Assembly (NCBI GenBank): GCA_018263395.1
Contig: JAANXF010000021.1
Location: 1 to 45,263 of the forward strand
Length of the DNA stretch: 45,263 nucleotides
Direction: 5' to 3'
Source: Methanonatronarchaeales archaeon
GTDB taxonomy: Archaea; Halobacteriota; Methanonatronarchaeia; JAANXF01
Both the position numbers and the translations under genes were made by a program. Numbering within the stretch: the stretch's first letter is position 1; the number at the start of each line of letters is the position of its first letter. This document shows, in pieces, positions 1 through 45,263 of this stretch. The notes below the pieces were generated by a model. That model was not told where the DNA came from and searched no databases. It saw nothing but the letters and a program-made list of their open reading frames with translations.

Positions 1-1
1 A

Positions 2-121
2 ATAACTATAATTGGAATCGTCACGGCCACCAAGATAGTTCGCCACTCGATAGATTTCGCGGGGGAGCTTCTGGACGAGCGGTACAGGGAGATTCTAAGC
101 GGGGCTATCGGGGTAGGGTAG
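2..121 (+). CDS. C-terminal end of an unidentified protein (cut by window edge)
   Basis: An open frame enters from the left edge and stops with TAG at 119-121. It gives 39 residues, hydrophobic at first (ITIIGIVTATKIV) and then charged (DERYREILSG), with the acidic, Arg-rich composition of the genuine proteins here. The other forward frames read less plausibly. The fragment is too short for a family assignment. The leading hydrophobic stretch could be a last membrane helix or a core strand. Confidence 0.5.
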   Translation: MTIIGIVTATKIVRHSIDFAGELLDERYREILSGAIGVG

Positions 122-248
122 GAGGACGCGGGCGACCCGCCCCGTCACGTTTGGACCCTGCCCCCGGGAATATAGCCCCACCATCCCAGAGCGGGCACGG
201 GGGCCGAGGCGCTACACCCGGCTTCCCCCCCAGCCCCCCGGGTCCGAG

Positions 249-257
249 TTTTTTTTT
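249..257 (+). terminator. T9 tract, possible terminator
   Basis: A run of nine T residues lies in GC-rich DNA 127 nt beyond the stop of the leftmost gene and about 90 nt before the next promoter. Archaeal transcription commonly ends at T-rich tracts without a hairpin. The distance from the gene is long, so the call is tentative. The rest of 122-342 holds no convincing gene. Confidence 0.35.
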
Positions 258-375
258 GTATCGCCGCGCGGCCCAGAACCCTCTCCTCGGTGGTGGCTTT
301 TCCGGTCCCCGCCGAACTCCGCTCTCCCGGGAGACAGGAGTGAGTTAAATAGGGCCAGTGACCTATCTACGTAAC

Positions 376-806
376 ATGAAGGGGAACGAGGTTTCTCTCG
401 ACGGGCTGATCGACGGTCTGAACTACGACCTGCAGTGGGAGTACGCCGCCGCGATTCAGTACATCCAGCACCAGGCCGTGATATCCGGCGCGGCCTACAA
501 CAACATACGTGACGAGCTGGCGGTCCACGCGAACGAGGAGGTCCGCACGCCGTTGAGCTGTCGGACCAGATAGACTACCTGGGGGGCGTCCCGTCGGTCG
601 ACGTGGAGGAGGTCAGGGTCAGCGGTGACCCGGTGGAGATGCTGGAGCAGGACCTCGCCGGCGAGAGGGACGCCATAGAGAGGTACAGGAAGCGGATTCA
701 GCAGGCCGAGTCGCTGCGGGAGTACACGACTGCCGAGGCCCTCCGCGGCGTACTCGTCGTGGAGCAGGAGCACGAGATGGACCTGCTGGACGCGCTGGGA
801 AGGTAG
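376..806 (+). pseudogene. Ferritin-like diiron protein, single-base frameshift
   Basis: The gene encodes a four-helix ferritin/bacterioferritin-like protein that would be 143 residues long. The first part runs from ATG 376 through LQWEYAAA to HANEEVR. The frame is lost at about 546-547, where one missing C would turn RTPL into RHAVELSDQIDYLGG. The lost residue is the His of the ExxH iron-ligand motif. The second part carries AGERDAIERY and VVEQEHEMDLL, the later diiron-ligand helices. A TATA-like TTAAAT at about 344-349 lies 30 nt upstream of ATG 376, which fits a leaderless start better than GTG 358. The next gene is a metal-exporting ATPase 24 nt downstream, so the pair may handle iron and copper. 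The break may be a true mutation or a sequencing error. Confidence 0.75.
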
Positions 807-830
807 CGCTCCTTAACGTAACGGGCTTCC

Positions 831-2902
831 GTGGACGAGGCTGCAGGGTCAGGGGTGCATATGGACGGAGACGGAGAGGGACACGACGAGGGGGACGGAG
901 GTCAGGGTGCAGGTCGTCACGGCGACACCGGTAACGACCACGCCTCCACGGTGAGTGACTACCGGCGCAGGTTCTGGGTCTCCCTCGTCCTCACGGTTCC
1001 CGTGGTCGCGCTGTCGCCCCTGGTCCAGGAGGTCACGGGCATCGGGGCCGCAGTCTCGTTTGCGGGGGAGCGGTACGTGCAGCTCGGATTCGCGTCCGCG
1101 ATATTCCTCTACGGCGGCGCCCCCTTCCTTCGCGGAATCCGCGAGGAGTTCTCGGAGCTGTGCCCGGGCATGATGACACTCGTGGCGCTCGCCATATCCG
1201 TGGCCTACTTCTACAGCGCGGCCGTGGCCCTGGGGCTCCCCGGACGGCTGTTCTTCTGGGAGCTCGCGACGCTGATTGACGTGATGCTGCTGGGGCACTG
1301 GATGGAGATGAGGTCCGTGATGGGGGCCTCCGGCGCCCTGAGGGAGCTCGCGGAGCTCGTGCCGAAGGAGGCCCACCTGCTGGAGGGGGACGGCTCCACG
1401 AGGAACGTCCCGGTGTCGGAGCTGGGTCCCGGGGACCGGGTGGTGGTGCGGCCGGGGGAGAATGTGCCGGTGGACGGCGTCGTGGACGAGGGAAGGACGA
1501 CGGTGAACCAGGCCGCGCTCACCGGCGAGTCAAGGCCCGTGGAGAAGGGGGAGGGTGACGAGGTCATCGGTGGCTCCGTAAACGGCGAGTCCGCCGTCGT
1601 CATCGAGGTCAGCAGGACCGGGGACGAGACCTACCTCTCGCAGGTCACGGAACTCGTGAGAGAGGCACAGGAGTCCCGGTCCCGGGCGCAGGACCTGGCG
1701 AACCGGGCCGCGATGTACCTCACGGTGGTGGCGGTAGTGGCCGGACTCGTTACCCTGGCGGCCTGGCTCTCGTTCGTGGGCGATTTCGGATTCGCGCTGG
1801 AGCGAATGGTCACCGTCATGGTCATAACGTGTCCCCACGCCCTCGGGCTCGCCGTGCCCCTCGTCGTCGCCGTTTCAACCGCCGTCTCGGCGAGAAACGG
1901 GCTCCTCGTGAGGGACCGCACCGCCTTTGAGCGGGGGCGTGACCTGGACGCCGTGATATTCGACAAGACCGGTACGCTGACCGAGGGCAGGTTCGGGGTG
2001 ACGGAGGTGGTCCCGCTGGGAGAGCCCGGGGAGGACGAGGTGCTCCGGTTCGCCGCGTCGCTGGAGAGCCACTCAGAGCACCCGATCGCGAGAGGCATCG
2101 TGAGGGAGGCCGAGGACCGCGGAGTGGAGTACCGGCCCCGGAGGGCTTCAGGGCGATTCATGGCAGGGGCGCGGAGGCGACCGTCGACGGCAGGGACGTG
2201 AAGGTGGTGAGCCCCTCCTTCCTCGAGGAGCGAGGTCTGGAGGCCTGGGACGAGGCGCTGAAACGGCGCTCGGGCAGGGGCGAGACGGTGGTCTACCTGC
2301 TCGTGGACGGCGAGGCCGTGGGCGGGATCTCCCTCGCAGACGTCGTGCGGCCTGAGTCCAGGGAGGCCGTGGACCGCCTGAGGGAGATGGGCCTCAGCGT
2401 CATGATGCTGACCGGGGACTCGGGCGACGTCGCTCGCTGGGTGGCGGAGGACCTCGGCCTCGACGAGTACTTCTCCGAGGTGCTGCCGGACGAGAAGGCC
2501 GCGAGGGTGGAGGAGGTGAGGGAGAGGGGCGTCTCCGTCGCCATGACGGGTGACGGCGTGAACGACGCTCCGGCCCTCGTGGAGGCCGACGTCGGGATAG
2601 CGATAGGAGCGGGCACCGACGTCGCCATCGAGTCTGCGGACGTGGTCTTGGTGGAGTCGGACCCGAGGGACGTGGCCGCCGTCGTGACGCTCTCGCGGGC
2701 CACGTACAATAAGATGGTTCAGAACCTGTTCTGGGCCACCGGCTACAACGCCTTCGCGATACCTCTGGCCGCGGGCGTGCTTTACGGTCAGGGATTCCTG
2801 ATATCCCCGGCGGTGGGCGCACTCCTGATGTCCCTCTCCACAGTCGTGGTCGCGGTGAACGCCCGGCGCCTCGGAGGGGTTCAGGAGAGCCTGCCCGGTT
2901 AG
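831..2902 (+). pseudogene. copB: CopB-type heavy-metal P1B-ATPase, single-base frameshift
   Basis: This is a membrane pump of the P1B family that exports copper or a related metal with ATP. Visible motifs are the actuator TGES (about 1518), the transmembrane metal site CPH in ITCPHALGLAVP (about 1831), the phosphorylation motif DKTGT (about 1962) and the hinge GDGVNDAP (about 2553). CPH rather than CPC marks the CopB (P1B-3) subgroup. The N-terminus is rich in Asp, Gly and His, as is usual for CopB. The frame breaks at the C4 run 2136-2139; one extra C would give EYRPPEGFRAIHGRGAE and join the two halves into about 690 residues. The start may be GTG 831 or ATG 861. The stop overlaps the convergent apbE-like stop by 4 nt. 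Confidence 0.82.
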
Positions 2903-3646
2903 GCACGGCCCCGTACCTCGGAGAAGTGGTCCGTCCGCAGCACCTCGCCGCCGTCAGCCACGAACAGGTAGCCGCCCCCCGCCTCCTCGATCAGCTCGGC
3001 GCCCCGCTCCGGACCCAGCACGAATGCGGCCGTGGACAGGGCATCGGCGTCCACGCACCTCTCCGCCACTGTGGTTACGCTCGCGAGCCCCTGCGGAGGC
3101 GCACCCGTCCCAGGGTCGACTACGTGGGTCGTCTCGTAGTTGCCGCTGGTGGTCAGTGCGACGTCGCTGAGGTCAGCCACGGCCACGTGTCCCTTCGAGA
3201 ACGGGTCACGCACGCCCACTCGCCAGGGGGCAAAACCCCTGCTACCCACGGCCATGAGGTCGCCACCCACGTTGACTAGGCCGTGGTCCACGCCCGCCCC
3301 GGTCATGACCTCGACGGCCCTGTCCACGGAGTAGCCCACACCTATGCCGCACACGTCCACCCGGGCCCCGTTCTCAAGCCGCACCCCACCGTCCTCGATG
3401 ACCACGTCTCTGTGACCCCCCGATGAGCCGACGATGACGTCGAAGCCTCCCCCGCTGAGCTCCGAATGCCTCTTCCCCGCCGCGAGCACTTCCAGGGTCT
3501 CCCCGCCCGCGTCCTCCAGGACTCCGTGCTCGTTCAGGCGACGGCCAGTACCAGGGGGCCCCCCACTCCCCCCCGGTGTAGACCGAGACCAGCGCCACGG
3601 GCCCGAGGGCCAGCAGGACGTCCCTGCTCGAGCGGTCTTCGGCCAT
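2899..3646 (-). pseudogene. apbE: ApbE-like FAD:protein FMN transferase, disrupted N-terminal region
   Basis: ApbE transfers FMN from FAD onto Thr or Ser of target proteins outside the membrane. The C-terminal two thirds are clear: NVGGDLMAVG, TTSGNYE, THVVDPGTG and DADALSTAAFVLG, covering the flavin and Mg sites. The start ATG 3646 lies 30 nt from a TATA box (CTATTTAAG, about 3676) and opens with a hydrophobic segment like a signal anchor. The frame changes near 3550, where a second frame begins RRLNEHGVLEDAGGE. The usual 50-70 residues between the signal region and the SRLN motif are absent, so a deletion accompanies the frameshift. The total of about 249 codons is short for the family, which usually has about 300-350. 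The gene is probably non-functional unless the assembly is wrong here. Confidence 0.72.
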
Positions 3647-3739
3647 CTGTGTCGTATCTGCTATTGATTACTTAAATAGTTGTCATCGAGACTTCCCAAT
3701 GAGCCTCTCGCAGTCCCCCTCGGGGCCCATCGAAAGGAG

Positions 3740-3814
3740 TCCCGCCTCCCCGATTCGAACGGGGGACCAGCCGGTCTACAGCCGGCTGCTCTGGCCAGAC
3801 TGAGCTAAGGCGGG
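3740..3814 (-). tRNA. tRNA-Tyr (anticodon GTA)
   Basis: A cloverleaf folds on the minus strand: acceptor CCCGCCT (3814-3808) pairs with AGGCGGG (3747-3741). The anticodon stem GCCGG/CCGGC holds the loop CTGTAGA with anticodon GTA, and the T arm reads CCCCG-TTCGAAT-CGGGG. Discriminator A is at 3740. The first pair is C1-G72, the archaeal and eukaryotic tyrosine identity pair. No intron is present and CCA is not encoded. Confidence 0.95.
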
Positions 3815-3849
3815 AGACGCTCTCCTCTTGTCCGTCGACCAAATTAAAC

Positions 3850-4053
3850 CTACCCGTCGAGGTAGTCGGACACTTCCTCCCTGATCATTACCCTCACCGA
3901 GTGACACAGCTCGCAATCCTCGGCGAGCTCGCAGTACCTGCAGGGCCCCTCCGAGACCTCCCTCACGAGCTGCTCCCTGTCGGACAGGTGCTTGATTCCC
4001 TCCCCCCTCATCAGCTCCTCGACGAACCGGTCGAGCCTCTCCTCCAGACTCAT
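3850..4053 (-). CDS. Small Cys-rich protein, two CxxC pairs
   Basis: A 67-residue acidic protein of unknown function. Four cysteines form CRYC (residues 38-41) and CELC (47-50), six residues apart, enough for a zinc knuckle or an iron-sulfur site. The N-terminal half is predicted helical and charged. Its start overlaps the stop of the upstream methyltransferase gene by 4 nt (ATGA), so the two are co-transcribed and probably translationally coupled. A role linked to the methyltransferase is an inference from that overlap only. Confidence 0.7.
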   Translation of the reverse strand: MSLEERLDRFVEELMRGEGIKHLSDREQLVREVSEGPCRYCELAEDCELCHSVRVMIREEVSDYLDG

Positions 4054-4739
4054 TTCACCGAGGCCTTCCAGTACGTGACGCTCGACAGCGCCCTTCCGGG
4101 GCCCGTGGACACCAGTGCCTCGTCCACGGTCTCCATCGCGTCGGCCAGCAGGTCGGGTGCGAACCTGTATCCTCCGAACGGGAAGAGGAACTCGTCCCTC
4201 CTCCTGACCCTTCCTAGACCCGCCTCTCTCAGTAGCTCCGTGACGTCCTCCTCGCCGTACAGCCTGCTGCCCATGGGCAGGAACCTGTTGTAGAGTATCC
4301 TTCCGCTCCTGGAATTGAACGTGTCGAAGACCACGGAGGACCTGGAGACCCTCTTCATCTCCTCCACGAAGGGTCTCGGGTCCGGAATCAGGTGGAGGAA
4401 CCGCATGGCGACCACGACGTCGAACCGGTCCTCACGGAAGGGGAGCCGGGAGCCGTCGCCGCGGACGAATAACCCCCCGCAGCGCTCGAACCCCTGCTCC
4501 ATCATCTCCATCGAGACGTCGAGGCCCACCACGTCCGCGCCCTCGCGCTCCATGGTCTCGGCGAACCTCCCGGTGCCGGTGGCCACCTCGAGGACCCGCG
4601 TGCCCTCCACGTCGCCCAGCAGGGAGAGCAGGACCTCCGTCTCCCTGCGGTTTATCAGGGCGCCTCCCCTGCTACCGAACCGCTCGTCCTCGTAGCTCTC
4701 GGCGACTTCCTCCTCCTGGTACCAGGCCCTTCCCCTCAT
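4050..4739 (-). CDS. Class I SAM-dependent methyltransferase
   Basis: A 229-residue Rossmann-fold methyltransferase of the UbiE/Methyltransf_11 type. The SAM-binding glycine motif is VLEVATGTGRFAE (about residues 49-61), followed by an acidic strand-2 residue in VVGLDVS and a motif IV-like DVVVAMRFLHLI. The substrate cannot be told from sequence; small-molecule methylation is most usual for this subfamily. A TATA-like TATAAGTTTA sits only 10-15 nt upstream of the ATG, closer than usual here. It is the first gene of a pair with the 67-residue Cys-rich protein. Confidence 0.8.
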   Translation of the reverse strand: MRGRAWYQEEEVAESYEDERFGSRGGALINRRETEVLLSLLGDVEGTRVLEVATGTGRFAETMEREGADVVGLDVSMEMMEQGFERCGGLFVRGDGSRLPFREDRFDVVVAMRFLHLIPDPRPFVEEMKRVSRSSVVFDTFNSRSGRILYNRFLPMGSRLYGEEDVTELLREAGLGRVRRRDEFLFPFGGYRFAPDLLADAMETVDEALVSTGPGRALSSVTYWKASVK

Positions 4740-4767
4740 TGTGGTAAACTTATACTCGGTGAGCTTT

Positions 4768-5202
4768 TCAGAGCTTCTTCAGGAACGACTTGAGGGATTC
4801 CGGGTCCGCGTTCCTCAGCAGGGTCATCCCCTTGTACTTCAGGTCCAGAGATAGCCCCCTCTCCTTCAGGCTGGTGAGAGTACCTCCGCCGCTCCCGAGG
4901 CTCTTTACGAAGTCCCGGAAGAGGGAGCCCTTCCTGACGTCCATCACCAGGCTGTCCCCCTCTACCTTCAGGAGGCAGGTCTCTCTCTCGGAGTAGTTGA
5001 GCCTCACGTCGCCCCTCTCCAGCTTCAGGTCCTCGCTGGTCACGAAACTCTCGTCGTCTCCGTCTGGTGGCGAGATGGAGAGCGCTCCGTCGACGAGAAC
5101 GGGCCTACCCTCGAGCGTCACGTAGCAGTTCTCCAGCAGTATCTCCACGGGTCTCTCCGTGTCAGAAACAGACCTGATTAATTTTTTAAGCCTCTCCGGC
5201 AT
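4768..5202 (-). CDS. Conserved-looking hypothetical protein, 144 aa
   Basis: I do not recognise the family. The protein has alternating hydrophobic and charged residues that suggest a beta-rich domain (ILLENCYVTLEGRPVLVDG, then CLLKVEGDSLVMDV) and ends in a Lys-rich helix (LKSFLKKL). It has no signal peptide or membrane segment. ATG 5202 lies 27 nt from an A/T box centred at 5229, so it is leaderless and shares that box with the divergent UPF0146 gene. Confidence 0.68.
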   Translation of the reverse strand: MPERLKKLIRSVSDTERPVEILLENCYVTLEGRPVLVDGALSISPPDGDDESFVTSEDLKLERGDVRLNYSERETCLLKVEGDSLVMDVRKGSLFRDFVKSLGSGGGTLTSLKERGLSLDLKYKGMTLLRNADPESLKSFLKKL

Positions 5203-5224
5203 CCTGGGTTAGTTGTACCCGCGG

Positions 5225-5233
5225 TAAATTATT
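5225..5233. promoter_or_regulatory. Shared TATA box for divergent leaderless genes
   Basis: TAAATTATT reads as AATAATTTA on the other strand, so it resembles a TATA box in both directions. Its centre is 27 nt from ATG 5202 (minus) and 29 nt from GTG 5258 (plus), the expected archaeal spacing for leaderless transcripts on both sides. No second A/T element exists in the 55 nt between the genes. Confidence 0.6.
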
Positions 5234-5257
5234 GTTTTCGCACCCCGACCTGGCGGG

Positions 5258-5636
5258 GTGGACCCGGTCGCGAAGTTTCTCTCGGCCAGGTACGGCCCCG
5301 GCGACGGGGTGGTGGAGGTCGGCGTGGGGGGGGAGGTTGGGGACTGCCGAGGAGCTGCGTCGACTGGGGCTCGAAGTGACCTGCACGGACGTGAAACCGC
5401 TGCGGGGCTCCGTGCGTGACGACGTATTCGAACCCGATCTCTCCCTGTACGAGGGGGCTGCCGCCATCTACCTCGTGAGGCCCGGGGAGGAGATGCAGGG
5501 TGGTGCCCTGAGGCTCGCGAGGAGAGTGGGCGCCGACCTCGTCGTCAGGCCCCTGGGGGACGAGGTGATAGCGGAGGGCTCGCCGGAGCTCTTCAACGTG
5601 GACGGGACGCCCCTCTACCTCTGGAAGAGCAGGTAA
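5258..5636 (+). pseudogene. UPF0146 family protein, frameshift in a G8 run
   Basis: The frame starts at GTG 5258 (VDPVAKFLSARYGPGDGVVEVGVGG) and then breaks in the G8 run 5326-5333. With seven Gs it reads GVGGRLGTAEELRRLG and continues to the TAA at 5636 as CTDVKPLRGSVRDDVF and AAAIYLVRPGEEMQ. The whole, about 126 residues, matches the archaeal UPF0146 family, a small Rossmann-like protein resembling a methyltransferase fold; its function is unknown. The homopolymer location makes a sequencing error at least as likely as a mutation. Confidence 0.72.
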
Positions 5637-5639
5637 ACC

Positions 5640-5646
5640 TTTTTTT
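5640..5646 (+). terminator. T7 tract after UPF0146
   Basis: Seven T residues begin 4 nt after the TAA of the UPF0146 gene, a position typical of archaeal T-tract termination. The tract runs straight into the TATA element of cbiP. Confidence 0.45.
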
Positions 5647-5652
5647 AAAACT

Positions 5653-5668
5653 CTAAACTAAAGTTTAG
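5653..5668 (+). promoter_or_regulatory. Palindrome in the cbiP promoter, probable operator
   Basis: CTAAACT and AGTTTAG form a perfect 7-bp inverted repeat separated by AA. It lies between the TATA-like TTTTAAAAC (centre about 5647) and the leaderless ATG 5676, where a bound repressor would block initiation. GCAAC follows directly (5668-5672), the half-site also seen at the other corrinoid promoters. The regulator is not known. Confidence 0.5.
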
Positions 5669-5675
5669 CAACTTC

Positions 5676-7079
5676 ATGGCGAGGGGCATCATGGTCCAGG
5701 GCACGGCATCCCACGCCGGCAAGTCGACGGTTGTCGCGGGCCTCTGCCGCGTCCTGAGCGACGCGGGGTACTCAGTGGCCCCCTTCAAGGCGCAGAACAT
5801 GAGCCTGAACTCCGCGGTGGCGATAGACGGCGGCGAGCTCGCGATGTCGCAGTACGTGCAGGCAGGGGCTGCGAGGGCGGCTCCCCGCGCCGAGATGAAC
5901 CCGGTTCTCCTCAAGCCGAACGGCGACACCGGCTCCCAGGTGGTGGTCAGGGGTATCCCGGTCGCGGACCTCTCGGTCGAGGAGTACTACGGCCGCGTGG
6001 ACGAGTGGAAGTCCGTCGTCGATGATTGCTACGCCGCCCTGGCCAGGGACTTCGACGTGGTGGTCGCGGAGGGCGCGGGCTCGCCCGCCGAGATCAACAT
6101 CCCGGACTTCGCGAACATGCAGACCGCCGAACTCATGGACGCACCCGTCATCCTCGTCGCAGACATCGAGAGGGGCGGGACCTTCGCGGCCATACACGGC
6201 ACCGTGGAGCTGCTCGGGGACGACTCTGAGAGGATCGCCGGCTTCCTGGTCAACAAGTTCCGGGGCGACGAGGACCGCCTCAGGCCCGGAATCGAGCGGA
6301 TACAGGAACTCACCGGGAAGAGGTGCCTCGGCGTGATTCCGTACAGCAAAACCGGCCTCCCGGCGGAGGACAGCCTGTCGCTGGAGGACGCCGATGGGGA
6401 GGGCGACGTCGCCGTCGTAAGGCACCGCCGCATCTCCAACTTCACCGACGTGGACCCGCTCGTGAGGGCCGGGATGGGGGTGAGGTACGTCTCGCCCGGC
6501 GGGAGCCTCGGGGAGCCGGACGCGGTGGTTCTGCCCGGCACCAAGCGCACCCTCGACGACCTCCGCCTGCTGAGTGGGAGCGACCTCCTCGCGGAGCTGC
6601 GGCGGCTGGCGGGAGAGGTGCCGATAGTGGGCATATGCGGCGGCTACCAGATGCTCGGCGAGAGGGTGGTGGACCGCGTGGAGTGCCTGGGGGAGGAGAG
6701 GGGCGCCGGCCTCCTCCCCGTCGAGACCTCGTTCGACACCTACGACAAGGTCACCAAGTGGAGCGAGGTGAGGGTCCCGGACCGCTGCGAGGGCCTGCTC
6801 GACGGAGTGGAGCGCCTCAAGGGGTACGAGATACACACCGGGGAGACCCCGTCCCGGGAGCTCGACGGCCTCGGCGCCACCGCGGACGGCGGCATGACCC
6901 TCGGGGTCTACCTGCACGGCCTCTTCCACAACCCGCGGTTCCTCGAGAGGTTCTCGGAGCTCGTGGGCGTGAAGCCACGCGAGGCGGCGAACGGGGACCC
7001 CTTCGACGCTGCGGCAGACCTCCTGAGGGGGAACGTGGACCTTGAGGGGATCGGGGACCTGCTGGAGGTATCCCTCTGA
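5676..7079 (+). CDS. cbiP: Cobyric acid synthase (CbiP/CobQ)
   Basis: A 467-residue glutamine-dependent amidotransferase that amidates the b, d, e and g side chains of (adenosyl)cobyrinic acid a,c-diamide. The N-terminal ATP-binding domain begins VQGTASHAGKSTVVAGLCR (P-loop, residues 7-25) with PFKAQNMSLNS. The C-terminal class I amidotransferase domain has its nucleophile Cys near residue 320 (GICGGYQML) and a catalytic His near 414 (YLHGLFHN). Length is normal. ATG 5676 is 29 nt from the TATA centre, so it is leaderless. cbiB follows with overlapping ends. Confidence 0.95.
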   Translation: MARGIMVQGTASHAGKSTVVAGLCRVLSDAGYSVAPFKAQNMSLNSAVAIDGGELAMSQYVQAGAARAAPRAEMNPVLLKPNGDTGSQVVVRGIPVADLSVEEYYGRVDEWKSVVDDCYAALARDFDVVVAEGAGSPAEINIPDFANMQTAELMDAPVILVADIERGGTFAAIHGTVELLGDDSERIAGFLVNKFRGDEDRLRPGIERIQELTGKRCLGVIPYSKTGLPAEDSLSLEDADGEGDVAVVRHRRISNFTDVDPLVRAGMGVRYVSPGGSLGEPDAVVLPGTKRTLDDLRLLSGSDLLAELRRLAGEVPIVGICGGYQMLGERVVDRVECLGEERGAGLLPVETSFDTYDKVTKWSEVRVPDRCEGLLDGVERLKGYEIHTGETPSRELDGLGATADGGMTLGVYLHGLFHNPRFLERFSELVGVKPREAANGDPFDAAADLLRGNVDLEGIGDLLEVSL

Positions 7080-7957
7080 ACGGGGCGGCGATTCTGGTCG
7101 GAGCGCTGCTGCTCGATAGGCTCGGGGAACCACCGAACAGGTACCACCCCGTCAGGTGGCTCGGGCTGCTCGTGGAGTGCCTCGAGCCCCGCGCGACGGG
7201 CCTCGCCGGGGGGGCGGCGATCACAGCTCTTGCCTTGGGTCTCGCGGTCGCCCTCTCACTGCTGCCGCGCCTTCTGACCGGCTGGACGGAGCTCCTGGCC
7301 GCCGCCCTGCTGTTGAACCTCTCCGTCTCCGCGGCTTCTCTCGAGAGGGAGATCGGACGCGCCGCCGCGTCACCGCTCGAGGAGAGGCGGATACGCGCGT
7401 CGCACCTCGTGTCCCGCGACGTCTCCGGAATGGACGAGGGACTTCTGAACTCGGCGCTGCTGGAGAGCCTGTCCGAGAACGCGACAGACTCCGTGTTCAC
7501 GCCCCTCCTCTACTTCGCCCTGCTCGGCCTGCCGGGCGCCCTGGCGTACCGCGCCCTTGACACCGTGGACTCCATGCTGGGTTACCCGTCGGAGGGCCGC
7601 GGGGGCCTGGTGCCTGCGAGGCTGGAGGACGCCGCCACCGCCGTCCCGGCCCTCTTGGTGCTGCTGCCGCTCTCCGCCGCCGCGCTAGCCACCGGGGGTC
7701 CGTCGGCGGCGAGGAGGGGAATCTCGTCCTGCCTACGGTTCGGCCGCTCGAGGGAGGGGTTCAACGGGTGGGCGATGGCGTTCTACGCCGGGGCCCTCGA
7801 CGTCTCACTGGAGAAACCCGGGAGCTACGTCATGAACCCGGGGCGCCTTCCGGACGCCGGGGCGGCCGGCCGCGGCGTGAGGCTGTCCAGGGCCACGCTG
7901 CTCTTCACTCTGCCCGTCGTGGCGGGGCTTCTGTTCATCGGGACGGCCCTCCACTGA
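7076..7957 (+). CDS. cbiB: Cobalamin biosynthesis protein CbiB
   Basis: An integral membrane protein that joins cobyric acid to aminopropanol (or its phosphate) to give adenosylcobinamide(-phosphate). The N-terminus is diagnostic: LLLDRLGEPPNRYHPVRWLG, then hydrophobic helices, DSVFTPLLYFALLGLPGALAYRALDTVDSM and a C-terminal helix. The true start is unclear. The family N-terminus is in frame well upstream of GTG 7172, and the first candidate overlapping the cbiP stop is CTG 7076 (CTGA overlap). Using it gives 293 residues, the usual length. The last 23 nt overlap the convergent cbiX. Confidence 0.88.
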   Translation: MNGAAILVGALLLDRLGEPPNRYHPVRWLGLLVECLEPRATGLAGGAAITALALGLAVALSLLPRLLTGWTELLAAALLLNLSVSAASLEREIGRAAASPLEERRIRASHLVSRDVSGMDEGLLNSALLESLSENATDSVFTPLLYFALLGLPGALAYRALDTVDSMLGYPSEGRGGLVPARLEDAATAVPALLVLLPLSAAALATGGPSAARRGISSCLRFGRSREGFNGWAMAFYAGALDVSLEKPGSYVMNPGRLPDAGAAGRGVRLSRATLLFTLPVVAGLLFIGTALH

Positions 7958-8321
7958 GCCCGTCTCGGCGCGTCAACCGGGTGCGCAGCCCCGCCCTGCT
8001 CAGAATCACTTCGGTGACGGCGTCGTCGTCCCCGACCGGGTCGCAGTACGTGACGTCCCTCTCAGTTGAGTCGAGGCCGAGGGCCTCCGGTATGTCCTCC
8101 GAGGTGTGTACTCCGCGCGATATGAAGACTGGCACCACGTAGACGCCGTCCGACTTCACCCTCTCTAGGGCGCCCTCCACGCTCGGCTCCCCCTGCACGA
8201 AGCACGTCTGCACCTCGTCGAACAGGCCGCGCTCCCGTATCCTCGCCGCGTGCAGCTCCACGACCCTGTTGTTGTCCGGCAGCGAACTGCCGTGCCCGAC
8301 GAGCAGAAGCGCTTTACTCAA
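7935..8321 (-). CDS. cbiX: Sirohydrochlorin cobaltochelatase, small type (CbiX-S)
   Basis: A 128-residue protein that inserts cobalt into sirohydrochlorin, the first committed step of the anaerobic route. The archaeal single-domain type works as a homodimer. The metal ligands are visible in LLLVGHGSSLPDNN (His about residue 11) and SRGVHTSEDIP (second His). The start TTG 8321 was chosen because the family begins exactly there and a TATA box (TTTTAAACT, centre about 8350) is 29 nt upstream. Longer in-frame starts would run into that promoter. Confidence 0.9.
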   Translation of the reverse strand: MSKALLLVGHGSSLPDNNRVVELHAARIRERGLFDEVQTCFVQGEPSVEGALERVKSDGVYVVPVFISRGVHTSEDIPEALGLDSTERDVTYCDPVGDDDAVTEVILSRAGLRTRLTRRDGLSGGPSR

Positions 8322-8333
8322 CGTAGGTTTAAC

Positions 8334-8343
8334 AGTGCGCAAC
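8334..8343 (-). promoter_or_regulatory. Candidate corrinoid operator in the cbiX promoter
   Basis: On the minus strand this reads GTTGCGCACT, a near-palindrome that differs in one half from the GTTGCGCAAC found at cbiT. It lies between the TATA box (about 8350) and the leaderless TTG start (8321). Confidence 0.4.
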
Positions 8344-8368
8344 AAAAGTTTAAAAGTTTCGTATCTGC

Positions 8369-9838
8369 TTACCCCATCTCCTCCTGTATTCCGGAGAACT
8401 GCTCCACGGCGGACTCCAGGTTCTCCACGATGTCCCTGGCCAGGACCTCGGGCTCCGGCAGGTTCTCGGTATCCTCCAGGCTGTCGTCCCTGATCCATGT
8501 GATGTCGAGGTTGAGCTTGTCACGCTCCACCAGCTCGGCGTGGTCGAAGGACCTGAAGCGCTCCGTCTCCTCCCGGTCGTGCCGGTTCTCCGGGTTGTAG
8601 CACTCGATGAAGTCCTCCAGGTCGCCGTACGTTAGGGGGTTCCGCTTCCGGGTGAAGTGCGTGTTCGTCCGGAGGTCGTAGATCCAGAGCTCCTCGGTCC
8701 AGGGCTCCTCCCGGGCCGGCCTCCTGTCGAAGAACAGGACGTTCGCCTTGACGCCCTGCGCGTAGAAGATGCCGGTGGGGAGACGGAGAAGGGTGTGGAC
8801 GTCGAACTGGTCCAGCAGCCGCTTCCTCACGGTCTCGCCGGACCCGCCCTCGAACAGCACGTTGTCCGGCACGACGATGGCGGCGCTCCCGTCGACCTTC
8901 AGGACCGAAGAGACGTGCTGCAGGAAGTTGAGCTGCTTGTTGGACGTGGTGGTCCAGAAGTCGTCACGCTCGTAGGTCAGGGTCTGCTTCTTCGCCTCGC
9001 CCTCGCTCGTCATGACGGTGTAGCTGGACTTCTTCCCGAACGGCGGGTTGGTGAGCACCATGTCGAAGTAATCCCCTGGGTGGGAGATGAGGGCGTCCTC
9101 GACGTGCATCGGGCTCTCCTCTCCCCCGATGCCGTGGAGGTACATGTTCATGACGCAGAGCCGGGCGGCGTTGTCCACGATCTCCCAGCCCTCGAAGGCG
9201 TCGTGCTTCAGGTGTTTCTTCTGGTCCCGGTCCAGGTCGTAGCTGTCGGAGACGTAGTCGTGCGCGGCGAGGAAGAAGCCGCCCGTGCCGCAGGCCGGGT
9301 CACAGATGGTGGTGTCCGGCTCCGGAGCGACGGCCTCCACCATTGCCTCGATGAGGGGACGCGGCGTGAAGTACTGGCCGGCGCCGCTCTTGGTGTCCTC
9401 CGCGTTCTTCTGCAGCAGGCCCTCGTAAATCTCGCCCTTGACGTCGATGTCCATCCCGGTCCAGACCTCCTCGTCGATCATGTCGACGAGCTGATGTAGC
9501 CGCGCCGGGTTCTGTATCCTGTTCTGCGCCTTGCCGAAGATTACGCCGAGCAGCCCCTCCTCCGTCCCGAGCTCCTGCAGGGTCTCCTGGTACTGCATCT
9601 CCAGGTCCTGACCCCGGCGGTCGTTTCCCTCCCCGTCCTTCTTCAACCGGTCCCATCCGTACCGCTCGGGAATCAGGGACTCCGTCCCCAGGTACTCCTC
9701 CTGCTCCTCTGCCATTTTCAGGAAAAGGAGGTATGTGAGCTGCTCGACGTAGTCACCGTAGCTGACGCCGTCGTCGCGCAGCACGTCGCAGTAGCTCCAA
9801 AGCTTCTGAACGACCTGGGGGGCATCCTTGGTGCTCAT
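8369..9838 (-). CDS. hsdM: Type I restriction-modification methyltransferase subunit HsdM
   Basis: A 489-residue N6-adenine DNA methyltransferase subunit that modifies the target chosen by HsdS. It has the N-terminal helical domain (LWSYCDVLRDDGVSYGDYVEQLTYLLFLKM), QYFTPRPLIEAM, the SAM motif DPACGTGGF (residues 180-188) and the catalytic NPPF (264-267). ATG 9838 was chosen because TATA-like ACTTAAGAC lies 28 nt upstream. Its partners hsdR and hsdS are on the same strand 6 kb away with unrelated genes between. The toxin-antitoxin pair tumA/tumE is directly upstream but has its own promoter. Confidence 0.95.
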   Translation of the reverse strand: MSTKDAPQVVQKLWSYCDVLRDDGVSYGDYVEQLTYLLFLKMAEEQEEYLGTESLIPERYGWDRLKKDGEGNDRRGQDLEMQYQETLQELGTEEGLLGVIFGKAQNRIQNPARLHQLVDMIDEEVWTGMDIDVKGEIYEGLLQKNAEDTKSGAGQYFTPRPLIEAMVEAVAPEPDTTICDPACGTGGFFLAAHDYVSDSYDLDRDQKKHLKHDAFEGWEIVDNAARLCVMNMYLHGIGGEESPMHVEDALISHPGDYFDMVLTNPPFGKKSSYTVMTSEGEAKKQTLTYERDDFWTTTSNKQLNFLQHVSSVLKVDGSAAIVVPDNVLFEGGSGETVRKRLLDQFDVHTLLRLPTGIFYAQGVKANVLFFDRRPAREEPWTEELWIYDLRTNTHFTRKRNPLTYGDLEDFIECYNPENRHDREETERFRSFDHAELVERDKLNLDITWIRDDSLEDTENLPEPEVLARDIVENLESAVEQFSGIQEEMG

Positions 9839-9950
9839 TGGATGGGTCTCCGATAAAGCGAGTCTTAAGTCACTCCGGGGCCCCATGAAAAAACCGCCTG
9901 ATGGAGACCGGGGCCTTCGTTAGGTCCCCACCTTGCGTTTAACGAGCTTG

Positions 9951-10256
9951 TTAGGACAGGAAGCTCCTCGCGAACCGTCGCCAGTTTTCCTTGAGGTAAT
10001 CGACGGCGGTCCAGATGTCTCCGTCGAACTCTTCAACTGCTTCGTCCCGCCGGTACAGACGATGGATGTGGATCCGAAAGCCTCCGTGATGGTCCGCGCT
10101 GTCGATGCGGACGACCTCCTCTCCCCGACCCTGCTCGGTGTCGAAGAAGAGCGATACCGAGAACTCCTCCACGTCGTTGAACGAGGGTCGGGCCTCTACG
10201 TGCAGGTTGACCCGGCGCCCCCGGAAGCTGCCGAGTTCCTCGCCGTATCCTGTCAA
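9951..10256 (-). CDS. tumE: TumE-family toxin (DUF6516-like)
   Basis: A 101-residue protein that resembles the TumE toxin family, small proteins encoded next to HVO_A0114-type DNA-binding antitoxins. Recognisable features are VVRIDSADHHGGFRIHIHR, the His-rich centre of the family, and the C-terminal AVDYLKENWRRFAR. It starts with TTG immediately after the TAA of the antitoxin gene (10257-10259), so the two are translationally coupled. The mode of toxicity cannot be derived from the sequence. Family membership is from pattern recognition, not a search. Confidence 0.68.
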   Translation of the reverse strand: MTGYGEELGSFRGRRVNLHVEARPSFNDVEEFSVSLFFDTEQGRGEEVVRIDSADHHGGFRIHIHRLYRRDEAVEEFDGDIWTAVDYLKENWRRFARSFLS

Positions 10257-10586
10257 TTACACCACGGGCTTGACGAAGATATGGCTGTACCGGAGGACCG
10301 GACGCCGCCTATTTCCCTCTTCCCGGAGCTCCACGATGCCTTGACCCACCAGCACGTCCAGATCGCGGTGAACGGCGGCCACGTCCCGGTCCACCACCTC
10401 GGCCAGTCCGGATATCGACCCGGGCTCCTCCTCCCGCAGGACCTCGATGAGCTCCAGCCGCCTCTCTGTCAGGACCCTCCTCGCGCTCTCCGCCCCGATG
10501 AGGTAGAAGTCGGAGTACCCCGCGTCGGCCAGCGCCTTCGCAAACCGCGTGCCGGGAGACAGCTCTCGGCCCTCCACAGCAGCCAT
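10257..10586 (-). CDS. tumA: HVO_A0114-type winged-helix antitoxin (TumA-like)
   Basis: A 109-residue DNA-binding protein. The helix-turn-helix is in RRLELIEVLREEEPGSISGLAEVVDRDVAAVHRDLDVLV (a MarR/ArsR-like wHTH), and the tail RPVLRYSHIFVKPVV is typical of the HVO_A0114 family. ATG 10586 was chosen over an upstream in-frame ATG (10658) because a TATA box (TATTTTGTA, centre 10616) lies 30 nt upstream. Likely roles are neutralising the downstream TumE-like protein and repressing the locus. A divergent paralogue starts at 10667. Confidence 0.78.
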   Translation of the reverse strand: MAAVEGRELSPGTRFAKALADAGYSDFYLIGAESARRVLTERRLELIEVLREEEPGSISGLAEVVDRDVAAVHRDLDVLVGQGIVELREEGNRRRPVLRYSHIFVKPVV

Positions 10587-10637
10587 TGTATCTTGTTGTT
10601 TGATGTCAAAGTACAAAATAGTTTCGGGACTGAATTC

Positions 10638-10656
10638 GTTTAGGTCAGACCTAAAC
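10638..10656. promoter_or_regulatory. Perfect 19-bp palindrome between two paralogous regulators
   Basis: GTTTAGGTC and GACCTAAAC are perfect inverted repeats around a single A. The palindrome covers the position where the TATA box of the rightward gene (ATG 10667) should be and lies 22 nt upstream of the tumA TATA box. Such a site could let either of the divergent HVO_A0114-type proteins repress both promoters. Confidence 0.7.
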
Positions 10657-10666
10657 ATGTTTGGTG

Positions 10667-11017
10667 ATGGGGGTCGAGGAATTCGACGGGGTGAGCGATC
10701 TGCTGAAGCTGTCTAGGGCACTCGCCGACGAGGGGTACGAGGACGTGCTGTTCGTCGACCTCGAGGACGCGGGGAGAATCCTCACCGAGAAACGCCTGGA
10801 ACTCATCCGTGCAGTCGCTGAGGGCGACGTCGAGTCCATACGGGGCCTCGCCAGGCAGCTCGACCGGAAGGAGAACGTTGTCCATGAGGACCTCACCCTC
10901 CTCTTCGAGGAGGGCGTCATCGACTTCGAGGAGGAGAAGAACCGGAAGATCCCGGTCCTCAGGCACGAGAACATCTGGATCAAACCCGTCTCCCTTAAGA
11001 GGAAGGCGACGGTCTGA
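10667..11017 (+). CDS. Second HVO_A0114-type winged-helix regulator
   Basis: A 116-residue paralogue of the divergent antitoxin. RILTEKRLELIRAVAEGDVESIRGLARQLDRKENVVHEDL is the wHTH region, and RKIPVLRHENIWIKPV matches the HVO_A0114 C-terminal signature. No TumE-like gene follows it, so it is either an orphan antitoxin or a regulator of its neighbours. ATG 10667 was preferred to TTG 10661. The 19-bp palindrome overlaps its expected TATA position, pointing to self-repression. Confidence 0.78.
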   Translation: MGVEEFDGVSDLLKLSRALADEGYEDVLFVDLEDAGRILTEKRLELIRAVAEGDVESIRGLARQLDRKENVVHEDLTLLFEEGVIDFEEEKNRKIPVLRHENIWIKPVSLKRKATV

Positions 11018-11095
11018 AGTAGGCGTATCAACCACATCTCGGAGCCTTTTGAAAAATCGTTCCTGAGCCCCCAACCCACAGACAGAACTATTTGT

Positions 11096-11119
11096 ATGTG
11101 CACGTAATTACTTGCACAT
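11096..11119. promoter_or_regulatory. 24-bp palindrome over the start of the RHH gene
   Basis: The left arm ATGTGCA and the right arm TGCACAT flank the self-complementary core GTAATTAC, with one mismatched pair (C/T). It sits just after the TATA-like CTATTTGTA (11089-11097) and runs into the ATG at 11118, where ribbon-helix-helix antitoxins normally bind their own operators as tandem dimers. Confidence 0.7.
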
Positions 11120-11336
11120 GTCGAACGTGACTGTGAGGGTCCCGGATGAGCTGAAGAGAACGATGGAGAGCCACCCGGAGGTCAACTGGTCGGAGGTGGC
11201 GCGTCAGTCCTTCCAGGAGTACGCCCAAAAGCTGGAGCTGGTGGAGCAAATAGAGCCCCGGCGAGAGGTCTCTAAGGAAGAGATCGAGGAGCTGAGCCGA
11301 AAGGTCAAGCGGGACCTGGCGGAGCACTACGAGTGA
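11118..11336 (+). CDS. Ribbon-helix-helix antitoxin (VapB-like), apparently orphan
   Basis: A 72-residue protein with an N-terminal RHH fold: the DNA-contacting strand NVTVRVPDELKRTM, then the helix pair SHPEVNWSEVARQSFQEYAQ. The C-terminal helix EEIEELSRKVKRDLAEHY would be the toxin-binding tail. ATG 11118 is about 25 nt from the TATA centre. No PIN or other toxin gene follows: 11337-11431 is non-coding and the next gene has its own promoter. It may act in trans or be a remnant. Confidence 0.8.
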   Translation: MSNVTVRVPDELKRTMESHPEVNWSEVARQSFQEYAQKLELVEQIEPRREVSKEEIEELSRKVKRDLAEHYE

Positions 11337-11411
11337 GTCGAGCGATCCCGTCCGAGAAAACTCTCAATGGAAGGAGCTCGTGCGACCCGGAGGCAAAACG
11401 TTAATACACAG

Positions 11412-11426
11412 TACATGGATTATGTA
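11412..11426. promoter_or_regulatory. Inverted repeat in the promoter of the HTH-PIN pair
   Basis: TACAT and ATGTA are separated by GGATT. The repeat lies between the TATA-like TTAATACAC (centre about 11405) and ATG 11432, so binding would block initiation. It is short, and chance cannot be excluded. Confidence 0.4.
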
Positions 11427-11431
11427 TAACG

Positions 11432-11998
11432 ATGCCGGTTCGAAGTGCCGAGGCAGCAGTCACAGCGGACCCGGAGGAAACCCTTAGCGACCTCCTCACC
11501 TATGCCGAGTTGCTGAAGTCACCTAAGCTGGCCAGGCTCTACACCTTCCTGCTCAGAAACGGTCCCGTCTCGATCGACACCGTAAAGGAAGAGTTAGAGA
11601 TGCCCCACTCAACCACGTACAAATACGTCAGGCAGCTCGAAAAGACGGGCGTCCTAACCCGGAATAAAAAAGATACACCGACAACAGTGACAGTCGTACC
11701 AATACGCCTTCGCCTCGAAGCTGACGACGGTGAGGCAGTCGCAACACCTGTTCTGATAGACGCCGTCGGGCGACAGCTGGAGGACAGTGATATCCAAGTC
11801 TTTCTGGAGCGACAGGGCGTCGCCAAGCTGGCCTCGGCCCTCCACTACACCATACGGGTAATGAACGGCGAGCTAACCCAGCGCACAGCCGCAAGCAGAC
11901 TTGGGGTCCACCCGGTCGAGGGAATGACCGTGATAAACGCCCTCCAGGACGTGGTTGAAGACGCGGCTGATTACGACCCATACCTGGAGCCGATCTAA
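11432..11998 (+). CDS. Winged-helix regulator paired with a PIN protein
   Basis: A 188-residue protein. LARLYTFLLRNGPVSIDTVKEELEMPHSTTYKYVRQLEKTGVL is a clear winged HTH of the TrmB/MarR kind. The C-terminal half (VLIDAVGRQLEDSDIQVFLERQGVAKLASALHYTIRVM) is helical and probably holds dimerisation or toxin binding. The same two-domain plan occurs in haloarchaeal proteins encoded next to PIN genes. ATG 11432 is 27 nt from its TATA box, so it is leaderless. The PIN gene begins 3 nt after its stop. Confidence 0.78.
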   Translation: MPVRSAEAAVTADPEETLSDLLTYAELLKSPKLARLYTFLLRNGPVSIDTVKEELEMPHSTTYKYVRQLEKTGVLTRNKKDTPTTVTVVPIRLRLEADDGEAVATPVLIDAVGRQLEDSDIQVFLERQGVAKLASALHYTIRVMNGELTQRTAASRLGVHPVEGMTVINALQDVVEDAADYDPYLEPI

Positions 11999-12001
11999 GC
12001 G

Positions 12002-12532
12002 TTGCCGGAAACCGACATCCCCAGCGGAAGCACCGCAGTCATTGACACCAGCGTACTCTTCGCAATGGGTGGACCAAGCAACGAGAAGTACAGAGCCCTC
12101 GAACAATTTGTGACCCAACGAAAAATCGCGGTAAAAATCCCTCGACAAGTGGCCGAAGAACTCGGCGAGAGCCCGGACGCCTACAGGTACCAGAGAAAAC
12201 GCCTCCGAACAGCCCAGGAGGCCGGATGGCTCGAACCCGCAACCATCGACTTCTCCAACCCCCACATCTCCAAAGCGGTGGACAAGACCAGGAAACGCAT
12301 GGCGAAGCTTTCCTCAGACAATGTAACGGAGGACGAAATCGAGAGAACGGACACAATCCTGACCGGTCTCGCCTACCAGTACGCCACCGGCCCAGCAAAC
12401 CACGTAACCGTCCTCGTAAGCGACAGGGTAGCAGAGCAAGCCATAACCGACGCACTCACGGCCATGAACGTGAATGATCGAGCCACGGTCGTCGAAGGAC
12501 GCACACTACTGAAGAAACTCGTTAACAAGTGA
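12002..12532 (+). CDS. PIN-domain ribonuclease-like toxin
   Basis: A 176-residue protein with PIN architecture. AVIDTSVLFAMG carries the first catalytic Asp (D15), QVAEELGE an acidic second site, ERTDTILTGLAYQYA the third, and VTVLVSDRVAEQAI the last Asp at the end of a strand. PIN toxins are Mg-dependent RNases. The start is TTG 12002, 3 nt after the stop of the HTH gene, so translation is coupled. Together the two form a likely toxin-antitoxin module. Its codon use is richer in A than that of the neighbouring housekeeping genes. Confidence 0.78.
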   Translation: MPETDIPSGSTAVIDTSVLFAMGGPSNEKYRALEQFVTQRKIAVKIPRQVAEELGESPDAYRYQRKRLRTAQEAGWLEPATIDFSNPHISKAVDKTRKRMAKLSSDNVTEDEIERTDTILTGLAYQYATGPANHVTVLVSDRVAEQAITDALTAMNVNDRATVVEGRTLLKKLVNK

Positions 12533-12723
12533 AGCCCCACGACGGCCACGCCGACGCTCAGCGCGTCCCGTCCTCTAGACCCTGCTTCATGCCAACGAAG
12601 TCGAGGGGGCTCAAGCCCCTCTCTATCCGGATCAGGATGACGTCGCTAGGTGCCGCTCGCCGTGGACTACTGCATAAGGTACATAAGGGAGAACGCGGAA
12701 GGGCTAGTCAGGAGGTTCGAGCT

Positions 12724-12903
12724 ATGGCACGAACAGGGCTGAAAGACGATTTCGAAAAGTTCGGCCAGGCAATCGACGATATGAGGAGCCGCACCAGAGA
12801 GGCACTGGCCGAAGCCCTCGGTGAGTCACCCGAGGACCTCGAAGCCTCCCCCGAAGACCATCCCTCCCCCGACCTGGACGACCTCGAAGTCGATTCGGAA
12901 TAA
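12724..12903 (+). CDS. Small acidic protein, 59 aa
   Basis: The predicted protein starts MARTGLKDDFEKFGQAIDDM, a charged helix, and ends in a Pro/Asp/Glu-rich tail. The start is supported by a clear Shine-Dalgarno GGAGGT at 12711-12716, 7 nt before ATG 12724, and by A/T elements at 12671-12688. A 30-codon frame (GTG 12651 to TGA 12743) overlaps its beginning and might be a leader peptide or a remnant. The function is unknown. The 190 nt before it hold a GC hairpin (about 12600-12620) and nothing else convincing. Confidence 0.55.
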   Translation: MARTGLKDDFEKFGQAIDDMRSRTREALAEALGESPEDLEASPEDHPSPDLDDLEVDSE

Positions 12904-12966
12904 CCCGTCGCGAGGAGAACGGTACCCTTTCCCTCTTTATCCCCCTCCACCTGACTCGGCCACGGA

Positions 12967-13122
12967 TTATTCCAGCCCGACGTAACCGCCTCTGACGAGT
13001 AGCGCGGCGACAAGCGCGATCACAGCAGGAAGGAAAAATAGGCCCTGAAAGATCCAGTACGACTTCCGGCTCGTCTTCAGCGGGTCCCCACCGTGCGGGT
13101 AGTCGAATCCGTCCTCACACAT
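12967..13122 (-). CDS. Small single-span membrane protein, 51 aa
   Basis: A minus-strand frame from ATG 13122 to TAA 12967. It reads MCEDGFDYPHGGDP, then a basic segment KTSRKSYW, then a hydrophobic helix at about residues 23-43 and a short tail. The charge pattern fits one membrane helix with a polar N-terminus containing Cys, Asp and His. The function is unknown and there is no obvious partner. It is supported only by open frame, composition and topology. Confidence 0.5.
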   Translation of the reverse strand: MCEDGFDYPHGGDPLKTSRKSYWIFQGLFFLPAVIALVAALLVRGGYVGLE

Positions 13123-13192
13123 CAAGTTGCTATAGTTCCCCAGGGTGTGATCGGTGCAGTTCCAGACTTGGGATGGGGGTTGAAGGAGAAGT

Positions 13193-13525
13193 TTAGTATT
13201 CCATGCCGCCTGGATGGAGATGCTTCAGTTTGCTGTCAACCCACACCTTTGGATAGCCGCATTGCTCCAGAAAGAATCTCCTGATTTCTGCGAGGTTCGA
13301 GGTATTTAAACCGAGTCCCTTTGGACCATAATCCAAGACGAAGTCCGTCTCTTTCCTGAGAAAGTCGTAGGCTTCTTTGGTCCTGTCTCCCTTCCCTCTA
13401 TCGTACGAGGCCCTGCTAAAGAGTAACTCCTTCTCCATCGGCTTCTTACCCCAGTGGTCTGCGAGGACCGACAGAAATGAGCAGGCGATTGTTCGTACTT
13501 CTGTGTCGATATGGTCGTAACTCAA
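13193..13525 (-). CDS. Hypothetical protein, 110 aa
   Basis: An unrecognised soluble protein with an amphipathic helix (TEVRTIACSFLSVLADHWG), a basic central part (DRGKGDRTKEAYDFLRK) and a C-terminal part with several aromatic residues (EQCGYPKVWVDSKLKHL). The start TTG 13525 is 26 nt from a TATA-like CACTTAAAAG. GC content and codon use are lower than in the core genes, in keeping with an acquired island. Confidence 0.5.
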   Translation of the reverse strand: MSYDHIDTEVRTIACSFLSVLADHWGKKPMEKELLFSRASYDRGKGDRTKEAYDFLRKETDFVLDYGPKGLGLNTSNLAEIRRFFLEQCGYPKVWVDSKLKHLHPGGMEY

Positions 13526-13600
13526 CGCTATTATTTAAGGTTACGTCTTTTAAGTGGTTAGGCTACCAGGACACTCCACCAGATACCGAGGTACAACCGA

Positions 13601-13620
13601 GTTTGGCGTACCCGCCAAAC
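13601..13620. promoter_or_regulatory. 8-bp inverted repeat directly before a TATA box
   Basis: GTTTGGCG and CGCCAAAC are perfect inverted repeats around TACC. The next bases, CTTTATGG (13621-13628), form the TATA box of the leaderless gene at ATG 13655. The site therefore covers the BRE position and could be an operator for the HTH protein encoded behind it. Confidence 0.65.
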
Positions 13621-13654
13621 CTTTATGGTATGGCGCCTATTATTAGGGGAAGCT

Positions 13655-14101
13655 ATGAGGGGCTCTGAGGAGGTAGCTGGAGAGACCACGGGCGAAGACA
13701 TGAAGGAGGCCCGGCGCCGAAACCCGAGCGGGTGGATGGAATTCACCAGAAACCCCAGCGTCACTTACATGATTGATGCCCTGATAGAGACCCCGCCAGA
13801 CCGGGAGTTCTCGAAATCCGAGCTGCAGCGGCGCTCGGGCGTCAGCAGGGAGTCCATCAGGAAGCACTTTGAGGTTTTGTCGGACCTGGAGATAGTTGAG
13901 GAGGTGCCAAGAACGGACAGGTTCCGCCTCAACATCGAGGGAGTGGTCACCCAGGAGCTTCTCGAACTCAACAGCGCCGTTAACCACGTGCGCTCCAGGG
14001 GGGAGACCCGGCCCGCCATCGAGAGGATAGACATAATTTACGGCCCTGGGGAGAAGGAGCTGTCCGACAGCATAGCCGAGAAGCTTCCGGTTCTTGGATA
14101 A
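13655..14101 (+). CDS. Winged-helix regulator, 148 aa
   Basis: The HTH is clear: MIDALIETPPDREFSKSELQRRSGVSRESIRKHFEVLSDLEIVEEV, a wHTH with a recognition helix in VSRESIRKHF. The C-terminal part ends in EKELSDSIAEKLPVLG. ATG 13655 is 30 nt from the TATA box. The following gene begins on the base after its TAA stop (TAAATG), so they form a two-gene operon. The perfect inverted repeat just upstream suggests autoregulation. Confidence 0.78.
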   Translation: MRGSEEVAGETTGEDMKEARRRNPSGWMEFTRNPSVTYMIDALIETPPDREFSKSELQRRSGVSRESIRKHFEVLSDLEIVEEVPRTDRFRLNIEGVVTQELLELNSAVNHVRSRGETRPAIERIDIIYGPGEKELSDSIAEKLPVLG

Positions 14102-14749
14102 ATGCCAACTGAAGAAGAGTTCATCAAGGCGTTGGAGCTCATTGAGTCATATATCGCTGAAATAGATGACGAAATCGAGGAAAGATCTGAGCTCGGGGTC
14201 GAGGACATCGTTGATGAAAATGGAGCCGGGTTCACATGTAAACATGGAGATTATACCTACCACGTTGTTGGGCGCCCGGAAAACAGATATCTTCAGATTA
14301 TTTTCCCTTTTAATTTTCAGCAGGTTCTTACAATCGTCCTAACGGAGGAGAACGCTGAAAACTATCTGGACAGCATCGGAGCTTCAACGGAGGAGACTGG
14401 AGAGGATTTTAAACTTTTCGCGGCCAAAGAGATGCTTAAAAGCCTAGAACCAGAGGAGCAGCGATCCCTTATGTTCTACCTTCTCGAGAGGCTCGCTTCA
14501 CCGCATACCGGCCATCGGACAATCTTTGATGACCAAGGCGCTTTCCAGGGATTCCAAGTCGAGCGACGGGTATTCCCGTACGAGGAGGGTTTTTCCCTCT
14601 CCACGTTTAACGACTCGGTGCAGTCCGTGGTCTCTGTAGGAGCGAGGGGTGCCAGGTTCCTGCAGAAGACATTCAGACTCCAGATTGAGGGCGCGGGAAC
14701 AGAGGACGAGAGGGCCGAGATGCTCGTCAACCTGCCCAGCGAGCCTTAA
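14102..14749 (+). CDS. Unknown protein co-transcribed with a wHTH regulator
   Basis: A 215-residue acidic protein I do not recognise. The N-terminus is a charged helix (ALELIESYIAEIDDEIEERSE), followed by strand-rich segments (YTYHVVGRPENRYLQIIFPFNFQ) and a C-terminal domain (SVQSVVSVGARGARFLQKTF). No catalytic motif is obvious. Coupling to the HTH gene through an abutting stop and start suggests a ligand-binding, effector or toxin partner. AT content rises in its first half. Confidence 0.6.
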   Translation: MPTEEEFIKALELIESYIAEIDDEIEERSELGVEDIVDENGAGFTCKHGDYTYHVVGRPENRYLQIIFPFNFQQVLTIVLTEENAENYLDSIGASTEETGEDFKLFAAKEMLKSLEPEEQRSLMFYLLERLASPHTGHRTIFDDQGAFQGFQVERRVFPYEEGFSLSTFNDSVQSVVSVGARGARFLQKTFRLQIEGAGTEDERAEMLVNLPSEP

Positions 14750-14808
14750 TCTAGTCAATAGAGACAGCTTGGAGAGTACTTAATTGACCTCGTAACTGCC
14801 TTTAGAGG

Positions 14809-15156
14809 TCACTTCTGCCTCCTGAAGAGCCCGACCAACGCCTCCAAAGCCTTGGACAGTGAACCCAAAAGGTCGACGCGATCCCTCCTCCGCTTCTCCT
14901 GATACCTCGTCTTGCAGGCTGAAAGGGTCGAGAGCAACTCGCTCTCCAAGCCGTTCACCCGTAGCTCGAAATCCCTGCTATCAACCCCGCCCGGCCTCAA
15001 TGATCTCACTGTGTACTCGTCGATCCTGAACTCGCTTTCGAGGCGGTCGCACTCGGAAGGGGAAAGGGAGGTGCCCTTTAAATCTTGGATTATGCTTTTC
15101 CAAACTTTCTGGAGATGACTCCAGTCTTCTATTTTCAACTCTTTGTCTAAACTCAT
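14809..15156 (-). CDS. Hypothetical protein downstream of the RM genes, 115 aa
   Basis: A mostly helical, charged protein (KIEDWSHLQKVWKSIIQDLKG; LESELLSTLSACKTRYQEKRRRD) without known motifs. It lies behind hsdR-hsdS and the caspase-like gene on the same strand. A TATA-like GATTAATCATC about 26 nt before the ATG suggests its own promoter. The coiled, basic C-terminal half could bind a partner or nucleic acid, but nothing specific can be claimed. Confidence 0.5.
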   Translation of the reverse strand: MSLDKELKIEDWSHLQKVWKSIIQDLKGTSLSPSECDRLESEFRIDEYTVRSLRPGGVDSRDFELRVNGLESELLSTLSACKTRYQEKRRRDRVDLLGSLSKALEALVGLFRRQK

Positions 15157-15212
15157 CCTATTGATAAAAGTCCGATGATTAATGATTCCCGTTTTCCTAG
15201 AGGTAACCGAAA

Positions 15213-16003
15213 CTAATCGATATGAAGATACCGATTATTGATGTGCATTGCGATAATTACTAAATAGACTGGGGCTAAAAGTAATGATAACAGTATTAGA
15301 ACACTATCCATCCCACTAAATCTCTCGATAAAGTCATTTAGCGACTCGAAAAACCTCTTTATGCGTCCATCATCTAAATTTAAAATCAAGAAATGCAGAC
15401 TATTAAGGAGAGGTATACGGTATCCTTCAGAAATAAAAGATTTTTCTTTGTTTATAGTGAGAACTTCTACTAGTGACTCGCCATCACCCTGGTTGCAGTG
15501 AAGTTGCTGAATAAATTCCTTTTTTGGTGAGTCCCTGAAGGAAGAGTATTCGATGTTGATGCCCTCTGGGAGTTTAAAGCCCGACCGACTGCCATGGCCT
15601 ATCAGAAATAGTCCATAGATGTTTTCATCATAGATTACGTTCTCGAATCTCTCAACATCTTCTGACCTATAATATCGCTCAATATCGTATTTAATATCTT
15701 TTTCCGCAAATAGTCAGTCAATAAGACTACACCAGAACCATAGTTAAGAAAAGACGTTCTTAGTTTTTCAAATAGGAAATAAGGATTAAGGATTTTAAGT
15801 GAAAAAAGGGCTCTAAGTGAGAACAACCTACCAGGAAATGAAAGCATAATCATAACTCTTCCATCCTTAACCTCTTCTTTCGAACCCCGCTGTACGTGGA
15901 CGTAATTTAGGGCTGACCAGATGATGACAGGGGAGACCCACAAAAACGCGAGAAGGATAAGTGTCCTTAGTTTTCCCAAGATCGTGATCAGTAAGAGATC
16001 CAT
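15213..16003 (-). pseudogene. Putative membrane-anchored caspase-like (clan CD) protein, frameshift in A5
   Basis: Two minus-strand frames join if the T5 run at 15699-15703 (A5 on the coding strand) is given one more base: DYLRKK then continues DIKYDIERYYRSEDVERF. The restored protein has 263 residues. It has a hydrophobic N-terminal segment (about 5-35), a Rossmann-like order of strands (VVLLTD, then IYGLFLIGHGS with His137-Gly) and QQLHCNQG with Cys170, and a C-terminal membrane helix (about 234-254). A hydrophobic strand ending in HG and a Cys 33 residues later resemble the caspase/CHAT dyad. It starts 7 nt after hsdS, so it is in the hsdRS operon. Peptidase function is an inference; the break may be a sequencing error. 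Confidence 0.55.
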
Positions 16004-16010
16004 CTAAAGG

Positions 16011-17444
16011 CTAACCACTAAACTGATCCAACCCGGCTTGCTCCTCTCCCCGGCCCTTCTCCTCAAGTCCCACCAGCAACTCCCCCGCCGACCCGTCCCC
16101 CGGCTCCTGCGGCACAAGCCGACCCTCGAAAGCCTTCTTCAGGATGGCCTGGCGCAGGCGCGAGGCGCGTTTGAGTTCAGACGATATCACACTCTGCGAG
16201 TTATCAACCACTGACAACTTTCCATCAAGAAGCTCAACGATTTTATTTTGCTCTTGAGAAGGAGGAACAGGAATCGCTAAAGACGCCAACTTGGTCGCGT
16301 TAACATTCGGCTGACCAACCCCAATCTTTCCTTCGGTTATCTGCCTCCAATAGAAAAGCGACTGGAAGAATTGGTACACGTACTCCTCATGGATTCTATC
16401 AAGGAGTACTAGCCGTATCAAGTACGATGCGAAAACCGATTCAGGGAACTTTCCCTGAAGAAGGAAGTTTTTCCCGACCGTCCCTCCAGTCCTAGCAAAA
16501 ACAATATCTCCAGAGTTCAGAAGGTACTTTTTCTTCTCGTTATCCTCTATCTCGCAGTAAGGTGCTTCCTCCCAATCTACTGAGTTATTTTGAATATCCG
16601 ATATCCTCAGAAACTTAGGCCCCACTTCATTATCTTCAGCACTCGCCGTGTATCCGTACTGAATCTGCTTGGCAACATCTCCGATTTGAGCCCAGGTCCA
16701 ACAATCAGGTATGTCGAAAAGGATGTCCTCCTCAATTTCGTTTAATCGATTTCCGCTCTTGTACTTGTTGATTTCAGGATGGTTTTCAGCCCATTCTAAT
16801 AATTCGGAAGCTGACTCAAGCTCCCCCTCATACTCCTCCCGCCACTCCTGCGTCAACCGTCCCTCCACTGCGGTCTTCAGGAGGGACTGGCGGTACCGTT
16901 CGAGCTGCTTCTGCGCGGTTTCGAGGCTCTTCACGCCGGCGTCGAGGCGGGAGACCAGCTCCTCGATTTTCTCCACGATGCGGCGCTGCTCGGGGAGAGG
17001 TGGGAGACCGATATCAAAATCACTAATCGTATCGTAGGAAACTCTGGGGTGTTGTACCCCGGTGGTGTTTTTATCCGCGTATTCAACAAAACCTGATGAG
17101 AGCATCCTATACTTTAAGAATCTATTATTGATACCCTCTACGTCTCCCTTAAATACTAGGATATCAGTTGAGCAGACGCCCTCAAAATCAGGTATGGCGA
17201 CTTTGTTAAGGTAAGGTCGGAGTTTACCATATAGGAGGTCGCCTGACGAAAAACGGGTTTTAGCACTTTTCACATCATCGGATGTGCCTTTACCGATAAT
17301 GTTCCCTTCTTCTTTTTGGATATGCTTGAGCCCTAAATATGGGACAGGATCTTCCAACTCTTCAGGGTCAATCTTGGTCTTTCTTTGTTCGAGAACATCT
17401 CCTAGCTCAATCTGCGACCAGTTTTGTGGCATTTCACCACTCAA
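16011..17444 (-). CDS. hsdS: Type I restriction-modification specificity subunit HsdS
   Basis: A 477-residue DNA-recognition subunit with two target recognition domains, each followed by a conserved helix. The first half ends LPPLPEQRRIVEKIEELVSRLDAG with ETAQKQLERYRQSLLKTAVEGRL, and the second ends VPPSQEQNKIVELLDGKL with RLRQAILKKAFEGRLVPQ. The recognition domains have markedly lower GC than the conserved helices, as expected for exchangeable modules. The start overlaps the hsdR stop by 4 nt. The target sequence cannot be predicted here. Confidence 0.95.
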   Translation of the reverse strand: MSGEMPQNWSQIELGDVLEQRKTKIDPEELEDPVPYLGLKHIQKEEGNIIGKGTSDDVKSAKTRFSSGDLLYGKLRPYLNKVAIPDFEGVCSTDILVFKGDVEGINNRFLKYRMLSSGFVEYADKNTTGVQHPRVSYDTISDFDIGLPPLPEQRRIVEKIEELVSRLDAGVKSLETAQKQLERYRQSLLKTAVEGRLTQEWREEYEGELESASELLEWAENHPEINKYKSGNRLNEIEEDILFDIPDCWTWAQIGDVAKQIQYGYTASAEDNEVGPKFLRISDIQNNSVDWEEAPYCEIEDNEKKKYLLNSGDIVFARTGGTVGKNFLLQGKFPESVFASYLIRLVLLDRIHEEYVYQFFQSLFYWRQITEGKIGVGQPNVNATKLASLAIPVPPSQEQNKIVELLDGKLSVVDNSQSVISSELKRASRLRQAILKKAFEGRLVPQEPGDGSAGELLVGLEEKGRGEEQAGLDQFSG

Positions 17445-20119
17445 GCCACCAGCTCCTCATTTAACTCATCCACGACGTTTTCGAGGTCGTTTCCGAAGAG
17501 GTTGCGGGCTTTGACGAGGCCTCCTTTTTCGTTGAAGGGGGAGAGCTGGAAGTCGTCGAGTTCCATGGTGAGGCTGGTGGCTATGTGGTCCTTCATCATG
17601 TTTAGAAATTCCCGTTGCTCCCCGGTGAACTCGCGCCCGTTCTCCCCCTCCTGGCGTTCCATCCAGTCCCGGAAGCGCTGGTCCACATCGTCCCTGAAGT
17701 GGTGGAGTTCGTCGGTCTCGCCGAGCTCGTAGCGCAGGATGGAGACGAGGTCGGTTAGCAGGACGCGGTGGGAGGCGCCGCGCTCCCTGGAGTCCTGGAG
17801 CCTCTCGTAGGCGTCCCAGAGTTCGTCGGGGTGGATGGTGTAGGGCGGACTCTCTATCGCCTCCGCGAGCTCCCTTATCTGGTCCAGGGTGAGGTGGCGG
17901 TCGCCGTAGGGCCGGCTGTAGAATATCTGGAGCGCCGTGATCTCGTCCCGGTTCTCCTCGATGAACTCCCGGAAGCCCTGCACCACGCGCTCCGCCCGTT
18001 CGCCGTACTCGAAGCCGCGCTCCCGAACCTCGTCGATGGATTCCTCGTCGATATACTGGTAGGTCTTGCTCTTCACCTCCTCCCGGGCCTCCTCCACCTG
18101 CTCCTCCGTCGGCTCCTCCGTGTCGAACCTCTGCCGCGCGACCTCTTCCTGAACGTCGGGGTCCGCGGCGTCCAGCAGGTCGTTCGTGATGTCCCGGACG
18201 TCCTCCCCGGTCTTCTCCCGCAGCTCCTCGCGCTGCGCCGGGTCCATGGTCTTGTCGAAGCGGGAGAGGCGGCTGGCCAGAGTGGACAGGGTGTCGTCGT
18301 CCCGTATCCCCACGGAGACGTCCTTCACCACCCTCTCGAAGGATACGGAGGGCTCCCGGTTGAGCTGCCGGGAGTCCGTCTTCTCCGTCTCCGTGACGCC
18401 GACGGCGTCCACCACCACGAAGTGTGTCTTTCGAGCGGCGTCCGGCGTGACGCCCCGGAGCTCGTTGGGGTCGACGGTGCGGGTGCCGCGACCCTTCATC
18501 TGCTCGAAGTAGGTGCGGGACGCGATGTTTCGCATGAATAGGAGGCACTCCACCGGCTTGATGTCCGTGCCGGTGGAAATCATGTCGACCGCGACCGCGA
18601 CCCGCGGGTTGTAGGAGTTGCGGAACTCGCTGATGAGGTCCTCCGGGTCCTTCTCAGAGCGGTACGTGATTTTCTTGCAGAAGTCGTTCCCCTTGCCGAA
18701 CTCCTCCCGAACGATTCGCGTGATGTCCTCGGCGTGGGAGTCGTCCTTGGCGAACACGATGGTCTTCGGGACCTCCGCCCGGCCCGGGAACATCTCCGTC
18801 GTCACGGCGTCCCGGAATGCCCTGACCACGGTCCGTATCTGGTCCGGCGCCACGACGTAGCGGTCCAGCTGCGTCGAGGAGTAGTCTAGGTCCTCGTCCA
18901 GGGTCTCCCAGAGCTCCTCACGGGTCCGCTTGTCCCGCTTCCCGATGTACTGCTCCGCTTCCACCTCGCCTCCCTCCTCCGATATCTCGGTCACGATGCG
19001 GTAGACGTCGTAGTCCACGTTCACGTTGTCCGCGACGGCGCGCTCGTGGGAGTACTCCATCACCAGGTTCTTGTCGAAGAAGCCGAGGGTCCGCTTGGCC
19101 GGGGTAGCGGTGAGTCCGACGAGGAAGGCGTCGAAGTACTCCAGGACCTGCCGCCACTTTCCGTAGATGGAGCGGTGGCACTCGTCGATGACTATGAAGT
19201 CGAAGGTCTCGACGGGGACCTCCGGGTTGTACACGACCTCGGCGGGTTCGCCGTCCGAGGCGTGCTCGAAACCGGACTCCTCGTCCACCTCCGGGTCCAG
19301 GTCCTCGTCCTTCAGGATGGAGTAGAGGCGCTGAACCGTGGAGATGCAGACGTCGCTGGAGTCGTCCAGGGCGTTCGTCGTGAGGTGCTGGACGTTGTAG
19401 AGCTCCGTGAACTTCCGGTTGGAGTCCGGGGTCCTGTACTGCTCGAACTCCTTCTTCGCCTGTCTGCCGAGGTTGTTTCGGTCCACGAGGAACAGGACCC
19501 TGTTGGCCTTCGCGTGCTTCAAGAGGCGGTAGGTCTCGGTGACGGCGGTGTAGGTCTTTCCGCTGCCGGTGGCCATCTGGACCAGGGCCCGGGGCCGGTT
19601 CTCGGCGAACGAGCGCTCCAGGTTCGTGATGGCCTCGTACTGGGCGTCCCAGAGGCGTCCCTGCCCCAGCCCCGGCATGTTCCTCAGCCTGCCGCGGAGC
19701 GTCTCCAACTGGTCCGTCCGTTCCTCAAGGGTCTCGGGTCGGTGGAAGCTGAACACCCTTCTCTGCCTCGGCTCCGGGTCGGCGGCGTCGGTGAACATCG
19801 TCTCGACGCCGGTGGACTCGTACCTGAAGCGGAGAGGCAGCTCGACGTGAGGTATCTCCTCCGGTATGCCCGCCGCGTATCGCCGGGTCTGCTCCGCCAC
19901 GCCGCTCAGAGTCGTTTCCTCCGGCTTAGCCTCCACCACCCCGACGGCCTGCCTGTCGACGAAGAGGGCGTAGTCGACGGGACCCGAGCCCGTTGGAAAC
20001 TCCCGGACCGCGACGCCCGGCGAGGCGCCGAGGTTGATTCGGTCCCGGTCCTGAACCGTCCAGCCCGAGGACTCAAGCTGCCGGTCGATTTTTTCGCGGG
20101 CCCTGGACTCGGGGTTCAT
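17441..20119 (-). CDS. hsdR: Type I restriction endonuclease subunit HsdR
   Basis: An 892-residue motor and nuclease subunit. The N-terminal nuclease domain has the PD-ExK-like pattern PVDYALF then VVEAK (D49, E63, K65). The SF2 helicase core has Walker A TGSGKT (184-189), the box IDECH (311-315), TATP, and the late motif FEQMKGRGTR. A helical C-terminal region for HsdM/HsdS binding follows. A TATA box ATTAATTATA (20141-20150) is 27 nt upstream of ATG 20119, so it heads the operon hsdR-hsdS-caspase-like gene. hsdM is encoded separately at 8.4-9.8 kb. Confidence 0.95.
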   Translation of the reverse strand: MNPESRAREKIDRQLESSGWTVQDRDRINLGASPGVAVREFPTGSGPVDYALFVDRQAVGVVEAKPEETTLSGVAEQTRRYAAGIPEEIPHVELPLRFRYESTGVETMFTDAADPEPRQRRVFSFHRPETLEERTDQLETLRGRLRNMPGLGQGRLWDAQYEAITNLERSFAENRPRALVQMATGSGKTYTAVTETYRLLKHAKANRVLFLVDRNNLGRQAKKEFEQYRTPDSNRKFTELYNVQHLTTNALDDSSDVCISTVQRLYSILKDEDLDPEVDEESGFEHASDGEPAEVVYNPEVPVETFDFIVIDECHRSIYGKWRQVLEYFDAFLVGLTATPAKRTLGFFDKNLVMEYSHERAVADNVNVDYDVYRIVTEISEEGGEVEAEQYIGKRDKRTREELWETLDEDLDYSSTQLDRYVVAPDQIRTVVRAFRDAVTTEMFPGRAEVPKTIVFAKDDSHAEDITRIVREEFGKGNDFCKKITYRSEKDPEDLISEFRNSYNPRVAVAVDMISTGTDIKPVECLLFMRNIASRTYFEQMKGRGTRTVDPNELRGVTPDAARKTHFVVVDAVGVTETEKTDSRQLNREPSVSFERVVKDVSVGIRDDDTLSTLASRLSRFDKTMDPAQREELREKTGEDVRDITNDLLDAADPDVQEEVARQRFDTEEPTEEQVEEAREEVKSKTYQYIDEESIDEVRERGFEYGERAERVVQGFREFIEENRDEITALQIFYSRPYGDRHLTLDQIRELAEAIESPPYTIHPDELWDAYERLQDSRERGASHRVLLTDLVSILRYELGETDELHHFRDDVDQRFRDWMERQEGENGREFTGEQREFLNMMKDHIATSLTMELDDFQLSPFNEKGGLVKARNLFGNDLENVVDELNEELVA

Positions 20120-20140
20120 GCTTCGGTTCGAGGAAGGTGC

Positions 20141-20150
20141 ATTAATTATA
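20141..20150 (-). promoter_or_regulatory. TATA box of the hsdR operon
   Basis: ATTAATTATA, read as TATAATTAAT on the coding strand, is centred 27 nt before the hsdR ATG. The flanking 20120-20362 region contains no gene I can support. Confidence 0.6.
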
Positions 20151-20362
20151 CAGCATCTTAGTAAATAAGCTTCAGGAACGTGTTAAACACGGAATTTTAG
20201 AAAAAGATTTTGAGTTTGGGCTGGCCCCTTCCTGATCCGCCTCTGGGGTACCTGGTTCCCAGCCGGTCCAGGCGTTCGCCAATTTTTTTACAGGGACGCG
20301 TCAGGGACAAACACATCAGCCACCTCGGTGGAACATAAACCACATCCACCACCGTTACCCCT

Positions 20363-20926
20363 TCACCCCGGCGACTCCACGCCCCGTCCCGCAACCACCG
20401 AGAAGGGTTCCCTGTGCTCCTCTCCCGGGGGAACGACCGCCTCGTCGCCGTACCCGAGGCGCTCGCAAACAACCGTCTCGGCGCCGCGCTCCCGCGCGAC
20501 CTCCTCGATTTCGGGGGCGGTGAGGCCGCCGGGCAGCACGAAGACGTTGAGCCCCATGTCGAGCAGTGAGGATATCCGGTCGGCGGCGTCTCCCGGGTCC
20601 CGGCCGTGGGTGGTGAGGGGAACCGTCTCATCCATGCGGAGGCCGAGGCGGATGCAGCCGAGCTGGTAGCAGGAGATGCCCGGGACGTCGTCGGGGCCGC
20701 CGTGTTTGCCGAGTCCGGAAAATGCCGGGTCACCGGTGGAGAGCAGCACCGCGTCGTCCGGAAGCTGGTCCAGTGCCGACCAGTCCTCTATCTCCCGGCC
20801 TCCCTCCGGGTCTTCGGCGAGGGCGAGGGCGCGGCGGGAGCCGTACACCTCGTCGGCATCGGCGATGACGCGCTTCGCCTCTTCGGTGAGGAGGCCGGGG
20901 GCGCAGCCGACGCCGACGACCCTCAT
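20363..20926 (-). CDS. cbiE: Cobalt-precorrin-7 C5-methyltransferase (CbiE)
   Basis: A 187-residue SAM-dependent tetrapyrrole methylase that methylates C5 of the corrin ring. The N-terminal VVGVGCAPGLLTEEAKRVIADADEVYGS is the glycine-rich methylase start, STGDPAFSGLG is the conserved GDP loop, and ISCYQLGCIRLG is where the family carries its PGxSS-like strand. It is separate from CbiT, which lies at the other end of this operon. It is the last gene of the nine-gene operon; ATG overlaps the cbiC stop (ATGA). Confidence 0.88.
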   Translation of the reverse strand: MRVVGVGCAPGLLTEEAKRVIADADEVYGSRRALALAEDPEGGREIEDWSALDQLPDDAVLLSTGDPAFSGLGKHGGPDDVPGISCYQLGCIRLGLRMDETVPLTTHGRDPGDAADRISSLLDMGLNVFVLPGGLTAPEIEEVARERGAETVVCERLGYGDEAVVPPGEEHREPFSVVAGRGVESPG

Positions 20927-21648
20927 TTTTCGCCTTCCCTCTCTGGGGATGTCGGCTCCCTGCCACCCTCCTCAGAAGCGTTCCCCTCCCTGGATTTCGA
21001 CGAGTTCTCATCTTCCAAGGCCCGTTGGTACGCCATCGTGATGACCTCGTTGATGGCGGCGACTGCTACTGCGGTTCCGCCGCGTGTGCCGACGTTGGTG
21101 ATGGAGGGGACGTCAAGGCCGTGAATCAGGTCCTTGGACTCCCTGGCGTTGACGAAGCCGACGGGTGTGGCGACGACGAGTGCGGGTCTGACTCCATCCT
21201 CCACGAGGTCGCATAGGGCGAGGGCACCGCTCGGGGCGTTTCCGATGACGACGACGGAGCCGGTGAGTCGGTCGTCGAGGGCGAGGAAGCCAGCGGCGGT
21301 GCGGGTGATGCCGCGCTCCTCCGCGATGTCGTCCCCCCTGCCGAGCGCCTTTACGACGCGGCAGCCGTGTCCCCGTGTCGTGACGCCGCTCTCCATCATC
21401 GTGATGTCGACGTGGATGTCGCGGCCGTCCAGCACGGCCTCGACGCCGCTCTCCACTGCGTCGTCGGTGAACCGCATCAGGTCGGCGAATCCGAGGTCCC
21501 CCGTCGCGATAGAGGCCCGCTGCTTCACCCGGTGCTCCGGGGTGTCGTCCCCGATGACGCTGCGGGCCAGCTCCCTGCTCCGCTTCGATATCTCGTACGC
21601 CTCTTCCGTCCTGGCTCCCAGGTCGATGTATCTGCCCACGTTGGTCAC
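20923..21648 (-). CDS. cbiC: Cobalt-precorrin-8 methylmutase (CbiC)
   Basis: A 241-residue enzyme that moves the C11 methyl group to C12 to give cobyrinate. Its hallmarks are TPEHRVKQRASIATGDLGFADLM, with the catalytic His, and VVIGNAPSGALALCDLVEDGVRPALVVATPVGFVNARESK. The last 35 residues form a Ser/Glu-rich acidic tail not needed for the fold. The start GTG 21648 follows the cbiH stop by one base. Confidence 0.93.
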   Translation of the reverse strand: MTNVGRYIDLGARTEEAYEISKRSRELARSVIGDDTPEHRVKQRASIATGDLGFADLMRFTDDAVESGVEAVLDGRDIHVDITMMESGVTTRGHGCRVVKALGRGDDIAEERGITRTAAGFLALDDRLTGSVVVIGNAPSGALALCDLVEDGVRPALVVATPVGFVNARESKDLIHGLDVPSITNVGTRGGTAVAVAAINEVITMAYQRALEDENSSKSREGNASEEGGREPTSPEREGEK

Positions 21649-21649
21649 C

Positions 21650-22402
21650 TCAGTAGTCGTACCTGTCTCCGTATCCCCTGGGCGTCACGAGGAGCCCCTC
21701 TATCTCGAAAGTGTCCTCCCTGCCCACGATTATCGTGGTGCTCATTGAGAGCAGAGGGTCGCCGTCCAGTTCCCTCACCTCACTCAGGGGAAGGATTCGG
21801 GTCGTCTCGCCGTCGCGGCCGCAGTCCCGCACCACGCCGCAGAGGGTGGCGGGGTCGCGGTGCTGAAGAAGGACGTCGCAGGCCCGGCGGTAGTTCTCGC
21901 GGCGGCCGCGGCTCCACGGGTTGTACAACACCACGGCCACGTCCAGGGGCGCTACGGCGGCGAGGCGGTGCTCCACCTCCTCCCGCGGCACCAGCCGGTC
22001 GCTGAGCGAGACTGTGGCGTAGTCGTCCACCAGGGGGGCGCCGAGCAGTGCGGCGCAGCTGTTTGCAGCCGGGACGCCCGGCACAACCTCGAAGTCGAGG
22101 GCGGAGGGCGAGACGCCGCGGCCCTCCATGACCTCCAGGGCGAGGCCGGCGAGGGCGTAGACGTTGGGGTCGCCGCTGGAGACGAGGGCGACGGCGCGGT
22201 CGGCGGCGAGGTCCACTGCTCTCTCCACGCGCTCCACCTCGCCTCCCATGCCGGTGGTGATTATCTCGGCGTCCAGCTCCGGCAGCAGCTCGGCGTACGT
22301 GGTGTAGCACACCACGGCGTCGCTCCTCTCCAGCGTCTCCCGGGCCCGGAGCGTCGTGTCGCCCTCGCTTCCGGGCCCGATGCCTACGACGCTCAGCCCC
22401 AT
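21650..22402 (-). CDS. cbiH: Cobalt-precorrin-3B C17-methyltransferase (CbiH)
   Basis: A 250-residue tetrapyrrole methylase that methylates C17 and drives ring contraction. LSVVGIGPGSEGDTT, VALVSSGDPNVYALAGLALE, VVPGVPAANSCAALLGAPL and the CbiH-typical VVLYNPWSRGRRENYRRA are present. ATG 22402 overlaps the cbiD stop by 10 nt. Longer starts would lie inside cbiD and precede the family N-terminus. A second CbiH-like gene lies two genes upstream. Confidence 0.92.
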   Translation of the reverse strand: MGLSVVGIGPGSEGDTTLRARETLERSDAVVCYTTYAELLPELDAEIITTGMGGEVERVERAVDLAADRAVALVSSGDPNVYALAGLALEVMEGRGVSPSALDFEVVPGVPAANSCAALLGAPLVDDYATVSLSDRLVPREEVEHRLAAVAPLDVAVVLYNPWSRGRRENYRRACDVLLQHRDPATLCGVVRDCGRDGETTRILPLSEVRELDGDPLLSMSTTIIVGREDTFEIEGLLVTPRGYGDRYDY

Positions 22403-23418
22403 GTCTCCTCCCGCGAGTCGTACAGGGCATCGCCGTTCCAGTTCAGAATTATTACCTCTGCGTCGCTCCGTATCGCCCTCGCCCTCTCCACTGTGGAGCG
22501 GAAGGCCCCTTCGAGCAGGTCCCTCTCTCCGGTTTCCAGGGCCCCGGCCCAAGAGGACCGCTCTGACTTATCCAGCATGTTCTGGGCACCCCACTTGAGG
22601 AGGAGTCCGGGCAGGCCCGCCACGACGGGGGAGCCGTCCACGGTCTCCAGTCCGCGGCCGACGTGCTTCCCGAATACGTAGACCGGTCGGTCCGGCAGCA
22701 GCATCTTGCTGTACATGGCCCCCATGCGGCCCGTAGTCACCACTGCGCCCTCCGCCCCGGCGGCGCGGCTCTCCAGTGAGAGCCTCAGCTCCTCGCACCA
22801 CGGCTCCACGAACCCGGTGGTCCCGAGGACTGAGATGCCTCCCTCCACCCCCAGCAGCGAGTTCTTGGTCTCTTGAGCGATGGAGGCTCCGTCCGTCACG
22901 GAGATGGAGATCTCGAACGATCCGGCCCCCGAAACCGACCCTTCAATCTGCTCGGAGGGCGCCGGGTTGACGGCGGGCTCCCCTTCGACGAGTTTCCCCA
23001 CGGTCCGCGTCGCGACGCCGATCCCCTCACCGGCTTCTACCTGAACCCTGTCGGCGGGTCGAGCCTCCGCCACGAGCTCGGCCCCGTCCGTGGCGTCGTC
23101 ACCGTGGTCCCCGGCGTCCTTCACCACCGCGGCGCGCCCGTCCCCGGCCTCCTCCACGTTTATCTCGACCCGGAGGCCGCTCGGCGTCGGCACCTCCACC
23201 GATTCCACCTCGTCGTCGAGGGAGAGGGCGGCGGCCTTTGCCGCGGCTGCGGCAGCTGTGCCTGTTGTGAATCCGCGGCGGAGCAGGGTCCCCTGGGACG
23301 TGAGGAAGAACCAGCCGGAGGATACCCTCTCATCCAGCTCTTCCGGGCCGGTGCCCCGGTCCCCGGCGGCCTCCACCCACTTCGGCGGCAGCTCGTACCC
23401 GTTCACTGGGTCCCTCAT
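22393..23418 (-). CDS. cbiD: Cobalt-precorrin-5B C1-methyltransferase (CbiD)
   Basis: A 341-residue enzyme that methylates C1 in the oxygen-independent pathway. The signature LRRGFTTGTAAAAAAKAAAL is at about residues 46-65, and VNPAPSEQIEGSV and GGISVLGTTGFVEPWCEE are further family blocks. About 45 extra residues precede the signature (VNGYELPPKWVEAAGDRG), an N-terminal addition also known from other archaeal CbiD proteins. Start and stop overlap neighbours, which supports tight coupling. Confidence 0.93.
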   Translation of the reverse strand: MRDPVNGYELPPKWVEAAGDRGTGPEELDERVSSGWFFLTSQGTLLRRGFTTGTAAAAAAKAAALSLDDEVESVEVPTPSGLRVEINVEEAGDGRAAVVKDAGDHGDDATDGAELVAEARPADRVQVEAGEGIGVATRTVGKLVEGEPAVNPAPSEQIEGSVSGAGSFEISISVTDGASIAQETKNSLLGVEGGISVLGTTGFVEPWCEELRLSLESRAAGAEGAVVTTGRMGAMYSKMLLPDRPVYVFGKHVGRGLETVDGSPVVAGLPGLLLKWGAQNMLDKSERSSWAGALETGERDLLEGAFRSTVERARAIRSDAEVIILNWNGDALYDSREETWG

Positions 23419-24107
23419 ACCTCACCTCCCCGCGGCGCAAACACCCGACCGTCCGCGGTCTCCGCGTCGGGCGGCAGCACGACGACAATCGTCGTGGTGT
23501 CAAACCCGTCGTCAAGGGCAGGGTCCCGAAGCGTCGTGAGCCTCGTCGAGGCGTCCCTCCGGGTTGCGGCGCGGACCACTGCGGCTCCATGGTCCCCGAG
23601 CTCCGTCCTCAGCAACTCTAGCGCTTCCTCCCAGTGACCGCGGGGGTTGTAGAGGGCGAGGCCGAATCCGCCTCGACAGCCGTGCCGCAGCCGCCTCTCC
23701 ACCGTCATCCGGTCCCGCGAGCCGGAGAGGGATACCGTGCAGAGGTCGCCGGGCAGGGGGGTACCGAGGGCTGCGGACGCGGCCTGGTGGGCGGATACAC
23801 CGGGCACGACGTTTACGTCGGCGTCGAGTCCGGCCTCGGCTAGCTCCCGCAGCACCAGGTCGACCTTGCCGTAGGTCCCGGGATCCCCGGACGACACTAT
23901 GGCGACGGTGTTCCCGTCCCCGGAGAGTTCGGCGGCCCGCCTCGCCACCTCCCCGTGGTTTCTCCGCGTCGAGGGCTCTGCTTCCACCCCGAGGAGTTCG
24001 GCCACTACGGGGGAGGCGAACACGACGTCCGCCTCATCCAGGACCCTCCTCCCCTTCAGGGTGAGGAGCCCCGGGTCACCGGGTCCGCCGCCGACCACGT
24101 ATATCAC
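23415..24107 (-). CDS. CbiH-like tetrapyrrole methylase, second copy
   Basis: A 230-residue methylase of the uroporphyrin/precorrin methyltransferase fold: YVVGGGPGDPGLLTLKGRR, AIVSSGDPGTYGKVDLVL, VVPGVSAHQAASAALGTPL and LALYNPRGHWEEALELL. The YNPR block is the mark of the CobJ/CbiH group, but the protein is shorter and diverged from the other CbiH in this operon. Haloarchaeal cobalamin clusters also carry two CbiH-type genes. It may be a specialised C17 enzyme or have taken another ring-methylation role. Confidence 0.8.
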   Translation of the reverse strand: MIYVVGGGPGDPGLLTLKGRRVLDEADVVFASPVVAELLGVEAEPSTRRNHGEVARRAAELSGDGNTVAIVSSGDPGTYGKVDLVLRELAEAGLDADVNVVPGVSAHQAASAALGTPLPGDLCTVSLSGSRDRMTVERRLRHGCRGGFGLALYNPRGHWEEALELLRTELGDHGAAVVRAATRRDASTRLTTLRDPALDDGFDTTTIVVVLPPDAETADGRVFAPRGGEV

Positions 24108-25018
24108 CGGGCCACCGCCACCGTCACCCGGTCAAACCCTCTTTTTTCCACCACCAGTTCCCTGTGCTGGGAGGCGGCGAGAGCGGCGGACTCCGCGACG
24201 CCGGGCCACCCCGTCAGCTTCCGTGCCCGGGAGCCGGAGGGGCCCTCGTTTCTTTCCAGCGACTCCCTGTCGAAGAAGAGCAGCGGCAGGTCAAGCTGGA
24301 CGGAGGCCTCCTCGATTCCGCGCTCCCCCCTCTTCAGCTCACCGGTCGCCATCAGCTCTGCCTCCTCGACTGATAGTCCGGCGTCGCTCAGGACCGCCCG
24401 GACGGCCTCGACGACCTCCTCCGGCTTGACGCCGCTCCGCGTCCCGACGCCGATGGAGAGGCCGTCCTCGCGGCGGCGGAGCAGCGTGACGTCCTGGCCC
24501 ACCAGTACAACGGCCGGGCCGGGGAGGGTGCGTACGTCCGGGTCGCCGGGGGCCAGGGCGGCGGCGTTGGTCTTCACCGTGGAGTCCCGGTTCGCAACCT
24601 CCGCCCCCAGCTCGCGGGCCATTCTCTCGACGGACCAGGTTCCACGGGCCTCGGTGCCGGTGGTGACGACCGGGACCAGTTCCAGTTCCTCTGCGAGTCT
24701 GCGGGCGGCGTCGTTTCCGCCGTGGTGTCCCCCGACGAGGGGTACGGCGACCCGCAGCGCTCTGTCCACCACTACGACGGCGGGGTCGCTCCACTTGTCG
24801 TCGAGGAGAGCAGCGATTTTCCTCGCCACGATTCCGGTCGCCACGAGGGCCACGACCAGGTCCCGCCCCCACTCCTCCTCGAATACCCCGGTGTGGTACG
24901 GGACGAGGTCAGCGTCCAGGACCCCCGCCACCGTTTCCGCGGCGCCGCGGTCCCTGTCGAAGAAGACGACGCAGCTACTCAGAGGCGTAACCCCCGTAGA
25001 GATAGGACCGCTCTCCAC
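24104..25018 (-). CDS. cbiG: Cobalt-precorrin-5A hydrolase (CbiG)
   Basis: CbiG opens the delta-lactone and releases the C20 fragment as acetaldehyde. The N-terminal part (LVVALVATGIVARKIAALLDDKWSDPAVVVVD, then VPLVGGHHGGNDAARRLAEEL) and the C-terminal CobE/GbiG domain (LSIGVGTRSGVKPEEVVEAV) are typical. The start is uncertain. GTG 25018 overlaps cbiF by 44 nt and adds residues not typical of the family; the conserved part begins near SCVVFFDRDRG, next to a CTG that overlaps the cbiF stop. Length with GTG is 304. Confidence 0.9.
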   Translation of the reverse strand: MESGPISTGVTPLSSCVVFFDRDRGAAETVAGVLDADLVPYHTGVFEEEWGRDLVVALVATGIVARKIAALLDDKWSDPAVVVVDRALRVAVPLVGGHHGGNDAARRLAEELELVPVVTTGTEARGTWSVERMARELGAEVANRDSTVKTNAAALAPGDPDVRTLPGPAVVLVGQDVTLLRRREDGLSIGVGTRSGVKPEEVVEAVRAVLSDAGLSVEEAELMATGELKRGERGIEEASVQLDLPLLFFDRESLERNEGPSGSRARKLTGWPGVAESAALAASQHRELVVEKRGFDRVTVAVAR

Positions 25019-25691
25019 CGGCGGTCAGGGCGTTCCCGATGAGGATCATGGCGGAGCGCTCGATACCGGCGGCCTCCACCCGGTCCGCGATGGTGTCCAC
25101 GGTGCCCTCGATTATCTTCTGATCCGGCCACGTGGCGCGGTACACGACGCGGACCGGGGTGTCGCCGGGGCACCGCAGGGTCTCCATCGCCTCGCGTACC
25201 CGGGATGCTCCCAGCAACACCGCCAGCGTGACGTCCTCCATCGAGGAGAACTCGGCGAGACGGTCCTCGTCCAGCGTCCTGCCCGCCGGCCGGGTGAGCA
25301 CAACGGAGTTGGCCACGCCCGATGACGTGAGCTCCCTCTTCAGGGCGGCGGCGGATGCGAAGACGGAGGAGACGCCCGGCACCACCTCGTACGGAATCCC
25401 CTCTTCGTCCAGCAGCTCCATCTGCTCCTCGATGGCTCCGTAGAGCGACGGGTCGCCGCTGTGCAGCCGCACCACCTTCTTCCCGGAGCGGTGGGCCTCG
25501 ACCATCCTGTCCACGATGTCCTCCAGATCCCTGCCGTGGCTGTCTAGGAGCTCCGCGACAATTCCGTCTAGGAGGGCGGGGTTGACGAGGGAGCCGGCGT
25601 GCACCACGAGGTCCGCCTCTTCCAGCAGTCGGCGCCCCTTCACCGTGATGAGTCCCGGGTCCCCGGGGCCCCCGCCCACGAAGCTAATCAT
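24975..25691 (-). CDS. cbiF: Cobalt-precorrin-4 C11-methyltransferase (CbiF)
   Basis: A 238-residue tetrapyrrole methylase. The diagnostic blocks are SFVGGGPGDPGLITVKGRR, VVRLHSGDPSLYGAIEEQ, EVVPGVSSVFASAAALKREL and VVYRATWPDQKIIEGTV, which set CbiF/CobM apart from its paralogues. ATG 25691 overlaps the cbiL stop by 8 nt. Confidence 0.95.
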   Translation of the reverse strand: MISFVGGGPGDPGLITVKGRRLLEEADLVVHAGSLVNPALLDGIVAELLDSHGRDLEDIVDRMVEAHRSGKKVVRLHSGDPSLYGAIEEQMELLDEEGIPYEVVPGVSSVFASAAALKRELTSSGVANSVVLTRPAGRTLDEDRLAEFSSMEDVTLAVLLGASRVREAMETLRCPGDTPVRVVYRATWPDQKIIEGTVDTIADRVEAAGIERSAMILIGNALTAGGERSYLYGGYASE

Positions 25692-26304
25692 CCCCGTCGC
25701 CCCCGTCCCTCCTGCCGTGGAGCATCGTGAAGTAGTGACTCTCCTCTGGGAGCTTCTCCGCCACCTCGTCCGCGTCCATCCCCATCCTGCTTACGAGGAC
25801 GAAGTCCCCGAACCCCTCCTCCCGCAGCCGCTCCCCCCGTTCCCTCGGCCTGACGACCTTCACCGCCACGACGTCCCGCACCGGGGAGCCGTCCGTGACC
25901 ATGAACGACCCCTCTATATAGCGCCCCGTCTCCGACAGCAGGGCCGTGACGGCCGAGACCCCCGGCACAGTCGCCACCTCCACCTCCGGGTAGAGCTCCT
26001 CCACCCTGCGCCGCAGGTGGTTGAACGTGGAGAGCACGTTTGGGTCCCCGAGTACCGGGAAGCAGACGTCCTCTACGAGTGCTCGCTCCCCAACGGCGCG
26101 GGAGTTCCTGCCCCACGCCTCCTCCAGGGCCTCCCCGTCCCGCGTCATCGGGAAGTCCAGCTCCACTGCGTCGCAGTACGGCTCCACGAGCTCCCCGGCC
26201 AGCCGCCCCGGCACGAAGGCCACGTCGCACCCCTCCAGCGCCTCCACCGCCCTGAGCGTCAGCAGGCCCGGGTCGCCGGGTCCCAGACCGACGCCGGTCA
26301 GCAC
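25684..26304 (-). CDS. cbiL: Cobalt-precorrin-2 C20-methyltransferase (CbiL)
   Basis: A 206-residue tetrapyrrole methylase that methylates C20. It starts VLTGVGLGPGDPGLLTLRAVEAL and has VCFPVLGDPNVLSTFNHLRRRV and VATVPGVSAVTALLSETGR. GTG 26304 was chosen because the family begins there and it overlaps the cbiT stop by 7 nt; longer in-frame starts only extend into cbiT. The protein ends in an Asp/Gly tail. Confidence 0.92.
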   Translation of the reverse strand: MLTGVGLGPGDPGLLTLRAVEALEGCDVAFVPGRLAGELVEPYCDAVELDFPMTRDGEALEEAWGRNSRAVGERALVEDVCFPVLGDPNVLSTFNHLRRRVEELYPEVEVATVPGVSAVTALLSETGRYIEGSFMVTDGSPVRDVVAVKVVRPRERGERLREEGFGDFVLVSRMGMDADEVAEKLPEESHYFTMLHGRRDGGDGDD

Positions 26305-26810
26305 CGTCCCACCACCAGGGAGACAGGATTTTCGCCGCGGAAGGCCGTGCCGCCGTCCAGGTCGTAGCCCCGGGAGACGGAGATGGCCAAACACTCCTCG
26401 AACCTGTCCGCCTCCCTCAGGGCGTTCACCGCCCTCTGCAGCGTCTCCACCCTCGCGCAGCTCACGACCACGCGTGTCCCTTCGAGGAATCGAAGGACCT
26501 CCTCCAGGTTCCGTGAGCCTCCGACGAAGGCGGCGTCCGGCTCAGGCACCTCCTCCAGGACGGCCGGGGCCTCGCCCTTCAACACGGTCGCGTCCACGCC
26601 GAGTTCCTCGATGTTCTCTCTCGCCGTCTCCACCGCGACCTCCCTTCGGTCCACTGCGTAAATTCTGTCGAACCTCTCCGCCGCGAGGACGGAGACGAAC
26701 CCGGTGCCGCAGCCAACGTCCAGGAACGTCTCGCCGGGGCCGAGCTTCTGCAGTGCGGCCGCCGCTACCTCCTCCCCTGTCGGGCCGCCGCGACACGTCG
26801 AAAGCCTCAC
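26298..26810 (-). CDS. cbiT: Cobalt-precorrin-6B C15-methyltransferase, decarboxylating (CbiT)
   Basis: A 170-residue class I methyltransferase acting at C15 with loss of the acetate carboxyl. GPTGEEVAAAALQKL is followed by the SAM motif FLDVGCGTGFVSVLAA (about residues 29-44) and DAAFVGGSRNLEEVL, the CbiT-specific block. It is the first gene of the operon T-L-F-G-H2-D-H-C-E. GTG 26810 lies 28 nt from the TATA-like AAAATTAATTCC, so the mRNA is leaderless. Confidence 0.93.
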   Translation of the reverse strand: MRLSTCRGGPTGEEVAAAALQKLGPGETFLDVGCGTGFVSVLAAERFDRIYAVDRREVAVETARENIEELGVDATVLKGEAPAVLEEVPEPDAAFVGGSRNLEEVLRFLEGTRVVVSCARVETLQRAVNALREADRFEECLAISVSRGYDLDGGTAFRGENPVSLVVGRC

Positions 26811-26854
26811 CCTGAAACCTGTGGCTCAACAGGAATTAATTTTGCGAAACATTT

Positions 26855-26864
26855 GTTGCGCAAC
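26855..26864. promoter_or_regulatory. GTTGCGCAAC palindrome upstream of cbiT
   Basis: A perfect 10-bp palindrome 15-25 nt upstream of the cbiT TATA box in the cbiT-cbiM intergenic region. A related GCGAAAC lies 5 nt away. It matches the pattern GTTGNNCAAC also present before cbiM and, with one change, before cbiX. Confidence 0.45.
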
Positions 26865-27001
26865 TTGGGGAAGGGGTCGTGGCCCACGTTGAGGCGATTC
26901 CCTCCTCTCCTGATGGGCGGTGTCTTACCTCCTCTGACCTCTTCCGGACCGGAGCATTTAAGCCCCAGTTATTCAATTAAAGTTTAGTTAAAACAATAAA
27001 T

Positions 27002-27011
27002 GTTGAACAAC
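27002..27011. promoter_or_regulatory. GTTGAACAAC palindrome in the cbiM promoter
   Basis: A 10-bp palindrome (GTTG/CAAC arms) just downstream of the A/T-rich promoter element AGTTTAGTTAAAAC (about 26990) and upstream of cbiM. Together with the site at 26855 it brackets the divergent cbiT/cbiM control region. No bacterial-type B12 box or cobalamin riboswitch is visible in 26811-27038. Confidence 0.45.
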
Positions 27012-27038
27012 CTGACTCGGGGACGGGTGATACGGTAG

Positions 27039-27707
27039 ATGCACATATCTGACGGAATTCTCCCCCCGATCTGGGCGGCGGCCTGGTACCTGGTGGCCGC
27101 CTTCTTCCTGGCCGCGTGCGTTAGGCGCGTGAGGAATAGGACGGAGGACGACCCGGGATACACGGCAACGCTCGGGCTGATGGGGGCCGCGGTCTTCGTT
27201 ATCAGCGTCTGGCACATCCCGGTAGCCGTAACCGGCTCCTCCTCCCACCCTATAGGCACCCCGATGTCCGCGGTCGTCGTGGGCCCCTTCGCCACCACAC
27301 TGCTGAGCTCCATCGCGCTCTTCCTGCACATGTTCCTTGCCCACGGAGGCGTCACCACGCTCGGAGCCAACACGGTCTCAATGGGGGTCGCGGGGGGCTT
27401 CGTCGGGTACGGCGCCTACCGCAGCGCAGGGTTGATGGGTGCCTCGCCCTTCGCGTCCGGGGCCGCCGCGGGTCTAGCGGGGAGCCTGGCCACGTACATG
27501 ACCACGGCCCTGATACTGGCCGCCGCCCTGCACCCGGGGGAGCTGCTCAGGTTCTGGGCGATATTTTCGATGGGGTTCGTCCCGACGCAGCTCCCTCTCT
27601 CGGTTGCCGAGGCGGTGTCCACGGGGGCCGTCGTGCGGTACGTGGCGCACCACCGTCCGGAGCTGCTGGGAAGGTTCTTCCCGGGAGGTGAGCCGGTTGA
27701 TGCCTGA
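27039..27707 (+). CDS. cbiM: Cobalt ECF transporter substrate-binding membrane protein CbiM
   Basis: A 222-residue multispanning membrane protein. The metal site is formed by the extreme N-terminus MHISDG (amino group and His2) and by a later His; HMFLAHGGVTTLGAN is the conserved block. It begins the transporter operon cbiM-cbiN-small peptide-cbiQ-cbiO. The ATG has a short leader with a GGGTGA-like Shine-Dalgarno about 9 nt upstream. Its promoter is divergent from the corrin-ring operon, so uptake and synthesis are probably co-regulated. Confidence 0.95.
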   Translation: MHISDGILPPIWAAAWYLVAAFFLAACVRRVRNRTEDDPGYTATLGLMGAAVFVISVWHIPVAVTGSSSHPIGTPMSAVVVGPFATTLLSSIALFLHMFLAHGGVTTLGANTVSMGVAGGFVGYGAYRSAGLMGASPFASGAAAGLAGSLATYMTTALILAAALHPGELLRFWAIFSMGFVPTQLPLSVAEAVSTGAVVRYVAHHRPELLGRFFPGGEPVDA

Positions 27708-27999
27708 CCCCTTCGAGCGGAGGGCGCTGGCGGTGATGGCCGGGATGGTTCTGCTCATGCTGGCCTCCAGCTACGTAGGTACAGTCGTCCTGGGCCAGGA
27801 CCTCGGGGGCACCGACGCCAAGGTGGAGGGGCTGGCCGCGGATTCCGCGGGCAGGAGTGGAGGCGTCGTCCTGGACCTAGAGGCCGAGTTCGGGGAGTAC
27901 GGCGAGCCGGCCGCGTTCACGCTTGCCGGAGTGGTGTCGGGATTCCTGACGGGTCTTCTGTGGCCCAGGGCGTTCCACGGGGGCGGAAACGTTGCCTGA
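27700..27999 (+). CDS. cbiN: CbiN-like small component of the cobalt transporter
   Basis: A 99-residue protein with two membrane helices (about 11-32 and 74-92) joined by a polar loop rich in Gly and Asp, the topology of CbiN or of PDGLE-type accessory proteins. CbiN loops contact CbiM and help metal loading. ATG 27700 overlaps the cbiM stop by 8 nt. The sequence matches classical CbiN only weakly, so the name rests mainly on position and topology. Confidence 0.75.
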   Translation: MPDPFERRALAVMAGMVLLMLASSYVGTVVLGQDLGGTDAKVEGLAADSAGRSGGVVLDLEAEFGEYGEPAAFTLAGVVSGFLTGLLWPRAFHGGGNVA

Positions 28000-28090
28000 G
28001 TGGCTCGCTGCGGAGGTCCTCAGCGGAGTGGGCACGACGGCGGGGTTCTTCCTAGCGCTGATCATCGGGCGAAGGCTCTCAATGAGGTAG
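27992..28090 (+). CDS. 32-residue membrane peptide inside the cbiMNQO operon
   Basis: TTG 27992 starts a 33-codon frame that overlaps the cbiN stop by 8 nt and ends with TAG 28088-28090, three nt before the cbiQ ATG. It fills the gap between the two genes exactly. The peptide is MPEWLAAEVLSGV, then a hydrophobic run (GTTAGFFLALIIG) and the basic end RRLSMR, a single inner-membrane helix by the positive-inside rule. Other genes of this operon use the same overlapping-start arrangement, including TTG for cbiO. A regulatory or stabilising role in the transporter is an inference. Confidence 0.55.
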   Translation: MPEWLAAEVLSGVGTTAGFFLALIIGRRLSMR

Positions 28091-28093
28091 GAC

Positions 28094-28744
28094 ATGCTCG
28101 AATTTGACGAGACCGTTGAAGGGGCGTGGCTCGGGGGGCTCGACCCGGCGTGGAAGCTGCTGTCCACTGTCCTCCTCGTCGTGGCCGTGTCGTCCCTCGG
28201 CGATCCGGCCCACGCTGCTCTCGCACTGCTATTGGTACTCGTCGCCGGGGCGGCCGGAGGGGTCCCGGTCCGTCTACTCCTGAGGGGGCTCCGGAACGGG
28301 GTACTGGTCGCTGCCGTAGTGTCCCTCGTGCACCCGTTCACGTACGGGAAGACGGTCATCCACGTAATCGGGCCGTTCGCCGTGTACCGGGAGGGCCTGA
28401 CTTTCGCGGCCGCCCTGTTCCTGAAAGTGCTGGCGTCCATCTCCCTGCTCGGGTTATTCGCCCTGACCACGTCCGCATCGGACGTGGTTCGGGGAATCCG
28501 CCGACTCGGCCTGCCGCACCCGGTGCCGGACGTGGCGCTCCTCACGATCAGGTTCTCTCACACGCTTTCGAGGGAGGCGGTCACGGTGAGGAGGGCCCAG
28601 AGAGCGCGGCTGGGAGAGGGGGACGGATTTATCGAGAGGGTGACGTCCAGCGGAGATGCGGCGGGAAAGCTGCTGCTCCGCGCTCTGGACCGCTCCTCCA
28701 CGGTGTATCGAGCCATGCTCTCGAGGGGGTACGGGTTTGATTGA
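28094..28744 (+). CDS. cbiQ: Cobalt ECF transporter transmembrane protein CbiQ
   Basis: A 216-residue T component that couples CbiM to the ATPase. Several membrane helices lie in the first two thirds. The cytoplasmic coupling part has the short Ala-Arg-Gly motifs in somewhat altered form: RRAQRARLG and YRAMLSRGYGF. The stop overlaps the cbiO start by 8 nt. Confidence 0.92.
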   Translation: MLEFDETVEGAWLGGLDPAWKLLSTVLLVVAVSSLGDPAHAALALLLVLVAGAAGGVPVRLLLRGLRNGVLVAAVVSLVHPFTYGKTVIHVIGPFAVYREGLTFAAALFLKVLASISLLGLFALTTSASDVVRGIRRLGLPHPVPDVALLTIRFSHTLSREAVTVRRAQRARLGEGDGFIERVTSSGDAAGKLLLRALDRSSTVYRAMLSRGYGFD

Positions 28745-29567
28745 GACCAGGGGCCTCACCTACACCTACAGGAATGGGGAGACGGCCCTGAGGGACGTCT
28801 CGATTCGGGTGGAGAGGGAGAGCTTCACCGCAGTACTTGGGCCGAACGGTGCGGGAAAGAGCACGCTTCTCCAGCACTTCAACGGCCTCCTCGAACCCTC
28901 CTCCGGCGAGGTCCTCGTGGACGGGGTCCGGTTAGGCCGCGACAACGCGAGGGACGTCAGGAGGAGGGTGGGAATGGTGTTCCAGAACCCGGACGACCAG
29001 CTATTCGAACCGACGGTCCGGGCCGACGTGGAGTACGGCCCGCGAAACCTCGGCGTCGCCGGTGAAGAACTGGAGGAGAGAGTTGAGGAGGCACTCGGGT
29101 TCGTCGGTATGAGGGAGGCGGCGGACGGCAGGATAGACAGTCAGAGCCTCGGGGAGAAGAAGAGGGTGGCCATCGCGGGGATTCTCGCCATGAAGCCGGA
29201 CGTAATCGTGATGGACGAACCGCTGGCCCACCTGGATACGGAGTGCTCAGAGGAGATAATAGAGGTGCTCGCGAGCCTTCACCGGGAGGGGAGGACCGTG
29301 GTTGTGGCTACCCACGACACCGACGCGGCGTACGGGCTCGCCGACAGGGTATGCGTGCTGAGGGATGGCCGAATCCTGGCGCAGGGACCCTCCGAGGAAG
29401 CTCTGGGCAACCGGAAGCTGATGCGGAGGGTCGGCGCGAGGCAGCCGCTCGCCCTCAGGATGCGGAGGGAACTGGCCGAGGCAGAGGCCCCGGACGAATC
29501 ATTTCCGAGGGACCCCCACCGGCTTTTGGACCAACTCACCAGTGGAGAGGGACGAAAGGATGGATAA
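28737..29567 (+). CDS. cbiO: Cobalt ECF transporter ATP-binding protein CbiO
   Basis: A 276-residue ABC ATPase. Walker A is LGPNGAGKSTLL (about residues 35-46), the Q loop is VGMVFQNPDDQLFEPTV (typical of ECF ATPases), the signature is QSLGEKKRVAIAG, and Walker B is VIVMDEPLAHLD. The start TTG 28737 was chosen because it begins IETRGLTYTYRNG, the family start, and overlaps cbiQ. Upstream in-frame starts lie deep inside cbiQ. Confidence 0.95.
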   Translation: MIETRGLTYTYRNGETALRDVSIRVERESFTAVLGPNGAGKSTLLQHFNGLLEPSSGEVLVDGVRLGRDNARDVRRRVGMVFQNPDDQLFEPTVRADVEYGPRNLGVAGEELEERVEEALGFVGMREAADGRIDSQSLGEKKRVAIAGILAMKPDVIVMDEPLAHLDTECSEEIIEVLASLHREGRTVVVATHDTDAAYGLADRVCVLRDGRILAQGPSEEALGNRKLMRRVGARQPLALRMRRELAEAEAPDESFPRDPHRLLDQLTSGEGRKDG

Positions 29568-29585
29568 CCGGGTGAGGTCGTCGCT

Positions 29586-30881
29586 TTGAAGGGCTTCGTC
29601 GTGGCCGGCACGGGCAGCGACGTGGGGAAGACCGTGGTCACCCTGTCTGTCATAAGGGCCCTTCGGGACCGGGGATACGACGTCCAGCCCTACAAGGTGG
29701 GGCCGGACTACATAGACCCGTCGCACCACGAGGCCGTGGCCGGGAAACCGTCCCGAAACCTCGACCCGTTCCTAATGGGGCGGGACGGCCTGATACGGAA
29801 CTTCCACCGCGGAGAGGGCGAAATCGGCGTCGTCGAGGGCGTAATGGGGATGTACGACGGGGGGGAGAACAGCACCGCAGCGGTCGCGAAAATCCTCGAC
29901 CTCCCGGTCGTGCTGGTCCTCGACGGCTCCGCGACGGCGGAGAGCGCGGGCGCAGTGGCACACGGCTTCGCCTCGTACGGCGGAGTGAAGGTGGCCGGAG
30001 CCGTGGCGAACAGGGCCGGGAGCAGCAGGCACGAGCGGATGCTCAGAGACGCCCTTTCCGGGTACCGCTACGTCGCCGTGCTCCCCAGGACGGAGGGGGC
30101 GGAGATACCGGGAAGGCACCTGGGGCTCCGCATGTCCGGCGAGCGGACGATTCACGCTGCCGCGCTGGACAAACTCGCGTCACACGTCGACGCCGCCGCG
30201 CTCGCTGAAATCGCCGAACCCGCCGTTCCGGAACCGGGCCGGGAGCGGCGGGGACCCGTCGAGGATAGGGGGACACGCGTGGGTGTGGCGCTCGACGAGG
30301 CGTTCAACTTCTACTACCGGTCGAACGTCGAGCACCTGGGGAGAGCGGCTGAGCTGGTCTTTTTCTCACCACTGAGGGGAGACCTGCCCGACGTGGACGC
30401 GGTGTACCTCGGCGGGGGATACCCCGAGCTGCACGCCGAGAGGCTCTCCGGTTCAGGGACGCTCAGGTACCTGAGGGACGGGGCGAATGACGGGATGCCG
30501 ATCTACGGCGAGTGCGGCGGCATGATGGCTCTCGGCGAGTCCCTCACCGCGGAATCCAGCCACGAGATGGCAGGAATCCTGCCGATAGACTTCGAGATGA
30601 GGGACGACCTTCAGGCGGTAGGGTACGTGGAGGCCACCACGAGGAGCAACCCCTTCACCGGGCGCGGACGCACGGTGCGGGGACACGAGTTTCACTACTC
30701 GTCCTGCGAGCTCGGTGGAGTTGACGCGGCCTACGACCTGACGAGGGGTGAGGGCGTCGACGGCTCCGACGGCTTCCACGAACACAACGCGCTCGGCGCC
30801 TACACCCACGTGCACGCCGGGTCCGCGGGATTCCTGCTCGACGGACTGGTAGAGGCCGGGGCGGACTACCGTCGTTCCTGA
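29586..30881 (+). CDS. cbiA: Cobyrinic acid a,c-diamide synthase (CbiA)
   Basis: A 431-residue glutamine amidotransferase that amidates the a and c side chains of cobyrinate. It has the P-loop FVVAGTGSDVGKTVVTLSVI (residues 4-23), YKVGPDYIDPSHH, and a C-terminal amidotransferase domain with GECGGMMALGE (Cys near residue 310) and GHEFHYS. It starts with TTG 29586, 18 nt after cbiO, and ends with a 16-nt overlap with the convergent cobD. It is probably transcribed with the cobalt transporter genes. Confidence 0.95.
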   Translation: MKGFVVAGTGSDVGKTVVTLSVIRALRDRGYDVQPYKVGPDYIDPSHHEAVAGKPSRNLDPFLMGRDGLIRNFHRGEGEIGVVEGVMGMYDGGENSTAAVAKILDLPVVLVLDGSATAESAGAVAHGFASYGGVKVAGAVANRAGSSRHERMLRDALSGYRYVAVLPRTEGAEIPGRHLGLRMSGERTIHAAALDKLASHVDAAALAEIAEPAVPEPGRERRGPVEDRGTRVGVALDEAFNFYYRSNVEHLGRAAELVFFSPLRGDLPDVDAVYLGGGYPELHAERLSGSGTLRYLRDGANDGMPIYGECGGMMALGESLTAESSHEMAGILPIDFEMRDDLQAVGYVEATTRSNPFTGRGRTVRGHEFHYSSCELGGVDAAYDLTRGEGVDGSDGFHEHNALGAYTHVHAGSAGFLLDGLVEAGADYRRS

Positions 30882-31978
30882 AGCCGCAGAAGCGCCTCCA
30901 CTAGCCGCTCGTTGTCGCTCCTGTTCCTCACGGATATCCTGACGTGCTCCGGCAGACCGAAGGAGGAGCAGTCCCTTACCAGCAACCCGTCCTCCAGCAG
31001 CTCCTCCTTCGCGGCCGATGCGTCACCCACCTCCACGAGCAGGAAGTTCGCGTCCGACGGCGCCACCTCGAACCTGTCCCCTATACGATTCCCGAGGAAC
31101 TCGCGCTCCGACTCGACGAACCTCCTGCTCTCATCGAGGAATTCCTCCTCCCCGATGCAGGCCCCGGCCGCACTTTCGGCGACCTGGCTCACGGTCCAGG
31201 GCTGCTTGACGTCGAGCAGGGCGTCCACGATCTCTCCGGGCGCGGTGAGGTATCCGACCCTGAGGCCCGGGATGCAGAAGGACTTCGTGAGCGAGTGTAG
31301 CTCCACGACGTTTTTCGGACCGCGCAGCTCGGGCGACCTGTCGGGGGGCTCGAAGGCGGCGTAGGCCCTGTCGACGACGAAGAGGCAGTCCGGAAAATCC
31401 TCCACGAGGTCCCTCACGTCCCCCGGCGCCCTGCCGGAGGGGTTGTGCGGCGTGCACACGAAGCACCCGTCGACACCGCCGCGAACGGCTTCGCGGTAGT
31501 CCTCAATCGAGGGGTCGACCCCCACTTCCACATCGACCGTATCCAGGCCGTAGGACCGGGCCGCGCGGCGGTACTCCGCGAAGCCCGGCGACTCCACCGC
31601 CACGCGCCCGCCCCGGAGGAGGGCCGCCGCCAGGAAGATGAGCTCCGTGGAGCCGCGGCCGAAGAGGACGTTGCCCCTCCCGAGCCCGAGTGCCTCGGCG
31701 TAGAGGTCTCTGAGCGACCTGGAGTACGGCTCCGGGTACGCGGATACCTCCCTGACGCCGCTCCTCGCGGCCTCCAGGACAGCTACGGGTGGCCCGAGCG
31801 GGTTGAGGTTCGCGCTGAAGTCCACGACGCGATCCCCCTCGACGGGCAGCTCGCGCTCGCCGTGCAGTCCGCCGTGCTCCGGAGCCCGAAAATCGGCGCT
31901 CCTCTGCGACCAGGTGGGCATTCTCTCCCTCGACCTGTCCCCCTCTTCGCTCAACCGGTAGAGTGGACCCCTACGCAA
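30866..31978 (-). CDS. cobD: L-threonine-O-3-phosphate decarboxylase (CobD)
   Basis: A 370-residue PLP enzyme of the aminotransferase fold that supplies aminopropanol phosphate for cobinamide. VVDFSANLNPLGPP, CFVCTPHNPSGRAPG, the PLP-binding Lys in HSLTKSFCIPGLRVGY and the late Arg in RISVRNRSDNERLVEAL are visible. Histidinol-phosphate aminotransferase is the main alternative, but the context (cbiA, cobS, cobY) and the N-terminal LHGERELPVEGDRVVDFSANLNP favour CobD. The start TTG 31978 is leaderless; ATG at codon 20 is a possible alternative. Confidence 0.85.
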   Translation of the reverse strand: MRRGPLYRLSEEGDRSRERMPTWSQRSADFRAPEHGGLHGERELPVEGDRVVDFSANLNPLGPPVAVLEAARSGVREVSAYPEPYSRSLRDLYAEALGLGRGNVLFGRGSTELIFLAAALLRGGRVAVESPGFAEYRRAARSYGLDTVDVEVGVDPSIEDYREAVRGGVDGCFVCTPHNPSGRAPGDVRDLVEDFPDCLFVVDRAYAAFEPPDRSPELRGPKNVVELHSLTKSFCIPGLRVGYLTAPGEIVDALLDVKQPWTVSQVAESAAGACIGEEEFLDESRRFVESEREFLGNRIGDRFEVAPSDANFLLVEVGDASAAKEELLEDGLLVRDCSSFGLPEHVRISVRNRSDNERLVEALLRLQERR

Positions 31979-32004
31979 CTAAACTTTTTCTGATAACCTT
32001 CAAC

Positions 32005-32015
32005 AAAAGTTTATC
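32005..32015. promoter_or_regulatory. Shared TATA region of cobD and cobS
   Basis: AAAAGTTTATC is A/T-rich in both directions and lies 29 nt from GTG 32039 (cobS) and 32 nt from TTG 31978 (cobD). It is preceded by TTCAACA, the CAAC half-site common to the corrinoid promoters; a second CAAC with TAAACTTTTT follows the cobD start side. Confidence 0.55.
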
Positions 32016-32038
32016 AAAATTCGGGCCGATTCGCCAGC

Positions 32039-32755
32039 GTGCGGAGAATACGGGGCGCTCTGGCGTTCCTGACGATGGTTCCCGCGGGAGACGAGCGCTC
32101 GCTGGAACGGGGGGCGAGCGGTGCGTACCTGTTCCCCGCCGCCGGATGGCTCACAGGTGCCGTCTCCGCTGCGGCGCTGCTTCTGTTTACGCCCGTATCC
32201 GGCCTCGTCGCCGCAGTGGCCGCCCTTTCCGCCGCAGTGCTGGTGAACCGTGGCCTGCACATGGACGGCCTGATGGACACCGGCGACGCGCTGATGTGCC
32301 ACGGGGACCGGGAGACAAAGGTGTCGGCCCTGAAGGACACAAGGACCGGTTCCGGGGGAATCGCCGCCGCGATGTCGGTCTACGGGCTGTCTGCAGCCGC
32401 CCTGGCCGCATCACCCGACCCCGCCCTGTTGATACTGCTATCGGAGGTCGCTTCGAAGATGGGGATGGTCGCGGTTATAGGGGCCGCGAGGCCCCTCGGG
32501 GACGGGCTCGGGGCGGCGTACATCGACGCATCGAGGCCCTGGCACCTTCCCGCCGCGGCCGCCCTGACCCTTCCGGCCCTCGCGTTCGTGTCTGCAACGG
32601 AAGCGGCGGCGGTCCTGGCGGCGGGAACGGCCGGATCGGTGGCCCTGGCGGTCGCGGCGCGGAGGTACATAGGGGGGACGAACGGCGACGTGATCGGGGC
32701 TTCGAACGAGGTGGGCCGGGCCTGCGCCATACTGGCGGGAGCAGGACTGTGGTAG
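32039..32755 (+). CDS. cobS: Adenosylcobinamide-GDP ribazoletransferase (CobS)
   Basis: A 238-residue integral membrane enzyme that joins adenosylcobinamide-GDP to alpha-ribazole(-phosphate). The active-site block NRGLHMDGLMDTGDALMCHGDRETKVSALKDTRTGSGG contains the conserved DGxxDxxDA and Lys-Asp pattern. Membrane helices fill the rest. GTG 32039 is 29 nt from the TATA centre, so it is leaderless. The cobY start overlaps its stop. Confidence 0.94.
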   Translation: MRRIRGALAFLTMVPAGDERSLERGASGAYLFPAAGWLTGAVSAAALLLFTPVSGLVAAVAALSAAVLVNRGLHMDGLMDTGDALMCHGDRETKVSALKDTRTGSGGIAAAMSVYGLSAAALAASPDPALLILLSEVASKMGMVAVIGAARPLGDGLGAAYIDASRPWHLPAAAALTLPALAFVSATEAAAVLAAGTAGSVALAVAARRYIGGTNGDVIGASNEVGRACAILAGAGLW

Positions 32756-33318
32756 GGGCCGCCGTGATGGCAGGGGGGAGAGGGACGCGCCTCGGAGGGA
32801 GGGAGAAGCCGCTCCTGAACCTGGGCGGTGAGTCCTTTATCTCCCGCGTGTTGAGGGCCGTGCACACGTCCGACCTCGTGGAGCCGGAGCACATCTGTCT
32901 GAGCCACAACGCACCCCGGACTCTCACAATTTTTTCGGACCACCCCGGAGCGACGGTCACCAGGGGTGCGGGATTCCACGAGGACATGAGGGACCTGCTC
33001 GCCGGCTCCGACCGACCGCTGATGGTGCTCCCGTCCGACATGCCCCTGCTCACCCCGGGAACGATAGACGCCGCTGCGGAGGCCTACCTGCTGACCGGTG
33101 ACCCCCTGTCGGTGATGGTCACCTCTCACTTCAAGGGGAGGATAGGGTTCGAGACGCGGGGAGACCCGGTGGAGCACTCGGGGATCAACGTCCTGAACCC
33201 CGTCGAGACCCCTCAGATCGAGGGGCGGATTCTCATCGACAAGCCGGGTACGGCCTGCAACGTCAACACTGAACGGGACCTGGAGGCGGCGAGGCGACTG
33301 ATGAACTCAGGCTACTGA
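32749..33318 (+). CDS. cobY: Adenosylcobinamide-phosphate guanylyltransferase (CobY)
   Basis: A 189-residue nucleotidyltransferase with the archaeal CobY fold, the non-orthologous replacement of bacterial CobU. The GTP-binding signature is AAVMAGGRGTRLGGREKPLL, and LMVLPSDMPLLTPGTID holds the Asp-containing strand. GTG 32749 overlaps the cobS stop by 7 nt; ATG 32767 is an alternative. It is the last corrinoid gene in this direction. Confidence 0.92.
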   Translation: MVGAAVMAGGRGTRLGGREKPLLNLGGESFISRVLRAVHTSDLVEPEHICLSHNAPRTLTIFSDHPGATVTRGAGFHEDMRDLLAGSDRPLMVLPSDMPLLTPGTIDAAAEAYLLTGDPLSVMVTSHFKGRIGFETRGDPVEHSGINVLNPVETPQIEGRILIDKPGTACNVNTERDLEAARRLMNSGY

Positions 33319-33363
33319 CCCCTCACTTTTTCACTCTATGAATCGGGCCCACGTGGAACAGGT

Positions 33364-33687
33364 CTACGAAACTGCCTCGTCGAAATCCCGCTCGTACTCG
33401 ACCCACGCGAGAGCCTCTTCGAACCAGCTCGCCAGTACCCTCCCGTCGTCCGTGAGCTTGAGCAGCTTCAGGTTCCCCAATCTCTCACTTCTGTCGAGGA
33501 GTCCCCGTTCCTCGTAGCTGTCGAGCCGCTTGCTCAGGAGGGACGGGTCGATTCCCAGCCTGCTCGCCACCTCCCCTGCGTACGGCACGCCCCCATCGGC
33601 CTCGATCCGGGAGATTTCGGCTATGACCGACATCTCGTCCGTCCTGAGAAAATCCTCTAGGTGATCCGATGCACCCGTCACGCCCAT
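33364..33687 (-). CDS. Winged-helix regulator, convergent with cobY
   Basis: A 107-residue protein with a MarR/ArsR-like wHTH: MSVIAEISRIEADGGVPYAGEVASRLGIDPSLLSKRLDSYEERGLLDR, then a wing and a C-terminal helix (VLASWFEEALAWVEYERDF). It has no metal-binding Cys cluster. It is the only transcription regulator next to the cobalamin genes, so it is a candidate for the factor that binds the shared promoter motif, but nothing shows this directly. The A/T-rich DNA upstream carries its promoter. Confidence 0.78.
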   Translation of the reverse strand: MGVTGASDHLEDFLRTDEMSVIAEISRIEADGGVPYAGEVASRLGIDPSLLSKRLDSYEERGLLDRSERLGNLKLLKLTDDGRVLASWFEEALAWVEYERDFDEAVS

Positions 33688-34479
33688 AAACTCTCACTTT
33701 TTACCCAAAAAGCTAACCTCACTTAATTTATTTTAATTATCAATCCTCACATCCATATATAGTATTTATTAATTGCATAGACCACCAATTTAGATTTGAA
33801 CAAAACCCTTATCTGTTGTTAATAATATTTATTAGTTATAATATAAAATTTATTACCTATTATATTGTTGGTGTTATATACCTACTAGCCGCAGATAATG
33901 TATAGGGAATCGTGTCCGAAACGCGAACAATTTTTCCCGAATTTCGTGACCTGACGGCGCACCAGGGCTACGCCCACTGTTGGTTCGTCGGGGAAGCCCC
34001 CGTTTTATTATATCAAAGGTGTAACAATTTGGGGAATCTCCGTGCACGCGGCCTCTTTTCACGTGTAGGGGGGGGTAAACGTGCAGCGATGGGCGTATTC
34101 GTCCCTTTTATGAAACCGCTTTGCGAGAGAAGGCGCCCGAATTGGCACCTGGTTACATTATTGCTGTTATTTTTAGACCCGTTTCCCGTTATCCACCTGC
34201 TGGACGGGATGGCGAAACGATCCACTTTAAGGCCAGGGACCCGGGTGCCTGCGTCGCGCCGGCAAACTTCGGGAGGCGGCGTATTATGTTCACTGCATGA
34301 AGTTTCAGCGGGTTTTGGAACCCCCGACCCGAAGTTTCATGACATGAAGCTTCGAGCCGTTCACGACGTGAATTCGCGCCAGGGGTTAAGCGATAGCGTC
34401 ACGGGACATAGGCGCGTGGTTAACATATACTAATCGAAGTGCGAAAGTGTTTAGCCGGCGAAACTTCAGTTCTCATGGG
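33688..34479. other. Gene-free 0.8 kb stretch: AT-rich island, possible structured RNA, repeated GAAACTTC
   Basis: No convincing gene is present. 33715-33900 is very A/T-rich in an otherwise 65% GC genome. 33985-34010 contains the terminator-like hairpin CGGGGAAGCCCCCG followed by TTTTATTA. At 34296-34306 and 34331-34341, arms CATGAAGTTTC and GAAGTTTCATG can pair along 11 bp when G-U pairs are allowed and enclose a second hairpin (GGGTT/AACCC). The octamer GAAACTTC or its reverse complement occurs at 34299, 34331 and 34460, with near copies at 34263 and 34345. The open frame from 33912 has an unusual basic, Cys/Trp-rich composition and is not believed. Confidence 0.5.
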
Positions 34480-34797
34480 ATGGGGCTGTACGTCTGTGCG
34501 GAGTGCGGTGGCTCCTGGACGTCGCACGATGACGGGATTTGTGAGAGTTGCGACTCCCCGGTTCCTGCGATCGACGGGTGTCCCGTCTGTGGTTCCGGGC
34601 GGTGGAGTTCGGTTGACGTGGGAGAGGAGCTGTTTTACCTCATGAATGAGGGATTGACCCCTGCGAGGGCGCTCTACTACTTCCTCAACGAGGTCCACGG
34701 CGTCTCCGTTCGCGACATCGCGGCCTTCTGTGGCCGAAGTGAGGTATCGGTTTACAACGTGATCAGGAACGCCGAGGAGTCGCTCTCCGATGTCTAG
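34480..34797 (+). CDS. Zinc-ribbon protein with C-terminal HTH
   Basis: A 105-residue protein. The N-terminal half has three Cys pairs: YVCAECGG, ICESC and GCPVCGSG, a rubredoxin/zinc-ribbon arrangement. The C-terminal half has an HTH-like segment (GVSVRDIAAFCGRSEVSVYNVIRNAEESL). ATG 34480 was chosen because it begins right before the first Cys pair; an earlier in-frame GTG adds a basic stretch. A copy of GAAACTTC (34460-34467) lies between the TATA-like TGTTTAGCC and the start. It overlaps the next gene by 8 nt. Confidence 0.78.
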   Translation: MGLYVCAECGGSWTSHDDGICESCDSPVPAIDGCPVCGSGRWSSVDVGEELFYLMNEGLTPARALYYFLNEVHGVSVRDIAAFCGRSEVSVYNVIRNAEESLSDV

Positions 34798-35173
34798 GAC
34801 CAGTGGGAGCAGGACCTCCACTACTCTCAGGGTCCAGAGGGAGGGAAGGGTCAGGGACAGCAGGGACCCGCTGCTGGAGCTGTGCAAGAGGGTCTTCAGG
34901 GATCCGAGGACCCAGGACCGTGCGGCGGAGTTCCTCGAGGACGTGCTGGACGGCTACAGAAACGACGAGCCCGTCAGGACAGAGGACTGGGATACGTACC
35001 TGAAACGCTGGAACGTCGGTCGCTCCAGCTTCTACAGCATGAGGAACCAGCTCGTCGGGGGAGGCCTCGTCACGGTGAGGGATGGTGAGTACCGTCCGTC
35101 GTCGCTGTTCTCGAGGGACCTGAGAGACATGGCCGACTGGTGGGAGGCCCAGGTGGACTCCTCGAGGGGTTGA
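34790..35173 (+). CDS. Probable DNA-binding protein, 127 aa
   Basis: A basic N-terminus (SRTSGSRTSTTLRVQREGRVR) precedes a helical domain and a winged-helix-like region (WDTYLKRWNVGRSSFYSMRNQLVGGGLVTVRDGEYRPS). The family is not recognised. It overlaps the zinc-ribbon HTH gene and is followed 1 nt after its stop by a PAP2 phosphatase gene, so the three form one operon. Confidence 0.62.
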   Translation: MSRTSGSRTSTTLRVQREGRVRDSRDPLLELCKRVFRDPRTQDRAAEFLEDVLDGYRNDEPVRTEDWDTYLKRWNVGRSSFYSMRNQLVGGGLVTVRDGEYRPSSLFSRDLRDMADWWEAQVDSSRG

Positions 35174-35174
35174 A

Positions 35175-35657
35175 GTGCCGGGTTTCGACGAGGGGGTCCT
35201 CAGGTTTCTGTTGCGTTTTCGGTCCCCGCTGATCACCCAGGTGTCAGTGACCCTGACGGCCCTCGGCTCCCTGCCATTCGGCGTCGTCCTGGTCTCGGGG
35301 CTCTTGACGGTGAGGGCGAGACGCCTCGCGAGGGCAGCGGGATTGGGCGTCCTCCTGGCCGGCATGGTTACGTACTCCATCAAGCTGCTGATACGCAGAC
35401 CACGGCCACAGGGGGTCGACGTGCCTCTGGACTTCGTTCCCTGGACCTCCGCCTTTCCCTCGGCTCACGCCGCCGTTGCCTTCGCACTTGCCTACCTAAT
35501 CAGCCGTGAGGCCGGTGGTCGATGGTTTTTCTATTCAGTGGCCGGGATGGTGGCCTTCACACGCGTCTACCTGGGGGTTCACTACCCGAGCGACGTTATG
35601 GTCGGAGCGGGAATAGGCCTCATTTCTGGGTGGGCCGTTGTGCGCGCTGGATTCTGA
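35175..35657 (+). CDS. PAP2-family membrane phosphatase
   Basis: A 160-residue integral membrane phosphatase of the PAP2/type 2 phosphatidic acid phosphatase family. The three signatures are complete: KLLIRRPRP, FPSAHAAVAF and TRVYLGVHYPSDV, with the catalytic His residues in the last two. Four to six membrane helices surround them. Substrates are probably lipid or isoprenoid phosphates. The start is GTG 35175, immediately after the upstream stop. Confidence 0.9.
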   Translation: MPGFDEGVLRFLLRFRSPLITQVSVTLTALGSLPFGVVLVSGLLTVRARRLARAAGLGVLLAGMVTYSIKLLIRRPRPQGVDVPLDFVPWTSAFPSAHAAVAFALAYLISREAGGRWFFYSVAGMVAFTRVYLGVHYPSDVMVGAGIGLISGWAVVRAGF

Positions 35658-35693
35658 CAAGCCTTAAACTGCCTCAAATCGAGTCTCTTGCCG

Positions 35694-35809
35694 GGACTGG
35701 TAGCCTAGCGGACGATGGCCCCGGCCTTCTAAACCGAGGGGCGCTGTTAAGCCCGAGGGTGAGGAATGAAGAAAGCCGGTGATCGCGGGTTCAAATCCCG
35801 CCCAGTCCG
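35694..35809 (+). tRNA. tRNA-Arg (anticodon TCT) with a 42-nt intron
   Basis: Acceptor GGACTGG (35694-35700) pairs with CCAGTCC (35802-35808), discriminator G 35809; the T arm GCGGG-TTCAAAT-CCCGC is intact. The anticodon stem CCGGC/GCCGG encloses the loop C-T-TCT-A-A once an intron at 35732-35773 is removed, the canonical 37/38 position. A bulge-helix-bulge core is visible: exon CTTC (35726-35729) pairs with intron GAAG (35768-35771), flanked by the 3-nt bulges TAA and AAA. Mature length is 74 nt. Confidence 0.93.
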
Positions 35810-35814
35810 CTCGC

Positions 35815-36210
35815 CTAAAACGCCGTGAACCTTTCGGGGAGTCTATCGACTTCCGCTTCTATTCCGAGGTTTCTGAACCTCTTCGTTATCTCGATTATGC
35901 GTCCGGTTCCGCATCCCTCGAGCTGGACCTGGGCAACTGCTGCCTCCTGTTCCTCCCTCATCGCGTTGGACCTCTGGTAGTGTCGATGCATGGTTATCTC
36001 CCTGGACCTGACACGTGCTATGACGCCCCCGGTCCCCCCTACGATGTCTCTCGCGCCCGTGGAGGTGAGGAGGACCTCGTCGTTCACCGACGCGTCCACG
36101 AGCGACATCACGTTCTGGGCGCTCCCGAGGACCAGGGTGCGGGGCCGGGAGGTCCTTAGCTCTTTCAGAATCCGGCCGTCTATTCCCGTGAGCAGCGGCA
36201 TCAGGGTCAT
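35815..36210 (-). CDS. DUF473 family protein
   Basis: A 131-residue protein of the archaeal DUF473 family: LLTGIDGRILKELRTSRPRTLVLGSAQNVMSL, DEVLLTSTGARDIVGGTGGVIARV and REITMHRHYQR. The beta-rich fold resembles RNA-binding ASCH/PUA-like domains, but no function has been shown to my knowledge. It starts on the base after the PAC2 stop and ends 5 nt from the convergent tRNA-Arg. Operon: leuS-PAC2-DUF473. Confidence 0.82.
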   Translation of the reverse strand: MTLMPLLTGIDGRILKELRTSRPRTLVLGSAQNVMSLVDASVNDEVLLTSTGARDIVGGTGGVIARVRSREITMHRHYQRSNAMREEQEAAVAQVQLEGCGTGRIIEITKRFRNLGIEAEVDRLPERFTAF

Positions 36211-36936
36211 TTATCCGTACATTACAGGTGTCGGGGCCTCTGTCTCCCCCTCCTCGTGAGTCCTCTTCGTCTGCTCGGCGAGCCCCCTCATCTGGCTCTC
36301 TATCTGGTCCGCCTGCTCCATCAACTCCTCGGTGTCGACGTCAATACCGTACATCTCGTTGAGGACGTTTATCACGGAGGCGGCCGACCGAGGGTCGGGT
36401 GCGAATACCTGTGTCTCACCGAGGAGGCAGATTCCGTCCATTCCCGCGAGGGAGCTCTCGACCATGACTGAGCCGCTTATTCCCGAGATGTTGCCATCCC
36501 CGAAAACCTCCACATCTTCGGGGAGCTTATCGAGAAGGCCTTCACTGGTGGTCGCACCGAATATCCTGCCCTCGGTCTCCATCGTACCGACGCCCGCGAG
36601 GGAGACGATCTCCCTGACTCCGTTCTCTCTGCTCCAGTCCACGAGGGTCTCCGCGACGTCGTTGGCCATCTTTGGGTGTATCGGCAACTCGGAAACGACG
36701 AGAAGCAGGCTGTGCTCCTCGTTGCGGTAGAGCCTGACCGGGAGCCTGACGACCCCTTCGTGGACCACGGCAACGGGTGGAAAATCCTCGCTCTCCATCT
36801 TCGCTACCTGCTCCAGTTCCATGCTGTTATAGAGGTACTGCGTGGCTATCGTCCCGACCAGCCCGACGCCGGGGAAACCCTCGAGCAGGGTCGGTTCGTC
36901 GAGGTCCACCTCCTCTATGTCGATCACCTTCGCCAT
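36211..36936 (-). CDS. PAC2-family proteasome assembly chaperone homologue
   Basis: A 241-residue archaeal PAC2 protein: LLEGFPGVGLVGTIATQYLY, VVSELPIHPKMANDVAETLVDW and GISGSVMVESSLAGMDGICLLGETQVFAPDPRSA. It ends in a charged helix and the residues MYG, which fit a hydrophobic-Tyr-X (HbYX) tail used to dock on the proteasome alpha ring. A likely role is proteasome assembly or an accessory factor, as for PbaA/PbaB. It lies 7 nt behind leuS. Confidence 0.88.
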   Translation of the reverse strand: MAKVIDIEEVDLDEPTLLEGFPGVGLVGTIATQYLYNSMELEQVAKMESEDFPPVAVVHEGVVRLPVRLYRNEEHSLLLVVSELPIHPKMANDVAETLVDWSRENGVREIVSLAGVGTMETEGRIFGATTSEGLLDKLPEDVEVFGDGNISGISGSVMVESSLAGMDGICLLGETQVFAPDPRSAASVINVLNEMYGIDVDTEELMEQADQIESQMRGLAEQTKRTHEEGETEAPTPVMYG

Positions 36937-36943
36937 GGTTAAC

Positions 36944-39784
36944 CTACCTGACTACTATTCCGGGCCGGATGGGTATCGCCTTGGATGCGCCCTCGCCTCC
37001 GTCCTCCTCACGTTCGACCCTAACGTTACATGAGAGCTCCCCCTCTAAAAAGGATTCCGCCCGCTCAAGTACCCCGCGCTCGTCGAGGCTCGGATAGGCG
37101 TACGCATTGTCCAGCCCCCTCGCGTTGTCCAGTACGCTCTGGGACACCTTCTTCACCTCGCCGCCCCTCTCACGCATCTCCTCGCTTTCCATCAGGAGTG
37201 GCAAAAGCTCGCCGAGCCCAGAGACATCCTCGTCCAGAGCGGCTTCAAGCACTTCCCTCTTCCAGTCAGCGGCGGTGTAGATCACGACCTCCTCCGGCTC
37301 CTTTCCGGTGACGTTCAGAATCTCCCGTACGTCGTCCAGCGTCCTCCTGACCAGGTCCTCTGCGGCGTCGAGCTGCGGGTCCACCGCCTCCCCGTCCGGC
37401 TCCGGCCACCCCGACGTGCAGAGCAGGTCGTCTGAAACCACGCTCCACAGCTCCTCCGCCATGTGGGGGATGAACGGGGCGAGGGCCTTCACCTGGCGCC
37501 TCCTGACCCGCCCCATCACGCCCTCCGTGTCGGACCTCTTCCTCTTCCTGTACCACTTCACGTCGGCGTTGAGGCCGTAGAAGAGCTCCTGCAGGGCCTT
37601 CCGGGTCTGGAATCCCTCCAGCGCCTCCGTGCCCGCCGCGAGGCGCTGCTCCAGCCTGCTGAGCATCCAGGCGTCCACGTCGTCCGCGGCCCCCTCGTCC
37701 CTGGGCGACCTGATCTCCTCCGAGCACCTCTCGTGGAAGCTCCTGAGGGTTCTCTGCGTCCTCTCCACCTGCTCCGCCCGCCAGTCGAAGTCCTGCCAGG
37801 GCTCCGCGTTGTTGAAGAGGAAGAACCTCGCCGTGTCCGCGCCGTACCTCTCAACGGCCTCCCCTGCCAGCACTACGTTGCCCTTGCTGCTTGACATCTT
37901 CTCGCCCTCCAGGAGACCCATGCCCCAGGTGGCGATGCCGCGGGGCCAGTCCTCCTCCGGGAAGAGCGCCGCGTGGTGAAACATGAAGAACGTTAGGTGG
38001 TTCTGCACCAGGTCGTGCGCCGAGGTCCGCCAGTCCAGCGGGTACCAGTAGGAGAAGCTCTCCCTCAGCGCCTCGACTCTCTCCGCCTCCATCCCGGTTT
38101 CCCCGGCCACATCCTCCGCCGTTCCCTCCCCGAGCAGTACGTGGTCGAAGAACCCGTCGCTCAGCTCCCCGGCGTCCTCCTCGGAGAGCTCGTGGGCCAG
38201 CGTGTAGAAGGCCATGTATATCGTGGAGTCGCTCAGTGGCTCGATGATGAACCGGTCGTCGAACGGGAGCCGCGTGCCGAGCCCGAAGTTGCGTATGCAG
38301 GGCCAGGAGTCGAGCCAGTCGACCGTGTGGACGTAGTCCTCCCGCGTGCCCTCGGGCACCGTCTCCACGCCGTCCAGCAGGTTCATCGTCTCCTCCTTCC
38401 ACTCGGGGTCCCCGTACTCCAGGAACCAGGTCTCCGCCTCGGCCACTATCACGCGGGAGCCGCAGCGGCACACCACGTCCCTGGAGAACTCGTACACCTC
38501 GTCGAAGACCCCCTCGTCGGAGAAGTGCTCTCGCAGCGCGTCCTTGGCCGTGGAGACCCTGCGGCCCGCGAACCCCCCCGCGACCTCCTTCAGGACGCCG
38601 TCGTGGAACTCCCTGTTGTACACGGTCCGGGTGGCCTCCTCCATCCCGGGGTCGTCCTGCGACTCGATACCCATATCCTCGACCACCTCCACGGCGGGGA
38701 ACTCCCCCATTCCCTCGACGTCGATGAGGGCGACGGGCTCTATCGACCGTACCTCCTCCGGGTCGATCCCGTACTCCTCCCGGAGCTCCTCCGCCCGTCG
38801 CTTCAGCTCCTCCACGGCGACGTGGTCGAACGGGGCGTGCGCCGGCACGGACATGACGACCCCGGTCGCGGAGCCGGTGTCGACGAAGGACGCGGGCAGC
38901 ACAGACACGTCGTCGCCCGTCACGGGGTTCTCCACGCTCAGCCCCACGAGCTCCCTGCCCGGGAGTCCTCGCTCCACGCCCAGGTCGTGGCCCTGGTGCT
39001 CCAGCTTCTCCACGGCCTCCTCCGACACCACCCAGGTTCCCCCCTCTACGGACGCCTCGACGTAGGAGCTGTCCGGGTCAACGAACGCGTTGGTGACGCC
39101 GTAGACCGTCTCCGGCCTCAGGGTCGCCATGGGCAGGACGCGGCTCTCGGAGTCGGTGAACTTGACGAGGGTGTAGTTCTGAATGTCGGCGTCCTCGCCC
39201 TCCAGCAGGTCGTGGGTCGTTACCGGGTTCTCCTCCCCGAGGCAGTACTTCGTCGGGTGCAGGCCCCGGGAGAGGTGGCCCTCCTCCCGCAGCCTCCGGT
39301 ACTGCCACTCGATGAACCTCCTGTAGTGCCCGTCCGCCGTCGTGAACTCGCGGCGCCAGTCGACGGAGAATCCGAGGCGCCTCATCCCGCTCCTGTAGCT
39401 GTTCTCGATGAAGTAGGAGGCGTAGTCCATCGGCTCCTCCATCGCCTCCAGCTCCTCCTCAGGCACCCCGAACACGTCCCGCAGCACGCGCAGCTGCTCC
39501 TCCTCACCCTCCTTCAACCGGTTCAGCGCCCCGATGATAGGGGTCCCGGTGACGTGCCAGGCCATGGGGAACAGCACGTTGTAGCCCTGCATCCGCCTGA
39601 ACCGGGCGAATACGTCGGGCAGGGTGAACGTCCTGACGTGCCCGATGTGCATGGCGCCCGAAGGGTAGGGGTACGCAACCGTGATGTAGAACTTGTCCCT
39701 GTCGGAGGGGTCAGCCTCGAAGACCCCCTCGTCCTCCCAGCGGTTTCTCCAGCGCTCCTCCACCTCTCCGAAATCGTAACTCAT
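36944..39784 (-). CDS. leuS: Leucyl-tRNA synthetase
   Basis: A 946-residue class Ia synthetase of the archaeal/eukaryotic type that charges tRNA-Leu. HIGH is at residues 46-49 (PYPSGAMHIGHVRTF) and KMSSS near residue 630 (EGEKMSSSKGNVV). An editing CP1 domain lies between (LRPETVYGVTNAFVDP, then VMSVPAHAPFDHVA), followed by the anticodon-binding and C-terminal domains. Length fits. ATG 39784 opens directly with the family N-terminus. Confidence 0.97.
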   Translation of the reverse strand: MSYDFGEVEERWRNRWEDEGVFEADPSDRDKFYITVAYPYPSGAMHIGHVRTFTLPDVFARFRRMQGYNVLFPMAWHVTGTPIIGALNRLKEGEEEQLRVLRDVFGVPEEELEAMEEPMDYASYFIENSYRSGMRRLGFSVDWRREFTTADGHYRRFIEWQYRRLREEGHLSRGLHPTKYCLGEENPVTTHDLLEGEDADIQNYTLVKFTDSESRVLPMATLRPETVYGVTNAFVDPDSSYVEASVEGGTWVVSEEAVEKLEHQGHDLGVERGLPGRELVGLSVENPVTGDDVSVLPASFVDTGSATGVVMSVPAHAPFDHVAVEELKRRAEELREEYGIDPEEVRSIEPVALIDVEGMGEFPAVEVVEDMGIESQDDPGMEEATRTVYNREFHDGVLKEVAGGFAGRRVSTAKDALREHFSDEGVFDEVYEFSRDVVCRCGSRVIVAEAETWFLEYGDPEWKEETMNLLDGVETVPEGTREDYVHTVDWLDSWPCIRNFGLGTRLPFDDRFIIEPLSDSTIYMAFYTLAHELSEEDAGELSDGFFDHVLLGEGTAEDVAGETGMEAERVEALRESFSYWYPLDWRTSAHDLVQNHLTFFMFHHAALFPEEDWPRGIATWGMGLLEGEKMSSSKGNVVLAGEAVERYGADTARFFLFNNAEPWQDFDWRAEQVERTQRTLRSFHERCSEEIRSPRDEGAADDVDAWMLSRLEQRLAAGTEALEGFQTRKALQELFYGLNADVKWYRKRKRSDTEGVMGRVRRRQVKALAPFIPHMAEELWSVVSDDLLCTSGWPEPDGEAVDPQLDAAEDLVRRTLDDVREILNVTGKEPEEVVIYTAADWKREVLEAALDEDVSGLGELLPLLMESEEMRERGGEVKKVSQSVLDNARGLDNAYAYPSLDERGVLERAESFLEGELSCNVRVEREEDGGEGASKAIPIRPGIVVR

Positions 39785-39889
39785 CGCGACTCCAAGAATT
39801 AGGGCTCTGCAGTAAAAACCTTAATCGCGGGGGAAGCCTAAGACTACTAACCTGCTTCGGACAATTGCTAGTGATTCAAATAGGAATAA

Positions 39890-41455
39890 TTATTGAAAAT
39901 TAATTATATTGCTTGGGTTTTGACCGACCTCTTTTAGATGATTGAATATATGTGCTGTTGCGAAAAGATCCTCTTTATTGTACTCCAAAAAGGTATCCCA
40001 ATCCGGCTCATCGCCGTTATCAAGATAACGTGAATAAGCTAACCCAACTTCAAATCCATCGACGCCCTCCACATTTCTTTCAAATCCGAAATAATGAGAG
40101 ATTTCTTTTAGAGCGATACGGTCAAAATCACCTAATAGGCCATTCATAACTTCGATACCTAGATCTATTTCAGGCTCCAAAATATGGCCTTCTTCATCCA
40201 ACCTTGATTTCATTAAAGCGTTTTGGATAGCTCGCTTGTCAAAGTTAGATGCACTATAGCTTATCAAAGTTCCGTCCTGATGATCGATTTCGTTAATGAA
40301 ATCATTTAAAAGCTTTTCCTGATCGTCTTTCTCGAAAAGTTGAAGCACCTCGCCATTATGTTGATCGTATATCCCAATTATAGTGATTGTCATAACTTTC
40401 TTTATATGTTCTCTCAGCGATTCTGCCCTATCCCCGAAGACGAGAAGTAAATCTGAATATTAAAGAAGTTTCGTCAACCACTATAGCCATATTTGATTCC
40501 CTCCGAGGTCGGTTTCAATATCATAAAATATTGGGCGTTCTATCCTTGATATAGTGCTTAAAAGTTCTTCTGTGAGTAGGATTCTACCTTCTATCACGGC
40601 CCTGCTTTCTTGAATCCATCTGTCAACGTGCCACTTTCCTGCCCCAGGTAGCTTTAAAAGGGACTCTCTATTATTTTCATTAATATCGTTTAGAGAATCA
40701 ATTCCATGCTCTTTCATGTGTAGAACTCTTTTAATACCAACTTGAGTTAGTCTAGAAAGAGGAGATATCCTTGAGAAAAAGTCTCTCACAGAAGTTGTTT
40801 TTATACTGTTAATCCCTGACTCATCAACATCCACAATCGCAAATCTACCATCAGCTCCCTCGTGGTCGTGGGAAGCAACATTCAGCACAATGTGGTTAGC
40901 CCTCTCTAGATATTTGCCTCCAGAGCTGTGCGAATGTCCACAAACAATTAAATCAAGGTCATTGATACTCCTGATTGCTTCCGAACCTATATCATCAAAT
41001 CCGAATCGGGCGCCTGTACTCAATGTTCCTTTTGGAGGAACATGGGTTAGAAGAATAGTTGAAGCAGTATTAGGAATCTCTTCTTTTTGAGCTTTTATGT
41101 GGTCCCTAATAGTTCGTTCCGAGTACAGGATGTTCCCAGGCCCGGGCTCTACAGTTCCCTCTTGACCTAAGAAACCTATTTCATCTTCTACAAGAGGTCT
41201 TTGATGGAGGTCTATGACATTTTTACTACTGTAAATCTGATTCAGAGGCTGGAGATCATCGTTCCCAGCGACACCTAGAAACAGCTCCTTTGAGGTCCGT
41301 CTTGCTATCTCTTCGAAGTAGTTAGCATCTTCATTGATAAATCGAGAGAGGTCGTCACCTCCATAGAGAACTAAATCTACGTTTACGGCATCAAGAACGT
41401 AGAGGAGATGGTCCAGATTTTGAACACGCCAATCTGAAAAAGCTAATATCTTCAT
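39890..41455 (-). pseudogene. Composite metallophosphoesterase-HhH-DEDD exonuclease, interrupted
   Basis: Two open parts in the same frame, 41455-40481 and 40393-39890, seem to form one gene. Part one is a calcineurin-like phosphoesterase (FSDWR, YGGDDLS, VAGNDD, LLTHVPPKG, VCGHSHSSGG), then a helix-hairpin-helix (LLKLPGAGKWHVDRW), then IFYDIETDLGGNQIWL, motif I of a DEDD exonuclease, before an in-frame TAG. Part two continues IGIYDQHNGEVLQLFEKDD with motif II (YSASNFD) and motif III (YNKEDL), as in YprB/RNase_H_2 domains. The first metal His of DxH is replaced by Arg (DWR) and GNH reads GND. GC is about 40%, far below its neighbours, which points to transfer. Function unknown; DNA repair or defence is a guess. 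Confidence 0.6.
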
Positions 41456-41581
41456 TCAGCTGATGACTTGTAGTGGCTAGATTGGAAAAGTGTTCCCATA
41501 AGTTCTGAAGCAAGGATAAAGTTTCTAAGCTATGCAGATTGATCTATTTAGGCTTAATCAAATGTTTTCCTGCCAGATTCC

Positions 41582-42070
41582 CTAACGTTTCTCACCCAGC
41601 CGCTCCCTGGACATCTCCACGTACTCCCTCCAGTTCTGCTCGATGTACCTCCGGTGCTCATCCGAGACGTCGCCCACCCTCCTCGCGGGTACGCCGGCGA
41701 GGAGGCTGCCCGGCTCCGCCTCGAAACCCTCCGTCACCACGGCGCCCGCGGCCACGAGGCACCCGTCGTCGATGGAGGCGCCGTTCAGGACCGTTGCGTT
41801 CATGCCGACGAGGCAGTCGTCGCCGACCGTGGCACCGTGCACGACGGCGCCGTGACCCACGGAGACCCTCTCCCCGATCTCCACGGGGAACCCGTCGTCT
41901 ACGTGCACGACGGCGTTGTCCTGCACGTTGCTCCTGGACCCGACCGCTATGGAGTCCTCGTCGCCCCTGAGCACCGCGCCGAACCATATGCTGCACTCCC
42001 CGCCCAGCGATACGTCGCCGTCCACCGTGGCGCTGGGTGCAACGTAGGCAGACCCGGGAATCCTCGGCAT
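41582..42070 (-). CDS. Gamma-class carbonic anhydrase-like protein
   Basis: A 162-residue left-handed beta-helix protein with hexapeptide repeats. The metal ligands His56, His73 and His78 occur in AVVHVDD and SVGHGAVVHG, and RGD (35-37) and VQDN (49-52) match the Cam/CamH pattern. The acidic loop of classical Cam is missing, so it belongs to the CamH/YrdA-like branch; activity is probable but not certain. ATG 42070 is 28 nt from a shared TATA element. Confidence 0.87.
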   Translation of the reverse strand: MPRIPGSAYVAPSATVDGDVSLGGECSIWFGAVLRGDEDSIAVGSRSNVQDNAVVHVDDGFPVEIGERVSVGHGAVVHGATVGDDCLVGMNATVLNGASIDDGCLVAAGAVVTEGFEAEPGSLLAGVPARRVGDVSDEHRRYIEQNWREYVEMSRERLGEKR

Positions 42071-42093
42071 GGCCCTATCTTCCGGCGTTTGGA

Positions 42094-42102
42094 ATCTTTA
42101 TG
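42094..42102. promoter_or_regulatory. Shared A/T element between gamma-CA and acs
   Basis: ATCTTTATG is the only TATA-like element between the divergent genes. Its centre is 28 nt from the gamma-CA ATG (leaderless) and 41 nt from the acs ATG, leaving a leader of about 13 nt that carries GGGGAAGG, a Shine-Dalgarno-like site. Confidence 0.5.
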
Positions 42103-42138
42103 GTGCCGGTACCGAAATTGAGTGGGGAAGGAATCTGC

Positions 42139-44094
42139 ATGAGCAGAGACGATTACCTCTGGCCCGGGAGCGACTTCGTGGGACAGGCGAACTGTACGGA
42201 CCCAGGGGTACGGGAGGCAGGGTTCCCGGAGTGCTTCGAGCGGTACGCGGAGCTGCTGGACTGGGACGAGGAGTGGGACGATGTCCTGGACGCAGGGGAC
42301 CCTCCGTTCTACAGGTGGTTCCCTGGCGGCAGGCTCAACGCGTCGTACAACTGCGTCGACCGGCACCTGCCGGGGAGGAAGGACCACACCGCCATAATCT
42401 GGGAGGGGGAGACCGGGGATTCCCGAAGGATCGCGTACCAGGACCTCTACCGGGAGGTCAACGAGCTGGCCGTCGTCCTGAGGAGGGACGTGGGGCTGGA
42501 GGAGGGCGACGTCGTCACGCTGCACCTCCCCATGCTTCCCGCCCTGCCCCTGACCATGCTGGCCTGCGCCCGGCTCGGCGTGGTCCACAGCGAGGTCTTC
42601 GCCGGGTTCAGCGTGGAGGCGCTGGCTGACAGGATAGACGACGCCGGCAGCAGCGTCGTAGTGACCTGCGACGGGTACTACCGCCGCGGCGAGTTCCTGA
42701 ACCACAAGGGGAAGGCGGACGCAGCCGTCGAAGTCGCTGAACAGGACGTCGAAACCGTGCTGGTGTGGAGCCGCCACGACGAACTCCACCCCGACGTAGA
42801 GACTGTCGACGGCCGTGACCGCGTGGTGGGGGACCTGGTGGCGGACCGCAGGGGGGAGAGGGTCCGGCCGGTCAGCAGGGATGCGGAGGACCCGCTGTTC
42901 CTGATGTACACCTCCGGCACGACGGGGAAGCCCAAGGGGTGCCAGCACCGCACCGGCGGATACCTCGGGTACGTCGCCGGGACGGCGCGGGACGTACACG
43001 ACGTACATCCTGGCGACACCTACTGGTGCATGGCCGACATCGGTTGGATAACCGGCCACAGCTACGTCGTTTACGGCCCGCTGGCCCTCGGCACCACGTC
43101 GCTCATGTACGAGGGTGCGCCGGACCACCCGCACAGGGGCCGCACCTGGGAGATAGCGGAGAAGTACGACGTCGACGTGCTGAACACGTCGCCCACCGCG
43201 GTACGCATGTTCATGAAGTGGGGCGAGGAGTGGCTCGAGGGTTACGACCTCGACTTCAGGCTGCTCGGAGCCGTCGGGGAACCCATCGAGCGCGAGGCCT
43301 GGCTCTGGTACTACAGGAACGTCGGGAAGGAAAGCGCCCCCGTGGTGGACAAGTGGTGGCAGACGGAGACCGGCGGAAACCTCGTCGCGACGTACCCGGC
43401 GATAGACGGAATGAAACCCGGCGCGGCCGGGAAACCCCTGATGGGCATAGAGGCCACGGTCCTCGACGATGAGGGGAACGAGGTGCCGGTCGACGGGCAC
43501 GGCTCGTTCGTGATTACGACGCCGTGGCCCGGGATGCTTCAGACCATCTACGGCGACGACGAACGGTTCGTCGAGACCTACTGGGAGACCTACAGCGACA
43601 CCGGGAGCGACGACTGGAGGGACTGGGTCTACGAGCCGGAGGACGAGTGCAGAATCGAGGATGACGGCTACCTCAGGTTCCTCGGGAGGAGGGACGAGGT
43701 GATGAAGGTGGCGGGGCACCGCATAGGGACCCAGGAGCTGGAGGACGCGATAACCGACGTCGCGGAGGTCGCGGAGGTCGCTGTCGCGGCGAGGAAGCAC
43801 CCCGAGAAGGGGGAGGTCCCGGACGCCTACGTCGTGCTGAGGGACGGCGTGGAGGGGGGCGAGGGGCTGAAGGGGAAGCTGGTTGAGACCGTGGAGCAGC
43901 GCATCGGGCCCATCGCGAGGCCCGCCAACGTGTACTTCGTGGAGGATGTCCCGAAGACCAGGAGCGGAAAAATCATGCGGCGCCTCTTGGAGAACATCAG
44001 CAACGACGAGTCACTCGGAGACACCACGACGCTGCAGGACCCCGAGGTTCCGGAGAGGTTAAGGAGGGAGGTCCACGGACACCTGTCGGGTTGA
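42139..44094 (+). CDS. acs: Acetyl-CoA synthetase, AMP-forming
   Basis: A 651-residue adenylate-forming enzyme that makes acetyl-CoA from acetate, ATP and CoA. Motifs are YTSGTTGKPKG (near residue 257), WWQTETGG, the hinge LRFLGRRDEVMKVAGHRIGTQELE, and the C-terminal PKTRSGKIMRR with the catalytic, acetylation-prone Lys near residue 611. The N-terminal domain (ASYNCVDRHLPGRKDHTAIIWEGE) is that of Acs rather than medium-chain ligases. ATG 42139 is preceded by a GGGGAAGG Shine-Dalgarno-like site. Confidence 0.95.
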   Translation: MSRDDYLWPGSDFVGQANCTDPGVREAGFPECFERYAELLDWDEEWDDVLDAGDPPFYRWFPGGRLNASYNCVDRHLPGRKDHTAIIWEGETGDSRRIAYQDLYREVNELAVVLRRDVGLEEGDVVTLHLPMLPALPLTMLACARLGVVHSEVFAGFSVEALADRIDDAGSSVVVTCDGYYRRGEFLNHKGKADAAVEVAEQDVETVLVWSRHDELHPDVETVDGRDRVVGDLVADRRGERVRPVSRDAEDPLFLMYTSGTTGKPKGCQHRTGGYLGYVAGTARDVHDVHPGDTYWCMADIGWITGHSYVVYGPLALGTTSLMYEGAPDHPHRGRTWEIAEKYDVDVLNTSPTAVRMFMKWGEEWLEGYDLDFRLLGAVGEPIEREAWLWYYRNVGKESAPVVDKWWQTETGGNLVATYPAIDGMKPGAAGKPLMGIEATVLDDEGNEVPVDGHGSFVITTPWPGMLQTIYGDDERFVETYWETYSDTGSDDWRDWVYEPEDECRIEDDGYLRFLGRRDEVMKVAGHRIGTQELEDAITDVAEVAEVAVAARKHPEKGEVPDAYVVLRDGVEGGEGLKGKLVETVEQRIGPIARPANVYFVEDVPKTRSGKIMRRLLENISNDESLGDTTTLQDPEVPERLRREVHGHLSG

Positions 44095-44184
44095 GCCGCC
44101 AAGGGTCCACCAGTCGGGACACCTCGCCCGAATGAAGGCTGCAGCCCTCGCCTCCACAGGGGGAGCGGCTGGAGAGGTCCACGG

Positions 44185-44859
44185 CTACGTCAGCCTTCGC
44201 ACCCTGTCGGCGAACTCCGGGTGGTTCTCCCTCAGCACCTCGGCGTCTCTCTCGCCGTTTACGTTTATCACGTGAACCTCCCCCCTCTCCCCTCCGTATG
44301 CGTCATGGAAGTCGTAAACGGCCCCCACGAGGTCGACGTAGCCCGGTACGTCGTCGCTTTCGAGGAGGAAGTCCAGCTGCCGGTCCACGTTGTACTCCAC
44401 GAGATGATTCACGACCGCGGGTTCGTCCAGGTGGCCGGTAAGCGATTCGACGCCCTCCCTGATTCCCGGCTCGATTAGCTCCACCGCACCCACGATTCTC
44501 CGGGGCTCGTCCAGGCCCTCCGTTATTTTCCTGTAGGCCGCAGTGACCGCACCGCAACCGGTGTGCCCGACAATCACCGCCAGACGGGTCCCGGTGTGGA
44601 GTATCGGGTACAGCACGTCCCCGGAGACGACCTCTCCTCGACCGGTTCTCTGGGTGACCCGGTTACCGATGTTTCCGCACGTGAAGACCATCCCGGGCTC
44701 CTCGTTTCCCCACATGGCGTCCTGAAGCACCCTCGAGTCGGAGCAGCTCACCGTCACGACCGGAGGTTCCTGGGACTCCAGCACCTCGTCGAACCTCCCT
44801 GCGAACGCCTCCACGTGCCTCGTGTTGCCCTCCAGCAGCTCGAGAATGACCCCGTCCAT
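44185..44859 (-). CDS. Beta-class carbonic anhydrase
   Basis: A 224-residue zinc enzyme for CO2 hydration. The zinc ligands are Cys39, His99 and Cys102 (VSCSDSR and GHTGCGA), with the Asp41/Arg43 dyad. ATG 44859 was chosen because the family begins at MDGVILELLEGNTRHV; the longer in-frame extension is basic and low-complexity. A TATA-like GAAATTTGA lies about 34 nt upstream. It is unrelated to the gamma-class enzyme on the other side of acs. Confidence 0.93.
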   Translation of the reverse strand: MDGVILELLEGNTRHVEAFAGRFDEVLESQEPPVVTVSCSDSRVLQDAMWGNEEPGMVFTCGNIGNRVTQRTGRGEVVSGDVLYPILHTGTRLAVIVGHTGCGAVTAAYRKITEGLDEPRRIVGAVELIEPGIREGVESLTGHLDEPAVVNHLVEYNVDRQLDFLLESDDVPGYVDLVGAVYDFHDAYGGERGEVHVINVNGERDAEVLRENHPEFADRVRRLT

Positions 44860-45065
44860 CGCCTGAACCTCTCCGGTTTCCCGGGTCAAATTTCCGGTCC
44901 ACTCCACTGGCCGCGGCAATTGTGCCTGGTCTTCGCGCAGCAAACTCGCCTGCGAGAGCGACGGGAGCCGTTGCGGTCGCCGTGGCGGTGGTTCCGGCGT
45001 CCCTGACAGGTGCGGTTCTGCCCCTTCTTCTGGTCGGCGGCGGAGCCCGGATACCCACTGGCCCG

Positions 45066-45263
45066 TCACCCCTCCTGCTGCCGGTAACCGCGCCCGGGGT
45101 CGAAGGCCCGGAACCTCCTTCCATCGCCCCCGTAAAAGTTGTAGAACCACTCCGCCCAGTGCAGCCTGAGCACCTGTATCGACGCGAAGAGGGTCTCCAC
45201 TACTACGATGAGGAGCAGGGTCAACAGCAGCCACGCTGCGAAGCCGACGGGGCCCGGCCGGTA
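45066..45263 (-). CDS. atpI: A-type ATP synthase subunit I, C-terminal end (cut by window edge)
   Basis: A minus-strand frame enters from the right edge and stops with TGA at 45066-45068. It shows a membrane helix (GFAAWLLLTLLLIVVVETLF) and then VLRLHWAEWFYNFYGGDGRRF, which matches the conserved last part of the V/A-type ATPase membrane subunit a/I (the family pattern is ALRLHxVEFFxKFYxGGG). 44860-45065, between it and the carbonic anhydrase, holds no gene I can support. Confidence 0.8.
   Translation of the reverse strand, partial: YRPGPVGFAAWLLLTLLLIVVVETLFASIQVLRLHWAEWFYNFYGGDGRRFRAFDPGRGYRQQEG

What the first reader, a model, noticed from the sequence alone, without database searches (positions are those of the whole stretch)
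15213..16003. Membrane-anchored caspase-like protein encoded in the hsdRS operon
After repair of one homopolymer base, a 263-residue protein appears with membrane segments at both ends and a soluble core. Its order (strand VVLLTD, helix, strand, strand IYGLFLIGHGS, then QQLHCN) resembles the His-Gly/Cys dyad of clan CD peptidases. It starts 7 nt behind hsdS. Linking a protease-like membrane effector to type I restriction would fit an abortive-infection layer, in which the effector acts if restriction fails. I know of no described type I system with this part.
Basis: partly seen in the sequence, partly recalled or inferred. Interest (0 to 1): 0.75.

Follow-up and report, generated by a model that had tools for sequence, protein, structure and literature searches.

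The report
New archaeal membrane caspase-like protein family
Behind the DNA-recognition gene of a restriction system in this archaeal genome sits a frame-broken gene for a small membrane-bound protein with a caspase-type fold and active site; it belongs to a scattered, apparently undescribed archaeal family that may work as a cell-death or defence protease, although only a few of its relatives lie next to restriction genes.

Summary
The gene is real but frameshifted. Its C-terminal half (frame of 15216-15713, minus strand) matches a profile built without it at E=6e-31 (98-104 bits). Read-through raises the score to 115 bits. I found over 30 homologues, patchily spread: 21 of 394 genomes of the window's archaeal phylum, a few in DPANN archaea, one in a Bacteroidota bin. 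No Pfam, NCBIfam or PADLOC model describes them. GHG and the Cys of QxHCN are present in 33/33. AlphaFold2 models of two intact homologues (pLDDT 91 and 88) show the caspase/haemoglobinase core: His at the end of strand 3, Cys just after strand 4. Foldseek's highest-probability hits are clan CD peptidases (GPI transamidase, caspases, legumain, SAVED-CHAT), with weak E-values. Most members carry N-terminal membrane helices. The type I link is a minority trait: one other homologue overlaps hsdS by ATGA, one more lies near hsdR/hsdS, two near type IIG enzymes, one beside a TIR protein; most sit beside housekeeping genes. Best reading: a new membrane-anchored clan CD cysteine peptidase family, probably a conflict effector, here inserted behind hsdS (38% GC against 63%). 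A PrrC-like coupling to restriction is possible but unproven, and this copy may be dead.

The parts
15635..16003 (-). 5' part of the gene: N-terminal membrane segment, strand 1 region and helix 1, ending at the frameshift
   Evidence: open frame from ATG 16003; alone scores only 1-5 bits against the family, gains meaning on read-through
15905..15970 (-). N-terminal hydrophobic segment (about residues 12-33)
   Evidence: hydropathy; same place as the TM helices of most homologues
15216..15713 (-). 3' part of the gene in the other frame: catalytic half of the clan-CD-like domain plus C-terminal extension
   Evidence: profile without window: E=2.4e-29 and 6.1e-31
15591..15599 (-). GHG motif: putative catalytic His (residue 137 of the read-through protein)
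   Evidence: invariant in 33/33 homologues; end of strand 3 in both models
15492..15506 (-). QLHCN motif: putative catalytic Cys (residue 170)
   Evidence: Cys 33/33, HCN 32/33; Cys directly after strand 4 in both models
15246..15302 (-). C-terminal hydrophobic segment, particular to this member
   Evidence: hydropathy
16011..17444 (-). hsdS, type I specificity subunit, 7 nt upstream of the gene
   Evidence: Pfam PF01420 E=6e-29; PADLOC Specificity_I E=5e-98
17441..20119 (-). hsdR, type I restriction subunit, overlapping hsdS by 4 nt
   Evidence: Pfam EcoEI_R_C, ResIII; REase_I
8369..9886 (-). hsdM, type I methyltransferase, about 6 kb downstream of hsdRS and separated by unrelated accessory genes
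   Evidence: Pfam N6_Mtase E=6e-68, HsdM_N E=5e-14
14809..15156 (-). 115-aa protein of unknown function, 57 nt downstream on the same strand; possible last gene of the operon
   Evidence: open frame; no Pfam, NCBIfam or PADLOC hit; not recurrent near homologues

Best explanation
The gene belongs to an undescribed, patchily distributed, mainly archaeal family of membrane-anchored His/Cys peptidases with a minimal caspase/haemoglobinase fold (clan CD). One to four N-terminal membrane helices tether a domain of about 140 residues; the His of GHG and the Cys of QxHCN form the catalytic dyad. I infer that it is a conditionally active effector: an unknown trigger (viral infection, or loss of a neighbour's function) activates it, it cleaves a membrane-near target, and the cell dies, stalls or blocks the virus. 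In this genome an AT-rich copy was inserted directly behind hsdS and would be co-expressed with hsdR-hsdS; the copy as assembled is frameshifted. Shown by computation: family, predicted fold, dyad conservation, membrane segments, patchy spread, gene order. Inferred: proteolysis, trigger, target, cell-death or defence role, any functional tie to restriction.
For: Homologue profile hits the window at E about 1e-30. GHG and Cys invariant in 33 sequences, some under 25% identical to each other. AlphaFold2 mean pLDDT 90.7 and 88.3 with beta1-alpha1-beta2-alpha2-beta3(His)-hairpin-alpha3-beta4(Cys) order, which is the published minimal caspase/haemoglobinase fold with the dyad at the ends of strands 3 and 4 (PMC4357240). 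Foldseek: every hit with probability 0.96 or more for the TM-less model is clan CD (PIGK, caspase-3, legumains, SAVED-CHAT), 24 of the top 50; the anchored model gives the same families. The profile reaches a nanoarchaeal Peptidase_C13 protein at E=2.5e-4. N-terminal membrane segments in most members. Patchy: 21/394, within one genus 4/25. GC 38% against 63% for the contig. Restriction or TIR genes near six members.
Against: No Foldseek E-value passes 0.001 and TM-scores are 0.5-0.6. No sequence match to any named peptidase family for any member. The residue before the Cys is His, where clan CD usually has a small residue (own knowledge). Defence neighbours are a minority (about 6 of 28 loci), and the control regions also held a few defence hits, so enrichment of defence genes as a whole is not proven. 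The window copy is frameshifted. The window protein itself was not folded; two homologues were.
Confidence: 0.6

Rival explanations
1. PrrC-like guard of the type I enzyme: the protease is held silent by, or docked on, the HsdRS complex and is released when a virus blocks restriction, killing the cell.
For: Directly behind hsdS here (7 nt) and in G337/L077 (ATGA overlap, hsdM-HTH-hsdS-gene-...-hsdR); the two copies lie in distant parts of the tree, so the arrangement arose at least twice; a third member lies near hsdR/hsdS (L076). PrrC/EcoprrI precedent (PMC2610378).
Against: Most members, including close relatives of the window copy such as L063 and L079, have no type I genes nearby; seven of 26 genomes with a member have no hsdS at all at E 1e-5. 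Apart from the discovery case, one direct adjacency against 0.017 expected. Copy is frameshifted.
Confidence: 0.15
2. The place behind hsdS is only a landing site: an accessory gene with its own function was inserted into a variable island, and the link to restriction has no functional meaning.
For: Members sit in many unrelated contexts (ribosomal, nrdD, hydrogenase, integrase, TIR, type I, type IIG); AT-rich gene in a GC-rich contig; hsdM and hsdRS are themselves split by other accessory genes.
Against: Two independent direct hsdS adjacencies in the same direction are more than chance predicts even with ascertainment in mind; restriction-modification genes and integrases are the only recurrent accessory neighbours.
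Confidence: 0.5
3. A membrane-bound processing enzyme (legumain/GPI-transamidase-like protease or transamidase) with a physiological, not a defence, role.
For: Best single Foldseek hit of the core is the GPI transamidase subunit PIGK, itself a membrane-anchored C13 enzyme (E=1.4e-3); several members next to housekeeping genes.
Against: Patchy presence even between species of one genus, multiple copies in some genomes, no conserved neighbour or substrate gene.
Confidence: 0.2
4. In this genome the gene is a dead remnant: the frameshift is real and no product is made.
For: Shift present only here; homologues uninterrupted; family segments upstream of the shift are weakly conserved in this copy.
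Against: Motif half is fully conserved and open; draft MAG, single base, homopolymer-rich stretch, so an assembly error is equally likely.
Confidence: 0.4

Closest known systems
Clan CD cysteine peptidases: C13 legumain / GPI transamidase PIGK, C14 caspases and metacaspases (PMC4357240)
   Same: predicted beta1-4/alpha1-3 core, His-Gly at end of strand 3, hairpin after it, Cys at end of strand 4; PIGK is also membrane-anchored
   Different: no sequence match to C13, C14, C11, C25, C80 or CHAT models; ends soon after strand 4 (no clear p10-like strands 5 and 6); His before the Cys (HCN) in place of a small residue
SAVED-CHAT effector of type III CRISPR / CBASS (PDB 8tl0; described in PMC11229360)
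   Same: clan CD protease as antiviral effector; best Foldseek family of the anchored model (probability 0.98-0.99)
   Different: SAVED sensor domain and no membrane anchor there; no sensor domain, CRISPR or cyclase gene linked here
Prokaryotic metacaspases/orthocaspases with TM helices (PMC3501461)
   Same: about 15% of bacterial metacaspases carry TM helices; rare in archaea (5 of 114 genomes), dyad conserved
   Different: not detected by the C14 profile; different motif and much smaller domain
PrrC anticodon nuclease with EcoprrI (PMC2610378)
   Same: extra effector gene inside an hsd operon
   Different: nuclease with ABC-ATPase domain, not a membrane protease; coupling to restriction tested there, only suggested by gene order here

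Membership tests
Clan CD (caspase/haemoglobinase fold) | catalytic His at the C-terminal end of strand 3, followed by Gly | tested here: met
   GHG 33/33; strand 3 = 110-117 with H118 (L063) and 71-78 with H79 (L025)
Clan CD (caspase/haemoglobinase fold) | catalytic Cys at the C-terminal end of strand 4 | tested here: met
   Cys 33/33; strand 4 = 145-150 with C151, and 106-111 with C112
Clan CD (caspase/haemoglobinase fold) | four strands with alpha1-alpha3 and small beta section between strand 3 and alpha3 | tested here: met
   element order in both models; alpha3 very short
Clan CD (caspase/haemoglobinase fold) | sheet order 2-1-3-4 and overall structural similarity | tested here: inconclusive
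   sheet order is not printed by the tool; Foldseek probabilities 0.96-1.00 to clan CD only, but E 1.4e-3 at best and TM 0.5-0.6
Clan CD (caspase/haemoglobinase fold) | peptidase activity through the His/Cys dyad | not testable with these tools
   needs an assay
Peptidase families C14, C13, C11, C25, C80, CHAT | match to the family's profile | tested here: not met
   no member of 33 matches any of them in Pfam at E 0.1, nor a peptidase model in NCBIfam at E 0.01
Known anti-phage systems (PADLOC) | match to a defence protein model | tested here: not met
   only stray single-member hits at E 2e-4 to 0.04
PrrC-like guard of type I restriction | effector gene inside an hsd operon | tested here: met
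   window and L077
PrrC-like guard of type I restriction | effector held silent by the restriction enzyme and released by an anti-restriction factor | not testable with these tools
   needs genetics
PrrC-like guard of type I restriction | regular genetic linkage of the family to hsd genes | tested here: not met
   3 of about 29 members within 5 kb of an hsdS

The most novel reading that the evidence does not exclude
A previously undescribed family of membrane-anchored archaeal caspase-like proteases that act as death effectors, some of them coupled to type I restriction enzymes, so that blocking restriction releases a protease at the membrane.
Probability: 0.15. Interest if true: 0.85.

Novelty: new variant of a known kind. 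Interest (0 to 1): 0.55.

Why it matters
Caspase-type proteases are rarely reported in archaea, and none of the family libraries I could search holds this group. A minimal, membrane-tethered clan CD domain with a strict GHG...QxHCN signature, scattered across methanogens, Methanophagales, haloarchaeal relatives and DPANN, gives a defined set of intact genes for testing whether archaea use caspase-like proteases in antiviral cell death, and whether some are guards of restriction enzymes as PrrC is in E. coli.

Tried and rejected
Direct searches of the read-through protein in Pfam, PADLOC, NCBIfam and PDB sequences gave nothing. The profile against PDB sequences gave nothing. Hits above E 0.01 in the first relatives search were unrelated proteins, e.g. 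a succinyl-CoA synthetase-like protein and a MutS-like protein. No homologue in IMG/VR, phage or plasmid records (one representative each), so a viral or plasmid origin is not supported. A dedicated partner gene was sought by all-against-all comparison of neighbours: none recurs except restriction-modification genes, an integrase and housekeeping genes. Defence enrichment against random regions of the same genomes: 235 against 17 PADLOC models hit, but the model libraries are redundant and the controls also had hits, so I do not claim significance. Programmed frameshifting was considered; no homologue has a shift, so it is unlikely.

Full report
The window is one contig (G000:C14) of an archaeal draft genome of 1.17 Mb in 22 contigs, 78% complete. 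On the minus strand it carries hsdR (20119-17441), hsdS (17444-16011) and, 7 nt later, the gene in question (16003-15213). hsdM is not in this operon but about 6 kb further on, at 9886-8369. Between them lie a possible fourth gene of the operon (115 aa, no match) and accessory genes of the kind found in variable islands, including a PIN-like protein and winged-helix proteins.

The gene is broken in the sequence as given. Its first frame runs from ATG 16003 to a stop at 15635; the second, one base off, is open from 15713 to 15216 and holds the motifs GHG and QLHCN. This is not chance. A profile built only from homologues picks out the second frame among all 887 six-frame ORFs of the window with E=2.4e-29, and the next best ORF has E=0.3. 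Reading across the shift raises the score from 103.6 to 115.1 bits, because the segment NYGSGVVLLTDYF before the shift matches the family's helix 1. The segments further upstream (strand 1 and membrane anchor) are too variable to score. The gene has 38% GC in a contig of 63%, which points to recent acquisition. Whether the shift is an assembly error or a real lesion cannot be told without reads; no homologue has one.

The family. Three homologues among 100 relatives seeded an alignment; scans of 84,980 species genomes and of whole genomes then gave more than 30 members: 21 of 394 sampled genomes of the window's phylum (methanogens, Methanophagales, haloarchaeal relatives), a few DPANN archaea and one Bacteroidota bin. 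Presence is patchy even inside a genus (4 of 25 species), and some genomes have two or three copies. GHG and the Cys of QxHCN are present in 33 of 33 sequences, HCN in 32; a Lys before strand 4, the Gln three residues before the Cys and a Leu are invariant too. Most members have one to four hydrophobic helices before the domain; two near-identical members (L022, L025) are soluble, and the window copy alone has a further hydrophobic segment at the C-terminus.

Fold. AlphaFold2 with the 33-sequence alignment gave mean pLDDT 90.7 for L063 (196 aa with two membrane helices) and 88.3 for L025 (155 aa). Both show strand 1, helix 1, strand 2, helix 2, strand 3 ending at GHG, a beta hairpin, a short helix 3 and strand 4 with the Cys right after it. 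This is the minimal caspase/haemoglobinase fold as published, including the small beta section after strand 3 and the dyad at the ends of strands 3 and 4 (PMC4357240). Foldseek puts clan CD enzymes on top by probability: PIGK 1.00, caspase-3 0.99, legumains 0.97-0.99, SAVED-CHAT up to 0.99; all hits at 0.96 or more for the soluble model are clan CD, and the anchored model agrees. E-values are weak (best 1.4e-3) and TM-scores are 0.5-0.6, so this is a remote relation. A nanoarchaeal Peptidase_C13-thioredoxin protein is reached by the profile at E=2.5e-4, a weak link by sequence.

Neighbours. L077 (G337) has hsdM, a winged-helix gene, hsdS, then a member starting inside the hsdS stop (ATGA), and hsdR further on. 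L076 lies between a HEC-01 pair and hsdR with an hsdS fragment. L022 and L025 lie near type IIG enzymes, L022 also beside a TIR protein, and L069 near a ThsB-like TIR protein. The remaining loci have ribosomal, hydrogenase, nrdD, peptidase U32, fmt or integrase genes. With 31 hsdS genes in 53 Mb of 26 genomes, 0.17 members are expected within 5 kb of hsdS and 3 are seen; 0.017 directly behind hsdS and 2 are seen. The window was chosen for this trait; without it the p-values are about 0.013 and 0.017. The two direct adjacencies lie in distant branches of the tree. So the link to type I restriction is above chance but a minority trait, and no gene is a regular partner.

Mechanism. Shown by computation: family, predicted fold, dyad conservation, membrane segments, patchy spread, gene order. 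Inferred: that it is a protease; that it is conditionally active; that activation harms the cell or blocks a virus. The patchy spread, several copies per genome, membrane tether and recurrent restriction or TIR neighbours fit a conflict effector better than a housekeeping enzyme, but they do not prove it. A PrrC-type coupling to the restriction enzyme is an attractive special case for the hsdS-linked copies (precedent PMC2610378), at about 15%.

Novelty. TM-bearing prokaryotic metacaspases are known (PMC3501461), and clan CD effectors in prokaryotic immunity are known (SAVED-CHAT, PMC11229360). This family is detected by none of the Pfam, NCBIfam or PADLOC models; it is best called a new family, hence a new variant of a known kind. 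My literature searches found no description of it, but they cover only open-access papers.

Noticed in passing
window 8369-9886 and 16011-20119: hsdM is split from hsdR-hsdS by about 6 kb of accessory genes, an unusual layout for a type I system.
   Followed up: partly
window 9951-11017: Two homologous small winged-helix ORFs lie on opposite strands (10257-10658 minus, 10661-11017 plus), the first followed by a 101-aa ORF; looks like a toxin-antitoxin-type arrangement.
   Followed up: no
window 35694-35809: Rfam finds a 116-nt tRNA match that ARAGORN misses: probably a tRNA gene with an intron.
   Followed up: no
L085 859-2418: Nanoarchaeal protein with a Peptidase_C13-like domain joined to a thioredoxin domain.
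   Followed up: partly
L077 4767-15708: Type I operon with a winged-helix gene between hsdM and hsdS, and the caspase-like gene, an unknown 330-aa protein, a 176-aa protein and an ATPase between hsdS and hsdR.
   Followed up: partly
L031 8693-9247 and L035 6949-7389: A small unknown protein family lies next to the caspase-like gene in two nanoarchaeal genomes (about 51% identical); possible partner in that branch.
   Followed up: no
L075 (G257) 8370-9119: One member has QFNCC in place of QxHCN: the Cys is kept, the His before it is not, so that His is not strictly needed.
   Followed up: no

Follow-up and report, generated by a model that had tools for sequence, protein, structure and literature searches.

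The question raised by this locus is whether positions 39890 to 41455 of the window (the whole 45,263-nucleotide stretch of Methanonatronarchaeales DNA that was analysed) encode a single protein joining a phosphoesterase, a helix-hairpin-helix (HhH) domain and an exonuclease, and what has become of that protein in this genome. A preliminary description had presented an intact composite gene. We find instead that the gene is interrupted: its ancestral form is readily recognized on the minus strand, yet a 107-bp element lies within it, and the window copy is very probably an acquired archaeal nuclease gene that has been broken by a MITE. The locus comprises the following features.

39890-41455, minus strand: ancestral phosphoesterase (MPE)-HhH-DEDD exonuclease gene, now split; 486 codons without the insert
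40481-41455, minus strand: ORF1, 324 aa, with the whole MPE, the HhH and exonuclease motif I (DIETD); its end is a TAG inside the insert
40820-41455, minus strand: calcineurin-like phosphoesterase domain with motifs SDWR, GGDD, GNDD, LTHVPP, GHSH and NVASHD, assigned from PF00149, PF12850, motif conservation and the predicted fold of a relative
40601-40759, minus strand: HhH domain, residues 233-285 (PF14520)
40508-40522, minus strand: motif I (DIETD) of the DEDD exonuclease, left behind on ORF1
40379-40485, no strand assigned: MITE, 107 bp including both flanking TA dinucleotides (105 bp net insertion), with terminal inverted repeats
40481-40483, minus strand: first in-frame stop, TAG, codon 325, created by the insertion
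40460-40462, minus strand: second in-frame stop, TAA, codon 332, inside the insert
39890-40393, minus strand: ORF2, 167 aa, the remaining RNase_H_2/DEDD exonuclease with motif II (SASNFD) and motif III (YNKED), without motif I

In Pfam searches, residues 1-177 of ORF1 matched Metallophos (PF00149, E 3.5e-10) and residues 1-212 matched PF12850, followed by HHH_5 (PF14520; E 2.9e-6, 28.1 bits against a cut-off of 27). ORF2 matched RNase_H_2 (PF13482, E 2.4e-21) from model position 16 onward, i.e., with motif I absent, and carries a tyrosine four residues ahead of its last aspartate (YNKED), which is the DEDDy pattern. The three domains are thus arranged in the order, on the same strand and in the same codon register that the preliminary description had proposed. 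What it missed is that this register is not open: both TAG and TAA lie within 40379-40485, and the frame restarts at an in-frame ATG (40393-40391) that itself lies within the element. Given that the other two frames of the minus strand contain 48 and 49 stops across 39890-41455, the long frame outside the insert represents a true gene rather than a chance occurrence.

Removing the insert restores this gene. With the flanks joined at a single TA (the insertion point being CAAATATGGC-TA-ATTGGG), 486 codons can be read with no internal stop. The joined frame reads ...DIETDLGGNQIWL|IGIYDQHNGEV..., haloarchaeal homologues read ...DIETDLQQDRIWL|VGTYSYQNDAY... with no gap at the junction, and the alignment is likewise gap-free at this point (QIWL|IGIY in the window, RIWL|VGTY in the homologues) against 16 relatives. 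This places the insert, on the predicted fold, between exonuclease strands beta1 and beta2, with motif I left on ORF1 and motifs II and III on ORF2. The net insertion of 105 bp preserves the codon register. We also inspected the LeuRS neighbourhoods of the two other genomes in the class; as these are not syntenic with the window, they offer no view of an empty chromosomal site.

The insert has the hallmarks of a small mobile element. Its terminal inverted repeats span 29 nt and are identical at 22 of 29 positions (11/13 at the outer end), a score equalled by none of 20000 shuffles, and it has no coding capacity. Nine copies are present in the genome, one of which, on another contig (C22:41065), is identical at 107/107 positions, the rest being 79-83% identical. 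The copies have their ends in common and are embedded in unrelated flanks, except for one flank that is shared between two of them. TA borders the insert on both sides; one genomic copy (C15:6295) ends in TATG instead. On the strength of nine copies with unrelated flanks, we identify the insert by sequence as a MITE inserted at a TA, and the exact twin copy together with the undecayed remainder of the gene suggests that it arrived recently. Other frames are affected as well: one copy (G000:C9:85679-85800, L003) splits an 895-codon frame with a weak match to AAA-type ATPases into 395 and 535 codons, in DNA of 45% GC, and another (C22:28147, L006) cuts off the beginning of a 504-codon frame.

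As for the origin of the element, it had no match in the plasmid collection, and DDE_3, the IS630/Tc1 transposase domain, was not found in its own genome. Nine identical 128-bp repeats are, nevertheless, located at contig ends (e.g., C22:1-128, C10:1-128 and C3:15450-15577); they begin TATAGTTATTGACG and match the MITE ends at 21/25 and 19/25 positions. They also contain the opening codons of an ORF (MPRDYVTETKKWISKK...), the body of which was not assembled and whose 26-aa start had no match in the plasmid collection. These repeats look like a collapsed multi-copy insertion sequence at which the assembly breaks, and this insertion sequence is the probable parent of the MITE.

We propose the following course of events for the window copy. 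The 105-bp MITE would have jumped recently into the TA between the codons for strands beta1 and beta2, bringing along two in-frame stops and cutting motif I off from exonuclease motifs II and III, so that at best a 324-aa MPE-HhH remnant would be made. Because of the two stops and the severed motif I, the exonuclease is most likely dead. The window copy is probably a pseudogene, or else yields the MPE-HhH remnant only; the sequence of this remnant is complete, and it might persist. A search for a second intact copy in the same genome returned, as the sole other RNase_H_2 match, an 841-aa frame that probably encodes a family-B DNA polymerase. We also considered read-through of a recoded stop and rejected it: TAG and TAA both occur in the insert, and the homologues lack extra residues at this position.

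Three other readings of the insert deserve consideration. That the assembler misplaced a repeat within an otherwise intact gene is conceivable in principle, since the genome is a 22-contig draft and the element is a repeat with an identical copy elsewhere. Yet the sequences to either side of the insert make up one gene and yield a clean TA target, the other copies are embedded in flanks of their own, and at 107 bp the repeat is shorter than the 128-bp overlaps that break this assembly, leaving only the slightest chance of such an artefact. It is also quite improbable that the split gene still works, with the 324-aa MPE-HhH protein and the 167-aa exonuclease remainder being co-translated and reassembling as a two-piece enzyme. 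The ATG at 40393, which the end of the MITE provides in the reading frame of the second half, and the register kept by the 105 bp would permit this, but a split between beta1 and beta2 puts motif I (DxE) on the other chain, none of the relatives compared is naturally split at the MITE position, and the element has many copies and looks recent. A related idea, that precise excision of the MITE in some of the cells would make it an on/off switch for the nuclease, draws on the ability of TA-target elements to leave a clean site, on the intact state of the rest of the gene and on the multi-copy insertion sequence with related ends, which could supply a transposase. Against it, no empty site was seen in the one consensus assembly, and the transposase of the related element is absent from that assembly; we regard such a switch as very improbable. 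A knock-out by insertion thus remains our preferred reading.

The gene itself appears to be foreign to its surroundings. Its GC content is 40%, with a GC3 of 34% as opposed to 91% in the adjacent LeuRS gene, while most of the window is at ~65% GC. The neighbours are LeuRS, a hexapeptide-repeat (gamma-carbonic-anhydrase-like) protein and acetyl-CoA synthetase, in line with the initial description of ~40% GC DNA between core genes. A gene of 40% GC within ~65% GC DNA was probably acquired horizontally, as had been supposed. Elsewhere in the window, we recognized by eye a minus-strand ORF at 16011-17444 that looks like a type I restriction specificity subunit, followed by an HsdR-like helicase (17441-20119, minus strand); these restriction-like ORFs at 16011-20119 adjoin a 39% GC stretch at 15-16 kb.

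If the window copy is broken, what was the ancestral protein? The composite nature claimed for it is borne out by uninterrupted homologues with the same domain order, which were found on haloarchaeal plasmids and in distant lineages, so that these domains are not always carried by two genes. Full-length relatives occur in 4 of the 393 genomes of the phylum and are open across 485-486 codons; the uninterrupted ~481-aa homologues show 38-41% identity. The plasmid collection yielded ten records with a coverage of at least 80%, all haloarchaeal, and a genome scan added Thaumarchaeota, Lokiarchaeota, another Asgard archaeon, Archaeoglobaceae and Methanobacteriaceae, along with bacterial MAGs from Acidobacteria, Spirochaetes and others. 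Wherever the gene is complete, the phosphoesterase and exonuclease-like parts are fused, although one archaeal branch has a divergent C-terminal part that Pfam does not recognize. A few individual copies deviate: that of Haloarcula sp. SYNS111 (L113:6101-7441) appears damaged, with a 5′ frameshift and two pieces, that of Haloplanus sp. GDY1 (L114, 6001-7368) has an altered C-terminus, and that of Halobellus clavatus (L082) lacks the N-terminus.

The aligned members share SD[WY]R, GDD, GN[D/N], GHxH and D-x-E with few exceptions, and haloarchaeal members have YNNDD, again with a tyrosine four positions before the last aspartate and hence the DEDDy pattern. The preliminary description had rightly noted DWR in place of DxH and GND in place of GNH, and had taken them to mean that the metal chemistry of the window protein may differ. 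Any such chemistry is not peculiar to this protein: since DxR and GND are kept in nearly all relatives, by sequence they are a family signature and no anomaly of the window copy.

No solved structure was found by sequence search. An AlphaFold2 model of the intact Halorientalis marina homologue (L075) has a pLDDT of 84 and a pTM of 0.56, the relative placement of its domains not being reliable. Model residues 1-232 match phosphoesterases, among them aq_1956 (2yvt; Z 22.8, rmsd 2.8, 205 aligned), TT1561 (Z 21.2) and Mre11 of M. jannaschii (Z 19). Residues 311-481 match PolB exonuclease domains (5mdn; Z 16.7, rmsd 2.5, 162 aligned), which together with the Pfam match of ORF2 upholds the earlier reading of the second part as an RNase H-like exonuclease. 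In the structure of MPPED2 H67R, chain residue 57 aligns with model residue 1; judging from the aligned ranges, H67 probably is the DxH position, in which case a DxR phosphoesterase has been crystallised before. Taken from sequence and model, the family appears to be a patchily distributed one that combines an Mre11-like metallophosphoesterase, an HhH and a PolB-exonuclease-like DEDDy 3′-5′ exonuclease in one chain. It seems undescribed, in that we found no paper on the MPE-HhH-DEDD combination in the literature library searched. The novelty claimed for the combination holds to this extent, with the reservation that the proteins are already in public databases under single-domain names: the plasmid homologues go by the annotations ribonuclease H-like protein, metallophosphoesterase or hypothetical protein.

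Gene neighbourhoods offer a glimpse at what the intact protein might do. A divergent SRAP gene adjoins the family gene in nine of the ten plasmid records. Cdc6 commonly lies upstream, and a type B DNA polymerase is encoded downstream at a distance of a few genes (a Cdc6-SRAP-X-PolB cluster). In a Methanobacteriaceae MAG (L102:4088-5791), Ku (PF02735, E 1e-38) and an ATP-dependent DNA ligase (PF01068, E 6e-38) are encoded directly upstream. Contexts vary among lineages, and one homologue (L085) has no informative neighbour. More distant haloarchaeal relatives, 28-29% identical across the HhH-exonuclease half, are encoded directly ahead of a DEAD/DEAH helicase; in L115:4440-8701 and L116:4440-8305, the HhH-RNase_H_2-type protein overlaps the start of the helicase gene. 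Overall, the genomic context of the relatives points to DNA repair or replication.

The preliminary description had suggested a repair or defence nuclease, and it is the repair half of this suggestion that the SRAP, Cdc6, PolB and Ku-ligase contexts favour. Defence against viruses in place of repair is a live but weaker alternative, which we consider unlikely. Its attraction lies in the patchy, plasmid-borne distribution, in defence-like genes, TIR-domain and DUF262 ones among them, that occur in the vicinity of two plasmid copies, and in a match of the MPE part to the PADLOC defence candidate PDC-S10 (E 2.3e-11). PDC-S10 is itself only a candidate, however, and its match is confined to the MPE; the constant neighbours closest to the gene are SRAP, Cdc6 and PolB, with Ku and ligase in one lineage, and neither the phage collection nor viral contigs contained relatives of the family. 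We therefore lean toward a repair role for the intact family.

In such a role, the HhH of the intact protein would bind a DNA end or branched or damaged DNA, and the two metal-dependent sites would act in sequence, the MPE opening or cleaning the substrate as an endonuclease or phosphoesterase before the DEDDy site trims it 3′ to 5′. The protein would thereby serve the repair of replication or double-strand-break damage. More specifically, and more tentatively, with the chances not quite even, the intact family may represent a DNA-end-processing enzyme, as yet undescribed, of archaea and sporadically of bacteria, which acts in replication-coupled repair on haloarchaeal plasmids, alongside SRAP, Cdc6 and PolB, and in end joining beside Ku and ligase in Methanobacteriaceae. 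While the window copy itself would be an ordinary knock-out by a small mobile element, the interest may lie in the family that it exposes, which, being annotated by single-domain names only, is a candidate for an end-processing nuclease still missing from the archaeal repair repertoire. Among the plasmid hosts are several cultured haloarchaea, making the idea testable.

How does this protein compare with known systems? Its closest counterpart is the haloarchaeal plasmid type represented by WP_238324112.1 of Halobacterium hubeiense pSTJ002, with the same domain order, the SDWR/GDD/GND/GHxH/DIETD motifs and ~38-41% identity over the full length. The plasmid type is uninterrupted and found in the Cdc6-SRAP-PolB setting, whereas the window copy is split, low in GC and situated between housekeeping genes. 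The insert in turn resembles the MITEs of archaea and bacteria (for a review, PMC10969869), being short, non-coding and multi-copy, with terminal inverted repeats and TA at both ends.

Mre11/SbcD and the aq_1956/TT1561 phosphoesterases align with the predicted MPE fold of the relative at Z 19-23. In contrast with Mre11, the family has DxR for DxH, and no Rad50 gene adjoins the window copy, whose neighbours are those given above. On the exonuclease side, a likeness exists to MrfB (YprB) of Bacillus subtilis, which is a member of PF13482 and which, like the window protein, is a DEDD exonuclease. MrfB acts in mitomycin repair and belongs, as a metal-dependent exonuclease, to the DnaQ superfamily; it is of the DEDDh type, has a TPR domain and is partnered by the helicase MrfA (PMC11194089). 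Different from the DEDDh histidine of MrfB, the window exonuclease has the DEDDy-type tyrosine, and it comes without TPR. No MZB-type helicase, the kind of partner represented by MrfA/YprA, scored over the cut-off in its own genome (78% complete). The pairing of an HhH-RNase_H_2 protein with a DEAD/DEAH helicase in haloarchaea is reminiscent of MrfB-MrfA (PMC12458937, PMC11194089).

The second half of the family also matches TIGR03491, the TM0106 family of RecB-like putative nucleases, at model positions ~214-460, which cover HhH and RNase H. For the window parts, this match is limited to the HhH-RNase H region and reaches 22.1 and 35.5 bits, under the cut-off of 97.45. Since TIGR03491 has an N-terminal RecB-like nuclease where the MPE-HhH-exonuclease family has its phosphoesterase, the phosphoesterase takes the place of the RecB-like domain. 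The family may be regarded as a modestly novel double nuclease in a single chain, with an Mre11-like phosphoesterase where TM0106-type proteins have their RecB-like part.
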